Of a stretch of DNA of 64,000 nucleotides, positions 1 through 64,000 are shown in pieces (position 1 is the stretch's first letter; every line of letters starts with the position of its first letter). Source of the DNA: an uncultured Acetatifactor sp. (GTDB lineage: Bacteria; Bacillota; Clostridia; Lachnospirales; Lachnospiraceae); assembly GCA_947625255.1 (NCBI GenBank), contig CANQNT010000006.1, positions 1 through 64,000 of the forward strand, written 5' to 3'. The notes under the pieces were generated by a model. The model had not been told where the DNA came from and did no database searches. It saw nothing but the letters and a program-made list of their open reading frames with translations. A program made the translations under genes and the position numbers.

Positions 1-2
1 TG

Positions 3-98
3 TTAGCCGACGGTACTTTAACTCTTGAGAAAATTGCCGAATATGCAGGACTTTCTCTTGATGAAGTAAAGAAATTAAAAGCAGACAAAACCGCATAA
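3..98 (+). CDS. C-terminal tail of an Rpn/PD-(D/E)XK transposase-like protein (partial)
   Basis: The window opens inside a reading frame that ends at a TAA at 96-98. The visible 31 residues include LTLEKIAEYAGLSLDEVKKL, a helical ending that closely resembles the C-termini of Rpn-family recombination-promoting nucleases/putative transposases common in Clostridia. The catalytic domain lies outside the window, so the assignment rests on this tail alone. A terminator-like hairpin follows 57 bases downstream. It could also be the tail of another protein with a small helix-turn-helix-like end. Confidence 0.45.
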   Translation, partial: LADGTLTLEKIAEYAGLSLDEVKKLKADKTA

Positions 99-154
99 TA
101 TACAATATGAGCAGAGCATTGCTGGCACCTTTTCCGCATGGAAATATTCATACT

Positions 155-192
155 GCTGGGAATCTGGAAAAAAGGTTTCCAGCTTTATTTTT
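155..192 (+). terminator. Rho-independent terminator-like hairpin
   Basis: GCTGGGAA (155-162) pairs with TTTCCAGC (176-183), with one G-T wobble, and is followed by TTTATTTTT. It is placed to end the transcript of the partial gene at the left edge. Bases 193-388 hold no gene that I can see. Confidence 0.6.
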
Positions 193-388
193 GACTTCAA
201 AATGTTAATTTTTTAAAAAATTTTTGGGAAATTGTATTCAAAAAAATGTATAATTGATTTTTTATGGCACACAAGCTAACGATTCAGGCACGCGGCCGCC
301 CACGTTCACCTTATATTTGACAAAGGCATACATCGTCGCCTCAGCAAGATAACTGGAAAACAAGCTGCTTTTGCAAAGGTACCTCGGA

Positions 389-992
389 TCACTCATGGGC
401 AGGCACCTCCAATTCACAGAGACGGAGATGACCGGTATCTACCTTTGTGTAGATCCTGTTAGAATCAACCGAACCATGACCGAGTGTTTTGGAAATCGTG
501 AGTATGCCTTCCCTTTCTGCCAATATGTTTGACGCAAGCGAATGGCGCAGGCTGTGGCTGCCGTGCTTCTTTCCATTGATGTTGATGCCGCTGTTGACGA
601 ATCCGCTGGAGATCATGGTTGAGATGGATGTTTTATTCATAGGATTTCCGTCCCGCTTGAGGAACACAGGGTGATCTCCTGATTCTGGACGTTCATTCAG
701 CAGGTAGTCTGCAAGACTGTTCCCAACGGCCTCGGTCATTTGGTGTTTGATAAAGGAGCCCCGTTTTTGACTGGATGACATGGATGATGCCCTTATCCCG
801 GTCGATGTTCTCCAGCTTTAGGTTTGAGACATCCCCTGCACGGAATCCAAAGACCGCAATGACCATCACGATGGCACGGTTCCGTTTCCTGTTATCCGCA
901 TGGGTAGAAAGGAAGTCCATCGGTTTTGTGATTTCTTCCGCGGAATAAACAGACGGGATTTCCGTGCCGCTCCTTTTCTTCTGTGATAGCAC
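389..992 (-). pseudogene. Tyrosine recombinase (integrase), frameshifted and N-terminally truncated
   Basis: Two overlapping minus-strand frames together form most of a tyrosine recombinase catalytic domain. The upstream frame (992 to about 770) has FRAGDVSNLKLENID, containing the first catalytic Arg, and stops making sense after IQSKTG. The downstream frame (from about 770 to 389) resumes with TEAVGNSLADYL, then HSLRHSLASNIL (His-x-x-Arg), TLGHGSVDSNRIY (His and the probable nucleophile Tyr). A one-base frameshift near 755-775 explains the split. The SAM-like N-terminal domain is missing. It is therefore a dead integrase, probably the relic of the element that delivered some of the genes to its right. 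That the two frames belong together is directly visible; the element's identity is not. Confidence 0.8.
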
Positions 993-1145
993 AAGGATAC
1001 TGAAATCACCCTCTGTGATCCCCTATCAGCAAGAACTGCTCAGTCAGCCGACTACGCTACTCCAAACGATACAAAGGAAAAAGCCAGGATTGAAAATAAA
1101 GAGGACGCAAAAAGGCAGAAAATACCATGATATTCATAATGATCT

Positions 1146-2534
1146 TTATTTTGAAGGCAATGTGATTTTCACTGCAAACCCACCGAACCGGCTATGCTCA
1201 ATGGCAGTCGTGCCGTTGTGTGCCGCTGCAATCTGCTTCACGATGAGAAGCCCTAAACCATGGCGTTGCTCTGTCGTATTCGTATCACAGACCATGTAAT
1301 GCGGCGCAGTGTTGAGCTTTACAATCTGTTCGTCAGATGCGCCGATTCCGTTATCCTCAACACAGATAACACAGTTATTTTGTTCCTGCGCCACAGAGAC
1401 ATAAATAGTGCAGCCGTTTTCGTTATGATTGATACAGTTCTGTATGAGATTGGAAACTGCCCGTTTCAGCAGATCACGGTCTGCACTTACCATACAGACC
1501 GATAGTGTTTCTTCGGTCAGCCATTCAATGGGATATTTGCCGTCTATATCAGTATTGATGAAATCTACTGCCACCTGTCTGACAACGGCGACCGCGTTTT
1601 CCTGTTTCACAGAAATGGGCTGCATATTGTATTCAAGTTTGGAAACAAGGTTGAGGTCATTGATTAAATCCCGCATTCGCTCGCTTTGCTTTAGGATAAT
1701 GCCCGCCTTATGCCGCTGTTCCTCTGAAAGATCGGGGGCGATCTGTAACTGATCGGCGTAACCCATGACCATGGAGAGCGGTGTGCGGATATCGTGTGAA
1801 ACACCGGCAATCCAGTTAGCCCTTGCGGTTTCCCGCTTTTTCAGCTCCCTTTTTTGTGCTTGCAGCACTTCGGAGGTGGAATTGATATGAGTGGCCACCT
1901 CGGATAAAAGCCCCGTTTCCCTGATATAGACGGGTTCTCCAGAGGGCAGTGCCTGAATCCCGTTTGTGATCGGTTTCACGGAGCGAAGTACCTTTGCATT
2001 CGCAATCACATAAATTAGGAGAATGACAAAAACATTCACGATCAGGACAACAAGGGCTATTTGGGGCGCATGGGCAATGAGCCAATAATCCCAGCTTGGC
2101 CACATATGCTTCCAAAAGCTGGTTTTCGGGTATCCCAGCACCACAAGGCCGGTTTCCGTACCGCTTGTAAAGGTGGGGTACCCGTCAATATAACCGCGTG
2201 TCAGACTGGAAATGTCCGACAATGTATAATTCATCGGGACAGAATCCGGGAGATCATCACTGTGCCATACAACGGTTTTTGTATCGTTGTCAATGAGAAT
2301 TGCCCATGCGCTGGCGGCGGTTAACTCCGTTGCGCCTTCGTCCGAGAGAATGTAACCGTTCTCTGTTTGGGAGAGCGCGGCTGCGATCTGCTCCGCCGTA
2401 CTCCATGGGCGAGCGTTTTCCATCTGTCCTGAAGCGATAATGGCGATGATCACTATATTGACGACGATCAATAAAACGAAGCTCAAAAGAAGCAGCCCGA
2501 CAAATCGCCGGATCAGCTTTGGTACACTTCTCAT
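1146..2534 (-). CDS. Sensor histidine kinase of a lantibiotic/peptide-response two-component system
   Basis: A 462-residue membrane sensor kinase that would autophosphorylate and pass phosphate to the response regulator encoded just upstream. Two membrane segments (about residues 11-35 and 155-178) bracket a roughly 120-residue extracytoplasmic region; a HAMP-like linker follows. The H box is VSHDIRTPLSMVMGY with His247; the N box is NLIQNCINHN, and the G boxes are VEDNGIGASDE and HGLGLLIVKQI. Its ATG lies one base beyond the TGA of the regulator, so the two are co-transcribed on the minus strand. The divergent ABC transporter suggests a NisRK/FEG- or Bce-like peptide-resistance module. The sensed ligand cannot be read from the sequence. 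Confidence 0.9.
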   Translation of the reverse strand: MRSVPKLIRRFVGLLLLSFVLLIVVNIVIIAIIASGQMENARPWSTAEQIAAALSQTENGYILSDEGATELTAASAWAILIDNDTKTVVWHSDDLPDSVPMNYTLSDISSLTRGYIDGYPTFTSGTETGLVVLGYPKTSFWKHMWPSWDYWLIAHAPQIALVVLIVNVFVILLIYVIANAKVLRSVKPITNGIQALPSGEPVYIRETGLLSEVATHINSTSEVLQAQKRELKKRETARANWIAGVSHDIRTPLSMVMGYADQLQIAPDLSEEQRHKAGIILKQSERMRDLINDLNLVSKLEYNMQPISVKQENAVAVVRQVAVDFINTDIDGKYPIEWLTEETLSVCMVSADRDLLKRAVSNLIQNCINHNENGCTIYVSVAQEQNNCVICVEDNGIGASDEQIVKLNTAPHYMVCDTNTTEQRHGLGLLIVKQIAAAHNGTTAIEHSRFGGFAVKITLPSK

Positions 2535-2535
2535 A

Positions 2536-3237
2536 TCATTTCTCCAAAATCAGCTTGTAACCAAGTCCCTTGACGGTGACAAGGGATACCGGTTGAGATG
2601 GATTTGTCTCAATCTTTTCCCGGATTCTGCGAATATGCGCCATCAGGGAATTTTCATAGCCAAAGGGATTGTCGCCCCATGCCGCTTCGCACAGGGCGTC
2701 AATGGTCACGATCCGTCCGGCATTGCGGTAGAGTGCGGACAGCAAATCGTGTTCTTTTGCAGTCAGCGGGATATGCTCGCCGTCTTTAATTACTTCCGCA
2801 CGGGAGAAATCGATCGCGCTGTTTTTCAGCCGCACAAGCGGCCTTTCTTCTTTGTATGTCCTACGTAGAATCGCAGTAATACGGAACAGCAGCTCTTTGG
2901 AAAGAAACGGCTTTACCACATAATCGTCCGCGCCGAGGTCAAAGCCGCGGAATTTGTCCTCCTCCTCGCCGCGGGCAGTCAGAAAAAGAACTGGGTAATC
3001 TCCGGTTCGCATTAACATTTCGTAGAGATCAAAGCCATTCCCGTCCGGCAGGCAGACATCTAAAATTGCCAGCTCCGGCTGAATTTCTTTAGCGGTCTGT
3101 ATCGCATTCTTTACATTTTTTGCGGTGGTAACACTTTGATAGCCGTCGTTTTGAAGAATGGATACGACCAAATCCAGTAGCGCCTGTTCATCGTCCACAA
3201 GCAAGATACGCTTGCTTTTCAAATATGAAAAATCCAT
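2536..3237 (-). CDS. OmpR/PhoB-family response regulator
   Basis: A 233-residue regulator with a receiver domain (residues 9-125: acidic pair Asp15/Asp16, phosphoacceptor Asp60 in LAILDVCLPDG, Lys in YVVKPF) and a winged-helix DNA-binding domain (about 135-233, ending VTVKGLGYKLILEK). The start is set at the ATG at 3237, because residues before MDFSYLK do not resemble the family and an AGAAGG ribosome site precedes this ATG. It is first in a two-gene operon with the histidine kinase. It probably binds the phased GTAAGGT repeats in the divergent intergenic region and activates the ABC transporter. Nothing is missing from the catalytic set. Confidence 0.92.
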   Translation of the reverse strand: MDFSYLKSKRILLVDDEQALLDLVVSILQNDGYQSVTTAKNVKNAIQTAKEIQPELAILDVCLPDGNGFDLYEMLMRTGDYPVLFLTARGEEEDKFRGFDLGADDYVVKPFLSKELLFRITAILRRTYKEERPLVRLKNSAIDFSRAEVIKDGEHIPLTAKEHDLLSALYRNAGRIVTIDALCEAAWGDNPFGYENSLMAHIRRIREKIETNPSQPVSLVTVKGLGYKLILEK

Positions 3238-3304
3238 GAGGATACCTTCTTTCTTTTCTTCATTATAGCAGAAAAAAATGACTTTTTCTACCGTGCGGCC
3301 AAAA

Positions 3305-3358
3305 GTAAGGTAAATGTAAGGTGGCGAGAATGTTGCCGTAAGGTTGGTAAGGTACAAT
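3305..3358 (+). promoter_or_regulatory. Phased GTAAGGT direct repeats and -10 box upstream of the ABC operon
   Basis: GTAAGGT occurs at 3305-3311, 3316-3322 and 3338-3344 (steps of 11 and 22 bp, one helical face), and once more at 3347-3353. The last copy runs into TACAAT (3353-3358), a good -10 box without a consensus -35. Direct repeats with 11-bp phasing next to a -35-poor promoter are typical of OmpR-family activator sites. The neighbouring response regulator is the inferred binder. Confidence 0.6.
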
Positions 3359-3388
3359 GATAGCAGCAAGCGAAAGGAGATATCCACT

Positions 3389-4144
3389 ATGAACATCATA
3401 GAAACAAAAAACTTGACAAAAACCTACGGCGGGTTTGCGGCAGTTTCCGGGCTGAATCTCCATGTGCCAAAGGGAACGGTTTATGGGTTTCTTGGCCCCA
3501 ACGGTGCCGGCAAATCGACCACAATGAAAATGTTTCTCGGACTGACAAAACCTTCAGGCGGCTCCTTTGTCATAGACGGTAAACACTTTCCGGGCGACCG
3601 TGCGCAGATACTGAAAGAAATCGGTTCTTTTATCGAAGCCCCTGCCTTTTACGGCAATCTGACCGGCGAGGAAAATCTGGACATTGTTCGCAAGATTTTA
3701 GGTTTGCCTAAAGCCTCTGTATCGGAAGCCCTTGAAATTGTTGGTCTGACGCAACACAGAAAACGGCTGGCAAGGAAGTATTCCCTCGGCATGAAGCAGA
3801 GACTGGGGCTTGCAAGCGCCCTGATCGGCAAGCCGCCCATCCTGATCCTCGATGAGCCGACCAACGGACTTGACCCCGTTGGTATCCATGAGATTAGAAC
3901 GCTGATCCGTTCTCTGCCACAGCAGTTTGTGTGTACGGTATTGGTGTCCTCCCATCTGCTCTCCGAAATCGAACTGATGGCGGACAACATTGGTATTCTT
4001 AATCACGGGCGGCTGCTCTTTGAGGGGACGCTCGATACTTTGAAACGCAACGCTGCAGCTCAGGGGTATCCGACAGATAACCTGGAAGATACTTTTCTCG
4101 CGCTGATTGACGCCGATAACCAGCAGAGAGGTGGTGCGCGATGA
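3389..4144 (+). CDS. Lantibiotic-immunity-type ABC transporter, ATP-binding subunit
   Basis: A 251-residue nucleotide-binding subunit that would power export or expulsion of a membrane-active peptide. It shows Walker A GPNGAGKST (residues 36-44), signature YSLGMKQRLGLASAL, Walker B ILILDEPTNGLDP and the switch His in VLVSSHLLSEIE. The start is the ATG at 3389 behind AAAGGAGA. Length and C-terminus match the LanF/BcrA-like group. Its last four bases (ATGA) overlap the next permease gene, so translation is coupled. The divergent regulator/kinase pair and the 11-bp repeats upstream indicate inducible expression. The substrate is inferred from gene organisation only. Confidence 0.9.
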   Translation: MNIIETKNLTKTYGGFAAVSGLNLHVPKGTVYGFLGPNGAGKSTTMKMFLGLTKPSGGSFVIDGKHFPGDRAQILKEIGSFIEAPAFYGNLTGEENLDIVRKILGLPKASVSEALEIVGLTQHRKRLARKYSLGMKQRLGLASALIGKPPILILDEPTNGLDPVGIHEIRTLIRSLPQQFVCTVLVSSHLLSEIELMADNIGILNHGRLLFEGTLDTLKRNAAAQGYPTDNLEDTFLALIDADNQQRGGAR

Positions 4145-4863
4145 GCTTTGTGTTGGAATTGAGGAAGGTCAAGAGAACGGGATTCCTGCCTGCTTTCTTG
4201 AGCGGAGGCATTTTGGCTGCGGCGGTTCCCGCTTTGAATATGGCCTTCCGTTCAGAAATGTATGTCGGCATGAACGCTGCGCCCGTTAATATCTTGCTGG
4301 ACGCAAATTGGCAGATGATGTCCATGCTGAACATTCTGCTTGTCGTTGCGGGAGCCTGCATCCTGTATAACACCGAGTATGCAGACAACGCCATTCAAAG
4401 AATGTGTACGCTGCCGACAAAAGAAAGTACAATGTTTTTCGGCAAAACCGCCGTGTTGATAACCGTAAGCATTTTGCTTTTGATGATTGAGGCGGTTTCC
4501 GTTTTCGGCTGTTCCATACATTGGTTTGAGGAATCTGCGGATTTGTATATGGAGACGCTCAAAAACTTTGGATTCTTTCTCATGCTAATGCTTCCGACCA
4601 TTCTTTTCTCCCTTGTGATAGCATCGGTGAGCAAGAATATGTGGATTTCGTTGGGGATTGGGGTTGTGTGCGTATTTGTGGCCACTATGATTCCATCACA
4701 GAATTTTGTATTAACGCTATTTCCGTTTGCACTACCTTTTCTGACGTTGGAAAGTCATACTGCTGACGTAATCCGAAATTATACGGTTGCCGGAGCGGTT
4801 GAAACAGTCCTGATCGCCTTGTTGGAGGTTATGATTCTGAAAGTCAGGAGGTCATTTGAATGA
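4141..4863 (+). CDS. Lantibiotic-immunity-type ABC transporter permease (LanE-like)
   Basis: A 240-residue integral membrane protein with about six hydrophobic segments and the early segment MSFVLELRKVKRTG, a basic cytoplasmic start typical of the LanE/MutE permease group. It overlaps the upstream ATPase gene and the downstream permease gene by ATGA at each end, so the three proteins should be made in a fixed ratio. It would form half of the membrane channel of the transporter. No signal peptide or conserved catalytic residue is expected. It might instead be a BcrB-like bacitracin permease, since the two groups differ little at this level. Confidence 0.82.
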   Translation: MSFVLELRKVKRTGFLPAFLSGGILAAAVPALNMAFRSEMYVGMNAAPVNILLDANWQMMSMLNILLVVAGACILYNTEYADNAIQRMCTLPTKESTMFFGKTAVLITVSILLLMIEAVSVFGCSIHWFEESADLYMETLKNFGFFLMLMLPTILFSLVIASVSKNMWISLGIGVVCVFVATMIPSQNFVLTLFPFALPFLTLESHTADVIRNYTVAGAVETVLIALLEVMILKVRRSFE

Positions 4864-5630
4864 ACATTTTATCTCTTGTGCCCGTTGAGTGGAAAAAGAT
4901 ACGCCGGTCAAAAATCTTTTTCATTTTAGTCTTAGCGACAGTCATCCTTTGGATACCGTCCATTCTGAACGCGGACTTTAATTTCGGTATGCAGGCGGAG
5001 GGCATATCCCCGGAGAACAACTTCTTTATACAGGGTTTTATGGCGATGGCATGGTTCATATTTCCGGCTACTATGGTCGTAATAACTGTTTTACAGAACC
5101 AGACCGAAAGAAGCAATCACGGCATTCTTAAAATGCTCGCTCTGCCTGTCAGCACAGCAAAGCTCTGCATGGCTAAATTTATCGTGCTGGTATCATTCTC
5201 GGCCATTCAATTTCTGATGTCGATTGGAATGTACTATGTCAGTGCCATGATTGCCGGATCAATGCAGAATTATAACTTTATGCTGCCACCGTTTTTTATT
5301 TTCAAAGAGGTTGGCATGATGTGGGCGTCCGCTATTCCGATGTTGGCATTTTTCTGGCTTTTGGCCGTATGTATTCAGACGCCGATTTTCTCCATTGGGA
5401 TTGGCCTTACCTCTGTTGTACCGTCTGTCCTGATGATAAACACAAAGGTGTGGTTTGCGTATCCGATGGCGTATCCGTTCTTCGTGATAACCTCGGAATA
5501 CGGAAAATTGGCAACAAACTTGGAAATGGATCAAGTCGAGCTAATACCATGGCTTCCCGTTGCCGCTTTGATTACCGTAGTATGTTTGATGATTTCCTGC
5601 ATTCGTTTCGGGCAGGCCGAAAGGAGATAA
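4860..5630 (+). CDS. Lantibiotic-immunity-type ABC transporter permease (LanG-like)
   Basis: A 256-residue protein with about six membrane segments, beginning MNILSLVPVEWKKIRRSKIF, a start typical of the second permease of LanFEG systems. It is coupled to the preceding permease by an ATGA overlap. Together the two permeases and the ATPase make one transporter, predicted to protect the membrane from a lantibiotic or related peptide. No lantibiotic biosynthesis genes lie nearby, so this is resistance or sensing without production. The functional call rests on operon organisation and family resemblance. Confidence 0.82.
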   Translation: MNILSLVPVEWKKIRRSKIFFILVLATVILWIPSILNADFNFGMQAEGISPENNFFIQGFMAMAWFIFPATMVVITVLQNQTERSNHGILKMLALPVSTAKLCMAKFIVLVSFSAIQFLMSIGMYYVSAMIAGSMQNYNFMLPPFFIFKEVGMMWASAIPMLAFFWLLAVCIQTPIFSIGIGLTSVVPSVLMINTKVWFAYPMAYPFFVITSEYGKLATNLEMDQVELIPWLPVAALITVVCLMISCIRFGQAERR

Positions 5631-5634
5631 CAAA

Positions 5635-5916
5635 ATGAAAAATAAGATTTTAACAGCAGTCAGCGCCATAATGGTGTTTGTTCCATGGTCTATCCTGCCA
5701 CTGCGAATTTATACACAGTGGGCTTTGGATTATGCGCACATTATGATTTCGTGCTATGCGGCATTTATGATCTTTTCCAGCATATTTACAATTCTTGCTT
5801 ACGCCGTGAGCAAAGTCAAAAATACCGCAATGAAAGTATGCCTCGTAATTAACAGCGCCTACGCCGTATTTGGCGTCGCCGCAATCATGATGATGATTGC
5901 TCAAAAATTCATGTAA
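5635..5916 (+). CDS. Small membrane protein of unknown function
   Basis: A 93-residue hydrophobic protein with three probable membrane segments (about residues 7-24, 36-58 and 66-88). Its ATG is five bases after the permease stop, with AAAGGAGA just upstream, so it is the fourth gene of the ABC operon. I do not recognise the family. Its position suggests an accessory of the peptide-resistance transporter, but no motif supports a mechanism. Confidence 0.7.
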   Translation: MKNKILTAVSAIMVFVPWSILPLRIYTQWALDYAHIMISCYAAFMIFSSIFTILAYAVSKVKNTAMKVCLVINSAYAVFGVAAIMMMIAQKFM

Positions 5917-5929
5917 GGAGGGCGCGCCG

Positions 5930-6550
5930 ATGAAAACGGCGAAGAAACTTGTGTCTGCATTGCTATTCCTATGCCTTGTGCTTGGATTAGCGGGATGTGA
6001 TAATTTCAAGGACAATTTTCTGGATGGTTATAACGACTTTCTACAGTTTTCCGGCAGACATGCACTTACAAAGGAAAAAGGCGATGACGCCTATGTGGGC
6101 AGCTATACAGCCGAATATAAGGATTTTGACGGTGAAAAATACCTCTTTGGCGGCGCCGGCTTAGAGCGTGACGGAGGAAATGAACTGACTGTCACATATA
6201 CACTCACCGATGTCAAAGGCGAAGATACGAAAGAGGAAACCGATCCCCCGGAGATCGCGGGCACGGTGGACAACATGGACGATTACGATACGATTTTCCT
6301 CGGCTATCCGATTTGGTGGGGCGATACGCCGACCATCATAAAGGTCTTTTTACAGAGCTATGACTTTTCCGATAAGACCATCTGCCCGCTTATCACCCAC
6401 GGCGGCAGCGGCTTTTCGGGTTCTCTGCGGGATATAGCGCGGCTCTGTCCCAACGCGAAAATGACAGAGGGACTTGCCATAAACGGCGACAATACCACGA
6501 CCTGCGATAAAGACCTTGAAAAATGGGTAAAGAAAATCGGTTTGAAATAG
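5930..6550 (+). CDS. Chimeric lipoprotein with the C-terminal half of a flavodoxin
   Basis: A 206-residue lipoprotein with signal peptide and lipobox LAGC (Cys about residue 24). Residues from about 100 onward (VDNMDDYDTIFLGYPIWWGD, then SYDFSDKTICPLITHGGSGF) match the second half of the lipoprotein flavodoxins encoded at 11370 and 9539. The first half of that fold, with the FMN phosphate-binding loop (the AYFSHTG-type segment), is absent. It is replaced by unrelated sequence rich in Asp and Gly. The start is the ATG at 5930 behind AAGGAGGG. It probably arose by deletion or fusion between two lipoprotein genes, and FMN binding is doubtful. It follows the peptide-resistance operon in the same direction. 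Confidence 0.75.
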   Translation: MKTAKKLVSALLFLCLVLGLAGCDNFKDNFLDGYNDFLQFSGRHALTKEKGDDAYVGSYTAEYKDFDGEKYLFGGAGLERDGGNELTVTYTLTDVKGEDTKEETDPPEIAGTVDNMDDYDTIFLGYPIWWGDTPTIIKVFLQSYDFSDKTICPLITHGGSGFSGSLRDIARLCPNAKMTEGLAINGDNTTTCDKDLEKWVKKIGLK

Positions 6551-6555
6551 GAAAT

Positions 6556-7530
6556 ATGGATCAGACATATCTCACACTCAACATCGGAACAAAGACCCCG
6601 CAGTTCGGCATGGGCGTTTACATGGTGCCGGAGGGAGAAGAAACCAAACAGGCGTGTCTTTCGGCGCTCCGCATGGGCTATCGCCACATTGACACCGCCC
6701 ACGCCTATCAAAACGAGCGCAGCGTCGGAGCGGCCGTCCGGGAGAGCGGCATCCCACGCGAGGAAATTTGGATCACTTCCAAGCTCTGGCCGTCCGAGTA
6801 TGGCGAGGGAAAAACCATGGTGGGCATCGACAAAATGCTCTCCCGTCTGAATATCGGTTATATCGATCTGCTGCTTTTACACTAGCAGGTAGGCGATTAC
6901 ATGGGTGCGTGGCGCGACATGGAAAAGGCCGTCGCGCAGGGAAAGGTGCGCTCCATCGGACTTTCCAACTTTGAATCCGATCGGTTGGAGGAGGTCTGTG
7001 AAGCTGCGGCCATCAAGCCCGCCGCGCTGCAAGTCAAGTGCCATCCTTACTATCAGCAGAACGACCTGAAAAAGCGTCTTGCGCCTTACGGTACGGTGAT
7101 CGAATCCTGGTATCCCATCGGTCACGGCGATGCGGGGCTGATCAACGAACCGGTCTTTACCGGGCTTGCGAAGAAATACGGCAAGACTAACGTGCAGATC
7201 ATTCTCCGCTGGCACATTCAGGCGGGCAACGTGATCTTCCCGAAATCCACTAATCCGCAGCATATCCGGGATAACTTTGACATCTTCGATTTTGCGCTGA
7301 CCGCAGAGGAAATGGATAAAATCGCGGCTCTTGACTGCGGCAAGCGGTTTTATCACGCCACTTTGGAGGAACAGGAGCGCGAGCTTGCCGGGCCGGAGGA
7401 TTGCATCGAGTGCGGTGCCTGCACCGCCTGTTGCCCGGAAAAAATCGCGGTAAAAGATCTTGTGCGGGAACTTGCCATGCAGCAGTGCCAGCATAGGAGC
7501 CGTCCGGCCTATGTGAGCGCATTGAGATAG
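6556..7530 (+). pseudogene. Aldo/keto reductase interrupted by an in-frame amber codon
   Basis: Read through one TAG, this is a 324-residue aldo/keto reductase with Asp46, Tyr51, Lys76 and His109 of the catalytic tetrad and a normal SNFESDRLEE region. The TAG at 6883-6885 is the codon directly after the catalytic His, where relatives have Gln (CAG to TAG is a single change). The frame continues cleanly after it with VGDYMGAWRDME. The C-terminus carries one CIECGACTACCP cluster, as in ferredoxin-tailed reductases. Without suppression the product would be a 109-residue stump. Translation could restart at the ATG at 6901, but that fragment lacks the NADPH barrel's first half. I treat it as a recent pseudogene. 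Confidence 0.85.
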
Positions 7531-7560
7531 AGGAAAGTCTTGTGTACTTTGTCGTGCATT

Positions 7561-7595
7561 CTCCTTCTAATTCCGAGTTTTTGGATTGGAAGGAG
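7561..7595 (+). terminator. Strong hairpin after the reductase pseudogene
   Basis: CTCCTTC (7561-7567) pairs with GAAGGAG (7589-7595), extended internally by imperfect pairing of TAATTCC with GGATTG. TTCTTATATA follows. It probably separates the upstream transcript from the TetR unit. Confidence 0.5.
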
Positions 7596-7662
7596 TTCTT
7601 ATATACACTCGATTTATTATTCCGATTTCGGTATAACCAGCAGCCAAAATAAAAACCGATTA

Positions 7663-7699
7663 AAAGTCATTGACTTTAATTCAGTGAACGTGATATAAT
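7663..7699 (+). promoter_or_regulatory. Promoter and 15-bp palindromic operator of the TetR gene
   Basis: TTGACT (7670-7675) and TATAAT (7694-7699), 18 bp apart, with TG at 7691-7692 giving an extended -10 box. A perfect palindrome AAAGTCA-T-TGACTTT (7663-7677) covers the -35 box. This is the expected position for autorepression by the TetR protein encoded 27 bases downstream. Confidence 0.75.
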
Positions 7700-7725
7700 G
7701 AAATTGAGCAAAGGGAGGTGACAGC

Positions 7726-8373
7726 GTGGCAAAGAAAATGACGAATCGGCAGCTTGCCGCACTGGAAACCAGGCGAAAGCTGCTGGAGGCGGCGAAAAAG
7801 CTGGTATGTGAAAAAGGCCTGGTCAACACATCTATCGAAGAGATCACAAAAGCCTGCGGCGTATCAAACGGCACGTTCTATACCTATTTCAAACGCAAGG
7901 AAGACGTGGTTTTTGCGTTAAGCCAGGAGATGTATCAGGGAATTTATGAGGAAGCGCAGGCCCATGACGGCCCCTTTATGGAACGGCTGGTATTTTACAT
8001 GGTGAATTTCTCCGGCCACATTGAACGGGACGGGCTGAAGCTCTGCCAGGAATGGGTGCGGAACACCGTAGACCCTGATCTCGTGGAGGCCCCGTACAAC
8101 AAGGACAAACTCCATGTGGATATTGATTCCATGAAGGGTATGATCGAAAAGGGAATTGAGCGGGGCGAACTGACGGACGATACGCCCGTAGACGCGCTCG
8201 CGGGCGCTCTGGTAGATGTGATTTACGGTGAAATGCTTTGCTGGGATATGTCCGGCGGTGCATACAGCTTTGAGGAACGCACAAAAGAATTTTGCGGACT
8301 GTTTTTACCGGCCATGATACAATCCTATATCAGCGAAAGCAATCATGAAAATGCAAACAGCAGCGAAAAATAA
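7726..8373 (+). CDS. TetR/AcrR-family transcriptional regulator
   Basis: A 215-residue repressor starting at a GTG behind GGGAGGTG. The N-terminal HTH (residues 10-60) shows AAKKLVCEKGLVNTSIEEIT and CGVSNGTFYTYFKRKEDV, which is diagnostic. The remainder is an alpha-helical ligand-binding domain. It is followed within 20 bases by the aldo/keto reductase gene at 8393, so it heads the redox array. Regulation by its own palindrome at 7663-7677 is inferred. The inducer is unknown; neighbours suggest reactive aldehydes or quinones. Confidence 0.93.
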   Translation: MAKKMTNRQLAALETRRKLLEAAKKLVCEKGLVNTSIEEITKACGVSNGTFYTYFKRKEDVVFALSQEMYQGIYEEAQAHDGPFMERLVFYMVNFSGHIERDGLKLCQEWVRNTVDPDLVEAPYNKDKLHVDIDSMKGMIEKGIERGELTDDTPVDALAGALVDVIYGEMLCWDMSGGAYSFEERTKEFCGLFLPAMIQSYISESNHENANSSEK

Positions 8374-8392
8374 AAAATAGGAGGAACCAACA

Positions 8393-9538
8393 ATGAGTGA
8401 GATCAAGAAATTGGGATTTGGACTGATGCGCCTTCCCCAGAAAAGCGACAATGCAACAGACATCGACATGGAACAGTTCAAACAGATGGTAGACCTTTTC
8501 CTGGAGCGGGGATTTACTTACTTTGATACCTCCTATGTGTATCATGACGGCGCTTCTGAAACCGCGATCAGGGAAGCCCTTGTCAAGCGCCATCCGCGGG
8601 AGAGCTTCCTGCTGGCGTCAAAATTTCCCACCTTCCAGATGCCTGCCGCAGACAAGGTGGAAACCATTTTCCAGGAACAGCTGGACAAATGCGGAGTGGA
8701 ATACTTTGACTATTACCTGCTCCACAACCTGAACCGCTACATCTATGCCACGGAAGTCCGGGACGCACATCTATTTGACCACATGAAGCAGTGGAAGGAA
8801 CAGGGCAAGATCCGCCACATCGCGTTCTCTTATCATGATGACGCCGCCCATCTGGATCAGATCCTGACCGAGCACCCGGAGGTAGACGCCGTTCAGATCG
8901 TTCTGAACTACTACGACTGGGAGGAGCCGTTCATCCAGTCGAAGAAGTGTTACGAGGTCATCCGTAGGCACGGCAAGCAGGTTATCGTCATGGAGCCGGT
9001 AAAGGGCGGAGCACTGGCAAAAGTCCCAGTCGGCGCGGAACACATCTTTCAGGATATTGATCCGGGCGCTTCCCCGGCCAGCTTTGCGATCCGCTTTGCC
9101 GCCTCGCAGGAAGGTGTGCTGGCCGTCCTCTCCGGCATGAACAATCTCGCCCAAGTGAAGGACAACACCGGCTATATGCAGGACTTCAAACCCCTCACCG
9201 ACGAGGAAAAACAAGCTTTGGCTGAAATGAAAGGAAAATATCAGGGGACCTGGAAATACCGCTGCAGCGACTGGTCCGCTCTGGATGATAATGCCTACGG
9301 CGTGCCCGTGTCCGGCATTATCCGGGCCTACAACAGTATGTTGATCCAACCCGATCCCACCTTCTGCGCGGAGCTGAACTACTATAAGAGTTTCCGCAGC
9401 GCCTATGACCGGGCCTTTGAGACAGGGGATTACACGGCGCAGACCGAGAAGATCGGCGGGGCGTTTGATGTCACGGCTGCAATGCGAGAGGCCGCCACAT
9501 ACCATGCAACAAATAACTATCAGACCTATATGGATTAA
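8393..9538 (+). CDS. Aldo/keto reductase with a cysteine-less, degenerate ferredoxin-like tail
   Basis: A 381-residue oxidoreductase of the family that normally carries two C-terminal 4Fe-4S clusters. The barrel is intact: Asp45, Tyr50, Lys77 and His111 form the catalytic tetrad, and MEPVKGGAL and VLSGMNNLAQV match the paralogues at 10092 and 12120. After about residue 285 the paralogues have CTACHYC. Here the same place reads YRCSDWSALDDNAYG, followed by VPVSGIIRAYN, which still resembles the PxGIxxFYN that follows the cysteines. The cluster ligands are lost. The start is the ATG behind AATAGGAGGAACC. It probably still binds NADPH, but electron transfer through iron-sulfur clusters is not possible. 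Confidence 0.85.
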   Translation: MSEIKKLGFGLMRLPQKSDNATDIDMEQFKQMVDLFLERGFTYFDTSYVYHDGASETAIREALVKRHPRESFLLASKFPTFQMPAADKVETIFQEQLDKCGVEYFDYYLLHNLNRYIYATEVRDAHLFDHMKQWKEQGKIRHIAFSYHDDAAHLDQILTEHPEVDAVQIVLNYYDWEEPFIQSKKCYEVIRRHGKQVIVMEPVKGGALAKVPVGAEHIFQDIDPGASPASFAIRFAASQEGVLAVLSGMNNLAQVKDNTGYMQDFKPLTDEEKQALAEMKGKYQGTWKYRCSDWSALDDNAYGVPVSGIIRAYNSMLIQPDPTFCAELNYYKSFRSAYDRAFETGDYTAQTEKIGGAFDVTAAMREAATYHATNNYQTYMD

Positions 9539-10078
9539 ATGCGAATGGAGGAATTTATCACGGCTAAGAATCTGATCATCTACTACTCCCGCAAAGGAGA
9601 AAATTACTGGAACGGCAGTATCAAAAATATTGCCAAGGGCAATACGGAGATCGTGGCAGAGTTCATTCAGAAGGCTGTGGGCGGCGATCTGTTTGAGGTG
9701 GATACGGTGAAGCCCTATTCCACGGACTACACCACCTGCACTCAGGAGGCCCAGCGGGAACTTCGCGCCGGCGCAAGGCCGGAACTGCAAAAGCATCTGG
9801 ACAACATTGAGGACTATGACAACATCTTCGTCTGTGGGCCGTGCTGGTGGGGAACTTTCCCGATGGCGGTGTTCACCCAGCTTGAAAGGCTGGATTTCAC
9901 CGGCAAAAAAGTAATGGCCGTCATGACCCACGAGGGCAGCGGCCTCGGCTCCTGTGAACGTGACCTGAAGAAAATCTGCAAGGGCGCATCCTTTGGAAAG
10001 GGGCTTGCCGTTCACGGTGCGGATGCTTCAAGGTCTGAAAGCACGGTAGCTGCATGGGCAATAAAAGCATTACAGTAA
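9539..10078 (+). CDS. Flavodoxin; start codon uncertain (ACG at the expected site)
   Basis: A flavodoxin of up to 179 residues. NLIIYYSRKGENYWNG is the FMN phosphate loop, and YDNIFVCGPCWWGTFPMAVFTQL and MTHEGSGLGSCERDL complete the fold. There is no signal peptide, so it is cytoplasmic, unlike the lipoprotein flavodoxins nearby. The only ATGs (9539 and 9545) lack a ribosome site. A perfect GGAGG at 9547-9551 instead sits eight bases before ACG at 9560, exactly where relatives begin MAKNLIIYYS. Either ACG initiates weakly or the ATG has mutated. The gene lies between two aldo/keto reductases in one apparent operon and could act as their electron donor or acceptor. Confidence 0.85.
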   Translation: MRMEEFITAKNLIIYYSRKGENYWNGSIKNIAKGNTEIVAEFIQKAVGGDLFEVDTVKPYSTDYTTCTQEAQRELRAGARPELQKHLDNIEDYDNIFVCGPCWWGTFPMAVFTQLERLDFTGKKVMAVMTHEGSGLGSCERDLKKICKGASFGKGLAVHGADASRSESTVAAWAIKALQ

Positions 10079-10091
10079 ACAGGAGGATACC

Positions 10092-11219
10092 GTGGAACGA
10101 TATTTTGGAGAAAATACCCCGAAGCTGGGTTTTGGCCTGATGCGTCTGCCCAAACGGGGAGGAAGAATTGATGTGGAACAGGTCAAAAAGATGGTAGATC
10201 TGTTCATGGAGGCGGGGCTGACCTATTTTGATACCGCCTATGTGTATGACGGCGGCGATTCCGAACGGGCCGCGAAAGAGGTTTTGGTAGACCGCTATCC
10301 CCGTGAGAGTTTTACGCTGGCAACCAAGCTGTGCGCATGGATGGGCGCTCACAATGAGCAGACCGCCAAGCAGCAGTTTTATACCAGCCTGGAGCGAACC
10401 GGCGCGGGCTATTTCGACTACTATCTGCTCCATGCGTTGCAGGCGGGGAACTACAAAACCTATGACAGATACCACATTTGGGATTTTGTAAAGGAACAGA
10501 AAGAAAAAGGGCTTATCCGACATTGGGGTTTTTCTTTCCATGCCACGCCGGATATTCTGGACGAATTGCTTACCGCCCACCCGGATGCCGAGTTTGTGCA
10601 GCTTCAGCTCAATTACGCCGATTGGGAAAACCCCGATGTGACGGCCCGTGAGAATTACGAGGTCGCCAGACGCCACGGCAAATCCATCGTGGTGATGGAG
10701 CCGGTCAAAGGCGGCGCGTTGGCAAATCCGCCCGCGGCAGTACAAAAGGTATTCCGGGAAGCTGATCCGAACGCTTCCTTTGCTTCTTGGGCGATCCGTT
10801 ACGCCGCTTCTCTGGACGGGATTATTACGGTGCTGTCCGGTATGAGCAACATAGACCAAATGAGGGACAATCTCTCCTACATGAAAAATTTCAAGCCTTT
10901 GGACAGTGCGGAACAGGCCACCGTCCGCAAGGCGCAGGAAATTATGACCGGCGTAAAATCCATTCCCTGCACCGCCTGCCATTACTGCACGGCGGGCTGT
11001 CCGAAAAAGATTGCGATTCCTGAGATTTTTGCCGCCCGGAACCAACAGCTCGTATGGGGGCAGTTGGAGGAAGGCAGACGCCAGTATGCGGAAGCGGTAA
11101 AGAACGGGGGCCGCGCCTCCGATTGCATCGCCTGCGGCCAGTGCGAGCGGGCCTGTCCCCAGCAGATCAATGTGATCACAAGGTTGAAAGACTGTGCGGC
11201 ACAGTTTGACCGCGTATAA
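10092..11219 (+). CDS. Aldo/keto reductase with C-terminal 2x[4Fe-4S] ferredoxin domain
   Basis: A 375-residue protein starting at a GTG five bases after AGGAGG. The TIM-barrel domain has the tetrad Asp47, Tyr52, Lys79 and His114. The C-terminal domain has two cluster motifs: CTACHYCTAGCP (Cys293, 296, 299, 303) and CIACGQCERACP (Cys345, 348, 351, 355). It would reduce a carbonyl substrate with NADPH or pass electrons to a flavodoxin or ferredoxin. The substrate is unknown. It follows the flavodoxin at 9539 by 13 bases. Among the five reductases of this array it is one of two with a fully intact ferredoxin tail. Confidence 0.92.
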   Translation: MERYFGENTPKLGFGLMRLPKRGGRIDVEQVKKMVDLFMEAGLTYFDTAYVYDGGDSERAAKEVLVDRYPRESFTLATKLCAWMGAHNEQTAKQQFYTSLERTGAGYFDYYLLHALQAGNYKTYDRYHIWDFVKEQKEKGLIRHWGFSFHATPDILDELLTAHPDAEFVQLQLNYADWENPDVTARENYEVARRHGKSIVVMEPVKGGALANPPAAVQKVFREADPNASFASWAIRYAASLDGIITVLSGMSNIDQMRDNLSYMKNFKPLDSAEQATVRKAQEIMTGVKSIPCTACHYCTAGCPKKIAIPEIFAARNQQLVWGQLEEGRRQYAEAVKNGGRASDCIACGQCERACPQQINVITRLKDCAAQFDRV

Positions 11220-11251
11220 ATACTTTAATCGATGAAATGAAGGTTTTCACG

Positions 11252-11325
11252 ATGAAAAAAAGTTAAGCTCGTAACAGGTGCGGGACAGATCAGCATGGCG
11301 ATTGTCCGGCGCGTCGGCCAGCTAC
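11252..11325 (+). pseudogene. Vestige of a short-chain dehydrogenase (N-terminal NAD-binding loop only)
   Basis: The frame reads VKLVTGAGQISMAIVRRVG, the start of an SDR Rossmann fold with the TGxGxxG-like NAD loop. The ATG at 11252 is out of frame by one base in a run of seven A; with six A it would read MKKVKLVTGAG. Nothing of the rest of the enzyme is left before the next gene. This is a recognisable stump of about 25 codons between two redox genes. Confidence 0.6.
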
Positions 11326-11369
11326 TACTACGGGCCATTGAAGCCGGAACAATGAAAGGAGAGTACCTC

Positions 11370-12104
11370 ATGGCAAGCGCCAAAACATTAAGAAAATTAT
11401 TTGTGCTTTTCCTGTCGGCATTGATGGTTTTATCCCTTGCCGCCTGTGCGGGAAATACAGAAAGTGCACCTTCCGATAGCGACAATTCTGCGCCGTCATC
11501 CGAGCAGTCGTCAAGTGAAGGCTCCGAAGCCGCCGGAGACAACGCATCAGAGGAAACGGAAGGCGGCACATCGTCTGACAACAAAATTCTTGTCGCCTAT
11601 TTTTCACACACCGGTGAAAATTACAATGTCGGTGTCATTGAAAAAGGCAACACCCATATCATTGCGGATATGATCGCGGAAGAAACCGGCGCAGATCTGT
11701 TTGAAATCGCCACCGTCAATCCATATCCCGATACTTACGATGAATGTAGGGATGTGGCAAAGCAGGAGCAAAACGACAATGCCCGCCCGGAGATCATAGG
11801 TCCGCCGGCGAATCTGGATCAGTACGACACCATTTTTATCGGTTATCCGATTTGGTGTGGCGATTTGCCGATGGCTGTCTATACGTTTCTTGAAAGCTAC
11901 GATTTTTCCGGCAAGACAGTGATTCCTTTCAACACCCATGAGGGCAGCGGACAGGCCAATACAAAAAGCAGTATTGAGGGGGCTTGTCCTGGTGCGACAG
12001 TATTAGATGGGCTTGCCATTCGCGGAAGCGTGGCACAGAATGAGCAAGATGAAGCTAAAGCAGATGTGATAGAGTGGCTTGATGAATTGAGATATACGAA
12101 TTAA
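11370..12104 (+). CDS. Lipoprotein flavodoxin
   Basis: A 244-residue secreted lipoprotein. The signal peptide ends in the lipobox LAAC (Cys about residue 27), followed by a Ser/Asp/Glu-rich linker to about residue 70. A complete flavodoxin domain follows: ILVAYFSHTGENYN (FMN phosphate loop), DTIFIGYPIWCGDLPMAVYT and THEGSGQANTKSS. The start is the ATG at 11370 behind AAAGGAGAG. Its extracytoplasmic location implies redox work outside the membrane, possibly linked to the DUF362 lipoprotein at 15505. It alternates with aldo/keto reductase genes, and the reductase at 12120 follows by 15 bases. Confidence 0.9.
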   Translation: MASAKTLRKLFVLFLSALMVLSLAACAGNTESAPSDSDNSAPSSEQSSSEGSEAAGDNASEETEGGTSSDNKILVAYFSHTGENYNVGVIEKGNTHIIADMIAEETGADLFEIATVNPYPDTYDECRDVAKQEQNDNARPEIIGPPANLDQYDTIFIGYPIWCGDLPMAVYTFLESYDFSGKTVIPFNTHEGSGQANTKSSIEGACPGATVLDGLAIRGSVAQNEQDEAKADVIEWLDELRYTN

Positions 12105-12119
12105 CAAGGAGGCAAACTT

Positions 12120-13253
12120 ATGATTTACAGAGATTTTCAGGATTTGAAATTATCCGCCCTGGGCATGGGCGCCATGCGCCTACCGGTCATAGACGGAGAT
12201 GATTCTAAGATCGACGAGGCAGCCGCGAAAGAAATGGTCGCTTACGCTATGGAACAGGGTGTGAATTATTACGACACCGCCTGGGGCTACCATGACGGCA
12301 ATTCGGAACTCGTGATGGGAAGGGCCTTAAAAGAATATCCGAGGGACCGTTTCTACCTGGCCACCAAATTTCCGGGATATGATCTGTCCAACATGACAAA
12401 AGTGGAAGAAATTTTTGAGGAGCAGCTGAAAAAATGCCAGGTGGAATACTTTGACTTCTATCTGTTCCACAATGTCTGCGAGATGAACGTTGACGCATAT
12501 CTGGATGAAAAGTACGGGCTTTATGACTACTTGATGAAACAGAAAGCAAACGGCAGGATTCGTCATCTCGGATTTTCCTCTCATGGAAACTATGATGTGA
12601 TGGAACGCTTCCTGGAGAAATACGGAAAGAGCATGGAATTTTGTCAGATCCAGCTGAATTACCTGGATTGGAGCTTTCAGGACGCCAAAGCAAAGGTGGA
12701 GCTTCTGAAAAAATACCACATCCCCGTTTGGGTGATGGAGCCGCTGCGGGGCGGCCGTCTGGCAAATCTGACCGATGAAGAAGAAGCCCGGTTAAAGGCC
12801 ATGCGTCCCGATGAGAAAATCCCTGCCTGGGCGTTCCGTTTCCTGCAATCCATCCCGGAGGTGACTGTCGTACTGTCCGGCATGTCCAACATGGAGCAGA
12901 TGAAAGAAAATATCCAGACCTTCCAGGAAGCAAAACCCCTTTCCGAGGAAGAAACGAAAAGTCTGCTGGCTATGGCGGATGAAATGGTACGGAAGATCGT
13001 CCTGCCCTGCACCGCCTGCCATTACTGCGTGAGCCACTGCCCGCAGGGACTGGATATTCCGACTTTGCTGGCTTTCTACAATGAGCACTGCTTCACCAAC
13101 GGCGGATTTATCGCGCCAATGGCCCTGTCCTCGTATCCGAACGACAAGCTGCCAAGTGCCTGTTTAGGCTGCAGGAGCTGTGAGGCCGTCTGCCCGCAGC
13201 AGATTAAGATCTCTGAGGCCATGGCTGATTTTGCCGATAAATTAAATATGTAA
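12120..13253 (+). CDS. Aldo/keto reductase with C-terminal 2x[4Fe-4S] ferredoxin domain
   Basis: A 377-residue paralogue of the protein encoded at 10092. Tetrad residues are Asp52, Tyr57, Lys83 and His117. The C-terminal clusters are CTACHYCVSHCP and CLGCRSCEAVCP. A strong AAGGAGG precedes the ATG. It sits 15 bases behind the lipoprotein flavodoxin gene. It probably catalyses NADPH-linked carbonyl reduction coupled to iron-sulfur electron transfer. The substrate cannot be inferred. Identity to its paralogues is moderate, so the array is an old rather than a recent duplication. Confidence 0.92.
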   Translation: MIYRDFQDLKLSALGMGAMRLPVIDGDDSKIDEAAAKEMVAYAMEQGVNYYDTAWGYHDGNSELVMGRALKEYPRDRFYLATKFPGYDLSNMTKVEEIFEEQLKKCQVEYFDFYLFHNVCEMNVDAYLDEKYGLYDYLMKQKANGRIRHLGFSSHGNYDVMERFLEKYGKSMEFCQIQLNYLDWSFQDAKAKVELLKKYHIPVWVMEPLRGGRLANLTDEEEARLKAMRPDEKIPAWAFRFLQSIPEVTVVLSGMSNMEQMKENIQTFQEAKPLSEEETKSLLAMADEMVRKIVLPCTACHYCVSHCPQGLDIPTLLAFYNEHCFTNGGFIAPMALSSYPNDKLPSACLGCRSCEAVCPQQIKISEAMADFADKLNM

Positions 13254-13283
13254 AACAATGATGGAACATGCGGAGGATGTCTT

Positions 13284-14294
13284 ATGAAAATCAGGAAATT
13301 GCGGCAAATCGAAGTCTCAGAGATCGGGATGGGATGCATGGGCTTTTCTCACGGCTACGGCAATGCACCGGAGCGTGCGTACAGCATCCAGGCCATCCAA
13401 GAGGCTTATGAGTATGGCTGTACGTTTTTCGATACAGCAGAAACCTATGGAACACAGCAGTTTTACCCCGGCCATAACGAGCAGCTTGTGGGAGAAGCAA
13501 TTCTCCCCTTCCGGAAGAAGATCGTGCTGGCAACCAAGTTTCATTTCCGAAATGAGATGCCCTCGGAGCGGAATTTGATTGACAAGGTAATCCGGCGGCA
13601 TTTGGAGCAGTCGCTCGAAAATCTTCAAACGGACTATGTGGATTTATATTACCTTCACCGCATTAACGAGGCAGTGCCTTTGGAAGAAGTCGCCCATGTG
13701 ATGGGAGATTTAATCCGGGAAGGCGTCATCCGCGGATGGGGCCTTTCCCAGGTGTCCGGGGAGATGCTGCGCCGGGCGGATTCCGTCACACCGGTTTCGG
13801 CAGTACAAAATATTTATTCCATGGTTGAACGGGACTGTGAGCGGGATATATTCCCGTACTGCCTGGAGCATGGGATTGGCGTTGTCCCGTTTTCTCCCAT
13901 CGCCAGCGGTTTGCTTTCGGGAAAAGTGACCGAGAAAACCCGCTTTGAAGGAGACGATGTGAGGAAATTTGTGCCGCAGCTCAGTGCGGAAAATCTGGCC
14001 GCAAATCGCCCCATTGTGGAGGCAATAACTCAATTTGCCACGGCCAAGAACGCCACGAATGCGCAGATTGCCCTGGCGTGGATGCTTCACAAATATCCAA
14101 ATGTAGTACCCATTCCCGGTTCCAAAAACCAGGAGCGGATTTTGGAAAATCTGAAAGCCAGTGAAGTCTCCCTGACAGAAGAAGAATTTTCTGCATTGGA
14201 ATCCGCGTTGAATGCGTGTACCATCTATGGGCACAGAGGGCATGTGGAAACAGAACAGAATCCCACGTTCGCATTTAGCAAACAGGGTCGGTAA
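13284..14294 (+). CDS. Aldo/keto reductase (no iron-sulfur tail)
   Basis: A 336-residue standard aldo/keto reductase: GMGCMGFSHGYG near the start, and the tetrad Asp50, Tyr55, Lys85 and His124. The C-terminal cofactor-binding stretch is VPIPGSKNQERILEN, typical of the AKR13/YajO-like group that prefers NADPH. There is no ferredoxin tail. It lies 30 bases after the previous reductase and runs in the same direction. It ends the reductase array; the next gene is an ECF transporter subunit 31 bases on. The substrate is unknown. Confidence 0.92.
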   Translation: MKIRKLRQIEVSEIGMGCMGFSHGYGNAPERAYSIQAIQEAYEYGCTFFDTAETYGTQQFYPGHNEQLVGEAILPFRKKIVLATKFHFRNEMPSERNLIDKVIRRHLEQSLENLQTDYVDLYYLHRINEAVPLEEVAHVMGDLIREGVIRGWGLSQVSGEMLRRADSVTPVSAVQNIYSMVERDCERDIFPYCLEHGIGVVPFSPIASGLLSGKVTEKTRFEGDDVRKFVPQLSAENLAANRPIVEAITQFATAKNATNAQIALAWMLHKYPNVVPIPGSKNQERILENLKASEVSLTEEEFSALESALNACTIYGHRGHVETEQNPTFAFSKQGR

Positions 14295-14325
14295 AGGACA
14301 GCGTTTACATATAGGAGAGGTTACA

Positions 14326-14874
14326 ATGAAGCGAAATATCAAAAATATGGTTTTGGCAGCGATGTTTCTGGCTATTGGCTTGGTGCTGCCTATATTCACA
14401 GGACAGATTCCGCAGATTGGCAATATGCTTTTGCCCATGCACATCCCTGTATTCTTGTGTGGATTGATCTGCGGCTGGCAGTACGGCGGGATCATTGGTT
14501 TGATTCTTCCATTGCTGCGTTCCGCCCTTTTCGGGATGCCGGTATTCTTTCCAACAGCCACAGCCATGGCTTTTGAGCTAATGACCTATGGCCTGGTTGC
14601 GGGGCTGCTTTACAGCCGCTCCAAATGGCAGTGTATCCGCGCGTTGTACCGCTGCCTGATAACAGCGATGTTGGCCGGACGCGTTGTATGGGGAATTGTA
14701 CAGGTGGTTCAGTTCGGCTTGATGGGGAGTGTTCTTACCTGGCAGATTTTTCTGGCAGAAGCTTTCCTCAATGCAATCCCCGGTATCCTTATACAGTTGA
14801 TCCTGATTCCTTCGGTGATGGTGGCGCTCAACCGGACAGGACTTGTCCGTTTTCACCGTATGCAGCCCCTCTGA
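14326..14874 (+). CDS. ECF transporter S component (substrate unassigned)
   Basis: A 182-residue membrane protein with about six segments, matching small substrate-capture subunits of energy-coupling-factor transporters: MVLAAMFLAIGLVLP, then LPMHIPVFLCGLICGWQYG. The start is the ATG at 14326 behind AGGAGAGG. The general ECF module (EcfAAT) is not in the window, so it would share the cellular one, as S components usually do. A vitamin or cofactor precursor is the usual cargo. It resembles PanT-like proteins, but I would not assign pantothenate. The reading frame ends within the start of the kinase-like gene that follows. Confidence 0.82.
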   Translation: MKRNIKNMVLAAMFLAIGLVLPIFTGQIPQIGNMLLPMHIPVFLCGLICGWQYGGIIGLILPLLRSALFGMPVFFPTATAMAFELMTYGLVAGLLYSRSKWQCIRALYRCLITAMLAGRVVWGIVQVVQFGLMGSVLTWQIFLAEAFLNAIPGILIQLILIPSVMVALNRTGLVRFHRMQPL

Positions 14875-15383
14875 TTGCTGTGGACGGCCGCTGCGCTTCC
14901 GGGAAAACTACTCTCACGGCGCAGATGCAAAAGGTTTTGGGCTGTAATGTTATTCACATGGATGATTTTTTCCTCCGCTCGGAGCAGCGAACCGAGGAAC
15001 GATTACGGCAGCCAGGAGGCAATGTGGATTGGGAACGTTTCCGGGAAGAGGTACTGACCCCATTCCGACAGGGTGTTCCCTTTTCCTACCGTCCCTACGA
15101 CTGTCACATACGAGACTTTCAGGAGCCTGTCCGGATTATACCGGACAGGCTCACAGTGGTGGAAGGCTCTTATAGCTGTCATCCGGAATTATGGGGCGAT
15201 TACGACCTGCATATCTTCCTATCCATTTCACCGGACGAGCAACTGCGTCGCATTCAGGCACGCAATGGATCTGACAAAGTGAGGGATTTTCAGTGGAAAT
15301 GGATTCCGTTAGAAGAACGGTATTTTCAAGCATTCCAAATCGCCCAAAGATGTGAGCTTTGTTTTGATGAAAAAAGCTGGTGA
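14871..15383 (+). CDS. Uridine-kinase-like P-loop kinase, start disrupted or non-canonical
   Basis: The reading frame encodes a P-loop phosphotransferase: IAVDGRCASGKTTLTAQMQ (Walker A at the very start), VIHMDDFFLRSEQRTEERL, PGGNVDWERF, VVEGSYSCHPELWGDYDL and RNGSDKVRDFQWKWIPLEERYF. These match the uridine kinase family. No ATG, and no ribosome site, lies at a suitable place. The upstream ATG at 14860 reads MQPL in the ECF-subunit frame and reaches the kinase frame only after a -1 shift at CCCCTCTG. CTG (14871) or GTG (14880) are the only in-frame candidates. The gene either uses coupled re-initiation or carries a frameshift. Its substrate may be a nucleoside or the ECF cargo. Confidence 0.7.
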   Translation: MIAVDGRCASGKTTLTAQMQKVLGCNVIHMDDFFLRSEQRTEERLRQPGGNVDWERFREEVLTPFRQGVPFSYRPYDCHIRDFQEPVRIIPDRLTVVEGSYSCHPELWGDYDLHIFLSISPDEQLRRIQARNGSDKVRDFQWKWIPLEERYFQAFQIAQRCELCFDEKSW

Positions 15384-15388
15384 AGGGA

Positions 15389-15484
15389 ATGCCCGGTGTG
15401 GTGCAGACGGAGGATAACCTCTCCTGTATGACACAGCATTCCAAATATCCGCAGATGGCGTATGAGCTTGGCAATAAATTATAA
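15389..15484 (+). pseudogene. Possible short coding remnant
   Basis: Between the kinase and the DUF362 gene the + strand reads MPGVVQTEDNLSC and ends HSKYPQMAYELGNKL, stop at 15482. The ending looks like the terminal helix of a larger protein, but I do not recognise the family. No ribosome site is visible. It may be the tail of a deleted gene. Confidence 0.25.
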
Positions 15485-15504
15485 TAACAAGGAGACCTCC
15501 AAGT

Positions 15505-16347
15505 ATGAGAAAACGGTTTTTACCTTTTTTCCTCACATTCCTCTTACTGTCAATGGTATTCACAGGTTGCAGTACACAGAATGAACCGACAACAGGCAGT
15601 TCCGGAAATCAAGATCAAACATCGTACAATGTCAATCCGTCCGGAACAGATTCCGATTCGGACGTTCCGACTGTCTACATGACCGCCGACATCTCCTCGG
15701 AGGGGATGCTGGCCGTATTCGAAGCCCTCGGCTGGACGCCCACCGGCAATGTCGCGGTGAAGCTCTTCACGGGCGAACCTCCCGCAAGCAATTATCTCCG
15801 CCCGGAGCTGATAAAAGATGTAGTTGATACTGTAAACGGTACGATTGTGGAGTGCAACACCGCCTACGGCGGCTCCCGCTCCGAAACGGCCATGCACTAT
15901 CAGGTGGCGGAGGATCACGGCTTCACTGCAATCGCCGATTTTCAGATTTTGGACGAGGACGGCTCCATGACTTTGCCTGTTGAGGGCGGCAGCGTTCTGA
16001 CAGAAAACTATGTGGGCGCGGCGTTTGCCGATTATGATTCCTACGTTGTCCTTTCCCATTTCAAAGGGCACGCTATGGCGGGTTTTGGCGGAGCCATCAA
16101 AAATATCTCCATCGACTGCGACTGCGACGGCAACCCCGCCGAGCCGGACATCCACGATATTGGAATCCTCGCCTCCACCGATCCGGTCGCCATCGATCAG
16201 GCGTCCATTGACCTGTGCTTCGCCGCCGAGGGGAGCGAGAGCCTGCAGCAGCGGGTGGAACGGCAGAACGGACTTCATACGCTGGAACACGCCGAGGAAA
16301 TCGGCCTGGGCAGCCGCACCTACGATTTGGTGAACATAGATGAATGA
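15505..16347 (+). CDS. DUF362-family lipoprotein with internal deletion
   Basis: A 280-residue lipoprotein with lipobox FTGC (Cys about residue 22). It keeps the DUF362 features VAVKLFTGEPP, ECNTAYGGSR, LSHFKGHAMAGFGGAIKN and, near the end, DIGILASTDPVAIDQASIDL. Relatives are about 340-370 residues and have some 60 residues between the GGAxK segment and the DCDC segment. Here GGAIKNIS runs directly into IDCDCDGNPAE. The deletion is in frame, so a shorter protein is still made. DUF362 proteins are thought to be redox or metal related; their reaction is not firmly established. The start is behind AAGGAGAC, and the gene overlaps the following permease by 8 bases. Confidence 0.8.
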   Translation: MRKRFLPFFLTFLLLSMVFTGCSTQNEPTTGSSGNQDQTSYNVNPSGTDSDSDVPTVYMTADISSEGMLAVFEALGWTPTGNVAVKLFTGEPPASNYLRPELIKDVVDTVNGTIVECNTAYGGSRSETAMHYQVAEDHGFTAIADFQILDEDGSMTLPVEGGSVLTENYVGAAFADYDSYVVLSHFKGHAMAGFGGAIKNISIDCDCDGNPAEPDIHDIGILASTDPVAIDQASIDLCFAAEGSESLQQRVERQNGLHTLEHAEEIGLGSRTYDLVNIDE

Positions 16348-17254
16348 GGTGGTAGAGGTTCTTCACCGGGAGTTCGTCTATGTGTGGTACTACTTCCTGC
16401 TCCAGCTCCGGCAGATCGCCGGGTACTGGATCCTCGGCATGGTCGTCGGCTCCTTGGTGTCGGTGTTCGCAAAGGACACCATCCACGGGGCCTTTGACCG
16501 TATCCGGGATAAGAAGTGGGGACTGTGGGGTGTTGTCCCGGCAAGTCTGTTAGGCATTGCCTCCCCGCTTTGTATGTACGGCACGATCCCCATTGCGGCA
16601 TCGTTTTCCAAACATGGGATGCGCCACGACTGGCTGGCGGCGTTTATGATGTCCAGCGTGCTTTTGAACCCGCAGCTTATCATGTATTCCACCGCTTTGG
16701 GAGCGACTGCGCTTGTGATTCGCATTGTGTCATGTACGGTCTGCGGCATCGTCGCAGGGATCGTGGTACATCTTTTCTACAAGGATAAACCTTTTTTCAA
16801 TTTCGAGGGCTTTGAGCCGAGGGCGAGCCATGATACTCACCCGAACCTGTTTCTGCGTTTCCTGTTCAATCTTGGCAGGAACATCAAGGCGACGGGACTG
16901 TACTTCCTGCTGGGCGTACTGCTTTCCGCCCTGTTCCAGCGGTATGTCCCTGCGGACAAATTTGCCGCTCTGTTCGGGGAGGCAAACGAGGGCTTCGGCG
17001 TTCTGATGGCGGCGACGATTGGTGTTCCGCTCTATGCCTGTGGCGGCGGGACAATCCCGCTGATCCGGGAATGGCTGGCCATGGGCATGAGTATAGGCAG
17101 CTCCTCCGCCTTTATGATTACCGGCCCTGCCACAAAGATCACAAACCCCGGTGCGTTGAAAATCGTGTTGGGGATGAAGCGGTTTTTGCTGTACCTCGCC
17201 TTTGTCATGGCGTTTTCTCTGGTGACGGGGCTGATTGTGAATGTTGTAATATGA
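16340..17254 (+). CDS. DUF318/ArsP-like permease
   Basis: A 304-residue membrane protein with about eight segments. Two halves each carry a family signature: SPLCMYGTIPIAASF (about 75-90) and GVPLYACGGGTIPLIREWL (about 232-250), with conserved Cys and Gly. A cytoplasmic loop of about 40 residues joins the halves. The family (PF03773) exports organoarsenicals or other small compounds, but the specificity here is unknown. It overlaps the DUF362 lipoprotein gene, so the two are translationally coupled and probably work together at the membrane. A perfect 12-bp hairpin follows. Confidence 0.85.
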   Translation: MNEVVEVLHREFVYVWYYFLLQLRQIAGYWILGMVVGSLVSVFAKDTIHGAFDRIRDKKWGLWGVVPASLLGIASPLCMYGTIPIAASFSKHGMRHDWLAAFMMSSVLLNPQLIMYSTALGATALVIRIVSCTVCGIVAGIVVHLFYKDKPFFNFEGFEPRASHDTHPNLFLRFLFNLGRNIKATGLYFLLGVLLSALFQRYVPADKFAALFGEANEGFGVLMAATIGVPLYACGGGTIPLIREWLAMGMSIGSSSAFMITGPATKITNPGALKIVLGMKRFLLYLAFVMAFSLVTGLIVNVVI

Positions 17255-17261
17255 TCAGAGA

Positions 17262-17300
17262 AAGCCTCAGTCAGTGCTGCGCATGGATTGACTGAGGCTT
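17262..17300 (+). terminator. Perfect 12-bp hairpin ending the redox array
   Basis: AAGCCTCAGTCA (17262-17273) pairs exactly with TGACTGAGGCTT (17289-17300). The following CTAATATTGTCTG is only weakly U-rich, but position and stem strength favour a terminator. Confidence 0.6.
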
Positions 17301-17340
17301 CTAATATTGTCTGTAAGCGTGGATTGTCGGTGTGGTATCC

Positions 17341-17694
17341 TTAACTGAAAAAAACCTCCGTATATCTGCCGGCCTCGATGTAATCACGACCCGGCCTGCT
17401 GAGATCCTTGGTCAAAATCAGTTTGATCTTCCCATCCGTCGCGTCCTGCACCAGCCGGTTAAAGCTCGGTCTATCAAACGTCGTACCTGAGACCCCATCA
17501 TCACAGTAGTAATCATAGAGATTCCACCCCTGCTCTCTGACGTACCGGGTCGATCGTACCGTCCTCCATCTCCATTTCGGTTTTCGTGGGCAAGCAGAGA
17601 AACTCCCGCCCCTGACGTTTGATAATGGGGAACAGTTCTTCCGGTTTGAAATCATAAAATTTTCAGTTTCAGGACAACTTTCATATTGTATCAT
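17341..17694 (-). pseudogene. Serine recombinase fragment joined to unrelated sequence
   Basis: The last 70 residues of this minus-strand frame read GWNLYDYYCDDGVSGTTFDR and then ILTKDLSRPGRDYIEAGRYT. This is the middle of the catalytic domain of a large serine recombinase (TnpX/resolvase type), where SRFGRDY is usual. The N-terminal catalytic Ser region and the long C-terminal DNA-binding part are missing, and the frame stops at FFS. The upstream 45 residues do not belong to the family. In another frame they read EELFPIIKRQGREFLCLPTK, a different remnant. This is clearly a recombination scar. Confidence 0.75.
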
Positions 17695-18500
17695 GCCTCC
17701 CCTGCAGTTATGTACCAGGCGCTTTGTTCCCGAAACATTTTCGCATACAAGCCCTGTTGTTTCATTAACTCTTCATGATTGCCGTCTTCGATGATTTGTC
17801 CGTTGTCTATTACGATAATCCTATCAGCCAATTTGGCACTTACTAACCGATGAGAGATACAAACATAGCCGGTATCTTTTAACGCTTCTGAAAATGTATG
17901 ATACATCAGGCTCTCTGCAACCGGATCAAGAGACGCTGTCGGTTCGTCCAGGATAACAAACCTGCTCTTTGCAAAACAAGCCCTCGCAATGGCAATTTTC
18001 TGCCATTGTCCGTTTGACAAATCCACTCCATCATCTTCAATATTACCCAAATGTGTCTCAAGCTGATCAGGGAGTGCCGCAATATAATCATTCGCCTGCG
18101 CGCGCATTAATGCATTTTCAATTTTCAAATCGTCAAACATATTTTCAAGATCACTATATGATACATTTTCCCGTATTGTGGAAAAATATTTGAAATAATC
18201 CTGAAAAACAACGCTTCGTATCCTTTTCATAGATTCAACAGGTATTTTGTCAATGTTTACTCCATTGATCAGGATGCTGCCCCTGTCGGGCTGATATAAC
18301 CCGCATAAAAGCTTAACGATTGTTGATTTCCCGGCTCCGTTCCTGCCTACAATACAAACCTTCTCTCCCGGATTGATTCGAAAAGTAACATCCCTTAAAA
18401 CCAGTTCTTCCGAATTCGGATAAGAAAAATCAACATGGTCAAAAGCAATTTCGTATTCACTGGCAGCAACCTCAGCATCGCCGTCTTCCACCTCAGACAT
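17691..18500 (-). CDS. Orphan ATPase half of an ABC exporter (membrane domain missing)
   Basis: A 269-residue nucleotide-binding domain: Walker A GRNGAGKST, Q-loop VFQDYFKYF, signature DLSNGQWQKIAIA, Walker B FVILDEPTASLDP and switch His in CISHRLVSAKLADR. It resembles the C-terminal halves of the 600-residue exporters at 22487 and 24344, but the approximately 330-residue membrane domain is absent. The region upstream on the minus strand holds a relaxase relic instead. It is therefore probably a 5'-truncated gene. It could survive as a soluble ATPase, but no ribosome site is evident before the ATG at 18500. I judge it non-functional or at least orphaned. Confidence 0.7.
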   Translation of the reverse strand: MSEVEDGDAEVAASEYEIAFDHVDFSYPNSEELVLRDVTFRINPGEKVCIVGRNGAGKSTIVKLLCGLYQPDRGSILINGVNIDKIPVESMKRIRSVVFQDYFKYFSTIRENVSYSDLENMFDDLKIENALMRAQANDYIAALPDQLETHLGNIEDDGVDLSNGQWQKIAIARACFAKSRFVILDEPTASLDPVAESLMYHTFSEALKDTGYVCISHRLVSAKLADRIIVIDNGQIIEDGNHEELMKQQGLYAKMFREQSAWYITAGEA

Positions 18501-18635
18501 GGAAAAGAATTATAAATGCCCGTCTCAGATATAGTTCAAACCCATCATTACCGTCTCCCCGCTCAATGACGAGCTTCTTGCCGCTGTCGGGAAGCTGACC
18601 GCCGAGTACGGGAAGATCGGCAGCGTGGGGACGTA

Positions 18636-19031
18636 AAGAGCCACCACTACATCATCAGCTTTGACCCACGGGACGGCTCGGACAATGGGCTGACCGCAGA
18701 CCGGGCGCAGAAGTTGGGCGGGCGGTTTTGCCGGGAGCATTTCCCCGGCCATCAGGCCCTTGTCTGCACCCACCCGGACGGCCACAACCACAGCGGCAAC
18801 ATCCATGTTCACATTGTCATCAATTCCTTGCGGATAGAGGAAGTACCGCTCCTGCCCTACATGGACAGACCAGCGGACACCCGCGCCGGATGTAAGCACC
18901 GCTGCACCGACGCGGCGATGAACTGCTTCCGCGCCGAGGTCATGGAGGTGTGCCACTGGGAGGGGCTTTACCAGATAGACCATCACTGTAACCATACAAA
19001 GGCAAAGGTAGGCATTGTACCTTACCCGTGA
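18636..19031 (+). pseudogene. Relaxase (mobilisation nuclease) fragment
   Basis: The frame reads SHHYIISFDPRDGSDNGLT, QKLGGRFCREHFPGHQALV, and then GHNHSGNIHVHIVINSLR, which carries the metal-binding His cluster of the relaxase fold. It continues to EVCHWEGLYQID. The N-terminus with the nucleophile Tyr and the large C-terminal region are missing, and there is no start codon before 18714. Bases 18560-18630 encode another small relic (NDELLAAVGKLTAEYGKIG). These are remnants of an integrative mobilisable element. Confidence 0.75.
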
Positions 19032-19049
19032 TATTTTACAAAGACGGCA

Positions 19050-19078
19050 TTGATTCACGGGGCTGCTTACGATATAAT
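19050..19078 (+). promoter_or_regulatory. Promoter of the recombinase remnant
   Basis: TTGATT (19050-19055) and TATAAT (19073-19078) are 17 bp apart, 47 bases upstream of the ATG at 19125. It is a strong match and may still fire into the truncated recombinase frame. Confidence 0.6.
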
Positions 19079-19124
19079 GATCCTGTCAGCAGCTCCGTTT
19101 CTTTTTGAAGAAAAGGAGCAAAAA

Positions 19125-19343
19125 ATGGACAACAGAATAGACGCGATTTATGCAAGACAGCCGGTTGACAAGAAAGACAGCGTCTCTATTGAAAGCCAGA
19201 TTGCGTTTTGCAAATATAAATTGAAAGGTGGTAACTGCAAGGAGACAACAGGATCTGGAAAGATTGTTTACAAGACAGGAAGGAATTATCAAACCCTTTT
19301 GAATGACAAATATGTTCCTATGCGGTACGACTATCTGAAGTAA
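19125..19343 (+). pseudogene. Truncated serine recombinase N-terminus
   Basis: The frame starts with a proper ribosome site (AAAAGGAG) and reads MDNRIDAIYARQPVDKKD, then SVSIESQIAFCKYKLKGGN. This is the start of the catalytic domain of a large serine recombinase; relatives have YARQSVDK, so the catalytic Ser is replaced by Pro. After about 40 residues the similarity ends and 30 unrelated residues lead to a stop. It is dead both by truncation and by loss of the nucleophile. It may be part of the same element as the fragment at 17341. Confidence 0.75.
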
Positions 19344-19387
19344 TGGCGTCAAGCAAAGCTGCAAAAGTTTGATTGTGTGACAACAGG

Positions 19388-19424
19388 TGCCTGGTTCTGA
19401 TATTGATTTTATTAGGACCAGGCA
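19388..19424 (+). other. Hairpin upstream of the solute-binding protein gene
   Basis: TGCCTGGTTCT (19388-19398) pairs with AGGACCAGGCA (19414-19424) with a single wobble. There is no T-run after it. It lies 23 bases before the ATG at 19447 and could be a terminator relic or a leader structure. Confidence 0.4.
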
Positions 19425-19446
19425 TATATGAGGAAGGAACCCGTTT

Positions 19447-21723
19447 ATGAAAAATGGAACAGAAATAATAAAAATATTCATTAAGCTTATGCTGAGTACC
19501 CTTCTTGTTTTAGGTTTGGCGGCATGCTCACAGGGAAAACTCCCCGATAGTTCAATGAATGTAGAAGGAAAGGATAATATGGAAATCGGTATGCAGCCCT
19601 CGACCGTTACAGATGGAGAGTCTGCCGTGCAGTACGCCTATTCCAGCACGGTTATTGACTTTATGGAATATGGGAGCGATGTTGTCGTCCTTGACATTGC
19701 AGGAAAAGGTGATCAGATCTATGTGCTGATGGAAATACGGAGTTGGGGAGCCGAACCGGAGGATAACACGCAGAAGCAGGAAAGCTCAAGCTATTATCAG
19801 GTGTTTTCCTGTATGGCAGATGGGAGCGGCAAAGCTGTATCTAAAGTGATCTATCTGCCGGAGAGAAGCGGGTATGTGAATGAGCTGCATTTATCGGATA
19901 GCGGCTGCGTGGCCGCATTGTTTCATTCTGACAAGGACGATACCGTGAGTCTGATGTTCTGGGATGGGTTCCATGACATACATTGGGAAAAGATGGTTGC
20001 ATCAGGGGGATATCTGTTCTTACAAGAGGATGGATTTGTCATTCTCGCAAGGGGCGGGGAGGAGCGCGTGGCGAATTTTTATGATGCCCAGGGAGAACTG
20101 ACCGGCAGCGTGGAAGTGGAGGGGAATATTTTCAGTAATTTCCGTAACTGCTTTGTTTTGCCGGATAACAGGTTTCTTGTGATAAAAACAGATAGTAAAG
20201 GAATGCCTTATGCAGAAAGCTATGACCCACAGACAGGGCAGGGGGAACGGAAAGAATTACCAGATAGTTTTTTACAGTATCAGGTATTTCGGGGAACTGT
20301 GGCGGATATTGTGCTGTGCGATTCCACAGGCGTTTATCAGATGAACTTAGACGGGAGTGCGCCTACAGAGATACTTGACTTTGTGGATGCGGATTTAGAT
20401 ATTGATGGGTTTCAGATGGCACAGCAGATTGACGCAACATGTTTGGCAGGGATATTTAACATTGGAGGCGTAGTAAAGCTGGGACTGTTTGGCCGCAGCG
20501 AGGCGCCGGGAGGGTCACAGAAGAAGATAATCGTGCTGGGTACAATGAGTGAGATGGACGCAGATTTAAGAAGCCGGATCATATCCTTTAACCAAACAAA
20601 CAGCCAATACAGGATCACTATAAAACAGTATATTGCCTATGATAAGGAACTGAGCGCTCTCACGCAGCTGAATAACGATATTATATCAGGGAAGATGCCG
20701 GATATTCTGCTGATTGATGATTCAATGCCTCTTCAAAGTTATATATCAAAAGGTCTGCTGGCTGATGTGGGGAAGCTGATTGAGGAGGATGAAGAGCTGG
20801 ACAGCGGACAGTTTATGGAGAATATTTTTGACGCTTTCCGTGTGAAGGGTACACTGTATTATGTGGCGCCCGCCTTTGCCGTGGACACTCTTGTGGCAAA
20901 ACAATCCAGGGTGGGGGATCGAGTAGGCTGGAATCAGGAAGAGTTTTCCGCTGTGACGGCAGGACTTCCCAGAGATACCGAGGTTATCTCTGAGACATCC
21001 AGATATGGTTATCTGGAGGATTATATGAGGGTTTGTGGCAGGGAATATGTTAATATGGATCAGGGAAAATGTAATTTTCAGTCTGAGGCCTTTGTGTCGG
21101 CGTTACAGTTTGCGGCAACCCTGCCAGAGTATGCGGAGCGGATGGATTATGATGAGAATACCTATGATTCCCGGTATATTGAGGACAGGGTTTTGCTCCA
21201 GCCAGTAACGATTCGGAGAGTCAGTGACCTGGCACAGCAGATAAGCGGCTGTATCGGGGAGGAGATTGCCTATGTAGGATACCCCGCGGAAAGCCGGGAG
21301 GGTTCATGCATCCGAATCTATGGCAGAAGTTTCGTGCTTTCCGGTCAAGGCAGCGGGCTGGAGGGCGCATGGGAATTTGCGAGGTATTTTCTGACAGCAG
21401 ATTACCAGAGGGATGAAATGTACGGTGGCGGGCTGCCTACCAGACAAGACATTTTTGACGAGAAGGCGCAGGAGGCGGCTGCATATGAGGGATACTGTTT
21501 TGTCAATGATGAATTTATCCCGGTGGTTCCGATGACACAGGGGCAGATTGATAGGGCAGTGGGTTTTATCAAGGGATTACACAATCCTGCCTTTGAAGAC
21601 GCGGTGATTATGAACATTATCCGTGAGGAGGCGGAGAGCTTCTTTCGGGGACGGCGCACTGCGGAAGATGTGGCAGGGCTGATTCAGAACAGGGCGCAGC
21701 TTTATTTGAGTGAAGGAATGTAA
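19447..21723 (+). CDS. Large solute-binding lipoprotein of an ABC importer
   Basis: A 758-residue lipoprotein (lipobox LAAC, Cys about residue 27). Residues about 60-360 look like a beta-rich, propeller-like domain. Residues about 370-740 form a family-1 solute-binding domain: IIVLGTMSEMDADLRSRII, then NDIISGKMPDILLIDDSM, and GGGLPTRQDIFDEKAQEA near the end. The C-terminus NIIREEAESFFRGRRTAED, IQNRAQLYLSEG is the standard ending of this Lachnospiraceae group. No permease or ATPase genes adjoin it, so it must work with a transporter elsewhere or is an orphan left by rearrangement. The ribosome site is AGGAAGG. The substrate, presumably a glycan fragment, cannot be read from sequence. Confidence 0.85.
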   Translation: MKNGTEIIKIFIKLMLSTLLVLGLAACSQGKLPDSSMNVEGKDNMEIGMQPSTVTDGESAVQYAYSSTVIDFMEYGSDVVVLDIAGKGDQIYVLMEIRSWGAEPEDNTQKQESSSYYQVFSCMADGSGKAVSKVIYLPERSGYVNELHLSDSGCVAALFHSDKDDTVSLMFWDGFHDIHWEKMVASGGYLFLQEDGFVILARGGEERVANFYDAQGELTGSVEVEGNIFSNFRNCFVLPDNRFLVIKTDSKGMPYAESYDPQTGQGERKELPDSFLQYQVFRGTVADIVLCDSTGVYQMNLDGSAPTEILDFVDADLDIDGFQMAQQIDATCLAGIFNIGGVVKLGLFGRSEAPGGSQKKIIVLGTMSEMDADLRSRIISFNQTNSQYRITIKQYIAYDKELSALTQLNNDIISGKMPDILLIDDSMPLQSYISKGLLADVGKLIEEDEELDSGQFMENIFDAFRVKGTLYYVAPAFAVDTLVAKQSRVGDRVGWNQEEFSAVTAGLPRDTEVISETSRYGYLEDYMRVCGREYVNMDQGKCNFQSEAFVSALQFAATLPEYAERMDYDENTYDSRYIEDRVLLQPVTIRRVSDLAQQISGCIGEEIAYVGYPAESREGSCIRIYGRSFVLSGQGSGLEGAWEFARYFLTADYQRDEMYGGGLPTRQDIFDEKAQEAAAYEGYCFVNDEFIPVVPMTQGQIDRAVGFIKGLHNPAFEDAVIMNIIREEAESFFRGRRTAEDVAGLIQNRAQLYLSEGM

Positions 21724-21900
21724 GATACAGGCACACAACGAAGCCCCAAAGGTAGCCGTAACCCATGTGCGTAAATCAGGAGGGTAGATGAGGAAAGAAC
21801 ACGGACTTATCCCGTGAGGTCTCACGGGCGGTTCCATTAGCCATAGTAACAACGAACTGTAAGAAGTCAGCAGACGCCATTTTCCATCCCTCCTAGTGAT
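21724..21900 (+). other. Possible group II intron fragment (+ strand)
   Basis: The stretch contains a CCGTGA-GGTC-TCACGG hairpin (about 21813-21828), then GGGCGGTTCC, and ends AAGAAGTCAGCAGACGCC. This order resembles the RNA segment just before the reverse-transcriptase gene of bacterial group II introns. No reverse-transcriptase frame follows. It is my recollection of the pattern, not a search result. Confidence 0.35.
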
Positions 21901-21928
21901 AAACTTTTATTGTCCATTTGGATCTCCC

Positions 21929-22069
21929 ATGCCTGAAATTATGGATAGAGGGATGGCCTGCCTGGTAGAAAGATTAGGCGTTGTGGAAACGGAGCATTTT
22001 GATAATGTGGATCCAGATGAATTTCCGGAGACAGCATATGTTTATGACGACACCCATCCGATCAAATAA
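21929..22069 (+). pseudogene. 46-residue remnant of a small conserved clostridial protein
   Basis: An open frame MPEIMDRGMACLVERLGVVE ... AYVYDDTHPIK. The first part (ACLVERLGVVETEHF) resembles small Firmicutes proteins of about 70 residues in which ECLVEKLGVVDAEHFI is followed by a longer helical part. Here about 25 residues between EHF and NVDPDEF seem to be deleted. No clear ribosome site is present. The family function is unknown to me; some members lie near toxin-antitoxin genes. Confidence 0.35.
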
Positions 22070-22229
22070 TATTTGATTATGGATCAATTTGAATCGCAGT
22101 CATTAAGAAAAGCAGAGTCGCATTTCACGATGCAGAAACCTGCTTTTGTTTTACATTACTTCAAAGACCGGGAGCAATGCTAAGTGTTGACCGCACTATT
22201 TCGTAACAAAAATCATCAACAATAGGAAA

Positions 22230-22280
22230 CCGCATTGCCGAAGAAAAAAATAAGCTTCAGGCAATACGGCTTTTCTTTTC
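22230..22280 (+). terminator. Terminator-like hairpin with T-run
   Basis: CCGCATTGCC (22230-22239) pairs with GGCAATACGG (22260-22269), one mismatch, and CTTTTCTTTTC follows. It could end transcription from the 19447 gene or the small remnant. Confidence 0.45.
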
Positions 22281-22319
22281 ATCATTTCTTTCCCCCATCT
22301 ATCCGCCGTATTATCCTGC

Positions 22320-22486
22320 ATGATTCCGTGTAGTTATTGGGCTTCGGATTGTGGTGCAGTCTTACCATCATGCAGAACCTCATATGCGGTTTCTGTTCGT
22401 CAGATCGGAGGTTTACCCGTGCTTAGTCTGTTCCCACACTCGGCTTTCCTTAGATTCCGTCTCACGGCGGACACCCTTGCAAAAAT
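22320..22486 (-). other. Group II intron domain I fragment (minus strand)
   Basis: Read on the minus strand the region gives GGGTGTCCGCCGTGAGACGG, AATCTAAGGAAAGCCGAGTG and CGAACAGAAACCGCATATGA in that order. These are sequences I associate with domain I of Firmicutes group II introns. The intron-encoded protein and domains V/VI are not found in this orientation. The fragment starts directly behind the stop of the ABC exporter gene at 22487. It is a relic; the identification is by pattern memory. Confidence 0.5.
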
Positions 22487-24280
22487 TCAAACACAATACT
22501 TTGACGCCTGCGTGCGGAACATTTCCGCATAAATCCCATTTTTCTGCATCAGTTCATCGTGGTTTCCGCTCTCCGCCACTCTCCCGCCATCCAGAACATA
22601 AATGCGATCCGCCATGCGCGTAGTGGAAAGGCGATGTGAGATGAAGAGTATGGTCCGATCCTCTGATTCGGCCAGGATATGATTCAGCTCATACTCGGCC
22701 GCCGGGTCTAGGGCCGCCGACGGCTCATCCATGATAATCAGGTCAAAATCCCCCGCCAGCACACGGGATATGGCCACCTTCTGGGATTCACCGCCGGATA
22801 AATACACTCCGTTCTCATCGAACTCTCTGGTGAGTACGCTGTCAAGCCCATCCCGCATGGACTCCAGCCGATCATCAAAGAGCATCTGCCGCAGGGCTTC
22901 CCTTATATGCCCATCCCTGGCAGGATCATGCTCTCCGTTGGAGACATTCTCTGCAAGCGTCGCGGCAAACAGCTTAAAGTCCTGGAACACCGCACCGATG
23001 CGCGAGCGGTATTCCGCAAGGCGGTATTCCGATATTTCCCTGCCGTTGTATCTTATGCTTCCCCGCTGCGGCTCGTACAGGCGAAGGAGAAGCCTCGCCA
23101 ATGTTGTCTTGCCGGCCCCGTTTGCGCCGACTATGGCAACTTTCTCACCCTTTCCCACTTTTATAGAGACCCCACTGAGCACATCCTGCCCGCTTCCCCG
23201 ATAAGCGAATCCCACGTCCGAGATCTCCAGGCTTTTGAATGGCTCCATCCCCAGCGTACCCTCGTCATTTTCCGTCTTAGCATCAAGAAAAGTGCGGAAT
23301 TTCTCTATGTACATACTATGCTCCTGCAGCCCGGTGACTCCCATAATCAGGGAATTTACTTGCAGGAAAAGTTTCCAGATCGCATTCACGCCCACTGCAA
23401 AGTCGCCCAGCGAGAGCGAAGGGTCGATAGCGTAACGGATGATCATGTAGCCCGTTATGACGATCTGGAACACACAACTGACCAATATCGACGACACGAT
23501 CTGTCCAAGCAGGATGCGGGGCGCATACTTTTTCAAGCACGCTATATCATCATCCGCCGCCTTGCGGTAATTTTCCTGCAACAGGCCCGCAATGCCGCCT
23601 ATGCGCATCTCCTTAGCGTACTCCATCCGCCCAAAGATGCGGCCGGCGTATTCCTTCCGTCTGGTGATATTGTTCCTTGCCATGGCCTTCTCATATCGCA
23701 GCCTGTTCAGCTTTTTGTTCAGGAAATAGTTGGCTATTCCCACCGCCAGCACCGTGAGGGCTGCAAACACGTCAATCGAAAGGAATACGGCGAGGATGCC
23801 CGCTGCGGAAATCAGGCTTGACAAAAAACCGCTGCATGCGTCGAGCATGGACATGACGCGTGCGTCGGATTCCCTGATTGTCCAAATAAAATTGTCATAG
23901 AACTCGGGGCTGTCATACAGTCCGAAGTCCAGCCTCAGCGCTTTCTCGTACAGCTCGCCCTGCATCCTCTCATGCAGGGTCAGTTCCGCCCCCCGGCGGC
24001 ACAAGTCCAGCACCCATTGATCGAAGATGATCAACGCAATGCGCAGCACCGCCACCGCCATCACTGCGGTAAAAATTCGCGGGAAGTCCGTATCACCCTC
24101 AATGGCATCGAACAGCATTTTCAGGAACAGCGTACTTGCGAATACCGTCCACAGTGCGTTCAGCGCCGTTCGCGCGATCAGCGCGGCAAAATACCCTGGA
24201 ACGTACCTTGCAGCATATCCCATCATGTATAACAGGTTCGCCAGCGCGGCGGGACGATCTTTCCCATTTCTTTTTTTCAT
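22487..24280 (-). CDS. ABC exporter, membrane domain fused to ATPase (second of a pair)
   Basis: A 597-residue half-exporter. The N-terminal membrane domain (about residues 1-330) has six segments. The ATPase domain has Walker A GANGAGKTT, Q-loop VFQDFKLFA, signature LSGGESQKVAISR, Walker B LIIMDEPSAALDP and switch His in ILFISHRLSTTRMAD. The start is the ATG at 24280 behind GGAGGG, rather than the upstream ATG at 24307. It follows the similar exporter gene at 24344-26212 on the same strand by 63 bases. The two probably form a heterodimer exporting a peptide, lipid or drug. Its stop codon abuts the group II intron relic. Confidence 0.9.
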   Translation of the reverse strand: MKKRNGKDRPAALANLLYMMGYAARYVPGYFAALIARTALNALWTVFASTLFLKMLFDAIEGDTDFPRIFTAVMAVAVLRIALIIFDQWVLDLCRRGAELTLHERMQGELYEKALRLDFGLYDSPEFYDNFIWTIRESDARVMSMLDACSGFLSSLISAAGILAVFLSIDVFAALTVLAVGIANYFLNKKLNRLRYEKAMARNNITRRKEYAGRIFGRMEYAKEMRIGGIAGLLQENYRKAADDDIACLKKYAPRILLGQIVSSILVSCVFQIVITGYMIIRYAIDPSLSLGDFAVGVNAIWKLFLQVNSLIMGVTGLQEHSMYIEKFRTFLDAKTENDEGTLGMEPFKSLEISDVGFAYRGSGQDVLSGVSIKVGKGEKVAIVGANGAGKTTLARLLLRLYEPQRGSIRYNGREISEYRLAEYRSRIGAVFQDFKLFAATLAENVSNGEHDPARDGHIREALRQMLFDDRLESMRDGLDSVLTREFDENGVYLSGGESQKVAISRVLAGDFDLIIMDEPSAALDPAAEYELNHILAESEDRTILFISHRLSTTRMADRIYVLDGGRVAESGNHDELMQKNGIYAEMFRTQASKYCV

Positions 24281-24343
24281 TCCCATACCCTCCTCGTAAG
24301 ATGGCATCTCGTAACTGTTTGCATTGCGTAAGGGGAACAGTTC

Positions 24344-26212
24344 CTAAGCACTTGCCGCACCTGTATTCTCTCCAAGCGAATCCTGTCCATCAAGGTAGTT
24401 CTCTGCCTGCATATGCCAAAGCTTGGCGTAAAGCCCTCCCTGCTCCAGCAGTTCATGATGGGTTCCCTCTTGGACAATCTCGCCATTATTCAACAAGTAA
24501 ATTCGGTCAGCCGAAATCACGCTTGAGAGTCTGTGGGATATGAAGATCATCGTCCTCCCCTGACAGCAGTCAAAGAGCGTCTTGTACATCCTGCCCTCAG
24601 CAATGGGATCGAGAGCGCTGCTTGGCTCATCGAGCAGCACGACCGGCGCATCCAACGCGAGGGCGCTTGCGATAGCAAGCTTTTGTGCTTGCCCGCCGGA
24701 GAGTACGATCCCATCCGGGTCGAATTCCTTCGTAAGCATGGAGTCAATTCCACCGGAACATTCGCCTATCCTTTCGCCGAGATCCGCCTTTTCCAGGGCC
24801 GCAAAAGCGGTCTTTTTCTCCGCATCCGTAAGATTTCCGCGACGCATCACGTTCTCCGCAACTGTCACCGAGAAAAGCTGGTAATCCTGAAAAACTGTGG
24901 CGAACTTTTCTCGATAGGACGCAAGACAATAGGAAGCAATCGGCCTCCCATTATAATAAACCTCGCCCGACTGCGGCGTGTAAAAACGCAGCAGAAGCTT
25001 TGAAAGAGTGGTCTTGCCCGCCCCATTCGCACCCACGATAGCAATCCTCTCCCCCGCCCGCACCGTGATGGAGACATTTTTCAGGGCGGGTTTCCCGGCT
25101 CCAGGGTAGGCGAAAGTGACGCCCTCCAGCCGCAGCTCCTTGAAGTCGCCAGCCGCAGGACCGTCGGGGTTCTCCCCGATCGCATTTTCATATTCAAGGA
25201 ACGTGCGGATGTTGCGTATGAATTTCGCATCCTCGTAAAGCTGTCGGATGTCCGTACCCACGTCCCCCACGATATACGAAATTTGCGTGACGCAGTTAAT
25301 TGTCACGTAACAGTCACCTACAAACATGGATTTTTGCACAAGCGTTCGATACAAGGAGAAAAGGATTGCGCCGAAGTAGACGATGATTTCCGAGAGCAGC
25401 GCAAACAAACTCTCCATCCACATGAGCCGATGGCCGTACTTTCGGGAAATGTCACGCAGCTGCTTCACGCTCTCCCTCATCTGCGCAAACAGAACCTTGT
25501 ACATCTGACCAAGGCGAAGCTCTTTTGCATAGTCCTTTTCATAAAATACGCGCTTGACGTACTCTTTCCTTCGTTCTGCAGGCTTCGACTCGGCGTCCAT
25601 GCCATAGCGGATTTCGCCAAGTTTCCCTCCCCAGAGGGTCTGCGCGATCAACGGTAGAAGGGAGAGCAGCAAGAATACGGGACTAATCAGACAAACTAAA
25701 GCGCAGATTGACCCTGCCGTAATCAGATCAGTGAGCAGGCCGCAGACGTGGTTCAGTGTCTTCTCCGTGCGGCCCGAGGCCTCCTGGATGGCCTTCATCT
25801 GGGTGTCGTAGAACGAAGTCTGCTCGTAGCAAGCAAGATCGATATGGGCGGCCTTCTCCTGGAGAATGCCCTGGATATGTTTCTCCACCTTGACAATCTC
25901 AATCTCCATGACCGTGTTCTTCACCTGGAGTAGGATATTGTATACAAGTACAAAACCGAATATGCATCCCAGCGGAAGGAGAATCGTGCGGATTTCGGCA
26001 CCGCCCTGCAGCGCATTCAGGGCATACTGGAATAGATACGTTGTGGATAAGAACGTGTTTGCTCCCCGCATTGCAGCCACCACCAGGAGAAATGGCAGCA
26101 GCCAAGGGGAACTCAGCTGTACCAGGCGGAGTATGAAAAAAAGATCCGAGATGTTCTGCTTGAACTTTGATTTTTTCACCTGTTTGGTTCCTCCATGGGA
26201 TTTTGATACCAT
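24344..26212 (-). CDS. ABC exporter, membrane domain fused to ATPase (first of a pair)
   Basis: A 622-residue half-exporter with six N-terminal membrane segments (about 30-330). The ATPase domain has Walker A GANGAGKTT, Q-loop VFQDYQLFSV, signature VLSGGQAQKLAIA, Walker B VVLLDEPSSALDP and MIFISHRLSSVISAD. The start is the ATG at 26212 behind GGAGAG. A promoter with a perfect TTGACA lies just upstream, overlapping the end of a ruined LytTR regulator gene on the same strand. The exporter pair may once have been controlled by, or exported the signal for, that regulator. The substrate is unknown. Confidence 0.9.
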   Translation of the reverse strand: MVSKSHGGTKQVKKSKFKQNISDLFFILRLVQLSSPWLLPFLLVVAAMRGANTFLSTTYLFQYALNALQGGAEIRTILLPLGCIFGFVLVYNILLQVKNTVMEIEIVKVEKHIQGILQEKAAHIDLACYEQTSFYDTQMKAIQEASGRTEKTLNHVCGLLTDLITAGSICALVCLISPVFLLLSLLPLIAQTLWGGKLGEIRYGMDAESKPAERRKEYVKRVFYEKDYAKELRLGQMYKVLFAQMRESVKQLRDISRKYGHRLMWMESLFALLSEIIVYFGAILFSLYRTLVQKSMFVGDCYVTINCVTQISYIVGDVGTDIRQLYEDAKFIRNIRTFLEYENAIGENPDGPAAGDFKELRLEGVTFAYPGAGKPALKNVSITVRAGERIAIVGANGAGKTTLSKLLLRFYTPQSGEVYYNGRPIASYCLASYREKFATVFQDYQLFSVTVAENVMRRGNLTDAEKKTAFAALEKADLGERIGECSGGIDSMLTKEFDPDGIVLSGGQAQKLAIASALALDAPVVLLDEPSSALDPIAEGRMYKTLFDCCQGRTMIFISHRLSSVISADRIYLLNNGEIVQEGTHHELLEQGGLYAKLWHMQAENYLDGQDSLGENTGAASA

Positions 26213-26228
26213 TGCTTCTCTCCATATA

Positions 26229-26257
26229 CCATATAACCGTAATAATGTAATTGTCAA
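26229..26257 (-). promoter_or_regulatory. Promoter of the ABC exporter pair
   Basis: On the minus strand TTGACA (26257-26252) is a perfect -35 box. TATATG lies 16 bp, or TATGGT 18 bp, further on, and either could serve as -10. The start codon at 26212 follows. Confidence 0.55.
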
Positions 26258-26810
26258 GGATAAATTGGCTTAAGTTTTCGCGGTCTAATAAGTGAAAGGT
26301 TAATCCAAAATCTATTGATCTGCTTCTTTACCTCCTGTAAATGGGAACGGCTGATCGGCAGCGTTTCGCCATTTTTGAGATATGCCATACCATTACTGAT
26401 TTTCATAATTTGAAGGATATTCACGATTAGCCGCGGTCAATAAAAATGAACTCCGGCGTTTTCAATTCATCAAAAACCTGTTGCAGACTTTTTCTGACCT
26501 TTGATATTCCTGATTGCGAGCGGATCACCACATTTTTTCCGCCGTCGCGCTGGATATAAAAAATGTCTTTGTATGGTATTTTCTCCATGCGTCCGGCGGC
26601 TTGAATGATATACTCTTTGCCTGTTTCCAACTCAATCAACTTCGCTGCGTCTGTCACGGCGGATATCAGACGATCAGCAAGATTGCTGCTTTACGTATAT
26701 TTTGTTATCTCATAGCCGATACCGCAGGCTTGCAGACTGCTTTTTACAATGTTCTCAAGCTGTATAACGGCTTCTTTTTCATCATCACATATCGCTGTTC
26801 TTATCAACAC
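26254..26810 (-). pseudogene. LytTR-family response regulator with receiver deletion and frameshift
   Basis: Three pieces of one gene lie in order on the minus strand. From a GTG at 26810 the frame encodes IRTAICDDEKEAVIQLENIV, the start of an AgrA-type receiver with its acidic pair; it stops after about 38 residues. From about 26690 to 26427 a frame gives the LytTR DNA-binding domain (GRMEKIPYKDIFYIQRDGGK, TPEFIFIDRG) and stops. From 26426 another frame resumes IVNILQIMKISNGMAYLKNG and runs to a stop at 26254. Most of the receiver, with the phosphoacceptor Asp, is deleted. It is a dead regulator upstream of the ABC exporters. Confidence 0.8.
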
Positions 26811-26925
26811 GATCACTCCGTTTCTTAAATCTTCCGTCATCGGGCTTTTCGGCACCCTTTGGTATTAGCCACACTTCTCCCGTTTTTTCAGCCCTGATGC
26901 GTCCGGCAGAGCGGGAATAAATTTA

Positions 26926-27110
26926 TCAGGGAAGAGATACACCATTGTTCGCTTGCCTGTTTGGATCTTTTTCTTTTTGAATATCAACGTTTTGATATAG
27001 TCCGTTTTGTACTGGAAATATGAAATCTACGCTTTCTTTCATTCTGGCGCTGACCAGGCTGTTTATTGTGGAAAAAGTGGGGTTCAAAGGCTGAAAGGTA
27101 AGGGATATCC
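26926..27110 (-). pseudogene. Possible coding remnant on the minus strand
   Basis: An open minus-strand stretch reads LTFQPLNPTFSTINSLVS, then MKESVDFIFPVQNGLYQNVD and ends NNGVSLP; a neighbouring frame continues LFPDKFIPALPDASGLKK. It looks like real protein sequence with a frameshift, but I cannot name the family. No promoter or ribosome site is evident. The remaining bases of 26811-27420 hold only the sites listed separately. Confidence 0.3.
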
Positions 27111-27146
27111 TTTCTGAGTATGGTTGGCAGCAAATGCCTGTTCAGT

Positions 27147-27175
27147 AAAAAATGGGGGCAAGTTGCCTGCCCCCA
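27147..27175 (-). terminator. Rho-independent terminator facing left, without an obvious gene
   Basis: TGGGGGCA (27153-27160) pairs perfectly with TGCCCCCA (27168-27175). Read on the minus strand the stem is followed by TTTTTTACTG (27152 downward), a classical terminator. No minus-strand gene ends here. It may be left from a deleted gene or may block antisense transcripts. Confidence 0.65.
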
Positions 27176-27250
27176 CTGTTAGAATGACTGAATCAGCCAT
27201 CGCATTGTACTTTTATTATACGGGGAATTCAAAAAAGCAATAGTGAAATC

Positions 27251-27339
27251 TTGAAATTCTAATAAACATTGTTGTATAATGTGTCATTAAGGATGAAAAT
27301 ACATAGAAGGCTTTTGAAGATTTTTCTAACAGTTAGAAA
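27251..27339 (+). promoter_or_regulatory. Promoter and 17-bp palindrome in the nitrilase leader
   Basis: TTGAAA (27251-27256) and TATAAT (27275-27280), 18 bp apart. About 45 bases downstream lies TTTCTAA-CAG-TTAGAAA (27323-27339), a perfect 7-bp inverted repeat. The leader to the ATG at 27421 is about 135 bases, with another stem CTCTG (27364-27368)/CAGAG (27394-27398). An operator or a structured leader are both possible. Confidence 0.55.
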
Positions 27340-27420
27340 TCACGCGGGCGAAGCTTGCCGGGACTCTGAGAACCACTCCATCCTATGTGAAGCCAGAGAA
27401 CGAAGGGAGGTAGATTGTAT

Positions 27421-28269
27421 ATGAATTTGAAAATTGCATTGCTTCAGCTTCTTCCGTCCGACAGCTTAGAAAAGCAATTTCAAATAGGAAAGGCAGCCTG
27501 TGAAAAGGCAAAAGCTATGGATGCTGACATTGCCTTATTTCCGGAGATGTGGAGTGATGGGTATGCCATTCCACAGGATGAAACTGCGGTAAAAGATTTA
27601 TCTATTGCTGCTGACAATGATTTTATACAGAAGTTTGGCCGACTTGCCGCAAAACTACAGATGGCGATCGGCATTACTTTTCTTGAAAGGCATGATCCGA
27701 AGCCGCTGAATTCTATGATACTTTTTGACCGAAGTGGGAAGGAGATTCTGCATTATTCCAAGGTACATACCTGTGCTTTCGATCTGGAAAAGATGCTGTC
27801 ACCTGGTGAGGACTTTTTTGTCGCGGACCTGGATCTTGGCAGGGGTACCGTAAAGGTTGGTTCCATGATTTGCTTTGACAGAGAATTTCCTGAAAGCGCG
27901 AGGATTTTGATGCTTAAAGGCGCGGAGGTGATTCTTGCTCCGAATGCCTGTCCGATGGAAATAAACCGTCTGTCGGCGCTCCGTACCAGAGCCTATGAGA
28001 ATATGCTTGCGATTGCCACTTGCAACTATCCTGATGGGCAGCCGGACTGCAACGGGCATTCTACTGTTTTTGATGGCGTTGCATGGCTGCGTGATGAACC
28101 TGGCTCACGTGATATGTGTATCCTGGAAGCGCCAGGTAAAGAGGGAATCTATGTGGCAGATATCGACCTTGATTTACTGCGGGAATATCGTGCAAACGAG
28201 GTGATGGGGGATAAATACCGTCATCCGGAAAAATATAAATCTCTCTACACCTTTATTGCTTTTCACTGA
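27421..28269 (+). CDS. Carbon-nitrogen hydrolase (nitrilase superfamily)
   Basis: A 282-residue amidase-fold enzyme with the full catalytic triad: Glu42 (LFPEMWSDGY), Lys114 (YSKVHTCAF) and Cys151 (SMICFDREFPESARIL). It would hydrolyse a linear amide, carbamoyl or nitrile group; the substrate is unassigned. The ATG at 27421 is chosen over a TTG six bases earlier. GGGAGG precedes both, and the TTG would sit unusually close to it. The gene stands alone between a promoter with a long leader and a convergent gene, so it is probably monocistronic. It has no signal peptide and is cytoplasmic. Confidence 0.92.
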   Translation: MNLKIALLQLLPSDSLEKQFQIGKAACEKAKAMDADIALFPEMWSDGYAIPQDETAVKDLSIAADNDFIQKFGRLAAKLQMAIGITFLERHDPKPLNSMILFDRSGKEILHYSKVHTCAFDLEKMLSPGEDFFVADLDLGRGTVKVGSMICFDREFPESARILMLKGAEVILAPNACPMEINRLSALRTRAYENMLAIATCNYPDGQPDCNGHSTVFDGVAWLRDEPGSRDMCILEAPGKEGIYVADIDLDLLREYRANEVMGDKYRHPEKYKSLYTFIAFH

Positions 28270-28445
28270 TCCAAATAGATACCCTGGCTTCTGCCTCCTC
28301 CATGATCAGATTATAGACATCAATATCGATTCTGAAGATTCTGTCCACGCTGTTAAAAAAAGCCATCAGATACTGGCATTCTTCCTGCGTGTATGGCCGG
28401 AGAAGAATAGGGGTGTCGCCGTCGTAACCATAATCATATCTATAA
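28270..28445 (-). pseudogene. C-terminal remnant of a solute-binding lipoprotein
   Basis: The minus strand encodes YDYGYDGDTPILLRPYTQEE, then FFNSVDRIFRIDIDVYNLIM and EEAEA. This resembles the end of solute-binding lipoproteins such as the one at 19447, where MTQGQIDRAV and NIIREEAESFF occupy the same places. The body of the protein is missing. This is a relic between the nitrilase and the hypothetical gene at 28474. Confidence 0.4.
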
Positions 28446-28473
28446 TCTTAATACTCCCTCTCCTCATCCGCAT

Positions 28474-28995
28474 TCACTTCAAACGGACGGATAAAACCAC
28501 TATATTGTCCCCTTTTATCACACTGCCGTTTCTGTCCTTGCTCTGGCGTGTTTCCCCAGTCTCCGAATTACAGGAAAAGCCCGCTGGAAGTCCGCGGGAT
28601 CCACGCTCCACTTGCTTCGGGAAACAGAGGACAACGCTGTCGATCTGCTTTGTGCCCGGCACATTTCCCTGACGGTCTATCATGTCCAGATCCAGATGGA
28701 TCACCATTTCATTTCCATCCTCCCCTACGCGCATGTCACGGACAAAACAATACTCATTCCAGGGGCTGATTTCTTTTCCCAGTTCCTTTGATGCCTGCCC
28801 GGTAAGCGCCTGTGCCGTCCACTTTAAAGCGTCATCGCCATCCCAGGCGGCAACCTCCATGCGCTCCCGGAGAACAGGGAATTCAGGATCTGTTTCATCC
28901 CAGTAGCGCACTTCCCGAACCGCGTATAATGCAAGGTTTTCCGGAGTTATCTCTTCTTCGGAAATCGTTTTATCTTCTATAAGCTTTATTTGCAT
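28474..28995 (-). CDS. Hypothetical protein
   Basis: A 173-residue soluble protein. The first 120 residues (AVREVRYWDETDPEFPVL, EISPWNEYCFVRDMRVGED, NVPGTKQIDSVVLCF) look like a genuine conserved domain, acidic and rich in aromatic residues, of a kind I associate with uncharacterised Lachnospiraceae proteins. The last 45 residues (RGSRGLPAGFSCNSETGETR) look less conserved and may result from a frameshift. The ribosome site before the ATG at 28995 is poor. No partner gene is obvious. I cannot assign a function. Confidence 0.55.
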   Translation of the reverse strand: MQIKLIEDKTISEEEITPENLALYAVREVRYWDETDPEFPVLRERMEVAAWDGDDALKWTAQALTGQASKELGKEISPWNEYCFVRDMRVGEDGNEMVIHLDLDMIDRQGNVPGTKQIDSVVLCFPKQVERGSRGLPAGFSCNSETGETRQSKDRNGSVIKGDNIVVLSVRLK

Positions 28996-29160
28996 CCTGA
29001 TTGCATAGAAAGTCTTGATTAATTATTTTTACGCTTGTTTGATTCATTTGATACGGCTTATCTTGAAAAAAAATGTTTACTGCGGTAAAATTGCTTATAG
29101 CAGGAGAAAAAAAAGGACAGGACGAAATGCGAAAGAATGGATCTTAGAGACGGTATTATT

Positions 29161-29700
29161 ATGGAAAAGAGATTACAGATTTTTATTGATAGTGGCGATA
29201 CGATTATAGACGAAGGCACGGAAGTGCGTGATGAAAAAGGGATTGTAGTTCATGCCGGGCTGATTCCGGGTGCTGACGAAATGTTAAAAACTCTTTCTGA
29301 AAGAGGATTTCGGATGGCTTTGGTTGCTGACGGTGAACAACAGTCGTTTGCAAATGTATATCGTGAAAATGGATTGGGTTATTGCTTCGCCACAAGAACG
29401 ATTTCGGAAATTGTTGGAGTACAGAAGCCATCAGAGCATATGTTTCAGGATGCCATGGCGAAAAATGGTCTGACAGAGGCTGATAAAGGGCGTATAATCA
29501 TGGTCGGAAACAATATTCGCAAGGATGTGGCGGGAGCGAATCGGTTTGGAATTACATCTGTGTTATTGGATTGGTCACCTCGTTATAATATGGTTCCGCA
29601 GTGTGAGGATGAGAAACCGGATTTTATTATTCATCATCCGATAGAATTGATTCAACTGGCTGAAGCTTTGGAACATAAATTGGAGGAGCATGAGCAATGA
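29161..29700 (+). CDS. HAD-superfamily hydrolase-like protein
   Basis: A 179-residue HAD-fold protein. Motif I is IFIDSGDTIIDEG, with nucleophile Asp10, but the usual second Asp (two residues on) is Gly. Motif III is seen in GVQKPSEHMF and motif IV in IIMVGNNIRKDVAGANRFGI. The missing general acid, seen also in some other HAD groups, makes ordinary phosphatase activity uncertain. The ATG at 29161 is preferred, though the ribosome site is weak; the ATG at 29137 is the alternative. Its stop overlaps the start of the next gene (ATGA), so the two proteins are probably co-produced and related in function. Confidence 0.8.
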   Translation: MEKRLQIFIDSGDTIIDEGTEVRDEKGIVVHAGLIPGADEMLKTLSERGFRMALVADGEQQSFANVYRENGLGYCFATRTISEIVGVQKPSEHMFQDAMAKNGLTEADKGRIIMVGNNIRKDVAGANRFGITSVLLDWSPRYNMVPQCEDEKPDFIIHHPIELIQLAEALEHKLEEHEQ

Positions 29701-31409
29701 AGCGCTATTGGAAGCATTTGGTTGCTTCTACGGAAACCAGAGTAGAAACATTTTTGAAGAAACAAGTAAGGGACAAATTGCGGACGGACTGTGGCAGGAT
29801 GGACAGCGAGGTGGTGGAAGGAAAACAGACAATTTACCAGCTCACCAATGCGCTTTGTGTTTATTTTTGTGTGGATAGTAAGTATTATAAAAGTCAAGAT
29901 GTTTTTGATGCGGTCAAGCTGGGCGTTTCTTTCGTGGAAAGATGGCAGCGGAAGGACGGAAGCCTGGATTTCCCTACTTGTAATTTTTACTCCGCGCCTG
30001 ACACCGCGTTCTGCTTCCGGCGTTTATATGGAGCGTGGAAAATTCTGCAAAAATATGGGGCCACAGCGGAAGAGGAAGCGTTAAGAAATCGATATTTGGC
30101 ATTGCTTTTACGTTGTATTCCCATTATGCTCTATGGTGGTTTTCATACACCCAATCATCGTTGGGCCGTGACAGCGGCTTTGTTGTGCATGATAAAACTG
30201 GTAGAACAGAATGGCGAAATGGCACTGGAAACAGTTGATTTTCATGCTTGCACTTATGCCAGGACAGAGCCTGTTTCTTCTGTGGAGGAGCTGTGTGAAC
30301 GGTTAAGAAAGCGCGCCGGACAATACCTGGCAGAAGGGATTGATGGGGATGCGGATGGTGAATATGCAGAGCGCTCTGCCGGCAATTACAATGCCGTTGT
30401 GGATAAATCGTTGATTTTTGCTTATGAAATGACCGGAGACGAGAGTTATTTGGATTATGTAGAACGAAATCTGCAAATGATGTTATATTATTTTGATATG
30501 GATGACACCATATTTACGCAGAATTCCACCAGACAGGACCGTGGAAATGCCCTGTATCCGGATCATTATTTTTATCTATATACTTATATGGCAAATAAAA
30601 CTGGATCAACAGTGTTCGATGCGGCCGCCCATAAGATGATATCTGATAACTTAAGACGAGGAGATATAGCCCCTGACTGCCTATATATTTTTATGCTGTA
30701 TGACGGCATGAAGAATTATCAATTCAAGGGTTATGGATATCTGGACGAATATCGGAAGTTTTTCCCTGGTTCTCAGGTACTTCGGGTGAAAAAGGCAAGC
30801 TATGTTTATAGTGTGTTGAACAAGCAAGCCTCCTTTTTATTCTTAAAATTCGGCTCTCTTTCCATAGGGATGCGGATTGGAGAGTCCTATTGTGACATCC
30901 GGAATTTTATTCCGCGGCAGATGGTCGTTACAGAAGACGGCTGTAATCTAAAAGCTGCCGCAAAAGGGTGGTATTATCAGACGTTTTCCGAATCCCAGGC
31001 CACTTCCGATTGGTGGGAAATGGACCATACCAAGCGGGAGCGAATCGTCACGAGTCACGTTGATATCACAGTGAGCATTAAAGAACTGAAAAATGGTCTT
31101 TCCGTCACAGTGAAGGCAGAGGGACTTGATGGTCTGCCATTGCGGGTGGAATTGGATGTTCCGTCCGGAAGCGTGCTGGAAAACGATACATTCTGCATGA
31201 CCGCCGCAAAGGGGGAAAGCATGGTTTTACGGAATGGTTTTTTGCATCTCAAGAATGAAACGCAGGAGCTGGTGATCGGTCCGGGCTATGGTACGCATTC
31301 TTTTAAAGGACATTATTCCGGAGAAGCAAAAAATATGGATGGTTATAGTATTTTCCTAAATGATTATACCCCTTATGAGAGAACCTTTTGTATTGTGGAG
31401 AAAAGATAA
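29697..31409 (+). CDS. Uncharacterised (alpha/alpha)-toroid protein with beta-sandwich tail
   Basis: A 570-residue cytoplasmic protein with no signal peptide. The first about 360 residues are helical with repeated aromatic-rich turns (HTPNHRWAVTAALLCMIKL, SAGNYNAVVDKSLIFAYEM, NALYPDHYFYLYTYM), the style of six-hairpin glycosidases and polysaccharide lyases. The last about 200 residues are beta-rich, ending SIFLNDYTPYERTFCI, and resemble the C-terminal domain of heparinase/alginate-lyase-like enzymes. It is coupled to the HAD-like gene by an ATGA overlap. I cannot name a family with certainty. A lyase or hydrolase for uronate-containing oligosaccharides is a reasonable guess. Confidence 0.65.
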   Translation: MKRYWKHLVASTETRVETFLKKQVRDKLRTDCGRMDSEVVEGKQTIYQLTNALCVYFCVDSKYYKSQDVFDAVKLGVSFVERWQRKDGSLDFPTCNFYSAPDTAFCFRRLYGAWKILQKYGATAEEEALRNRYLALLLRCIPIMLYGGFHTPNHRWAVTAALLCMIKLVEQNGEMALETVDFHACTYARTEPVSSVEELCERLRKRAGQYLAEGIDGDADGEYAERSAGNYNAVVDKSLIFAYEMTGDESYLDYVERNLQMMLYYFDMDDTIFTQNSTRQDRGNALYPDHYFYLYTYMANKTGSTVFDAAAHKMISDNLRRGDIAPDCLYIFMLYDGMKNYQFKGYGYLDEYRKFFPGSQVLRVKKASYVYSVLNKQASFLFLKFGSLSIGMRIGESYCDIRNFIPRQMVVTEDGCNLKAAAKGWYYQTFSESQATSDWWEMDHTKRERIVTSHVDITVSIKELKNGLSVTVKAEGLDGLPLRVELDVPSGSVLENDTFCMTAAKGESMVLRNGFLHLKNETQELVIGPGYGTHSFKGHYSGEAKNMDGYSIFLNDYTPYERTFCIVEKR

Positions 31410-31571
31410 ATATAAGCATAAGTGCAAGCGTGAATGCCAATTTCGGGAGGCATCGCTGGAAGCCCCCTTTATTGTTTGGGGAAGTAAATGAAAGTGATGT
31501 CATCAAAGAAAGAGGAACAAAATCATTTGCGGGTCTCCACCTGTAACTTGTGGAATCTACTGCCCGAAAAG

Positions 31572-31600
31572 GAAATGCCGTTTCGCGGCGCTTTCTTTTC
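31572..31600 (+). terminator. Terminator after the toroid protein gene
   Basis: GAAA-T-GCCG (31573-31580) pairs with CGGC-GC-TTTC around a TTTCG loop, followed by TTTTC. It lies 160 bases after the stop at 31409. Apart from this hairpin, 31410-31668 shows no gene. Confidence 0.45.
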
Positions 31601-31668
31601 TGCGCTTGGTACAATGATTTTGTTGACTTGGCGTATTTAAAATTACGAAATGAGACAGGAGAAAAAAT

Positions 31669-32391
31669 ATGGAACAGAATCAGAAGAAAGATCCTACAGT
31701 GGAGTTGGCCAGGCAGTTTCTTTCCGTGATCGGATCCGGTGAGGTATCCATAGAAAAGGTACGGGAAAGAGAGGAACAAACCGCCAATCTGATGTGCTAC
31801 TATCGCTGCGCGCTTCTTGAGGTGGAAACCAAATTCCGAGTATTGAACGAAGAGTTTTCCCTACAGTATGATCGTAATCCCATCAATACCATCAAAACGA
31901 GGATTAAGTCGCCGCGAAGCATCGTGGAAAAAATGCAGCGTAAAAACATTCCCATGACGCTGGAAAACATGGAAGCGCAGTTGAATGATGTCGCGGGGGT
32001 TCGGGTTGTCTGTTCCTTTATCGATGATGTTTATTTACTGGCGGACTGCCTACGGAGGCAGGATGATGTGCGTATTTTACAGACGAAAGATTATATCCGG
32101 TATCCAAAGGAAAACGGTTACCGAAGCCTCCACATGATCATTGAGACACCGATCTATTTACAGTCGGGAAAGCGGAACATGAAAGTGGAGATCCAGCTGC
32201 GCACGATCGCCATGGAATTCTGGTCGGAGCTGGAACACAAGCTGCGTTATAAAAAGGATATCGATCCGGATACGCAGAAAAGGATCGCGGACGAGCTGAC
32301 ACTTTGTGCCAGTATGAGCGCGGAAACGGATCTACGAATGCAGGCCATAAGAGATGAATTGGGGAAATGGGAAAAAGAGGTTGAGAGGTAA
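31669..32391 (+). CDS. Small alarmone synthetase, (p)ppGpp synthetase
   Basis: A 240-residue single-domain RelA/SpoT-type synthetase that makes (p)ppGpp from ATP and GDP/GTP. Synthetase motifs are present: TRIKSPRSIVEKMQRK (ATP binding), LNDVAGVRVVCSFIDD, YIRYPKENGYRSLHMI, VEIQLRTIAMEFWSELEHKL. It has no hydrolase or regulatory domains. A 60-residue N-terminal helix and a C-terminal helical tail match RelQ/RelP-type tetrameric enzymes; I do not decide between the two. The ribosome site is AGGAG. It is convergent with the ATP synthase operon and probably transcribed alone. It ties energy metabolism to stress signalling only by proximity. Confidence 0.92.
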   Translation: MEQNQKKDPTVELARQFLSVIGSGEVSIEKVREREEQTANLMCYYRCALLEVETKFRVLNEEFSLQYDRNPINTIKTRIKSPRSIVEKMQRKNIPMTLENMEAQLNDVAGVRVVCSFIDDVYLLADCLRRQDDVRILQTKDYIRYPKENGYRSLHMIIETPIYLQSGKRNMKVEIQLRTIAMEFWSELEHKLRYKKDIDPDTQKRIADELTLCASMSAETDLRMQAIRDELGKWEKEVER

Positions 32392-32395
32392 GGAC

Positions 32396-32416
32396 GAAAC
32401 GCCAGGAAGGCATTTC
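32396..32416. terminator. Hairpin between convergent genes
   Basis: GAAACGCC (32396-32403) pairs with GGCATTTC (32409-32416), one wobble. It lies between the alarmone synthetase and the end of atpC, overlapping the atpC stop. No long T-run is present on either strand, so termination is only probable. Confidence 0.35.
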
Positions 32417-32735
32417 AAAAAGTGGTTTCCTCCTTTGGACTCCGGGAGAAGCTTTCCACCGCCACTGTCACAAGATTTTGATTGACAGTGGCGAATCCAT
32501 GTCCGCATTGTCCTTTCAGCACAACCTTTCCCGCGTTCAAGGCTTCGATTTCTCCTTTTTCCAGAGACAACAAGGCCTTTGCATGGCCCGGACGGATGCC
32601 ATAGCTTCCTCCGCCCTTGCCGCCTGAGTTATCTCGAACCGTCAAATGAATGGAATCGCAGGAAACAGGGGCCTGCGTACCCTTAGGGGTGACGATTTTC
32701 AATGTAAGTTCACTTGCCTTTTCCTTTTCGTCCAT
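32415..32735 (-). CDS. atpC: ATP synthase epsilon subunit, short form
   Basis: A 106-residue epsilon subunit of the F1 central stalk. LTLKIVTPKGT begins the beta-sandwich, and YGIRPGHAKALLSLEKGEIE is the family's diagnostic segment. Usual epsilon subunits have 130-140 residues, with two C-terminal helices that can inhibit ATP hydrolysis. Here the protein ends soon after the beta domain, so that regulatory arm is absent. A Gly-rich insert (SGGKGGGS) precedes the conserved segment. It is the last gene of the operon, 119 bases after atpD. This spacing is wide for the operon, and it has its own start at 32735. Confidence 0.85.
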   Translation of the reverse strand: MDEKEKASELTLKIVTPKGTQAPVSCDSIHLTVRDNSGGKGGGSYGIRPGHAKALLSLEKGEIEALNAGKVVLKGQCGHGFATVNQNLVTVAVESFSRSPKEETTF

Positions 32736-32854
32736 TTTACCCTCGATTCAATACCTTTTTTGTACAAAAAGCCATTTCGCGCAGAATCTTTGTTAGCCGT
32801 TCTTGTTTCGGAACGCAGTCTATTTGCCGGAAGAGGTGTTTCGTTTGCCGCACC

Positions 32855-34300
<1,446 letters not shown>

Positions 34301-35146
34301 CTACCCGTTGCCCGGTCTGGCGGCTTCTCCGGAGGAGGTCTCAATTACGTCCGCGGTAACAGCGCTTTGGCGGTTATGGTTAATTTCATTTTCCAGTTGG
34401 GCACAGAACTCTGTGGCGGCGTCGTATGCCGCACGCATGGTCATCAGCGTCGCGGCCTGCGCGCCCAGCGCGGACTCCAGGGCGAGCTCGTAAAACATGG
34501 AGCAGAATAAGGTTTCCGCGGTTTCCGTGATTACGGTGCGCTTGTCCGGCACACAGAGAACCGACCCGCGGTCCGCTTCCGGCTCCGGACGCCTGGTCCC
34601 TGGGAATAAGCTGCAGATCGTGGGAACCTGCTCCAGCATATTCACGTATTTTGGATAAATCACATAAATCTCAGAAGCGGATCCCGTCCTGCGCAGTGAC
34701 AAAAGATCGCGCAGCAGCATACTGCATTCCTGGTAGGTCGGGAGATCATGCGGAAGATACCGCTGCTCCATGGGCAGTCCCTTTTCCTTAAAAAAGCGAA
34801 TTGCCTTTTTCCCATAAGCCACTAATAGAAAAGAATCCTGCTTTAAGAGTTCCTGATAGGCGAACTTCAGAACCTCCGCGTTAAAGCTTCCGCACAGCCC
34901 CTTATTCGAGGCCATCACGAGAAAGACAGGAGGTGCTTCCGGATTGGCCGCCGGAATCGCTTCCAGAAAACTGGCCTGATACTCGTCAAATACCTTTTTG
35001 CACGCTTTGCCGTACTCGGAATACTGGCCGTAGCTTACATTCAGTTTTGAAAACTTTGCGGCGGAAACGGTTCTCATGGCTTTGGTGAGCTTCTGGGTCG
35101 AACGGATTCCCCGCAATTCTTTTTTGAGACTCTGTATTGAAGGCAT
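34301..35146 (-). CDS. atpG: ATP synthase gamma subunit
   Basis: A 281-residue rotor shaft subunit. MPSIQSLKKELRGIRSTQKL and TKAMRTVSAAKF are the N-terminal coiled-coil signature. SNKGLCGSFNAEV follows, and the C-terminal helix contains SALGAQAATLMTMRAAYDAA. The ATG at 35146 is preferred because residues further upstream do not fit the family. The fused alpha gene ends 112 bases upstream. The tail after NHNRQSAVTADVIE is about 13 residues longer than usual. Confidence 0.95.
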   Translation of the reverse strand: MPSIQSLKKELRGIRSTQKLTKAMRTVSAAKFSKLNVSYGQYSEYGKACKKVFDEYQASFLEAIPAANPEAPPVFLVMASNKGLCGSFNAEVLKFAYQELLKQDSFLLVAYGKKAIRFFKEKGLPMEQRYLPHDLPTYQECSMLLRDLLSLRRTGSASEIYVIYPKYVNMLEQVPTICSLFPGTRRPEPEADRGSVLCVPDKRTVITETAETLFCSMFYELALESALGAQAATLMTMRAAYDAATEFCAQLENEINHNRQSAVTADVIETSSGEAARPGNG

Positions 35147-35258
35147 ACTTACTCCATTCCGGATTGATTTTGAAGAGGTCTCGCACGATTTGGCTGGCGT
35201 TCGGCCTGGCTGCGTTTTCCTGCAATCCTGCCAACGCATAATCCCGGCTCTGACCTAT

Positions 35259-37493
35259 TTAAGCCAGGGTCCCGCGGTACTCCTCCAGCGCGGACTTAAT
35301 GGCATCAAGCAGCGCCGTGTCCGCTTTTTTCCCGGTTTTCAGCGTCTCCACCAGAGTGCCGTGGCGCGCTTCAAAGAAAGGAAATAGTCCGTTTTCAAAT
35401 TTTCCCATGTCATCTAAGGCAACGCCGTCGGCATAGCCCTCGGAAACGGCAAAGAGCAGGAGCGCCTGCTTCCAGTCTTCCAGAGGCTTGAACCGGCCCT
35501 GCTTCAGGGCTTCCATCAGATGCGCGCCTGCATCCAGAATACGTCGGGTGTCTTCATCAATTTCCGTACCCAGCTGTGTAAAGTCGGCCAATTCCCGATA
35601 TTGAGCCAGCTTGGTGCGTAGGCTTGCGGACATCTGCTTCATCAGCTTGGTCTGGGCGGAGCCGCCTACACGGGAAACGGAAAGGCCCACATTGATGGCG
35701 GGCCGCTGTCCCTCCCGGAACAGTTCGCCCTCCAGGAAGATCTGACCGTCCGTGATGGAGATGACATTGGTGGGGATGTAGGCTGAAATATCTCCAGCCA
35801 GGGTTTCAATAATGGGCAGGGCGGTAATGGAACCGCCGCCCAGTTCCTCCGACAAATGGGCCGAACGTTCCAACAGTCTGGAGTGGAGATAGAAAATATC
35901 GCCGGGATAAGCTTCTCGGCCCGAAGGACGGTGCAGCAAAAGGGAAAGCTCACGGTAAGCCACCGCGTGCTTGGAAAGGTCGTCGTAAATGATCAAAACA
36001 TCTCTTCCGGCATACATGAAATATTCCGCCATGGCGGTGCCGGAGAAAGGCGCGATATATTGAGTGGCAGCGGAGCCGGAGGCGTTGGCGGCCACGATGG
36101 TGGTATATTCCATGGCCCCATACTGTACCAGACGGTCCTTAATCTCTGCGATCGTGGTATCCTTTTGCCCGATGGCGACATAGATACAGACGGTGTTCTT
36201 GCCTTTCTGGTTGATGATCGCATCCAAAGCAAGGGCTGTTTTCCCTGTTTGCCTGTCGCCGATGATCAGCTCTCTCTGGCCTCTGCCGATGGGGACCAGG
36301 GCGTCGATGGCTTTGATGCCGGTATGCAGAGGCTTGCTGACGGGAGCCCGGTCCAAAATTCCCGGTGCGTGGCATTCAATAGGACGTTTCGCGGTTGCGT
36401 AAATATAGCCTTCGCCGTCAATCGGATTGCCGATGGCATCCACTACACGGCCCAGCAGTGCGTCCCCTACGGGAACGGAGGCAATTCTTCCCACACGTCT
36501 GACGCGGCTTCCGCTTTCAATATTGGAAAATTCGCCAAAGACCACGCAGCCGATGCGCTCGGGCTGAATATCCAGAATCATGCCGCGCTCGCCGCAGTCG
36601 AATTCCACCACTTCTCCATACATGATGTCTGCCAGACCGTCCATCCAACAGATACCATCGGAAATCTGCATGACTCTTCCCAACTGGTAGACATGAATCC
36701 TGGGAACAAAATTCGCCGCTTTTTGCTCAAATTCCTCCAGAACCTCCTTACTGGGTTCGTCCGTGGTAATGGGGGCTTTGCTGATGTTTTTTTCAAAATG
36801 ATACAATTCTTCCGCCACAGTGTAATCATATACCGTGTCACCGATTCGTAGTCTCAGGCCGCCGATCAGGTCCGGATCCTCTCTTACCCAAAGAGAAGTC
36901 TTTCCGTGAACCTCGTTCAGGAGCTTCGTGGTGGCTTCATCCACTTTTTTCACCAGGGCGGGATCCAGGGGGAAAGCGGAGGTCAGCGTCACATAAAGGA
37001 CGTCATGGTATTTCAAATAAGCCATATCACCGGGGGTCAGCTTGATGACACTCAGAATTTCATCAAGCTGGTCATCTTCCTGGGCCCGGATTCTGCTCAG
37101 GTAGGGTTCCTTGGAAAAGATCTCCACGACCTGTTCTTTCATGACCTGGAAAAATTTACGCTTTGTTTTTTCAATCTGGACACGATAGATTTCGCGGCAT
37201 TCCCGGTCTCCAAAGGTTTCCACCTGGGCAATCTTGGCTTCCGTCAGGGCTTTTTCCTGGGCCAGAGCGGTGGTTACTTCGGATAAAGTATCGTTGACCG
37301 GCGCCGCCAGGTTTTCCGGTACGAATTCAGGGGCCTTGGGCGGTTCGCTGTTTTCAATTCGCCGTGCCTCGTCCAGATCCCTTAAAATCTTATTCCGACG
37401 GTCTACGAAAAGATGAATCACCATCTTGCGGCAGAAGAAAATCAGAATCCCCGCAAGAATCAGAAAATTAATGACGACATATATTAGCTTCAT
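35259..37493 (-). CDS. atpA: Fused ATP synthase b'-delta-alpha polypeptide
   Basis: One 744-codon frame carries three subunits. Residues 1-75: membrane segment INFLILAGILIFFCRKM (8-24) and the charged start RRNKILRDLDEARR of a b-type stalk. Residues about 80-235: delta subunit, ending with the signature WVREDPDLIGGLRLRIGD (202-219). Residues about 245-744: complete alpha subunit with IHVYQLGRVMQISDGICWM, P-loop GDRQTGKT (412-419) and the Arg-finger segment VSRVGGSAQTKLMKQM. No separate atpH exists in the operon, which supports a true fusion. b-delta fusions are known from mycobacteria; I know of no well-described b-delta-alpha protein. A separate b gene (atpF) lies immediately upstream, so the stalk would be a b/b' heterodimer covalently tied to alpha. 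Confidence 0.93.
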   Translation of the reverse strand: MKLIYVVINFLILAGILIFFCRKMVIHLFVDRRNKILRDLDEARRIENSEPPKAPEFVPENLAAPVNDTLSEVTTALAQEKALTEAKIAQVETFGDRECREIYRVQIEKTKRKFFQVMKEQVVEIFSKEPYLSRIRAQEDDQLDEILSVIKLTPGDMAYLKYHDVLYVTLTSAFPLDPALVKKVDEATTKLLNEVHGKTSLWVREDPDLIGGLRLRIGDTVYDYTVAEELYHFEKNISKAPITTDEPSKEVLEEFEQKAANFVPRIHVYQLGRVMQISDGICWMDGLADIMYGEVVEFDCGERGMILDIQPERIGCVVFGEFSNIESGSRVRRVGRIASVPVGDALLGRVVDAIGNPIDGEGYIYATAKRPIECHAPGILDRAPVSKPLHTGIKAIDALVPIGRGQRELIIGDRQTGKTALALDAIINQKGKNTVCIYVAIGQKDTTIAEIKDRLVQYGAMEYTTIVAANASGSAATQYIAPFSGTAMAEYFMYAGRDVLIIYDDLSKHAVAYRELSLLLHRPSGREAYPGDIFYLHSRLLERSAHLSEELGGGSITALPIIETLAGDISAYIPTNVISITDGQIFLEGELFREGQRPAINVGLSVSRVGGSAQTKLMKQMSASLRTKLAQYRELADFTQLGTEIDEDTRRILDAGAHLMEALKQGRFKPLEDWKQALLLFAVSEGYADGVALDDMGKFENGLFPFFEARHGTLVETLKTGKKADTALLDAIKSALEEYRGTLA

Positions 37494-37497
37494 GGTT

Positions 37498-37917
37498 TCA
37501 TTCCTTTACCAAACTTTCCGCAAAAGAAACGGCAAGCTCATCCGCGCGCTGGCTCAACACGGTTAAAAGTTCGGTACATTCCGCCTCTGCCTTGGCACGA
37601 TACTGATCCACCTTGTGGAGTCTTTCATCGTTGGCGGCTTCCAACCGTTCCTTGCCCTCCGAGCGAATGCTTTCAAGCTCCGCTTTCTTTTGCTTCCGTT
37701 GTTGTTCCAGAAAGGCGGTTCTTTTTTCTTCCAGCATGGCCGCGTATTCCTGCTCCAGCTTCTCATACGCGGCCTTTTTGGCGGCAGCGTTCTGAATCCG
37801 TTCCCGGCGCTGGTCCAACATTTTCAAAACAGGCTGAAACAGCAGGAAATGGAGAATCAGCATGAGCAGCAGAAAGCAGAGAATGGTCCATATTACAACC
37901 GAAATCTGTATTGTCAT
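37498..37917 (-). CDS. atpF: ATP synthase b subunit
   Basis: A 139-residue peripheral stalk protein. One membrane helix (about 5-28, IWTILCFLLLMLILHFLLF) with the usual FQPVLKMLDQRRERI exit, then a highly charged coiled coil (about 40-135). It is shorter than the typical 160-residue b. It lies between atpE and the fused stalk-alpha gene, spacing only 4 bases to the latter. It should pair with the b-like N-terminus of the fusion. Confidence 0.92.
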   Translation of the reverse strand: MTIQISVVIWTILCFLLLMLILHFLLFQPVLKMLDQRRERIQNAAAKKAAYEKLEQEYAAMLEEKRTAFLEQQRKQKKAELESIRSEGKERLEAANDERLHKVDQYRAKAEAECTELLTVLSQRADELAVSFAESLVKE

Positions 37918-37928
37918 AATATCACCCG

Positions 37929-38156
37929 TTAAATTTTGGCAACTAACATAAAGGCAATCAAAAGTCCGTAAATGGTAAGGGCCTCCATAAGGGCCAGGGA
38001 AATGATCAGAGTGGAACGGATATCCTTGGCGGCGTCCGGCTGGCGTGCGATGCTCTCCATGGCACTCTTGGCAGTGAGGCCTTGCGCAATGGAGGGACCC
38101 AGGGTACTGATGGAAATAGCCATGGCGGCTGCAATTGCAATAATTTCTGTTGACAT
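37929..38156 (-). CDS. atpE: ATP synthase c subunit
   Basis: A 75-residue hairpin protein of the membrane rotor ring. The loop is [13 protein letters not shown] and the ion-binding carboxylate is Glu58 in [16 protein letters not shown]. Gln25 (GPSIAQG) is in the position used by sodium-binding c rings, but the Ser/Thr directly after Glu in sodium types is Ala59-Leu60 here. Proton coupling is therefore more likely, though not certain. The gene is preceded by AAGAAAAGGAGAAAA. Confidence 0.96.
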
Positions 38157-38214
38157 AATCTTTTCTCCTTTTCTTTCTTAATCTACTTATATAAATAATA
38201 TCACAGAGAGGCCG

Positions 38215-38889
38215 TTACTCTGTTTCCGTTGCCTCGTCGAGGTAGATCGAGGTAAGCATGGTAAAAACAAGTGCCTGCAGAGCGCAGAACAACAAGGACA
38301 GCACCATCATTACGATCGGAACGCCGATGGGCAGGATGCTGTACAGTTCCTCGGTCACCATTTCCTCCCCGAAGACATTGCCGAACAAACGCAGCGCCAG
38401 AGACGCGGGCTTAATAAACTCGTCCAGCAAAAGCAGGGGCAGCATGAAAAACATGGGACTTACAAAACGCTTGAAATAATGCTTTACACCGCACCGCAGT
38501 CCCGCGAACTGCAAAAACAAAAAAGTAACAATGCCCAGTCCCGCGGTTACGGAAAGGGACGAGGTGGGCGCTTTCGCATAATCCGTCAGGCCGACTCCGG
38601 GAAAGAGGCCGGAATAATTGGCAAAAATAATGAAAATGAAGAGAGAGGCGAGGAAAGAAAAATATTTTCTGGACTTTTCATGTCCCAGAAGCCCCTCAAA
38701 AAAATGATCGAGATATTCCACGCCGGTTTCAATGATATTCTGAAAAATGCCGGGACGCTCCCTGAGATTGTGCTTGATCAATAGGGAAATCAGCAATACG
38801 ATGGCGAGAATGATCCACATCATGATCACTTCCCCGGTCACGTCCAATATCCCGAACAGATGAATTACGACCTTTGAGCCTTCACCCAT
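38215..38889 (-). CDS. atpB: ATP synthase a subunit
   Basis: A 224-residue membrane stator with five to six helices. The essential Arg lies in the conserved helix SLALRLFGNVFGEEMV. The early segments TGEVIMMWIILAIVLLISLL and NIIETGVEYLDHFFEGLLG fit the family. The start is the ATG at 38889 behind GGAGG; it overlaps the end of the upstream atpI-like gene by 8 bases. The downstream atpE gene follows after 58 bases. Confidence 0.95.
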   Translation of the reverse strand: MGEGSKVVIHLFGILDVTGEVIMMWIILAIVLLISLLIKHNLRERPGIFQNIIETGVEYLDHFFEGLLGHEKSRKYFSFLASLFIFIIFANYSGLFPGVGLTDYAKAPTSSLSVTAGLGIVTFLFLQFAGLRCGVKHYFKRFVSPMFFMLPLLLLDEFIKPASLALRLFGNVFGEEMVTEELYSILPIGVPIVMMVLSLLFCALQALVFTMLTSIYLDEATETE

Positions 38890-39202
38890 TAGAGGAATCC
38901 TCCTTTCCGTGCAAGGAATCATTGAGCTTCACAAGCTGATAGGTAAACCAGAACATTGGCAGAGTGATTCCCAGACAACCGCCCACCAACAGCCAGATTT
39001 TGCTCCAGGGCGTATAATTGCCCAATACAAACAACAAAACCAGGAAAAGCACCTGCAGGATCTGTTTTCCCACCTGGACCGCTACATATCCGGACGGATT
39101 CTTTTGCAAAACCCTTCGGGATATCCCGTAACTGGCCGCGGAGATGGCAGCACCAATGATAAAAGCCAGAATTGCGCCAAAAATATTGTGTTCGATTTTC
39201 AT
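38882..39202 (-). CDS. atpI: AtpI-like small membrane protein
   Basis: A 106-residue protein with four probable membrane helices, first gene of the ATP synthase operon. AtpI proteins assist ring assembly or ion uptake; sequence conservation is low and the name rests mainly on position and topology. The ATG at 39202 behind GAAGG is preferred over the one at 39220. Its end overlaps atpB. Confidence 0.75.
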   Translation of the reverse strand: MKIEHNIFGAILAFIIGAAISAASYGISRRVLQKNPSGYVAVQVGKQILQVLFLVLLFVLGNYTPWSKIWLLVGGCLGITLPMFWFTYQLVKLNDSLHGKEDSSNG

Positions 39203-39222
39203 CACCTTCTTTACAAGCACCT

Positions 39223-39251
39223 ATTATAGCACCGTGTTTTCTATTTTACAA
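39223..39251 (-). promoter_or_regulatory. Promoter of the ATP synthase operon
   Basis: On the minus strand TTGTAA (39251-39246), a 17-bp spacer and TATAAT (39228-39223). The start codon of the atpI-like gene lies about 20 bases beyond the -10 box. Confidence 0.7.
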
Positions 39252-39307
39252 GAGATAGAGTTAAGGAAAAACTCTTTCGTAAAAACCCATAAATTTTTTC
39301 TCCGGCG

Positions 39308-39336
39308 TTGAAACAAAATTCCAAAAAGTTTACACT
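39308..39336 (+). promoter_or_regulatory. Possible promoter of the ECF sigma operon
   Basis: TTGAAA (39308-39313) and TACACT (39331-39336), 17 bp apart. The leader contains a tandem 10-bp repeat GTCATGGCGA (about 39368 and 39381). An ECF-type autoregulated promoter could also be here, but I see no clear AAC motif. Confidence 0.4.
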
Positions 39337-39441
39337 TTATATATGAACACCAAAATTGCGCGCAGCGTCATGGCGAGAAGTCATGGCGACGATCGCCGGG
39401 GAAGAACGCGGACTAAAGCCTGGCGGTAAAGAGGTGACAAA

Positions 39442-39972
39442 ATGGAACAAAACATAGAATTGGTAAAATTGGCAAAAACCGGGGATCCCCATGCGTTTGC
39501 CCAATTATATGAGTGTGTCTATAAGGATTTGTATAGGTTTGCGTTTATTTCACTGCGAAGCCGCGAGGACGCGGAGGACGTGGTCGGCGAGACAGTGCTG
39601 GACGCGTTCACGGCGATCGGGGGTCTGCGCAGGGAGGAAGCCTTTCGGGCGTGGATTTTCCGGATTCTTTCCAACAAATGTAAGGACAAGCTGAAGGAAT
39701 ATACACAAAAATATGTGGATTGGGAAGAAGTGGAAAACGAGCTTTCCTATAGCGAGGAATGGACGGAAAGCGTTTATCTGCGGAAACTTTTCGGGGAGCT
39801 TGGCGACGAGGAGCGGCTTATTGTCGGACTCCATGTGTTTGGCGGTTATACCAGCCGGGAAATCGCCGGAATGCTGCATATGAAGGCCAACACGGTACGG
39901 ACCAGGGAGAGCAGGGCCTTAAAGAAGCTGGCCGCCCGGATGAGAGCGGCGGAGGTTGAAAGGAATGGATAG
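39442..39972 (+). CDS. ECF-type RNA polymerase sigma factor
   Basis: A 176-residue sigma factor with only regions 2 and 4. Region 2: DLYRFAFISLRSREDAEDVV and EEAFRAWIFRILSNKCKDKL. Region 4: EERLIVGLHVFGGYTSREIA and KANTVRTRESRALKKL. It is translationally coupled to the downstream membrane beta-propeller gene (overlap ATGGATAG), which is the place of an anti-sigma factor. The trigger is unknown; cell-envelope stress is usual for such pairs. The ribosome site is GAGGTGA. Confidence 0.93.
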   Translation: MEQNIELVKLAKTGDPHAFAQLYECVYKDLYRFAFISLRSREDAEDVVGETVLDAFTAIGGLRREEAFRAWIFRILSNKCKDKLKEYTQKYVDWEEVENELSYSEEWTESVYLRKLFGELGDEERLIVGLHVFGGYTSREIAGMLHMKANTVRTRESRALKKLAARMRAAEVERNG

Positions 39973-42190
39973 AAAGATGGAAAAGAAAATCATACAAGAG
40001 ATTCGGAAATCGGCAGAGGAGTTGGAAATCCCGGAGGGTTTGCTGCCGGAAAATGTAGAAGCGCGGTTGGAAACGCTCCCGCGGAAGAACGAAGGGGAGG
40101 AGACCGGAGCGGCACGACCCCGCTTGACGCAAAAGGGCAAACAGAGCCCAAGGCACAGGCGTATCAGGAAAATGTTTCCTGCCTTATATGGTATCAGCGC
40201 CGCGGCCCTGCTGTTGGTCTGCTGTTATACCTTGTTTCAGAATGGCCTGATGGCAAAAAGCGGCTCTTACGACGGGCAGGATGCGCAAAATATGGCAATG
40301 GAAATGGATGGAGAAGCTGCCCAGACGGTGCGGGGAGAGGTGGATTCCACGGGAGCGCCGCAGTCCGCGACACAGCCTCCGGAAGCGTCGCGGACCACGA
40401 CGGGACCGGACGAAGCGCCGCGGTCGCCTGAGACACAGGCGGTAAAGAATGATTCCCAACAGGCCAGACGGTTCCGGGAAGCGAAAAGGGATGCGGGAGA
40501 CCTCTATAAGGTGGCCTCGAATTATGAAGAGGTTTACAATTTGTTGAAGCAATATGAGATTGTGTATGAAACTGAAGACGGACGCAGCGTCAGCGTGTAT
40601 CCGACGGAGCCGGCAGACAACTCCGCTTTCGGGGTGGATGGCGCCTTTGTGGAGAAAGAGGAGATCGCGGCAGGTTCTTATTCCGCCACCAATACGCAGG
40701 TGGCGGGCGTGGATGAGAGCGATATCATCAAGACGGACGGAGTCTGCCTTTATACGGTGAAAGATAACAAGGTCTACATTACCGATATCCGTGGCGGCGA
40801 ATTATCCCCTCTCGCCGTTCTCGACCCGACCCGGGGGGAACAGATGGGGGATGTACAGGAAATCTATGTGGAGGAGGATCGCCTGATCGTGATTGCCTCC
40901 GTGTATGAAAGTCATTTGGTAGAATATGACAGGGAGGAAACCATGGCGCTTCGGGAGAAGCCCATGGCACAAGTGGTCAATGATGCCGCCACGGTTCTTT
41001 ACACTTATGACACTTCGGAGAAGACGGCTCCCAGGCTTCTGGGGACGATCCGTCAGGATGGGGAGTATCGGGATTCCCGCAAAATCGGAGATATGGTTTA
41101 TCTGTTTTCCTGGGAAAACGGGCTGGGTGCCAGATTGGAGACTACGAAGGAGGAGGATTTAGAATGGTTACCCACTGTCAATGGGACATACATTTCCGCC
41201 GACCATATTTATCTTTCCGAGAAAGGGTACAATGCCTTGTTGGTGTCCTCTCTGGATATCAAACATCCCGGCAGAGTGCTGGATGAGATCATGATCTTGT
41301 GCGACGATGAGATTTACCTGACCGCCCAATCCCTTTATCTTTACAATGGGGCTTATATGGGGGATGCTGGCTGGGTGACGCAAATCGCCCGTTTCGCTCT
41401 GGAGGATGGCGTGCTCAACGCTGTCGGAGCCGCCATGGTGGAAGGGACGATCAAAGATACTTTTGCGATCAATGAGTATGGGGAATCTTTCCGTGTGCTG
41501 ACCACTTGCCAGAGAATGGATGATGGCACGGTGGACAATACACTCACGCTCTTTGATCTGGAGCTGCAAAAAAAAGGAACCTTGACGGGCATCGCCCCCG
41601 GGGAAACCATTTATTCCGCCAGATTTTTTGAAAATATGGCATATTTTGTCACCTATCGGAACGTGGATCCTCTTTTCGCGGTGGATTTGTCCGAGGAAAG
41701 TCAGCCTAAGATTCTGGGGGAGCTGGAGCTGACGGGATATTCGGAATATCTTCATCTTTGGGGAGAAGATAAGCTCCTGGGAATCGGCTTTGAGACAGAT
41801 CCTCAAAGCGGTAAGAGGTTAGGAATCAAGATGAGTATGTTCGATCTTTCGGATCCTGCCGGGCTTAAGGTCCTGGACAGTGTGGTTTTGAAAAACAGGT
41901 ATTTTTCTCCGGCGCTGTACCAGTACAAAACCGTTCTGGCAAGTCCGGAAGAGGGTTTGATCGGTTTTGCCGTCGGAGATGAAGCCCGGAGTTATCTGGT
42001 CTACGGATGGGAGGAAGACGGTTTCCGCCTTTTGCTGGAGCGTGAATGGGACGGGGACTCCTGCTCCCTGGATCAAATTCGGGGACTTTATGTGGGAGAC
42101 ATGTTCTATATCGCCTCTCCCAATCAGGTCGTCAGCTTTGACCGCAAGGGCGACTACCGGGAAATAGACGCTCTGGAAATCGGAGAATAA
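39965..42190 (+). CDS. Membrane-anchored beta-propeller protein, probable anti-sigma factor
   Basis: A 741-residue protein. Residues 1-60 are a cytoplasmic basic segment, one membrane helix follows (about 65-85, ISAAALLLVCCYTLF), and then a Ser/Pro/Glu-rich linker. From about residue 240 the outer domain begins with QVAGVDESDIIKTDGVCLYT, the hallmark of the Beta_propel (PF09826) family, and runs to the end. The ATG at 39965 overlaps the sigma factor stop. The N-terminal tail probably binds the sigma factor and the propeller senses something outside. No zinc-finger anti-sigma motif is visible, so the binding mode would be unusual. Confidence 0.85.
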   Translation: MDRKMEKKIIQEIRKSAEELEIPEGLLPENVEARLETLPRKNEGEETGAARPRLTQKGKQSPRHRRIRKMFPALYGISAAALLLVCCYTLFQNGLMAKSGSYDGQDAQNMAMEMDGEAAQTVRGEVDSTGAPQSATQPPEASRTTTGPDEAPRSPETQAVKNDSQQARRFREAKRDAGDLYKVASNYEEVYNLLKQYEIVYETEDGRSVSVYPTEPADNSAFGVDGAFVEKEEIAAGSYSATNTQVAGVDESDIIKTDGVCLYTVKDNKVYITDIRGGELSPLAVLDPTRGEQMGDVQEIYVEEDRLIVIASVYESHLVEYDREETMALREKPMAQVVNDAATVLYTYDTSEKTAPRLLGTIRQDGEYRDSRKIGDMVYLFSWENGLGARLETTKEEDLEWLPTVNGTYISADHIYLSEKGYNALLVSSLDIKHPGRVLDEIMILCDDEIYLTAQSLYLYNGAYMGDAGWVTQIARFALEDGVLNAVGAAMVEGTIKDTFAINEYGESFRVLTTCQRMDDGTVDNTLTLFDLELQKKGTLTGIAPGETIYSARFFENMAYFVTYRNVDPLFAVDLSEESQPKILGELELTGYSEYLHLWGEDKLLGIGFETDPQSGKRLGIKMSMFDLSDPAGLKVLDSVVLKNRYFSPALYQYKTVLASPEEGLIGFAVGDEARSYLVYGWEEDGFRLLLEREWDGDSCSLDQIRGLYVGDMFYIASPNQVVSFDRKGDYREIDALEIGE

Positions 42191-42341
42191 GTGCTGTAAG
42201 GTCTTGTCGCCGCTAAACATGCCGCGTATAGCGATTGTTCTTTTGCGGCGGAACACAAGCTGTTCAGGCGGTGTTTTTTGGGAGTTTGGCCGCCGTAGGT
42301 CTGAACGGCTGCCTGATTGTTGTTTTTTATTTGAAAAGCAA

Positions 42342-42389
42342 TTGTAAAATCCCCGGAAATGAGTTAAAATCATCTCATGAGAAATGAGA
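42342..42389 (+). promoter_or_regulatory. Promoter and inverted repeat before the MATE gene
   Basis: TTGTAA (42342-42347) and TAAAAT (42365-42370), 17 bp apart. Directly downstream lies TCTCAT-GAGAA-ATGAGA (42373-42389), an exact inverted repeat overlapping the likely transcription start. It is a repressor site candidate. Confidence 0.6.
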
Positions 42390-42408
42390 GGAACGAAGGG
42401 GTGTAATT

Positions 42409-43776
42409 TTGAAAAACGATTTTTCCAAAGGGAGTGTGGTGGGGAATATTCTTTCCATTGCGCTCCCTATGACTTTGGCGCAGCTGATTAATATCTTATA
42501 TAATGTGGTGGACAGAATGTACATAGGCCATATCCCCGGGGCGGACACGCTGCCGCTGACGGGCCTGGGACTGTGTATGCCCATTATTTCGGCAGTCATC
42601 GCTTTTTCCAATTTGTTCGGTATGGGCGGCGCGCCGCTTTGTTCCATTGCCCGGGGAAAGGGGAACGTGGAGGAGGCGGAGAAGATCATGGGAACCTCCT
42701 TCACGCTGCTGTTGATCACAGGGGTTGTCCTGACTGTGGTGGGACTGGGCTTCAAGCGTCCTCTTTTATATGCTTTTGGAGCCAGTGATGCCACTTATCC
42801 TTATGCCAATAGCTATCTGACGATTTATCTTCTGGGCAACCTTTTCGTATTGACCAGTCTGGGACTGAACAGCTTCATCAATGCCCAGGGTTTCGGGCGT
42901 GTGGGAATGATGACCACCTTGATTGGCGCCATATTGAATATCATTCTGGATCCCGTCTTTATTTTTGTACTGCATATGGGAATTCAGGGCGCCGCCATTG
43001 CCACCGTGATATCCCAGGCGGCGTCGGCGGTCTGGACGTTCACCTTTTTGACGGGAAAAAAGACGATTCTGCGCATTCGCCCGGCCTCCATGCGGCTGGA
43101 GTGGCGTAGGGTGCGGGAAATCGTGATGCTGGGAACCTCGGGTTTTATCATGTCCATTACCAATAGCATCGTCCAGGTGGTTTGCAATGCCACACTTTCC
43201 CATTATGGGGGAGACCTTTATGTAGGAGTTATGACAGTGCTGAATTCCATTCGGGAGATCACCATCATGCCGGTATCCGGTATCAATAATGGCGCCCAGC
43301 CGGTTATCAGCTTTAATTACGGCGCCGGAGAAAATGGCCGCATTCGGACCGCCATCCGCTTCACGGCTGCCGGCTGTATCGTCTATACCTTTTTGATCTG
43401 GGGGTTATTGTATTTGTTCCCGGCGCTTTTTATCAAGATTTTTAATGATGACGCCCGGCTTTTGGAGGCGGGGATTCCGTCCATGCACCTGTTTTTCTTC
43501 GGCTTCTTCATGATGGCCCTGCAGTTCTCCGGGCAGACCGTGTTTCAGGCGCTGGGAAAGGCAAAATATGCCATTTTCTTCTCTATCCTACGAAAAGTGA
43601 TCATTGTAACGCCGCTGACCGTGCTGCTCCCGCTTGTGGTAAAGCCCGCGGTAAACGGCGTATTCCTGGCCGAGGCGATCTCCAACTTCATAGGAGGCGC
43701 CGCCTGCTTCTGCACCATGCTTTATGTTACCAAAAAAGAACTGGGGATCCGGATCCTTTCCCGCTCCAAGGATTAA
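42409..43776 (+). CDS. MATE-family multidrug efflux transporter
   Basis: A 455-residue membrane protein with about 12 helices in two halves. The start KGSVVGNILSIALPMTLAQL and the segments GLGLCMPIISAVIAFSN and NNGAQPVISFNYGAGE are typical of Firmicutes MATE exporters. The start is a TTG at 42409, since GAAGGGG precedes it and no ATG fits. It exports cationic compounds in exchange for sodium or protons; the substrate is unknown. It is probably monocistronic, with its own promoter and operator-like repeat. Confidence 0.93.
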   Translation: MKNDFSKGSVVGNILSIALPMTLAQLINILYNVVDRMYIGHIPGADTLPLTGLGLCMPIISAVIAFSNLFGMGGAPLCSIARGKGNVEEAEKIMGTSFTLLLITGVVLTVVGLGFKRPLLYAFGASDATYPYANSYLTIYLLGNLFVLTSLGLNSFINAQGFGRVGMMTTLIGAILNIILDPVFIFVLHMGIQGAAIATVISQAASAVWTFTFLTGKKTILRIRPASMRLEWRRVREIVMLGTSGFIMSITNSIVQVVCNATLSHYGGDLYVGVMTVLNSIREITIMPVSGINNGAQPVISFNYGAGENGRIRTAIRFTAAGCIVYTFLIWGLLYLFPALFIKIFNDDARLLEAGIPSMHLFFFGFFMMALQFSGQTVFQALGKAKYAIFFSILRKVIIVTPLTVLLPLVVKPAVNGVFLAEAISNFIGGAACFCTMLYVTKKELGIRILSRSKD

Positions 43777-43778
43777 AC

Positions 43779-43807
43779 TTGCATTTCCGGGGAGAATGGT
43801 TTATACT
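43779..43807 (+). promoter_or_regulatory. Possible promoter of the kinase-like gene
   Basis: TTGCAT (43779-43784) and TATACT (43802-43807) with a 17-bp spacer, about 50 bases before the ATG at 43856. The -35 is weak. Confidence 0.4.
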
Positions 43808-43855
43808 TATGGAGGTATCAGAGGGGATGTTTTTACCGTGCAAGGAGGTCTTACA

Positions 43856-44341
43856 ATGAAGCTAGTCATTACTATGAGTAGGCGGTATGGAACAGGCGCG
43901 AGCATGATTGCCGAAGAATTGTCGAAGAGATTGGGAATCCACGTTTACGACAAGGCATATATCGAGCACGAACTGGAGGGAGACAGTTACGCGTCCGAGG
44001 CAGAAGTGATACGCCGTCTTGCCGATCAGCCCTGCATCATTTTGGGGAGATGCGCTTCGGAGATTTTAAAGGGCAGACCGGATGTTTTCAATATTTATGT
44101 CAGCGCGGCCAAGGAGGATCGTATTCGCCGCACGATGGAGAAAGAGAATCTTCCCTACGAAGAGGCCAAGACTATGCTGGAGAAAAATGACAAGGAACGA
44201 GCGGATTATTATAACCAGCATACTGGAAAACTTTGGGGAGATGTCAATAATTACCACATGATTTTGGACACCTCCGCCCTGGGGATTGAGAATTGTGCGG
44301 ATATTCTGATGAAATATTTTGAACGGATGGAGATCATCTGA
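43856..44341 (+). CDS. Cytidylate-kinase-like protein
   Basis: A 161-residue P-loop protein of the cytidylate-kinase-like family (PF13189). SRRYGTGASMIAEELSKRLG contains the nucleotide-binding loop, followed by VYDKAYIE, CIILGRCASEIL and EKNDKERADYYNQHTG, the lid-like segment. It is shorter than the usual 200 residues, lacking about 40 after the first strand-helix pair. The phosphoryl acceptor is not known for the family. Strong AAGGAGG before the ATG. It ends at a strong bidirectional terminator. Confidence 0.85.
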   Translation: MKLVITMSRRYGTGASMIAEELSKRLGIHVYDKAYIEHELEGDSYASEAEVIRRLADQPCIILGRCASEILKGRPDVFNIYVSAAKEDRIRRTMEKENLPYEEAKTMLEKNDKERADYYNQHTGKLWGDVNNYHMILDTSALGIENCADILMKYFERMEII

Positions 44342-44369
44342 TCAGGGACTCTACATAGAAATCGAAACC

Positions 44370-44417
44370 GCGCCCGGCGCGCCAACATGCTGTTGCAATG
44401 TTTGGCGCGCCGGGCGC
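44370..44417. terminator. Very strong bidirectional hairpin
   Basis: GCGCCCGGCGCGCCAA (from 44370) pairs without mismatch with TTGGCGCGCCGGGCGC (to 44417). T-rich bases follow on both strands. It separates the kinase-like gene from the convergent OFA transporter gene. Confidence 0.8.
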
Positions 44418-44468
44418 TTCCTTTATGGATTGTCATTTCCCGGCAATCCTTTATCAGTTGTATAAAAT

Positions 44469-45728
44469 TTATTTCGCCTTATCCTTATTGGACTTGGGCA
44501 CTACGAAGAAGCAGACCAACAGCGCGATAATATACAGGGTCAGTGTGAAGTACAGCACGTTCTGATACCCGGTAGGGTTAATGGAATGTCCGGCCCCGTC
44601 GTCAACGAAGCTGCCGGTGTGGTTCACGATCAAGGTGGCGATCTGGTTGCCGGTCAGGCCGGCAAACGCCCATGCGGACAGGCATAAGCCATGAATACGG
44701 CTGATGGACTTCATGCCGAAGTGGTCAGACAGCAAGGCGGGCACATTGCTGAAGCCGCCGCCGTAGCCCGCGTTTACCACGAACAGAAGCGGGATCACCA
44801 GGAAGACAATGCTGTTGGAAATGCCGCTGGTCACCATGGTCAGTGCCGTTACAAGAATGGAAGCGATGAAGATCAGCTTGTACACGGTGTTGCGGTCTTT
44901 CAGCTTGTCGCCCAGAGTGGAAAGCCCCAGTCGTCCGCCTGCGTTGAACACGGCGGTGATGGAACTGATGATTCCGGCAAAGGCGCTGAGGCCGATGGCG
45001 GAAACAATACTCTTTTCCTGGGAAATCAGGGCCAGGCCACAGGTGATGTTGATATAGAACATAATCCAGATGCCGATAAAGGTCTTATTTTTCAAAATGC
45101 TGATGACGCTTTCGCCGCTGCTCTCCTTAGGCTCCACCCAACCCTGGGGCTTTGCCAGGAGAATGTGGCCGACAAACATCATAATAAAGTAAATGACGGC
45201 CAGAATATAGAACATGGCCACGATGCCGAAGCGGTCCTGCAGGAACTCCATTATGGGGCTGGCAATTACCTTGGCCAGACCAAAGCCCGCGATGGACAAG
45301 CCGGTGGCCAGACCTTTTTGATCGCTGAACCACAGCATCAGGGTCTTGACGGGGGACAGATAACCGGTTCCCAGGCCGATGCCCATGATCACTCCATAGC
45401 TCAGGAACACGCCGATAACGGAACGATTGTAGATGAAAAAGCCGGTTCCGGCCATGCCTACGGAAAAGCAGATGGCGGAAATCAGGGATGCTTTATGAAT
45501 GTCGCGCTCCACAAAGGGTCCGAGGAAAGCGGCAGACATACCCAGGAAGAAGATGGCGAGGCTGAAAGCCCATTCGATCGTGCTCTTGCTCACGTTTACG
45601 CCGCCCTCTACAAAATAAGACACGATGGATTCACTGACAAGAGACCAACAGTACACGGTACCGATGCTGCAGTGAAGCAGCAGGGCCGGGATGGCCGCGC
45701 GAATCCATTTGTTTTGGATTTTGATCAT
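44469..45728 (-). CDS. OFA-family MFS transporter (oxalate/formate antiporter-like)
   Basis: A 419-residue 12-helix major facilitator. WIRAAIPALLLHCSIGTVYC, GVIMGIGLGTGYLSPVKT, and YGGGFSNVPALLSDHFGMK are hallmarks of the OFA group. It probably exchanges small carboxylates such as oxalate/formate or lactate/pyruvate; the actual substrate is unassigned. The ATG at 45728 follows AAGGAGAAC. It stands alone, with a promoter upstream and a strong terminator downstream. Confidence 0.92.
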   Translation of the reverse strand: MIKIQNKWIRAAIPALLLHCSIGTVYCWSLVSESIVSYFVEGGVNVSKSTIEWAFSLAIFFLGMSAAFLGPFVERDIHKASLISAICFSVGMAGTGFFIYNRSVIGVFLSYGVIMGIGLGTGYLSPVKTLMLWFSDQKGLATGLSIAGFGLAKVIASPIMEFLQDRFGIVAMFYILAVIYFIMMFVGHILLAKPQGWVEPKESSGESVISILKNKTFIGIWIMFYINITCGLALISQEKSIVSAIGLSAFAGIISSITAVFNAGGRLGLSTLGDKLKDRNTVYKLIFIASILVTALTMVTSGISNSIVFLVIPLLFVVNAGYGGGFSNVPALLSDHFGMKSISRIHGLCLSAWAFAGLTGNQIATLIVNHTGSFVDDGAGHSINPTGYQNVLYFTLTLYIIALLVCFFVVPKSNKDKAK

Positions 45729-45756
45729 AGCGTTCTCCTTTTTATAATGATATTTT

Positions 45757-45786
45757 ATGATATGTAGGCGGATTGTTGGTGTTCAA
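45757..45786 (-). promoter_or_regulatory. Promoter of the OFA transporter gene
   Basis: On the minus strand TTGAAC (45786-45781), an 18-bp spacer and TATCAT (45762-45757), about 30 bases before the ATG at 45728. Confidence 0.55.
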
Positions 45787-45896
45787 TCCGACCCTTTCGA
45801 TCATTTTACTCCATAGAACTACAATTTGCAAGCTTGTATTTGTAGGAAAAAGGGGGAAAAGAGAAAAATTGTAGTGCGGCCAGGGGAACTGTCCGG

Positions 45897-45927
45897 TATA
45901 ATAAGATTGTAAGAAATCTGTAAGAAA
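45897..45927 (+). promoter_or_regulatory. TATAAT box and phased TGTAAGAAA repeats
   Basis: TATAAT (45897-45902) is followed by TGTAAGAAA at 45908-45916 and again at 45919-45927, an 11-bp step. The repeats look like response-regulator boxes. The gene they would have served, a regulator before the broken kinase at 45967, is not present. Confidence 0.45.
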
Positions 45928-45966
45928 CCCGCTTTATTTTTTGTAAAAAATAGGGTACAGATCCTG

Positions 45967-46582
45967 ATGGCGGTGGCCGAGGAGCCTCTGATCTATACGG
46001 AGATGGATGGAAACGGCGGTTATATTGAGATGGGTAATTCACTGTATCGGATCAGGAAAGGGCTGGAGAAAAACAGGTTCTATCTGCCTTGGTTCCTGGG
46101 ATGTCTGGTGCTGGGGCTGCTGCTTATGTTGGCCTCCCTTTTCCTGTCCGGGGCGAGGCGGGAGGCGAAACGCCGCATCGCAGGGTGAAATGATTGCCAG
46201 CAGGCTCATATTCCGTACCAGCTTTCCGGCGAATCCGGTGCTGATCAAGGCGGATGGGCAGCGTCTGTACCGCGTGTTCCAGAATTTGTTCCAAAATGTG
46301 ATCAAATATTCTTTTGCAGGATCCCGTGTGCATATCACATTGGAAGAAGACGGGGCCATGGCCGTGGCCAGTGTCAAAAACGTTTCTCGGGAGGAATTGA
46401 ACCCGGATGTGAAATATGCGGAAAGGTTTACGCGGGGGGATCAAAGCCGCACGGACGGAGGCGGCGGATTGGGCTTATCCATTGCACAGAGCTTTACGGA
46501 GGCCTGCGGAGGACAGTTTGCATTGGAGACGATCGCGGATTTGTTTGTGGCTAAGGTGAGCTTCCCCGTTGTAAAGGAATAA
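45967..46582 (+). pseudogene. Histidine kinase with internal deletion and frameshift
   Basis: The first frame (to 46188) encodes the end of an extracytoplasmic sensor region, LYRIRKGLEKNRFYL, and a membrane helix (LGCLVLGLLLMLASLFL). The second frame (from about 46190) encodes the ATPase domain: KADGQRLYRVFQNLFQNVIK (N box), RFTRGDQSRTDGGGGLGLSI (G box). The dimerisation domain with the phosphorylated His is deleted at the junction, and the frames differ. Its start and the partner regulator are also missing. A dead sensor gene. Confidence 0.85.
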
Positions 46583-46761
46583 GCGGCGGGAAAAAGGAAC
46601 TTCTCCGTTTTTTCTTAAGATTTTCGGAAGTGTCTTGACTTTTGTGTTCCGAAATTTTACTCTAGGAATGTCTGATCGATATGGCCGGGCGGCTTTGGCA
46701 CGGTGTGGGGATCTGGAAAGGAACTGCCCGCGGAAGTCGAGAAGAGCGGAGAGGAAGATAT

Positions 46762-48540
46762 ATGAGGCGTTGGAAATGCGTAATTTTAGCCGGGACGCTG
46801 GCATTGGGCCTGGTGCTTGGCGGATGTGTGCGCACGGAAGAGAATCCTGATTTGGAAGATATAGTCATCAATTTATATGATCCCGTTTCCGGTTATGTAG
46901 GGGTGCAAGGCGGCTGGTATGGTCATATTCTTGAAAAGATGTTTCATGTTACGTTGAATTTTCTGGATACCGCGCAGGAGGGAGCCTTTGAAGAAGCGGA
47001 TTTATTGATTTTGAACCGGGAGGCTCCCATCTTTGAAGAAGCGGACAGCGGGCTTGCCGTGGGCTCTGAGGGAGTGGGCGGCGAGTCGGCCTCCGGTTCC
47101 GGCAAAGCGGGTGATTTGTTGTCCGGCAACCCTACGATGCGGGATTTGTTGGGCGAATGGGTGGAATCAGGGGCGTTTCTGGACCTGGAGCCTTATTTGC
47201 AGGACTTGGAAATCTGGCAGTATGAAAGCCAGCTGCGTTATTGGAATGAGGACCTGGCAGAGGACGGAGTTTATGTGATTCCCTCTGAGATCAGCCGTAT
47301 GTCGGCAGAGACTCCTACCGAGGAGGATCTGCCCCATTATGGAATTTATATTCAGTGGCAGACCTATGGAGAAGCCGGTTATCCGAGGATCAGGAATCAG
47401 GAAGAGTTACGGAAGGTTTTGAGCTGGATGCAGAAGGTGGCGGTGGAGGCCGGCAGGACGGACTGGGTAGGGTGTGCCTTGTATCGTGAGGAAGGCGACG
47501 ATATTCTGGATCAGCTTGCGCGGATCATTGGAGCATATGGTTATGAGACGCTGGGCTTTGTAATGTATCGGCAGAATGATCGGAGTACCGTGGGGCTGCT
47601 GGAGGATGGCCTGTTGGGATCGGACGGTGTGTTGGAGCATGCGGTTAAGTGGTTGTGGAACGCGAATCAACTGGGACTGTTGGATCCGGCATCCCCTCGT
47701 CAAAGCAGGCAGGAGGTTTTGCGGAAATATGGACAAGGCCTGGTTGGAGCGCACATGGAGCCGGGACTGGGCATCGAAGGCTATGAATTGGCGCCCCTGG
47801 AGGATATGGAAGTGGTATCCTATGGGGGCAATCCCAAGGGAACCCTGGAAACGGTGGTTGCCGTAAGAGCCGGTACCCCGTATCCGGAACGGGCAGCGGA
47901 GCTGATCAATTGGTTATATTCCGCGGAAGGCATTATGGACGGCGGAACTCATACGGGAGCGCATACGGCGGGCCCTATTGGACTGACCTGGCAGGTACAG
48001 GAGGGAGAGCCGGTCTTGACGGAGTTTGGAGAGCGCGTGCTGCAGGGCCAGGAAGATTTGGTGCTTTCCGATGAATGGGGCGGCGGGACCTGGCAGGAGG
48101 GATACAGCCGCTTGAGCCTGCGTCCGGTGTTGTCCGTGGAGGTCAGCCCGTCCGGTTTTCTTTATAATTATAAGATGTGGAATTCTGTGGCACGCCGGAC
48201 GGATGAATTGTGGACGGACTGGTGTCAACGACTGCAGGCCGTGGATGCCATGGAATATCTGGTGGATCACGGGAATCTTTCCGTCATTCCCGCCTATATT
48301 GCGCCCGATGGAGAGAAGTATCGCGATACGGAGGAAATCGCCGCGCTGCGGGCTTCCTGCAAAGAGGCGATAGAAGAATCCTTGTGGAACATCATTTTTT
48401 GCCAAACCGAACAAGAGTACAAAGAGCTTTGGGCAAAGATGGTGATGGAAGCCGAAGAACAGGGATATGAAGAGATTCTTCGCTTTGACGAGCAGAGGGC
48501 TGAAAATCTGCGTAAGGAAAGAGAAATGGCCGCCCGGTAA
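46762..48540 (+). CDS. Solute-binding lipoprotein of an ABC importer
   Basis: A 592-residue lipoprotein; signal peptide with lipobox LGGC (Cys about residue 22). The mature part starts with IVINLYDPVSGYVGVQGGWY and resembles family-1 solute-binding proteins with a large insertion of Ser/Gly-rich sequence (about 95-115). EQEYKELWAKMVMEAEEQGY near the end matches the C-terminal helix of oligosaccharide-binding proteins such as LplA/YtcQ types. The start is the ATG at 46762 behind GAGAGGAAG. No permeases adjoin it. It precedes the pectin locus by 285 bases and may feed it, but its ligand cannot be read. Confidence 0.82.
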   Translation: MRRWKCVILAGTLALGLVLGGCVRTEENPDLEDIVINLYDPVSGYVGVQGGWYGHILEKMFHVTLNFLDTAQEGAFEEADLLILNREAPIFEEADSGLAVGSEGVGGESASGSGKAGDLLSGNPTMRDLLGEWVESGAFLDLEPYLQDLEIWQYESQLRYWNEDLAEDGVYVIPSEISRMSAETPTEEDLPHYGIYIQWQTYGEAGYPRIRNQEELRKVLSWMQKVAVEAGRTDWVGCALYREEGDDILDQLARIIGAYGYETLGFVMYRQNDRSTVGLLEDGLLGSDGVLEHAVKWLWNANQLGLLDPASPRQSRQEVLRKYGQGLVGAHMEPGLGIEGYELAPLEDMEVVSYGGNPKGTLETVVAVRAGTPYPERAAELINWLYSAEGIMDGGTHTGAHTAGPIGLTWQVQEGEPVLTEFGERVLQGQEDLVLSDEWGGGTWQEGYSRLSLRPVLSVEVSPSGFLYNYKMWNSVARRTDELWTDWCQRLQAVDAMEYLVDHGNLSVIPAYIAPDGEKYRDTEEIAALRASCKEAIEESLWNIIFCQTEQEYKELWAKMVMEAEEQGYEEILRFDEQRAENLRKEREMAAR

Positions 48541-48763
48541 TGGTAAGGGCGGAGGCGGCTTTGTCCGGGCCGCCGGTCTTGCGTTCTCCCGCATGGAAGG
48601 CTGGTATCTCGCAAAATCCTGTGGGATCACGGAAAAGTACCGGTTTCTTTCATATGTCCGCCTCCTGGCATATGCTTCCGGGAAAATCGACCGTTATGGT
48701 TCGGAGCCATCTTTGTAAAAAATGATTTTATGACGTTTTCCTATGTGCAAAAGGCGGAAAAAG

Positions 48764-48772
48764 TGATATAAT
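48764..48772 (+). promoter_or_regulatory. Extended -10 promoter of the GH105/GH112 operon
   Basis: TGA-TATAAT at 48764-48772 with no good -35. It lies about 50 bases before the ATG at 48825. The GCAAT-type operator seen at the other promoters of the locus is absent here. Bases 48541-48763 show no gene. Confidence 0.55.
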
Positions 48773-48824
48773 GTGAACAACCTGTTAATGGAGTTGGCCG
48801 CAGGGGCGGCAGAACGGAGGAAAT

Positions 48825-49877
48825 ATGCTGAAATTAGAGTATGATAAGCAACAAATTGAAGAAGTGATCGATCGCATCGTACATAAGACCATGAATATGG
48901 ACCTGACCTGGGACTGGCCTTGCGGCGTAGCCTATTATGGGATCGGCAAGGCTTATGAGAAGACCGGCAAGGAGGAATATCTTACCTTGCTCCGGGATCG
49001 GGTGGATGAACTGATCGAGCTGGGACTGCCCAAGGTATGGACGGTCAACGCCTGTGCCATGGGACATTGTCTGATCACCTTGTATAACGCTACCGGGGAT
49101 CAGAGGTATTGGGACATCCTGATGAGCAAGATTGAATATCTCCGTCATGACGCGCTGCGTTTCGGCGACAATGTGCTGCAGCACACCGTGTCCGCCAACA
49201 ATGACTTCCCGGAGCAGGCCTGGGCGGATACCTTGTTCATGGCGGCTTATCTTCTTCTGCGCGTGGGCGTCATGGAGCAGGACAAGGACATGATCGACGA
49301 CGCGCTGAATCAGTGGTACTGGCATATCAAATATCTGCAGAATCCCAGCAGCGGAATCTATTATCATGGCTACAACAATATCACGGGCGACCATATGTCC
49401 GGCATTTACTGGGGCAGGGCCAACGCGTGGGCGGCTTATACCATGTCCCAGGTAGGCAGCGTGCTGCCGCAGTGCTATCTGTATCCCAAGTACATCGATA
49501 TCGCGGGCTCCCTGAACGAGCAGCTGGCCGCGCTGAAGACGCTGCAGACGGAGAACGGCTTGTGGAGAACGGTTCTGGACGATCCGGAGTCTTATGAAGA
49601 GGTGTCCGCTTCCGCCGGAATCGCCGCGGCCATGCTGGAGAGAGGCAATCCGCTGCATTCCAAATATATCAACAAGGCGATCAAGGGACTGCTGGCCAAT
49701 GTCAGCGAGGACGGCAAGGTGATGAACGTGTCCGGCGGCACCGCCGTGATGAACGACGTGGATGGCTACCGCAACATTCCCAAGGCCTGGATCCAGGGCT
49801 GGGGCCAGGGCCTGGCGCTGGCGTTCTTCTCCACGCTGCTGGTATCTGACCAGATTGCCAAGGATGGCGCTCTGTAA
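48825..49877 (+). CDS. GH105 unsaturated glycuronyl hydrolase
   Basis: A 350-residue (alpha/alpha)6-barrel enzyme that removes the 4,5-unsaturated galacturonic acid left by pectate or rhamnogalacturonan lyases. LTWDWPCGVAYYGIGKAYEK and QAWADTLFMAAYLLLRVG (probable catalytic Asp135) are typical, as are YWGRANAWAAYTMSQV and SASAGIAAAMLERG. There is no signal peptide, so it acts in the cytoplasm on imported oligosaccharides. Strong GGAGG ribosome site. It is followed after 130 bases by the GH112 phosphorylase gene in the same direction. YteR-like unsaturated rhamnogalacturonyl hydrolase is the most likely specificity, given the PL4 lyase nearby. Confidence 0.9.
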   Translation: MLKLEYDKQQIEEVIDRIVHKTMNMDLTWDWPCGVAYYGIGKAYEKTGKEEYLTLLRDRVDELIELGLPKVWTVNACAMGHCLITLYNATGDQRYWDILMSKIEYLRHDALRFGDNVLQHTVSANNDFPEQAWADTLFMAAYLLLRVGVMEQDKDMIDDALNQWYWHIKYLQNPSSGIYYHGYNNITGDHMSGIYWGRANAWAAYTMSQVGSVLPQCYLYPKYIDIAGSLNEQLAALKTLQTENGLWRTVLDDPESYEEVSASAGIAAAMLERGNPLHSKYINKAIKGLLANVSEDGKVMNVSGGTAVMNDVDGYRNIPKAWIQGWGQGLALAFFSTLLVSDQIAKDGAL

Positions 49878-50007
49878 TGTGCGGCAGTCCGGCCGGCGGC
49901 CCTGCGGGAGGAGCAAGGTGTCCAGGGGGGTGAGGAGTCCCTCGATTTTGGCGGCTGGACTGCTGTTTTTGGACAGAATCGAATAAAAACGGATAGGAGA
50001 ATCGAGA

Positions 50008-52161
50008 ATGAGCAAGACAATTGGCGGTTTTACCCTGCCAGGGGAATCGGGATATGAGGATCTGACACTGAAAATGGCCAGAAAGTGGGGCGCGGATGTC
50101 ATCCGTGACAGTGACGGCACGGTTTTGTCGGACGAGATCGTTCACGCGGGCTATGGGATCTATTCCACGATCTGCATTATCAGGGATCATAATGAATGGG
50201 CGAAGAAGAATCAGGATAAACTGCAGCAGACCTTTCTCTGCACGCCGGCGGCGGTGGCGGAGTCGGATACCGTCACCATGAACCTGATGGAGAGCTTTTT
50301 CGAGGAGCAGTTTCGGATCAACGACAGCCCCGCGGCAATGAAGTATTGGGAAGTTTACGACAGAACCTCCAACGAGCTGGTGGACGTCTGCAAGTGGACC
50401 TACGATCCGGAGAGCGGAAGCGTGACGGTGACGGGAATCGTTCCTTTCCATAAATATACGGTGAGTTTCCTGGCTTATCGTATCTGGGAAGAGATTTCCA
50501 TGTACAATCACACCACCAATCACTGGGACAAGGAGCATTTGATGCAGATTGATCCCAGATATCCTGAGACCCAGGAATATATGCTGGGGTGGATGAAAAA
50601 TTGGTGCGAAACCCATCCGGACACCACGGTGGTGCGGTTTACTTCCATGTTCTATAATTTCGTGTGGATCTGGGGCAGCGATCTAAGGAACCGGCAGTTG
50701 TTCTCCGACTGGGGTTCCTATGATTTCACCGTGAGCGACAGGGCCCTGGACGAATTCCAGGAGAAATATGGCTACCGTATGACGGCCGAGGACTTTATCA
50801 ATAAAGGAAATCTGCACGTTACCCATATGCCCGGCAATGAGCGCAAGACGGATTGGATGGCCTTTGTCAATGATTTTGTCATCAGCTTTGGCAAAAAGCT
50901 GATCGACATGGTGCATAGCTATGGGAAAAAGGCTTATGTATTCTATGACGACAGCTGGGTAGGCGTGGAGCCTTATAATGGCAGGTTCCAGGAATTCGGT
51001 TTTGACGGCCTGATCAAGTGCGTGTTCTCCGGCTATGAAGCCAGACTTTGCGCTGGGGTGGATGTGCCGACCCATGAGCTGCGGCTGCATCCGTATCTGT
51101 TTCCCGTAGGCTTGGGCGGCGCGCCGACCTTTACGGAGGGCGGCAACCCTACTTTGGATGCCAAGAAGTATTGGAACAGCGTAAGACGCGCCCTGCTGCG
51201 TGAACGCATCGACCGCATCGGCCTGGGCGGATATCTGCATCTGGTAGAGCCGTATCCTGATTTTTGTGATTATATTGAAAAAGTGGCCGACGAGTTCCGT
51301 CTGATTCGTACGTTCCATGACGCGGGAAAGCCCTACAGCATCAAGACCAGGGTGGCGGTGCTGCACAGCTGGGGGAAGCTGCGTTCCTGGACCTTGTCAG
51401 GACATTTTCATGAGACCTATATGCACGACCTGATCCATATCAACGAAGCGTTGTCCGGACTTCCCGTGGATGTCAGCTTTATAAGTTTCCAGGATGTGAA
51501 GAACGGCGCGCTGAAGGATGTGGACGTGGTGATCAACGCAGGCTATGCGGGAAGTGCCTGGAGCGGCGGTGACAATTGGAAGGATGACGAAGTGGTGACG
51601 GCGCTGACCAAATGGGTCCATGAGGGTGGCACGTTCATTGGCGTCAACGAGCCTTCAGCGGTGGACGGCTACGACCGTTACTTCCGTATGGCCCATGTCC
51701 TGGGCGTGGACGAGGATACCGGCGCCAGAGTCTGCCATGGCAAGTGGACCTTTGACGCGGCTGATCCCGACGGCATCCTGCCGGATGGAACCTCGTTGGA
51801 GAGTAAAACCGGCAGATATCTGACGGACGGCAAGGCAAAAGTCCTGCTGGCGGACGGCGATCGTCCGGTGGTAACCATCAACGACTTCGGAAAAGGCAAA
51901 GGTATCTACATGGCATCTTTCCAGGTAAACCTGATAAACACCAGAGCCCTTTACCAGCTGATCCGCTATGCCTCAGGCGAGGGCCTGAGCGGATTATACA
52001 TGACCGACAACCTCTATACGGAATGTGCCTACTATCCTCAGAGCCGCAAACTGGTGGCCATCAACAACAGTGATCAGGAACAGACCACCACCATCGCTAC
52101 TGAAGCCGGCGACAAAACCATCACCATCGCTCCCTACGACACGGCAATTCTGGAACTATAA
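50008..52161 (+). CDS. GH112 phosphorylase, probably D-galactosyl-beta-1,4-L-rhamnose phosphorylase
   Basis: A 717-residue cytoplasmic enzyme of family GH112. The start GGFTLPGESGYEDLTLKMAR and WGADVIRDSDGTVLSDEIVH are unmistakable; VGLGGAPTFTEGGNPTLD and LGGYLHLVEPYPDFCDYI also match. Length equals the family norm. GH112 enzymes split beta-galactosides with phosphate to galactose-1-phosphate. Known specificities are galacto-/lacto-N-biose and galactosyl-1,4-rhamnose. The latter, described in Clostridium phytofermentans, fits a locus with PL4 and GH105 enzymes, because galactan side chains of RG-I attach to rhamnose O-4. The specificity is inference from context. A strong terminator follows. 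Confidence 0.92.
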   Translation: MSKTIGGFTLPGESGYEDLTLKMARKWGADVIRDSDGTVLSDEIVHAGYGIYSTICIIRDHNEWAKKNQDKLQQTFLCTPAAVAESDTVTMNLMESFFEEQFRINDSPAAMKYWEVYDRTSNELVDVCKWTYDPESGSVTVTGIVPFHKYTVSFLAYRIWEEISMYNHTTNHWDKEHLMQIDPRYPETQEYMLGWMKNWCETHPDTTVVRFTSMFYNFVWIWGSDLRNRQLFSDWGSYDFTVSDRALDEFQEKYGYRMTAEDFINKGNLHVTHMPGNERKTDWMAFVNDFVISFGKKLIDMVHSYGKKAYVFYDDSWVGVEPYNGRFQEFGFDGLIKCVFSGYEARLCAGVDVPTHELRLHPYLFPVGLGGAPTFTEGGNPTLDAKKYWNSVRRALLRERIDRIGLGGYLHLVEPYPDFCDYIEKVADEFRLIRTFHDAGKPYSIKTRVAVLHSWGKLRSWTLSGHFHETYMHDLIHINEALSGLPVDVSFISFQDVKNGALKDVDVVINAGYAGSAWSGGDNWKDDEVVTALTKWVHEGGTFIGVNEPSAVDGYDRYFRMAHVLGVDEDTGARVCHGKWTFDAADPDGILPDGTSLESKTGRYLTDGKAKVLLADGDRPVVTINDFGKGKGIYMASFQVNLINTRALYQLIRYASGEGLSGLYMTDNLYTECAYYPQSRKLVAINNSDQEQTTTIATEAGDKTITIAPYDTAILEL

Positions 52162-52243
52162 AAAACAAATGAAAAGGAAAGTTAAAACAGGGAGATCACT
52201 TTTTAAGTTTACGGTATCTGCAAGAGGGATTAGATTGTAAACG

Positions 52244-52284
52244 AAAACCAGGTACATCTTATGCCATAAATGTACCTGGTTTTT
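52244..52284. terminator. Bidirectional terminator
   Basis: AACCAGGTACAT (from 52246) pairs perfectly with ATGTACCTGGTT (to 52281), flanked by AAAA on the left and TTTT on the right. It ends the GH112 transcript and can end the convergent PL4 transcript. Confidence 0.85.
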
Positions 52285-52349
52285 TGACGCAAAATTGGGC
52301 CATCAGACATTCTTTGAAAAATACGGAAGCTTTTTAATGGCCCTGGAGA

Positions 52350-54035
52350 TTAGGAATCAGACTCTTCCATCATTAAGATGGTGTCGTACATGACCATGCC
52401 CTCATGAACGGTCAGAGCGAGAACGTTCTCCCCGGTTTTCAGCAGCGCGGCGGGAACGGGCGCGATAATTCTGCGGTAACGCCCGCTTAAGGTGGCGCTG
52501 CGGTAGATGGCTCCGTCATTGGTGAGGTAGGTTTCGTTTATGAGATGCGCCTCATCCTCCCCGTTTAAGGATATCGTAAGCAGGCCGCCCTTTGCGCCCG
52601 CGATGGCGATGATGATCCGGCAGGGGGAGGTTGGAAACCGGTCCAGGGTAAAATGGAGATACCAGGTTCCCTGTTTGGTCTGGGCATAGTACCAATCGCT
52701 GCTTTCTGTGCTGTTTCCCAGCCGGAAGTGCAGCGTTTCGGGAACCATGTTCATCCATTTATAATTGCGCAGCTCGCCGGCATAGCGGTAACCTTCGCAG
52801 GTTCTGGTAGCCCTGCCCAGCTGCCAGAGAACCTTCTCCCTGGGAAGCTTCCAGACGAGGATTCCTAAGTCTTGTTTTGTTTCGCGGATCGTAAGGTCGT
52901 TTACCTGAAGCTGTTCCGTATTGCACCCGCCCGTTTCATAGGCGTAGAGGGAATAGGTTCCAAACCGCACGTTTTTCAGAGTGAAGCCTCCCTCCTCGTC
53001 CGTCCGGGTATCGTAGATATAGTCGGCGGACTGCCTTTCGAGATTGAGGCCGCCTTTTCCCAGAATCACCGTGGCGTTTGCGCAGGGACTTCCATCCTCC
53101 AGCACAAGCTTGCCGGACACCTGACTGCGCACCAGGGGATAGAGAGGATCGTTCACCCATTGATAGGGCCATTTCTCTTGTTCTTTTGCGGCGACAGCCA
53201 GCGCGTCCCGGTACAGTTCTTCCGGATTTTCTCCCTCATTAAAATACTGATAAAACGGTCCATAGAATTTTTTCCAGCCGATGGGTACGTGGAAAGCGCC
53301 GGTTCCAAAATGGGAGCCGGTAAAGTAATTTAACACAATTCCGTCGTAATGCACCAGAAGCTCCTGCTTCATGGGGCCTCCCGGATAATATTCCGTGGAA
53401 ACGGGGATGACGAAGAAGCCGTAGCCGTGTCCATATTGTCCCCAGGCCGGATTTTTGGAAAAATATCCCGCATAATCATATTTGGAGTAAACATCCCCAT
53501 TGGTATATTTTTCCCCGTCCGGGAGCCGAAAGGTTTCGTCAAAGAGCTTTTCAAACTGCTCCATATATTTATGGGTGGGCTGTAATCCGTGCCGCTCGTT
53601 ATTGTACGCATGGTCAAAAATACGGCTGCCGCAGCGATAGACGATGCGGAATTCCGACAGTTCAAATTCCGTGTCGGTGTTATTGGCGCCAATGACGTAA
53701 GAATAATACCCGCTCTCACCCTGCATCAGGATGATGTGATATTCAATGGCGAGATATCCGGTGGCATCCACATAGGCCACATGTGCCATTTGATCGTTGG
53801 CCTCTATGACCTTAAGGTGCGGGGTACGGTATTTGCGGAAAGCACCCTCGGCGTGATAATCCACATAAAAGACGGTTTTCCCGCCCGTATCGGAGCGCTC
53901 CTCGGTGTTGCAGACAAGCTCCACGCCATTTCGGACGATAGATGCGATGGTGCCGTCCTCTTTCCAGGAAAGCGTCAGGATACCGTTTGAAAGGGTGCAG
54001 TTGTTGCCGGAAACGGTTAATGTAACAGGAATCAT
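52350..54035 (-). CDS. PL4-type rhamnogalacturonan lyase, cytoplasmic
   Basis: A 561-residue lyase with three domains in the order of family PL4. A large beta-sandwich (1 to about 310) contains HAYNNERHGLQPTHKYMEQF and the segment AGYFSKNPAWGQYGHGYGFF. A small Fn3/CNA-B-like domain (about 315-395) contains SGKLVLEDGSPCANATVILG. A jelly-roll CBM-like domain (about 400-561) contains YYAQTKQGTWYLHFTLDRF. It breaks the backbone of RG-I by beta-elimination and leaves unsaturated GalA, which the GH105 enzymes then remove. No signal peptide, which is unusual for a lyase of polymer but fits import of oligosaccharides. GGGAGG ribosome site; divergent from the GH105 gene at 54348. Confidence 0.88.
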   Translation of the reverse strand: MIPVTLTVSGNNCTLSNGILTLSWKEDGTIASIVRNGVELVCNTEERSDTGGKTVFYVDYHAEGAFRKYRTPHLKVIEANDQMAHVAYVDATGYLAIEYHIILMQGESGYYSYVIGANNTDTEFELSEFRIVYRCGSRIFDHAYNNERHGLQPTHKYMEQFEKLFDETFRLPDGEKYTNGDVYSKYDYAGYFSKNPAWGQYGHGYGFFVIPVSTEYYPGGPMKQELLVHYDGIVLNYFTGSHFGTGAFHVPIGWKKFYGPFYQYFNEGENPEELYRDALAVAAKEQEKWPYQWVNDPLYPLVRSQVSGKLVLEDGSPCANATVILGKGGLNLERQSADYIYDTRTDEEGGFTLKNVRFGTYSLYAYETGGCNTEQLQVNDLTIRETKQDLGILVWKLPREKVLWQLGRATRTCEGYRYAGELRNYKWMNMVPETLHFRLGNSTESSDWYYAQTKQGTWYLHFTLDRFPTSPCRIIIAIAGAKGGLLTISLNGEDEAHLINETYLTNDGAIYRSATLSGRYRRIIAPVPAALLKTGENVLALTVHEGMVMYDTILMMEESDS

Positions 54036-54096
54036 GGTGTTTTCCTCCCTTTTGCTCTATTGGAAGCGGTCTTGCTGCTTCCCCGAAATCACTCTT

Positions 54097-54150
54097 ATTA
54101 TGGCATAAAACAAGATACAAAGAAATTGCTATAATTGCCTTTTACTTTGC
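54097..54150 (-). promoter_or_regulatory. AraC-type operator and promoter of the PL4 gene
   Basis: Read on the minus strand: GCAAA (54150-54146), GCAAT (54138-54134) and GCAAT (54129-54125), steps of 12 and 9 bp. A fourth half-site 9 bp upstream is degenerate (CTACT). The last half-site abuts a poor -35 (TTTCTT, 54125-54120). CATAAT (54102-54097), 17 bp on, is the -10. The layout equals that at 54256 and 60832. Confidence 0.7.
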
Positions 54151-54255
54151 AAATAGTAGAAAAAAACAAAGTGACAATGTGGAGCGTTTTTGGTAAATTT
54201 TATAAGATAACAATTTTTTTGGGAAAAATTTGTGCAAATAGGTGAATTGAAGAGG

Positions 54256-54318
54256 GCAATATTAGCAATCTGATAGGCAAATAGAGCAATTTTATAAAAA
54301 TAAGTTTCCAGATAAAAT
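54256..54318 (+). promoter_or_regulatory. AraC-type operator and promoter of the GH105-AraC operon
   Basis: Half-sites GCAAT (54256), GCAAT (54265), GCAAA (54277) and GCAAT (54286): two pairs, GGCAATATTAGCAAT and GGCAAATAGAGCAAT, 21 bp (two helical turns) apart. The last half-site overlaps a poor -35 (TTTTAT, 54290-54295). TAAAAT (54313-54318) is the -10 after 17 bp. The gene start is at 54348. The rest of 54036-54347 is A/T-rich and holds the divergent PL4 promoter. Confidence 0.75.
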
Positions 54319-54347
54319 GGAGGAAAAAGCAGAAAGGATGGAGCGAA

Positions 54348-55463
54348 ATGATAAAACAAGAAAATGTGGGGAAACTGGAAGAATATATTCAGAAGTTCTA
54401 TCAGGATCTCGGCAGGGTCAGGCTGGATAAATGGACTTATGAGGATGGCTGTATTCTGCTGGCGGCGATTCAGCTGTTTGAAGCCACCGGGAATAAGAGA
54501 TTTCGGGATTTTGTGCTGGAATACATGGAGGCTTATGTGACGGAGGAAGGGGAGATCCTTCATTATAATAAAGATGATTATAATCTGGATAATATTGCGC
54601 CGGGCAGAGCCGTGATCTTTGCCTACGAGCAGACGGGGCAGGAAAAATACCGCCTGGCGGCTGATGTCCTGATGGATCAGCTTATGAAGCAACCCAGGAC
54701 TCAGGAGGGAAATTTCTGGCATAAAAAGATATATCCCAATCAAGTATGGCTGGACGGATTATTCATGGCGCAGCCTTTCTATATGGCATACAATACGAAG
54801 TTTGGCGCAAAAGACCGCTATGTGGATATTTGCGGACAGTTCGAGGTTGTGGAAAAAAGGATGTATGGGAAGGAGAGCGGGCTGTTTTATCACGGTTATG
54901 ACGCGTCACGCAGTATTTTTTGGGCAGATAAGAAGACGGGTGTGTCCGCGAATTTCTGGCTTCGTGCGACTGGGTGGTTTTTACTGTCCCTGGTGGATAC
55001 AATGGAGGAGATGGACGGAAAGGTATATGACTATTACAGACAGCTTTCCGATCTCTATAAGGTGGGGATTGCCGGGATTCTGAAGTACCGGGAAGAAGAG
55101 AGCGGCTTATTTTATCAGGTGGTGGACAAAGGCGCGATACCGGGCAATTATCTGGAGACTTCCGGCTCCGCCATGGTTGCGGCATCTATTTTGAAAGCCT
55201 GCAGGATGAAAGTGCTGCTTGCGGAAAAATACCAGCATATTGGAGAAGAAATCCTGGAGTCGCTTATTGAAAGGAAACTGGTTGGGGGACATCTGATAGA
55301 TTGCTGCAGTGTTGCGGGGCTGGGTCCCAAGGAAGGCAGACGGGACGGAAGCGTGGCGTATTATCTGTCAGAGCCTGTCAGGTCTGATGATGGAAAGGGA
55401 GCGGCGGCGACCTTTATGGCCTATGCTCAGTATCTGAAGATAACAGGTGGGTTGACAAGATGA
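54348..55463 (+). CDS. GH105 unsaturated glycuronyl hydrolase (second copy)
   Basis: A 371-residue (alpha/alpha)6-barrel enzyme. NQVWLDGLFMAQPFYMAYN carries the probable catalytic Asp136, and GVSANFWLRATGWFLLSLVD and YLETSGSAMVAASILKACRM match the family. The protein lacks a signal peptide. It differs clearly from the copy at 48825, so the two may act on chains of different length or on different linkages. The start at 54348 follows AAAGGATGGAG. Its stop overlaps the AraC gene (ATGA), so enzyme and regulator are coupled. Confidence 0.9.
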   Translation: MIKQENVGKLEEYIQKFYQDLGRVRLDKWTYEDGCILLAAIQLFEATGNKRFRDFVLEYMEAYVTEEGEILHYNKDDYNLDNIAPGRAVIFAYEQTGQEKYRLAADVLMDQLMKQPRTQEGNFWHKKIYPNQVWLDGLFMAQPFYMAYNTKFGAKDRYVDICGQFEVVEKRMYGKESGLFYHGYDASRSIFWADKKTGVSANFWLRATGWFLLSLVDTMEEMDGKVYDYYRQLSDLYKVGIAGILKYREEESGLFYQVVDKGAIPGNYLETSGSAMVAASILKACRMKVLLAEKYQHIGEEILESLIERKLVGGHLIDCCSVAGLGPKEGRRDGSVAYYLSEPVRSDDGKGAAATFMAYAQYLKITGGLTR

Positions 55464-56335
55464 AAAAGGAAAGGAATATTTTGGTGAAAAGAAGCTATAC
55501 GCCGCCGCAGGAGAACAGGGATGAACATTATCTCCATATGAATGACACGCATGAGCTTTATATGCTGCTGGACGGCGATGTGTCCTTCAACATTGACGGA
55601 AGGAACTATCACATGGAACCTTATGATGTTCTTTTGATCAGCAATCAGGAGATTCATTGCGTCATGGTTGACCATACCCGTGCTTATGAAAGGGTCAGAA
55701 TCTATTTCTGGCCGGATTGTTTACGACAGTACTGCACCAAGAACTACAATCTGTTGAGGTTCTTTAACGGCGAGGGAAATGTGAAGGGCAGCAACAAGAT
55801 CGGTCATGAAATCATACAAAAATACGGACTGGATAAGGATTTTCTCCGGATGAACGAATTTTATGAGGCGCGCCTGCCGGAAAGAGATGTGCAGCTTATG
55901 TGCCTTCTGCTTAAGATGCTGCTTAATCTAAACAGGGCTTATGAGGAAAACAGCATGGCTGACAATCCGGAGGGTAAGAATTATGAACAGAATGAAAAGG
56001 TGGAAGACATTATTCGGTATATTTCCGAAAATCTTTCCAAAAGACTCACACTCGATGATCTGACGAAAAAATTTTATTTGAGCAAGTATTATCTTTGCCG
56101 GGAATTTAAACGGGTCACTGGGTTTACGGTCTTTGATTATATTCGCTATAAACGCGTGCTGACCGCCAAGACAAAGCTTCAGAACGGTCAGCCAATTAAT
56201 GAGGTGTGGCGGGAGCTGGGATATGTGGATTATTCCAATTTCTATCGCATCTTCAAGAAAATTTCGGGAATGTCCCCAAGAGAATATGTGGACAATGAGA
56301 AAAAGAGGCAAGAGGATGAAAGAGAGACAAAATGA
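55460..56335 (+). CDS. AraC-family transcriptional regulator of the pectin locus
   Basis: A 291-residue activator. An N-terminal cupin-like sensor (about 10-110) includes HELYMLLDGDVSFNIDGRNY. The C-terminal double HTH (about 190-285) includes TLDDLTKKFYLSKYYLCREF and ELGYVDYSNFYRIFKKISGM, SPREYV. The sensor should bind an RG-I breakdown product. I infer that it binds the four-part GCAAT operators at 54256, 60832 and 54150 (minus), touching RNA polymerase at the -35. Its gene is coupled to GH105 upstream and overlaps the GH95 gene downstream. Confidence 0.93.
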   Translation: MKKERNILVKRSYTPPQENRDEHYLHMNDTHELYMLLDGDVSFNIDGRNYHMEPYDVLLISNQEIHCVMVDHTRAYERVRIYFWPDCLRQYCTKNYNLLRFFNGEGNVKGSNKIGHEIIQKYGLDKDFLRMNEFYEARLPERDVQLMCLLLKMLLNLNRAYEENSMADNPEGKNYEQNEKVEDIIRYISENLSKRLTLDDLTKKFYLSKYYLCREFKRVTGFTVFDYIRYKRVLTAKTKLQNGQPINEVWRELGYVDYSNFYRIFKKISGMSPREYVDNEKKRQEDERETK

Positions 56336-58775
56336 TACCTTGATCATGTGCTCCCCTGCGGCGTGGCATCGTGACATGTACCGGGAAGCGGCGCCTTCCG
56401 GGAACGGCCTGATTGGAATACTGGTATATGGCGGAATCCATCGGGAGAGAATCGCCGTCAATCACGCGAGGCTCTGGGAGCAGGGCAGGAGGCAGGAGCT
56501 GCCGGACGTACATGAAGCGCTGGAGCGTACCAGGGCCGCTATCGATGCGGGGGACTATTGGAGGGGAAACTGGTATGGCGCCAATGCCCTGAAAGAGCAG
56601 GGGTATTCCCCGCGGCTGGGGAACCCGGTCCCGGTGGGGGACTTGTCGCTTACAATGGAAGGACGGGGAGTCTTCAGGCATTATCGTCGTCTGATCCATA
56701 TGGACACCGGCGAGGTGGAGGTGACCTGGCAGGAGGATGGCAAAACCTTTGTGCGGTCTGCCTTTGTGTCCAGAAAGCTGGATATGGTGTTCTGCCGGCT
56801 GCGGATGCCGCAGGAAGCGGACTTTAATGTCCGTTTTACGAGACATGAGACCGGTGAGGACGATGAGAAGAAAAAGTGGGAGACCAATGAGGCCCGGTGT
56901 TTCGCCCGGGACAACCTTTTTGGGATGCAGGCGAAGCATGAGGACGGTACTTGGTATGGGCTGCTGGGTGCGCTTAAAACGGATGGGCGGATTGCGGTTT
57001 ACGGGGAAGGTTTGTCTGTAACGGGTGCGAAAGAGGCTGTGATCGTCATAAAGCCGGTAGTGTTTTCCGACCGGGAGCCCCAAACCATTTTTTATGAAAC
57101 AAGAGAGGAAGAGCTGTTTGATTACGAATCACGCCTGACAGAACATATTTTGCTGCATGAGCCCTTGTATCATAGTGCGGAGCTTTCCTTCGAAGGAACC
57201 GTGGATAACTCTAACGAAGCCTTATTATCGATGGCCTATGAGGACGAGGCTCCTGCGGAACTTTTGGAGAAGCAGTGGAAGTTCGGCAGATATCTGATGA
57301 TCTGCGGAACCAGGGAGGACGGTCTGCCCTTTCCTTTGTATGGACTGTGGCACGGGCGTTATAAAATGCCATGGCCCCATAATATGGCCAATGAAAACGT
57401 GCAGATGATCTACTGGCATGTTCTGCAGGGCAATTTGTGTTCGCTTATGCGTCCCGTGATCCATTATTATGTGCAGAGAATGCCGCAGTTTCGGGAGTGT
57501 GCCAGAAAGCTTTTCGGTCTTCCGGGGATTTATCTGCCCGCCGGTACCACGCCGGAGCATTGCTATCCGACACAGATCGTCCCTGTTATATTGAACTGGA
57601 TTGGCTGCGCGGGCTGGCTGGCCCAGATGTTTTACCGATATTATCAGTATACCGGGGATGAGGAGACTCTGCGGGAGGAGATCCTGCCTTTTATGCTGGA
57701 AGCGGGACTGTTTTATGAACATTATATTGTGCGGGATGAGGTGGGCATGGTGCGAATCTACCCGTCCGTTTCCCCGGAGAATACCCCGGGAAATCTGATT
57801 CCGCCGGATCAGCCGGATATGCCCCACCCCTGCCCTTCCGTGGAAAACGCGACCATGGATATTGCCATTTTAAAGGAGTTGTTCACAAACCTTCTCCAGG
57901 TGTCCGCACAGACGGGCATCGGTCGGGAGAAAGAAAGACTTTGGAAAGATATCGTGGATCATCTCCCCGCCTATGGTACGACACAGGACGGCGACGTTCG
58001 GGAGTGGCAGAAGGATGGACTTGACCAGCGCTACGATCACAGGCATTTGTCCCATATTTATCCCTTGTTCCCGGGAACGGAAATTGTGCGGGGCAGGGAG
58101 GAAGAAGCTGTGGTCGGAGCCTTTGAAAAAGCGGTGGACAAGCGGATCCTCGGGGCGCAGACGGGATGGTCGCTGTCTCATATGGCCTGTATCTATGCCA
58201 GGCTGCAGCGTCCGCGGAAGGTGGCGGAATGCCTGGATATCATGGATAAGGCCTGCCTGCTTAAGAACTTTTTCACCCTGCACAATGATTGGCGGGGCAT
58301 GGGGCTGACACTGGGGAAAGGGTCATCCGCGCCGGTACAGCTGGATGCGGCCATGGGAGTGGTGCAGGCGCTCCAGGAAAGTCTGCTGTTTGTGGACAGG
58401 GATTGTGTGAAGCTTCTGCCCGCGCTTCCAAAGCGTCTGGGGAAAGGGTATTTGCGGGGATTTCGATTTATGACCGGAACCATATCCATGCGCTGGAATA
58501 TGGAACGGGGAGAATTGGCGGCCAGGCTTTGCGCTGAGCGGGACGCGGAATTCGCGTTGATTCTCCCGTCCTGGGTACGGGAGGTGCGTTGTACCAGAAT
58601 AAGGGCAGGGGAGCAGGCCGGAGAACAGAGCGGAACCTTGTCCGCGGGGCAAGGCGGGATGGAGCAGTCTGAAACCAGGGCCCTTAAAGGAGGGCTTTCG
58701 CTGGAAATAAAGGCCTTTGATACGATATTGATCAGCACGTCTGGTGAAGAGTGGAGGGAAAGCGATGGCGATTGA
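56316..58775 (+). CDS. GH95-family glycosidase
   Basis: An 819-residue cytoplasmic enzyme of GH95. The N-terminal beta-sandwich has SGNGLIGILVYGGIHRERIA and NHARLWEQGRRQELPD, which is diagnostic. The catalytic (alpha/alpha)6 barrel has YGLWHGRYKMPWPHNMANEN and VRIYPSVSPENTPGNL, and HRHLSHIYPLFPGTEI, with a C-terminal beta domain. GH95 contains alpha-1,2-L-fucosidases and alpha-L-galactosidases, both found as caps on pectic or hemicellulosic side chains. The substrate is undecided. The ATG at 56316 is chosen, inside the end of the AraC gene. The tail holds a Gly/Glu/Gln-rich insert (about 760-790) of low complexity. Confidence 0.88.
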   Translation: MKERQNDTLIMCSPAAWHRDMYREAAPSGNGLIGILVYGGIHRERIAVNHARLWEQGRRQELPDVHEALERTRAAIDAGDYWRGNWYGANALKEQGYSPRLGNPVPVGDLSLTMEGRGVFRHYRRLIHMDTGEVEVTWQEDGKTFVRSAFVSRKLDMVFCRLRMPQEADFNVRFTRHETGEDDEKKKWETNEARCFARDNLFGMQAKHEDGTWYGLLGALKTDGRIAVYGEGLSVTGAKEAVIVIKPVVFSDREPQTIFYETREEELFDYESRLTEHILLHEPLYHSAELSFEGTVDNSNEALLSMAYEDEAPAELLEKQWKFGRYLMICGTREDGLPFPLYGLWHGRYKMPWPHNMANENVQMIYWHVLQGNLCSLMRPVIHYYVQRMPQFRECARKLFGLPGIYLPAGTTPEHCYPTQIVPVILNWIGCAGWLAQMFYRYYQYTGDEETLREEILPFMLEAGLFYEHYIVRDEVGMVRIYPSVSPENTPGNLIPPDQPDMPHPCPSVENATMDIAILKELFTNLLQVSAQTGIGREKERLWKDIVDHLPAYGTTQDGDVREWQKDGLDQRYDHRHLSHIYPLFPGTEIVRGREEEAVVGAFEKAVDKRILGAQTGWSLSHMACIYARLQRPRKVAECLDIMDKACLLKNFFTLHNDWRGMGLTLGKGSSAPVQLDAAMGVVQALQESLLFVDRDCVKLLPALPKRLGKGYLRGFRFMTGTISMRWNMERGELAARLCAERDAEFALILPSWVREVRCTRIRAGEQAGEQSGTLSAGQGGMEQSETRALKGGLSLEIKAFDTILISTSGEEWRESDGD

Positions 58776-60828
58776 CAGATACGGTCTGGTGACGGGACAT
58801 AATCCGGTTTTAACAGAGGTGGATGTGACGTCCCCGCTCACTGTGGGGAACGGGGAATTGGCATTTACGGCGGACGTGACCGGATTACAGACATTATATC
58901 AGGAATATTTGGATCTTTGTCCTCTTTGTACCATGTCTCAATGGGGCTGGCATACAAAACCGGTAAGCGGGGACCGCTATGCCTATACGCTGAAGGATCT
59001 GGTGATGACGGAATTTGATTATAACGGAAGAAAGGTGGTCTATCCCAAGAATCCTCAGCCCGGAAATGAAGAGGTCTATGAATGGCTGCGCAAGAATCCC
59101 CACAGATTGAATCTTGCCCGAATCGGGTTGGAATATGATGAAAAAGAGATTACGGCGGACAGGCTTGGGAAAATTCATCAGGAATTAGAGCTGTATACAG
59201 GAATCCTGAAGAGCGCTTTCACGCTGGATGGTTCGGATTGCCTGGTGGAGACCGCCTGCAATAATGGGGAAAATGATGGACGGGACACCTTGGGATTCCA
59301 TGTGCGGTCCGGTCTTCTGGAAGCGGGAAAACTGTCTGTCGCCATTGCTTTTCCGTATGGTTCGCCGGATAAGAGCGCTTCGGATTTTAACAGTCCCGAT
59401 CTTCATGTCACCCAGGTTGTATACCGCGGGGATGGAAGGCTGGTGTTGAAACGCGTTTTGGACCGGGATGTTTATTATGTCAGTTTGTTTTTTGATCCGG
59501 ATGCGAAAGCGGATGTGGATGGACATAAGGTCAGATTGCGCGCAGGGGCAGGCGGAAAGCTGGGATTTTGCGTGAATTTTTCAAAGATGGCTCCAGAATG
59601 GGAAAGCGGTATGTCTCCGGAAGTCGTTTTTGGGAATAGCCGGTGTTATTGGAAGGGTTTCTGGGAAAAGGGCGGAATTGTACAGCTTCATAACAGCGCG
59701 GACGTAAGAGCCTGGGAGCTGGAGCGCCGGGTGATTCTGTCGTTGTATTTGCTCGCGGTGAATTCCTGCGGTTCCATGCCGCCCCAGGAAACGGGCCTTA
59801 CCTGCAACAGCTGGTACGGGAAGATGCATCTGGAGATGTATTTTTGGCACTGCGCATGGGCGCCTCTCTGGGGACATACGGAACTTTTGGAAAGGAGTCT
59901 GCCCTGGTATCTGGATCATATGGAGGCTGCCAGGGAGAACGCCGCCCGAAATGGCTATCGGGGAGTGCGTTGGCCGAAAATGGTCGCGGGAGAGGGGATA
60001 GATAGTCCTTCTAAGGTCGCGCCCATGCTGCTCTGGCAGCAGCCCCATATTATTTTTATGCTGGAGCTGTGCTATCGGGAAAATCACAGCGATGCTTTCC
60101 GCAGAAAATACTGGCCGTTGGTCCGGGAGACGGCGGATTTCATGGCTGATATTGCTGTGTATGATGAAGAAAAGAAATGCTTCGAGCTGTTTCCGCCCGT
60201 CATTCCGGTCCAGGAGTGCCATAAGCCGGAGGAAACCCTGAATCCCGCTTTTGAGATTTCCTATTGGAAGATCACGCTGGAGATCGCGGCCAGATGGGCA
60301 GATGAGCTGGGGGAGAAATGCCCCGCGAAGTGGCTTGAGGTAAGCGGGCAAATGGCCTCCCTGACCGAAAAGGACGGTGTTTATTTGGCGCATGAGAATT
60401 GCCTGACCACTTATACCGTACATAATCACGATCACCCATCCATGCTCATGTCCTATGGAGTGCTGGCGGATGGGCGCGTAGAACCTGAAGTGATGAAAAA
60501 TACCCTGGAAAAGGTCATAGATTGTTGGAAATACCCGTCTCTCTGGGGCTGGGATTTTGCCGTGATGGCGATGTGCGCCTGCAGGCTGGGACTTCCTGAA
60601 ACGGCCATAGATATATTGCTGAAGGATACGCCGAAAAATGATTATGTGGCAAGCGGCAACAATAGGCAGAAGCTCAGGAAAGATCTGCCGCTTTATCTTC
60701 CGGGCAATGGTTCTCTTCTTTTGGCTGTTTCCATGATGGCGGCAGGATATGAAGGCTGTCAGACTCCAAGTCCTGGATTCCCGCAGGGGTGGACAGTGGA
60801 AACGGAAGGGCTGGGACAATATTTGTAA
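58765..60828 (+). CDS. Six-hairpin glycosidase-superfamily protein, family uncertain
   Basis: A 687-residue cytoplasmic protein. A beta-rich first third (LTVGNGELAFTADVTGLQTL, CPLCTMSQWGWHTKP) is followed by an (alpha/alpha)6 barrel with CNSWYGKMHLEMYFWHCAWA, PLWGHTELLERSLPWYLDHM and ECHKPEETLNPAFEISYWKI. The overall plan is that of GH65/GH95-like enzymes, but I cannot place it in a named family. Candidate acids are the Glu residues in HLEMYFWH and PEETLNPAFE. The start at 58765 behind GGAGGG overlaps the end of the GH95 gene. Its place in the operon suggests a further RG-I side-chain hydrolase. The stop is followed at once by the operator of the next gene. Confidence 0.75.
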   Translation: MAIDRYGLVTGHNPVLTEVDVTSPLTVGNGELAFTADVTGLQTLYQEYLDLCPLCTMSQWGWHTKPVSGDRYAYTLKDLVMTEFDYNGRKVVYPKNPQPGNEEVYEWLRKNPHRLNLARIGLEYDEKEITADRLGKIHQELELYTGILKSAFTLDGSDCLVETACNNGENDGRDTLGFHVRSGLLEAGKLSVAIAFPYGSPDKSASDFNSPDLHVTQVVYRGDGRLVLKRVLDRDVYYVSLFFDPDAKADVDGHKVRLRAGAGGKLGFCVNFSKMAPEWESGMSPEVVFGNSRCYWKGFWEKGGIVQLHNSADVRAWELERRVILSLYLLAVNSCGSMPPQETGLTCNSWYGKMHLEMYFWHCAWAPLWGHTELLERSLPWYLDHMEAARENAARNGYRGVRWPKMVAGEGIDSPSKVAPMLLWQQPHIIFMLELCYRENHSDAFRRKYWPLVRETADFMADIAVYDEEKKCFELFPPVIPVQECHKPEETLNPAFEISYWKITLEIAARWADELGEKCPAKWLEVSGQMASLTEKDGVYLAHENCLTTYTVHNHDHPSMLMSYGVLADGRVEPEVMKNTLEKVIDCWKYPSLWGWDFAVMAMCACRLGLPETAIDILLKDTPKNDYVASGNNRQKLRKDLPLYLPGNGSLLLAVSMMAAGYEGCQTPSPGFPQGWTVETEGLGQYL

Positions 60829-60831
60829 TGA

Positions 60832-60893
60832 GCAATTTTAGCAATGCTATGGGCAATATGCGCCATTGATAGAACTGGCAGAAATGATATATT
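60832..60893 (+). promoter_or_regulatory. AraC-type operator and promoter of the solute-binding protein gene
   Basis: Half-sites GCAAT (60832), GCAAT (60841), GCAAT (60853) and GCCAT (60862) in 9/12/9-bp steps, identical in layout to 54256. TTGATA (60866-60871) overlaps the last half-site by one base. TGA-TATATT (60885-60893) is an extended -10 with a 16-bp spacer. It lies four bases after the stop of the upstream gene, so the importer genes can be induced separately. Confidence 0.8.
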
Positions 60894-60984
60894 AAAAGTT
60901 AAAGAAAAGTTAAAGTTTATTTTTTATTAATCATTTTGCATAATATTTGAATTTTTAGGTGGGAAATTTAGGAGAAGATGCCAT

Positions 60985-63948
60985 ATGGGGAAATCAGGTA
61001 GCTTAAAAAAACAAAAAAAATTGAAAAAATGGCAGAAAATAGCCATCGCTGTCGCGATAATCGTGATTGCGATGTTGCTTGTTTTTCTTCTCACGGGCGG
61101 AAACGACACCGGACGGCTTTCCGGGATTGCCTTTCAGACTGCGGGTGTCTATGGTGAGGATGACAGCAGGTATGTCAGCTATATTGCACAATATGACGCA
61201 TCGGATTATAACGGCGCGGTCGTGGAAGTGGATTTGGAAAAGGACCGCGTAGAATCGGGGAACGCCGGTTCGTCCGGGAACGCGGGCCTGCAGGAATATG
61301 AGGGAAGAAAAGCGATTCTTACCTCGGATGAGGATACGGTTGCCTGGAGGATCCAAGTGGAAAACGCCGGCCTATATGTGATTTCTCTGGATTATTATAC
61401 GATGGAGGGTTACGGCAGCAATATTGAGAGAAATATTTACATAGATGGAGTTTTTCCCTTTGACGAGGCGGAGGGCGTGGAATTTACCAGAGTTTATGTG
61501 GACGAGACGGCCAATCCCAGCGGACTGCTGAATCGCCCCAATCAGGTAGAAAAGAGGGGATGGCTGACCGCTTACGCGGAGGATGCCATGGGGTATTACG
61601 CACCGGCCCTTTCCTTTTATCTGACGGCGGGTGAACACGTTCTGACTCTGGAATCCGTCAAGGAGCCCATGGCGATTTCGGCGATCTCCCTGATCTCCCG
61701 GGATGTGGTTCCCGCTGCCTATGAGGAAGTGCTGGCCGCGGGCGTGGCCGCGGGCTATCAGGATGTTACCGGGGCCCTGGAGGATGGGCTATACATTGTT
61801 CAGGCGGAAAATGCCATTGAAAAGAGTTCTCCTACCTTGTATGCCAAATCGGACAACACTTCCACAAAAACGCAGCCTTTCAGCTATACGGCAAAGCTTT
61901 TAAACACGATCGGAGGCACCTCGTGGGAGTATGCCAACCAGTGGATCAGTTGGGAGATCGAGGTGCCGGAAAGCGGCTTCTATCATCTGGGCGTCCGCGC
62001 GCAGCAGAATTTCTCCCAGGGACTTTATTGCAACCGTTCCCTCTACATAGACGGCGCGCTTCCTTTTCTGGAAGCGGCGAATGTACATTTTTATCTGAAT
62101 GATGATTGGCAGACCTTTTCTTTCGGAGAAAGCGAGGAAGGGGAGCCGTGGAAGTTTTACCTGGATAAGGGAAAGCATACCATTTCCCTGAAAAATACGA
62201 TGGGAGATCTGGTGGGGATTCTGACGGAGGCGGATTCCATTCTGGAGAGCCTGTCCTCCATTAATCTGGAGCTGCTGGCCATTCTGGGAAGCACCCCGGA
62301 TGTGGACAGGGATTATCAGATCGCACTTTATCTGCCGGATACCCTTGCGGAGCTGAAAGAAGATGAGGAGAGACTTCAGAATATCTGCGACACCATGGTG
62401 GAGGCGACTGGAGAGAGAGGCTCTTTGACCTCTCAGCTGGAGCAGCTGATCAGTACCGTCAATAAAATGTATACCAAGCCGAACCAGATCGCCAGCAACT
62501 ATAGCCGTTACAAGGATCTGGTGGGAGGCTTCGGCGAGTGGATTAACAATGCGAGAATACAGCCCTTGCTGCTGGATTATCTATATGTGGCTGAGGTGGG
62601 GACTGAAGTAAAGTCGGTCAATGACAATTTCTTTGATAAGGCGGCGGCGCAGGTGATGAGCTTTATTACCTCGTTTAACAGCGACTATTCCGTGCTTTCC
62701 ACCGTGGAGGACGACGCGTCGGATTCCATTACCGTGTGGATCGGTTCCGGCGTGACCGGCGGACGTGACCAGGCCATGGCCTTAAACCAGATGATTGTGG
62801 ACGGTTTCACTAGGGAGACCGGGATTCATGTCAATCTGCAGCTGGTGCCGGCGGCTACCCTGAAGAACGCCGTTTTCGCGGGCAGGGGACCTGACCTGGC
62901 GCTGCAGGTGGATCAGGTGGAGCCGGTTGATTTCGCTCTGCGCGGCGCGGCCTATGATCTTACACAGTTCGAGGATTTTGACGAGGTGGCGGCGCGTTTC
63001 CCGGAAAGCGCTTTTGACCCCTTTGTCTATGAGGGAGGAATCTACGCGATGCCGGAGACGATTTCTTTCCCGATGCTGTTCTATCGGACGGATATCATGG
63101 AGGATTTGGGGATTGACGTGTCCAGCTTAAGGACTTGGGACGGCATTGTGGAGATTCTCGCGACCCTGCAGGCGAAAAATATGGATTTCGCGCTTCCCAG
63201 CACCATCAGTAATGATGTTTCTACGGGAATGCAGAGTTATTCCATGTTCCTGTATCAGATGGGAGGACAGTTTTATACGCCGAAGCGGACGGCCTCGGCG
63301 CTTTCCGACAAGACGGCGCTGGATGCCTTTGAATATTGGACCGATTTTTATATGATGTACGGACTGGCTACGGACTACAGTTTTGAGAATCGTTTCCGTA
63401 CCGGTGAGATGCCGATCGGCATTGCGGAATATACGACTTACAATCTGCTTACCATTTCCGCTCCTGAAATCAAGGGAAAATGGGCGATGACCACTCTGCC
63501 CGGTATTGTGCAGGCGGATGGCAGCATCAATAATGTGGCGCCGATCATTGTAAAAGGGTGTCTGATGCTGGAAAACTGCAAGAATCCTGAAGCCGCGTGG
63601 GAGTTCGTCAAATGGTGGACCAGCGCTGACAGCCAGTATGAATATGGAGAACAGCTGGAAGCGGTTATGGGTGCCGCGGCCCGTCATAATACGGCGAATA
63701 TCGAGGCTCTGCTTCGGTTCTCCTGGACGGGAAATGACAGGCGGGCGATCGAGGAACAAGTGGCGAACCTGGAGGGTATGCCCCAGGTGGCAGGCGGATA
63801 CTATACGGCCCGTTACCTGAATTTCGCAAAGCTGGCAGTAATCAATGACAACGAGAATCCAAGAACGGCCCTTTTGGATTATGCCGCGGATGTGGACGAG
63901 GAAATCAAGATCAAACGCAGCGAGTTTGGATTGGAAATGGAGGAATAG
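60985..63948 (+). CDS. Solute-binding protein with carbohydrate-binding modules
   Basis: A 987-residue extracytoplasmic protein. A basic start is followed by a membrane helix (about 17-37, IAIAVAIIVIAMLLVFLLTG) with no lipobox Cys, so it is an uncleaved anchor. Two jelly-roll-like modules follow, about 60-235 (WRIQVENAGLYVISLDYYTM, RNIYIDGVFPF) and 260-400 (WEIEVPESGFYHLGVRAQQN, NRSLYIDGALPF). A helical spacer (about 440-570) leads to a family-1 binding domain (about 580-975: DSITVWIGSGVTGGRDQA, RGPDLALQVDQVEPVDF, WEFVKWWTSADSQYEYGEQ). It is twice the usual length. The modules may hold the polysaccharide near the importer. It is followed by a probable permease gene. Confidence 0.85.
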   Translation: MGKSGSLKKQKKLKKWQKIAIAVAIIVIAMLLVFLLTGGNDTGRLSGIAFQTAGVYGEDDSRYVSYIAQYDASDYNGAVVEVDLEKDRVESGNAGSSGNAGLQEYEGRKAILTSDEDTVAWRIQVENAGLYVISLDYYTMEGYGSNIERNIYIDGVFPFDEAEGVEFTRVYVDETANPSGLLNRPNQVEKRGWLTAYAEDAMGYYAPALSFYLTAGEHVLTLESVKEPMAISAISLISRDVVPAAYEEVLAAGVAAGYQDVTGALEDGLYIVQAENAIEKSSPTLYAKSDNTSTKTQPFSYTAKLLNTIGGTSWEYANQWISWEIEVPESGFYHLGVRAQQNFSQGLYCNRSLYIDGALPFLEAANVHFYLNDDWQTFSFGESEEGEPWKFYLDKGKHTISLKNTMGDLVGILTEADSILESLSSINLELLAILGSTPDVDRDYQIALYLPDTLAELKEDEERLQNICDTMVEATGERGSLTSQLEQLISTVNKMYTKPNQIASNYSRYKDLVGGFGEWINNARIQPLLLDYLYVAEVGTEVKSVNDNFFDKAAAQVMSFITSFNSDYSVLSTVEDDASDSITVWIGSGVTGGRDQAMALNQMIVDGFTRETGIHVNLQLVPAATLKNAVFAGRGPDLALQVDQVEPVDFALRGAAYDLTQFEDFDEVAARFPESAFDPFVYEGGIYAMPETISFPMLFYRTDIMEDLGIDVSSLRTWDGIVEILATLQAKNMDFALPSTISNDVSTGMQSYSMFLYQMGGQFYTPKRTASALSDKTALDAFEYWTDFYMMYGLATDYSFENRFRTGEMPIGIAEYTTYNLLTISAPEIKGKWAMTTLPGIVQADGSINNVAPIIVKGCLMLENCKNPEAAWEFVKWWTSADSQYEYGEQLEAVMGAAARHNTANIEALLRFSWTGNDRRAIEEQVANLEGMPQVAGGYYTARYLNFAKLAVINDNENPRTALLDYAADVDEEIKIKRSEFGLEMEE

Positions 63949-63952
63949 GGAT

Positions 63953-64000
63953 ATGGCGGAGAAAACAAAAGGCGGCAGGCCCTCTGGGAAAATTGTTTAT
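63953..64000 (+). CDS. Start of next gene, probably an ABC permease (partial)
   Basis: An ATG at 63953 follows GGAGGAATAGGG and the frame reads MAEKTKGGRPSGKIVY to the window edge. A basic cytoplasmic start fits a MalF/LplB-type permease, the usual neighbour of a solute-binding protein gene. Only 16 residues are visible, so the identity is by context. Confidence 0.5.
   Translation, partial: MAEKTKGGRPSGKIVY

Follow-up and report, generated by a model that had tools for sequence, protein, structure and literature searches.

A natural b'-deltaC-alpha fusion gene in an F-type ATP synthase operon of an uncultured Acetatifactor species, possibly encoding an enzyme with several peripheral stalks

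An F-ATPase operon in the genome of an uncultured Acetatifactor species contains a single gene that joins a b'-type membrane stalk, the C-terminal domain of the delta subunit (deltaC) and a complete alpha subunit in one reading frame, and the chances are slightly better than even that the encoded F-type ATP synthase/ATPase possesses several peripheral stalks. Judging from its sequence, the full-length fusion probably occupies all three alpha positions, while the presence of more than one complete stalk together with an a subunit may be regarded as an even bet. The most specific version of the proposal, which we put forward tentatively and at somewhat under even chances, is a natural three-stalk F-type ATPase in which each arm would be one continuous chain that starts with a membrane helix, passes through delta and ends in an alpha of its own, and would pair with one b subunit, the enzyme as a whole carrying up to three a subunits. 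Such a V-ATPase-like stator, reached by gene fusion, would move two to three times the usual number of ions per ATP and would exist in the host beside a sodium-type single-stalk F-ATPase. In the following, the window denotes the whole stretch of 64,000 nucleotides that was analyzed, and b'-deltaC-alpha loci are referred to as type III.

The operon is complete and located on the minus strand of the window (32415-39220), with the gene order I (probable), a, c, b, fusion, gamma, beta and epsilon and with a single a gene and a single b gene (Table 1). It had originally been predicted to lack another atpH but to keep a separate atpF, and this agrees with our findings, as atpF directly precedes the fusion and neither another delta nor a free alpha was detected in the operon among the ORFs or by Pfam. 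The curated cut-offs were passed by alpha (TIGR00962), beta (TIGR01039), a (TIGR01131) and c (TIGR01260). Gamma, b and the N-domain of epsilon scored above their Pfam cut-offs and below those of NCBIfam (TIGR01146, TIGR01144, and TIGR01216, respectively), and are therefore considered diverged. Since the Pfam and TIGR01146 matches of atpG begin only at ORF residues 34 and 32, its true start is probably at 35146. The first gene yielded no NCBIfam match and was named by position. The head is not of the V-type: NF003235 (V-type B) gave 161 of 349 bits for the fusion and 170 of 349 for beta, and NF003220 (V-type A) gave 139 of 470 bits for beta. Except for a full delta/OSCP, the gene content is thus that of an F-type (FoF1) ATP synthase.

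Table 1. Genes of the fusion operon and features within the fusion gene (positions in the window).
Feature	Position	Strand	Remark
Probable atpI-like membrane protein, 112 aa	38882..39220	(-)	PF03899 E 0.012, below cut-off
atpB, a subunit	38215..38922	(-)	PF00119 153 bits; start may lie downstream
atpE, c subunit, 75 aa	37929..38156	(-)	LMEALTIY site
atpF, separate b subunit, 139 aa	37498..37917	(-)	PF00430 39.4 bits, cut-off 28
atpA-type fusion gene b'-deltaC-alpha	35259..37493	(-)	744 aa
b'-type transmembrane and proximal stalk helix, residues 2-48	37350..37490	(-)	PF00430 match 3-48, below cut-off
Proline-rich low-confidence hinge, residues 49-66	37296..37349	(-)	AlphaFold2 model, alignment
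Second long stalk helix, residues 67-126	37116..37295	(-)	predicted model
Delta (OSCP) C-terminal domain, without N-terminal domain, residues 161-239	36777..37013	(-)	PF00213
Slippery-type heptamer A AAA AAC	36786..36792	(-)	-1 shift would stop at TAA 36748-36750
Linker, residues 240-266, at place of alpha N-terminal helix	36696..36776	(-)	short helix 248-261
Shine-Dalgarno-like AAGGAGGT in linker, codons 249-251	36742..36749	(-)	encoded by K249-E250-V251
Complete alpha subunit, residues 267-744	35262..36695	(-)	TIGR00962 706.5 bits, cut-off 484.45
atpG, gamma	34301..35239	(-)	PF00231 169 bits; below TIGR01146 cut-off
atpD, beta	32855..34267	(-)	TIGR01039 771 bits
atpC, epsilon, 106 aa, beta-sandwich domain only	32415..32735	(-)	sole Pfam match PF02823

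The fusion ORF starts with ATG and spans 748 codons from stop to stop without any internal stop, which confirms the single uninterrupted frame of 744 codons that had been proposed. A sequencing or assembly error, the objection raised at that time, can be ruled out as the source of the fusion, since the same stop-free frame is present in 67 other loci with 48-82% identity (three of which, L096, L097, and L105, end at a contig edge inside alpha). Pfam and AlphaFold2 concur on the anatomy of the protein. Residues 2-48 are predicted as one helix (block pLDDT 91-95), i.e., a b' membrane helix that extends into the cytoplasm, with a weak Pfam ATP-synt_B match on residues 3-48 (22.2 bits vs. a cut-off of 28). 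P52 of the hinge is kept in 54 of 59 aligned sequences, and short helices are located between the second stalk helix and the deltaC domain in the AlphaFold2 model. The deltaC block was modeled with a pLDDT of 89-98 when the arm was predicted alone, and it superimposes on the C-terminal domain of E. coli delta with an rmsd of 1.6 A over 71 residues. However, the OSCP match on residues 161-236 covers profile positions 98-171 of 172 only, and the delta N-terminal domain is absent from the fusion according to the OSCP profile and the Pfam search. Of the originally predicted b'-delta-alpha fusion, the b' helix, the C-terminal part of delta and the complete alpha were hence recovered, but not the N-terminal domain of delta; as only deltaC is present, the architecture is b'-deltaC-alpha and not b'-delta-alpha, which changes its interpretation. 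The alpha/beta barrel, the nucleotide-binding domain and the C-terminal domain of alpha were assigned to residues 272-738 by Pfam. Both the DPDLIGG motif (residues 206-212) and the P-loop GDRQTGKT (residues 412-419) were found where they had been placed before, with four of seven and seven of eight positions, respectively, being invariant or at least 90% conserved in the alignment of 59 sequences (window included). S607-R608-V609-G610, presumably the arginine-finger region of alpha, is invariant in the same alignment. The AlphaFold2 model of the whole fusion has a mean pLDDT of 79, with low-confidence stretches occurring within alpha too.

A scan of genome contigs yielded at least 575 encoding stretches, and 67 of the best 80 loci, which were kept, have the b'-deltaC-alpha architecture in common. 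After addition of further loci from other scans and assignment of classes by the position of the P-loop, the collection comprised 68 type-III loci (window included), nine of type I (delta-alpha fusions of ~670 aa), nine of type II (deltaC-alpha fusions of ~580 aa) and 23 plain alphas. Left out were L001-L004, which belong to the window's own genome (counted once, as L008, with its plain alpha from contig C10 used once in the tree), L005-L007, which had no match of fusion length, and L107, an alpha of plain length that lacks the P-loop pattern. By title, all 67 type-III relatives are metagenome-assembled genomes, labeled mainly as gut Clostridia, Oscillospiraceae, Acetatifactor, and Eisenbergiella; a few are labeled Prevotella or Chloroflexi/Flexilinea, which may be due to mis-binning or transfer.

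The distribution of type III is patchy. Among the matches listed in 200 genomes of the window's family, type III was confirmed only in the window genome. The open-frame lengths given by the genome scan can overstate: family genomes G130 and G052 (775 and 779 aa as scanned) contain deltaC-alpha frames of 605 and 589 aa without b', and the long-frame family genomes G170, G179, and G461 contain plain alphas, while type-III values agreed with stop-to-stop counts where compared (L038 754, L040 776, and L042 741). Within the order of one relative, 10 of 295 genomes (that relative included) match the whole b'-deltaC arm; the frame is 737-784 aa long in nine and 521 aa long in one. In the phylum, deltaC and alpha are matched together without a stop in at least 17 of 398 genomes, and among the phylum matches listed only the window has a type-III-sized frame, with G434, which lies at a contig end, not being counted. 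The type-III operon order I-a-c-b-(b'-deltaC-alpha)-gamma-beta-epsilon is conserved: a b-sized membrane ORF is located directly upstream of the fusion in 61 of the 64 relatives with enough flank, a c subunit is found in 62 of 63, and beta follows downstream in all 57. By ORF length, epsilon does not exceed 113 aa in 53 of 56 type-III loci, these ORFs having been picked by a script that chose a plainly wrong frame at least once (L043).

A covalent link between delta and alpha raises a stoichiometry problem, F1 having three alphas and one delta, and this concern, already part of the original prediction, proved to be right. For 44 of the 67 type-III relatives and for three type-I/II loci, the genomes were searched for additional subunits. 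In 35 of the 44 type-III genomes, the fusion is the only alpha above the TIGR00962 cut-off; eight also contain a plain alpha, and one (G212) contains two other frames of 586 aa, i.e., of type-II size. When the OSCP profile was run against 49 genomes, a separate full delta was detected in exactly those eight genomes and in the window genome, whereas G212 gave one ambiguous match (profile positions 34-172) that is interrupted by stops. With the same profile, the delta N-terminal domain was not found elsewhere in the 35 genomes without another alpha. Since no other alpha was found in these 35 genomes, all three alphas there should originate from the fusion gene, and this check is the strongest argument on stoichiometry. 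It counts against the multi-stalk reading that the finding of an only alpha may partly reflect missing contigs, all relatives being metagenome-assembled genomes; nevertheless, although single absences mean little in such assemblies, 35 of 44 are hard to explain by missing contigs alone.

The window genome itself (4.07 Mb, 126 contigs) contains an ordinary F-ATPase operon on contig C10, which encodes a free b of 184 aa, a full delta of 182 aa, an alpha of 513 aa (from the first start), gamma, beta, and an epsilon of 134 aa. As the separate full delta of the genome is located there, the lack of atpH applies to the fusion operon only. The c subunit of the C10 operon has the motif GPGVGQG...AVAETTGLY, which we take to be a sodium-type site, and that of the fusion operon has GPSIAQG...LMEALTIY. 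Of 64 type-III c subunits identified by pattern, 63 have an alanine and one has a threonine directly behind the key glutamate. These sequences suggest that type-III enzymes use protons, and the two F-ATPases of the window cell may differ in the ion used.

The closest known counterpart is an engineered enzyme. Ueno et al. (2025) argued that FoF1 is restricted to a single stalk by the delta N-terminal domain, which occupies the pseudo-threefold axis (PMC12229609). According to the accessible parts of that publication, a Bacillus PS3 FoF1 in which this domain was deleted and deltaC was fused to alpha (deltaDeltaN-alpha; PDB 9jc1, chain 9jc1_I) carried up to three stalks with one a subunit per stalk, had an H+/ATP ratio of 5.8 vs. 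3.0, and gave a fused band on SDS-PAGE (PMC12229609). Cryo-EM revealed no stalk in 15%, one in 51%, two in 26% and three in 8% of the engineered enzymes; that most had one stalk counts against the multi-stalk reading, whereas the authors ascribe the missing stalks to loss during grid preparation and consider a version with stably bound stalks necessary to settle the stoichiometry (PMC12229609). They also name natural deltaDeltaN-alpha fusions (Acidaminococcus fermentans; UniProt G4Q3K6 and A0A1I2C5T3), for which multi-stalk enzymes are predicted (PMC12229609). As in the engineered enzyme described there, the window fusion lacks the delta N-terminal domain and has deltaC in frame with the alpha N-terminus, and its operon contains no other delta or alpha. 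In contrast to that designed protein with its separate b2 dimers, the window fusion is natural and has one b-type stalk fused to it. The fusion of deltaC to alpha is likewise shared with the natural proteins such as that of A. fermentans, for which, however, the accessible text mentions no fused b' stalk. Loci of ~580 aa (L108, L111, and others) resemble these natural fusions, being likened by type and not record by record. The short epsilon of the window parallels the removal of the epsilon C-terminal domain in the PS3 enzyme described in the same text. Short epsilons occur elsewhere as well.

Mycobacterial b-delta proteins comprise both delta domains plus an insertion and are present in one copy per enzyme. 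They provided the best VIA-align matches to the fold of the window arm (PDB 7njk, 7nkd, and 7jg5) and resemble it in having a membrane b helix fused to delta. Unlike in the window, alpha is free in mycobacteria and the delta N-terminal domain is kept, so that the mycobacterial comparison drawn originally is appropriate for the fold of the arm, but extends neither to this domain nor to the link to alpha. The arm also matches, less closely, V-ATPase chains that are presumably subunit E, a subunit present in three copies per V-ATPase. We know of no such fusion in N-ATPase, and the window proteins score below the respective cut-offs (alpha 595.0 of 750.5 with TIGR03324; beta 590.3 of 752 with TIGR03305). 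N-ATPase, or alternate F1F0, is described in the part of the source at hand as an F-type enzyme without a delta subunit (PMC5706428). The b'-deltaC-alpha form was not found in print in the open-access literature, and among the open-access publications listed none besides PMC12229609 was found to deal with a delta-alpha fusion or a multi-stalk F-ATPase. Measured against these accessible sources, the b' fusion goes beyond the published deltaDeltaN-alpha design, the b'-deltaC-alpha form being new and its kind being known as engineered and predicted.

In the proposed mechanism, the fusion polypeptide would fill all three alpha positions of F1 and, with the threefold axis not taken up by a delta N-terminal domain, each of the three alphas could carry a deltaC domain. 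Each b'-deltaC arm would then pair with one b subunit from atpF to form up to three b/b' stalks, a b/b' pair per alpha being the simplest stalk because the operon keeps one separate b. Each stalk could keep an a subunit in place at the c ring, and with more a subunits, more ions would be moved per ATP. Since one strand of each arm would be covalently continuous from the membrane to alpha, the arms should stay attached to F1, whereas the engineered enzyme, going by the accessible text, apparently loses its b2 stalks. Among the ways out of the stoichiometry problem considered originally (proteolysis, internal starts, an unusual stator), a multi-stalk stator has the best support, given the lack of the delta N-terminal domain, to which the limitation to a single stalk is attributed.

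Proteolytic release of alpha is possible as well, but appears unlikely. The fusion would in this case be a precursor, two or all three copies of which are cut by a protease at the hinge or at the deltaC-alpha linker, resulting in ordinary alphas and one stalk, and the stoichiometry would be solved without any new architecture. The low-confidence, proline-rich hinge is an obvious candidate for a protease site, which counts against the multi-stalk reading, and the linker is variable in sequence; yet no conserved motif was recognized by eye in the linker columns, and the delta N-terminal domain of a one-stalk enzyme is absent from the operon as well as from the 35 genomes without another alpha. 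Moreover, the engineered fusion ran as a fused protein (PMC12229609). A slightly smaller chance is given to an enzyme in which all three alphas are fused, but only one arm combines with b and a into a functional stalk and the remaining two b' arms are spare membrane tethers. Three b', three b and up to three a subunits would crowd around one c ring, which also weighs against several working stalks, the hinge would allow idle arms to swing aside, and the window operon has one gene each for a and b. On the other hand, loss of the delta N-terminal domain would leave three deltaC sites that do not differ from one another, and the engineered enzyme had an a subunit on each of its stalks (PMC12229609).

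It seems improbable that alpha is additionally made alone, whether from an internal start at AAGGAGGT or after a -1 frameshift followed by re-initiation at the junction. The original prediction had noted no obvious internal ribosome site near residue 240; AAGGAGGT does exist there, although it is not followed by an in-frame start codon at usable spacing in the window. It is present as a whole in three of 68 type-III loci (window, L038, and L040) and shortened at the same place in five near relatives (L039, L041, L043, L044, and L096). With the DGI motif as the reference point, every one of the 23 plain alphas has a start codon at -34/-35, and in 22 of these it is accompanied by a Shine-Dalgarno match of at least five bases, whereas an in-frame ATG, GTG, or TTG with such a match occurs at -36 to -32 in two of 68 type-III loci (L049 and L098). 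Anywhere in the 65 codons before DGI, such starts were found in three of nine type-I, three of nine type-II and 17 of 68 type-III loci (row L087 being mis-anchored), their places being scattered and none of those in type III being conserved; the best single cases with fair spacing are L043 (ATG at -20) and L072 (ATG at -16). That 17 loci have some internal start before the barrel speaks against the multi-stalk reading, as does the combination of AAGGAGGT and a slippery-type heptamer in the window junction, where the TAA of the -1 frame overlaps AAGGAGGT. However, among the junction regions of the 68 type-III loci, A AAA AAC occurs in the window alone and A AAA AAT at the same codon in six (L052, L055, L056, L057, L060, and L062), leaving 61 without a heptamer at that codon. 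Synonymous-codon conservation at residues 200-289 showed no excess in 15 loci (z between -3.0 and +1.6), and all of the top 12 windows in this comparison fall within alpha. An internal start that frees alpha was therefore rejected, as no start is conserved at the junction of the 68 loci, and so was a programmed -1 frameshift, as neither a conserved heptamer nor an excess of synonymous conservation was found. Since start, slippery site and junction codons are not conserved, the full polypeptide is likely to be the primary translation product. Still less probable is a mixed F1 in genomes with a canonical operon, which would combine one fused alpha with two free alphas from the other operon. Such a free alpha is available in the window genome and in eight of the 44 type-III genomes, but none was found in 35, and the fusion operon has its own beta, gamma, and epsilon.

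In a tree of alpha domains (107 rows, quick method, weak deep branches with a support of 70), two clades are seen, one for types I and II and the other for type III; at the base of the type-III clade, L009 (type II) adjoins L102 (type III). A single origin of all delta-alpha fusions was rejected (AU p 0.0136). Accordingly, delta or deltaC was fused to alpha at least twice, two being a lower bound under the quick-tree model. Three plain alphas of the type I/II clade (L015, L017, and L020) are in frame with their own delta, which is ended by one stop codon shortly before the alpha start, so that loss of this stop would fuse the two. In L009, the deltaC-alpha gene adjoins one for a b' protein of 319 aa containing two diverged deltaC-like repeats, which are similar to its own deltaC (BLASTP E 3e-6 and 4e-4) and were not recognized by Pfam. 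The full delta-alpha fusions L013 and L104, members of the other fusion clade, retain the delta N-terminal domain, so that a fusion does not have to imply several stalks in every case.

According to textbooks, an F-ATPase contains a single peripheral stalk and a single a subunit, so that its c ring sets the number of ions per ATP. If the proposed architecture is true, a stator part on all three alphas would break the one-stalk rule and would show how cells alter the ion/ATP ratio without altering the c ring, and cells equipped with such an enzyme might make ATP at low proton-motive force. Going by the accessible parts of PMC12229609, the fusion gene is a natural candidate for the stably bound stalks that its authors wanted. 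With at least two origins, the recurrence of alpha fusions makes what was an engineering idea testable as an evolutionary one.

A single frame of approximately 670 amino acids joins delta and alpha in nine of the compared loci, namely L013, L014, L016, L018, L024, L026, L027, L034, and L104. In the L013 fusion the OSCP profile (172 positions) was matched over nearly its full length and in the genome of L104 the match covers profile positions 26-172, while the other seven were classed as delta-alpha fusions by length. Judged in most cases by this length, the approximately 670-aa fusions would retain the delta N-terminal domain, which is thought to limit the number of stalks. In L015, L017, and L020, alpha lies in frame with delta and is set apart from it by a single stop codon plus a short spacer; these loci are possible states preceding the delta-alpha fusion.

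Among loci with deltaC-alpha, the fusion gene of L009 is adjoined by a gene for a 319-aa b′-type protein with two diverged delta-C-terminal-like repeats. The genome of L050 (G212) contains one b′-deltaC-alpha fusion and additionally two 586-aa frames of deltaC-alpha size.

Coordinates of the b′-type gene, of further genes in the window and of the ordinary F-ATPase.
Feature	Position	Pfam	Remark
b′-type protein	L009:410-1366		
570-aa protein	window 29697-31409	no match at E 0.001	
stand-alone RelA/SpoT-domain protein	window 31669-32391	PF04607	adjoins ATPase operon
ECF-type sigma factor, then 744-aa beta-propeller protein	window 39442-42190	PF09826 (beta-propeller protein)	divergent from ATPase operon
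ordinary F-ATPase (L138)	G000:C10:60500-70500		window genome

The stand-alone RelA/SpoT-domain protein is perhaps a small alarmone synthetase, and the beta-propeller protein has a hydrophobic segment close to its N-terminus.

The c subunit of the ordinary F-ATPase contains the site AVAETTGLY, which we take to be of the sodium type, and the one of the special operon in the same genome differs from it, reading LMEALTIY. A Na+ F-ATPase and a H+ F-ATPase may thus run in parallel in this cell.
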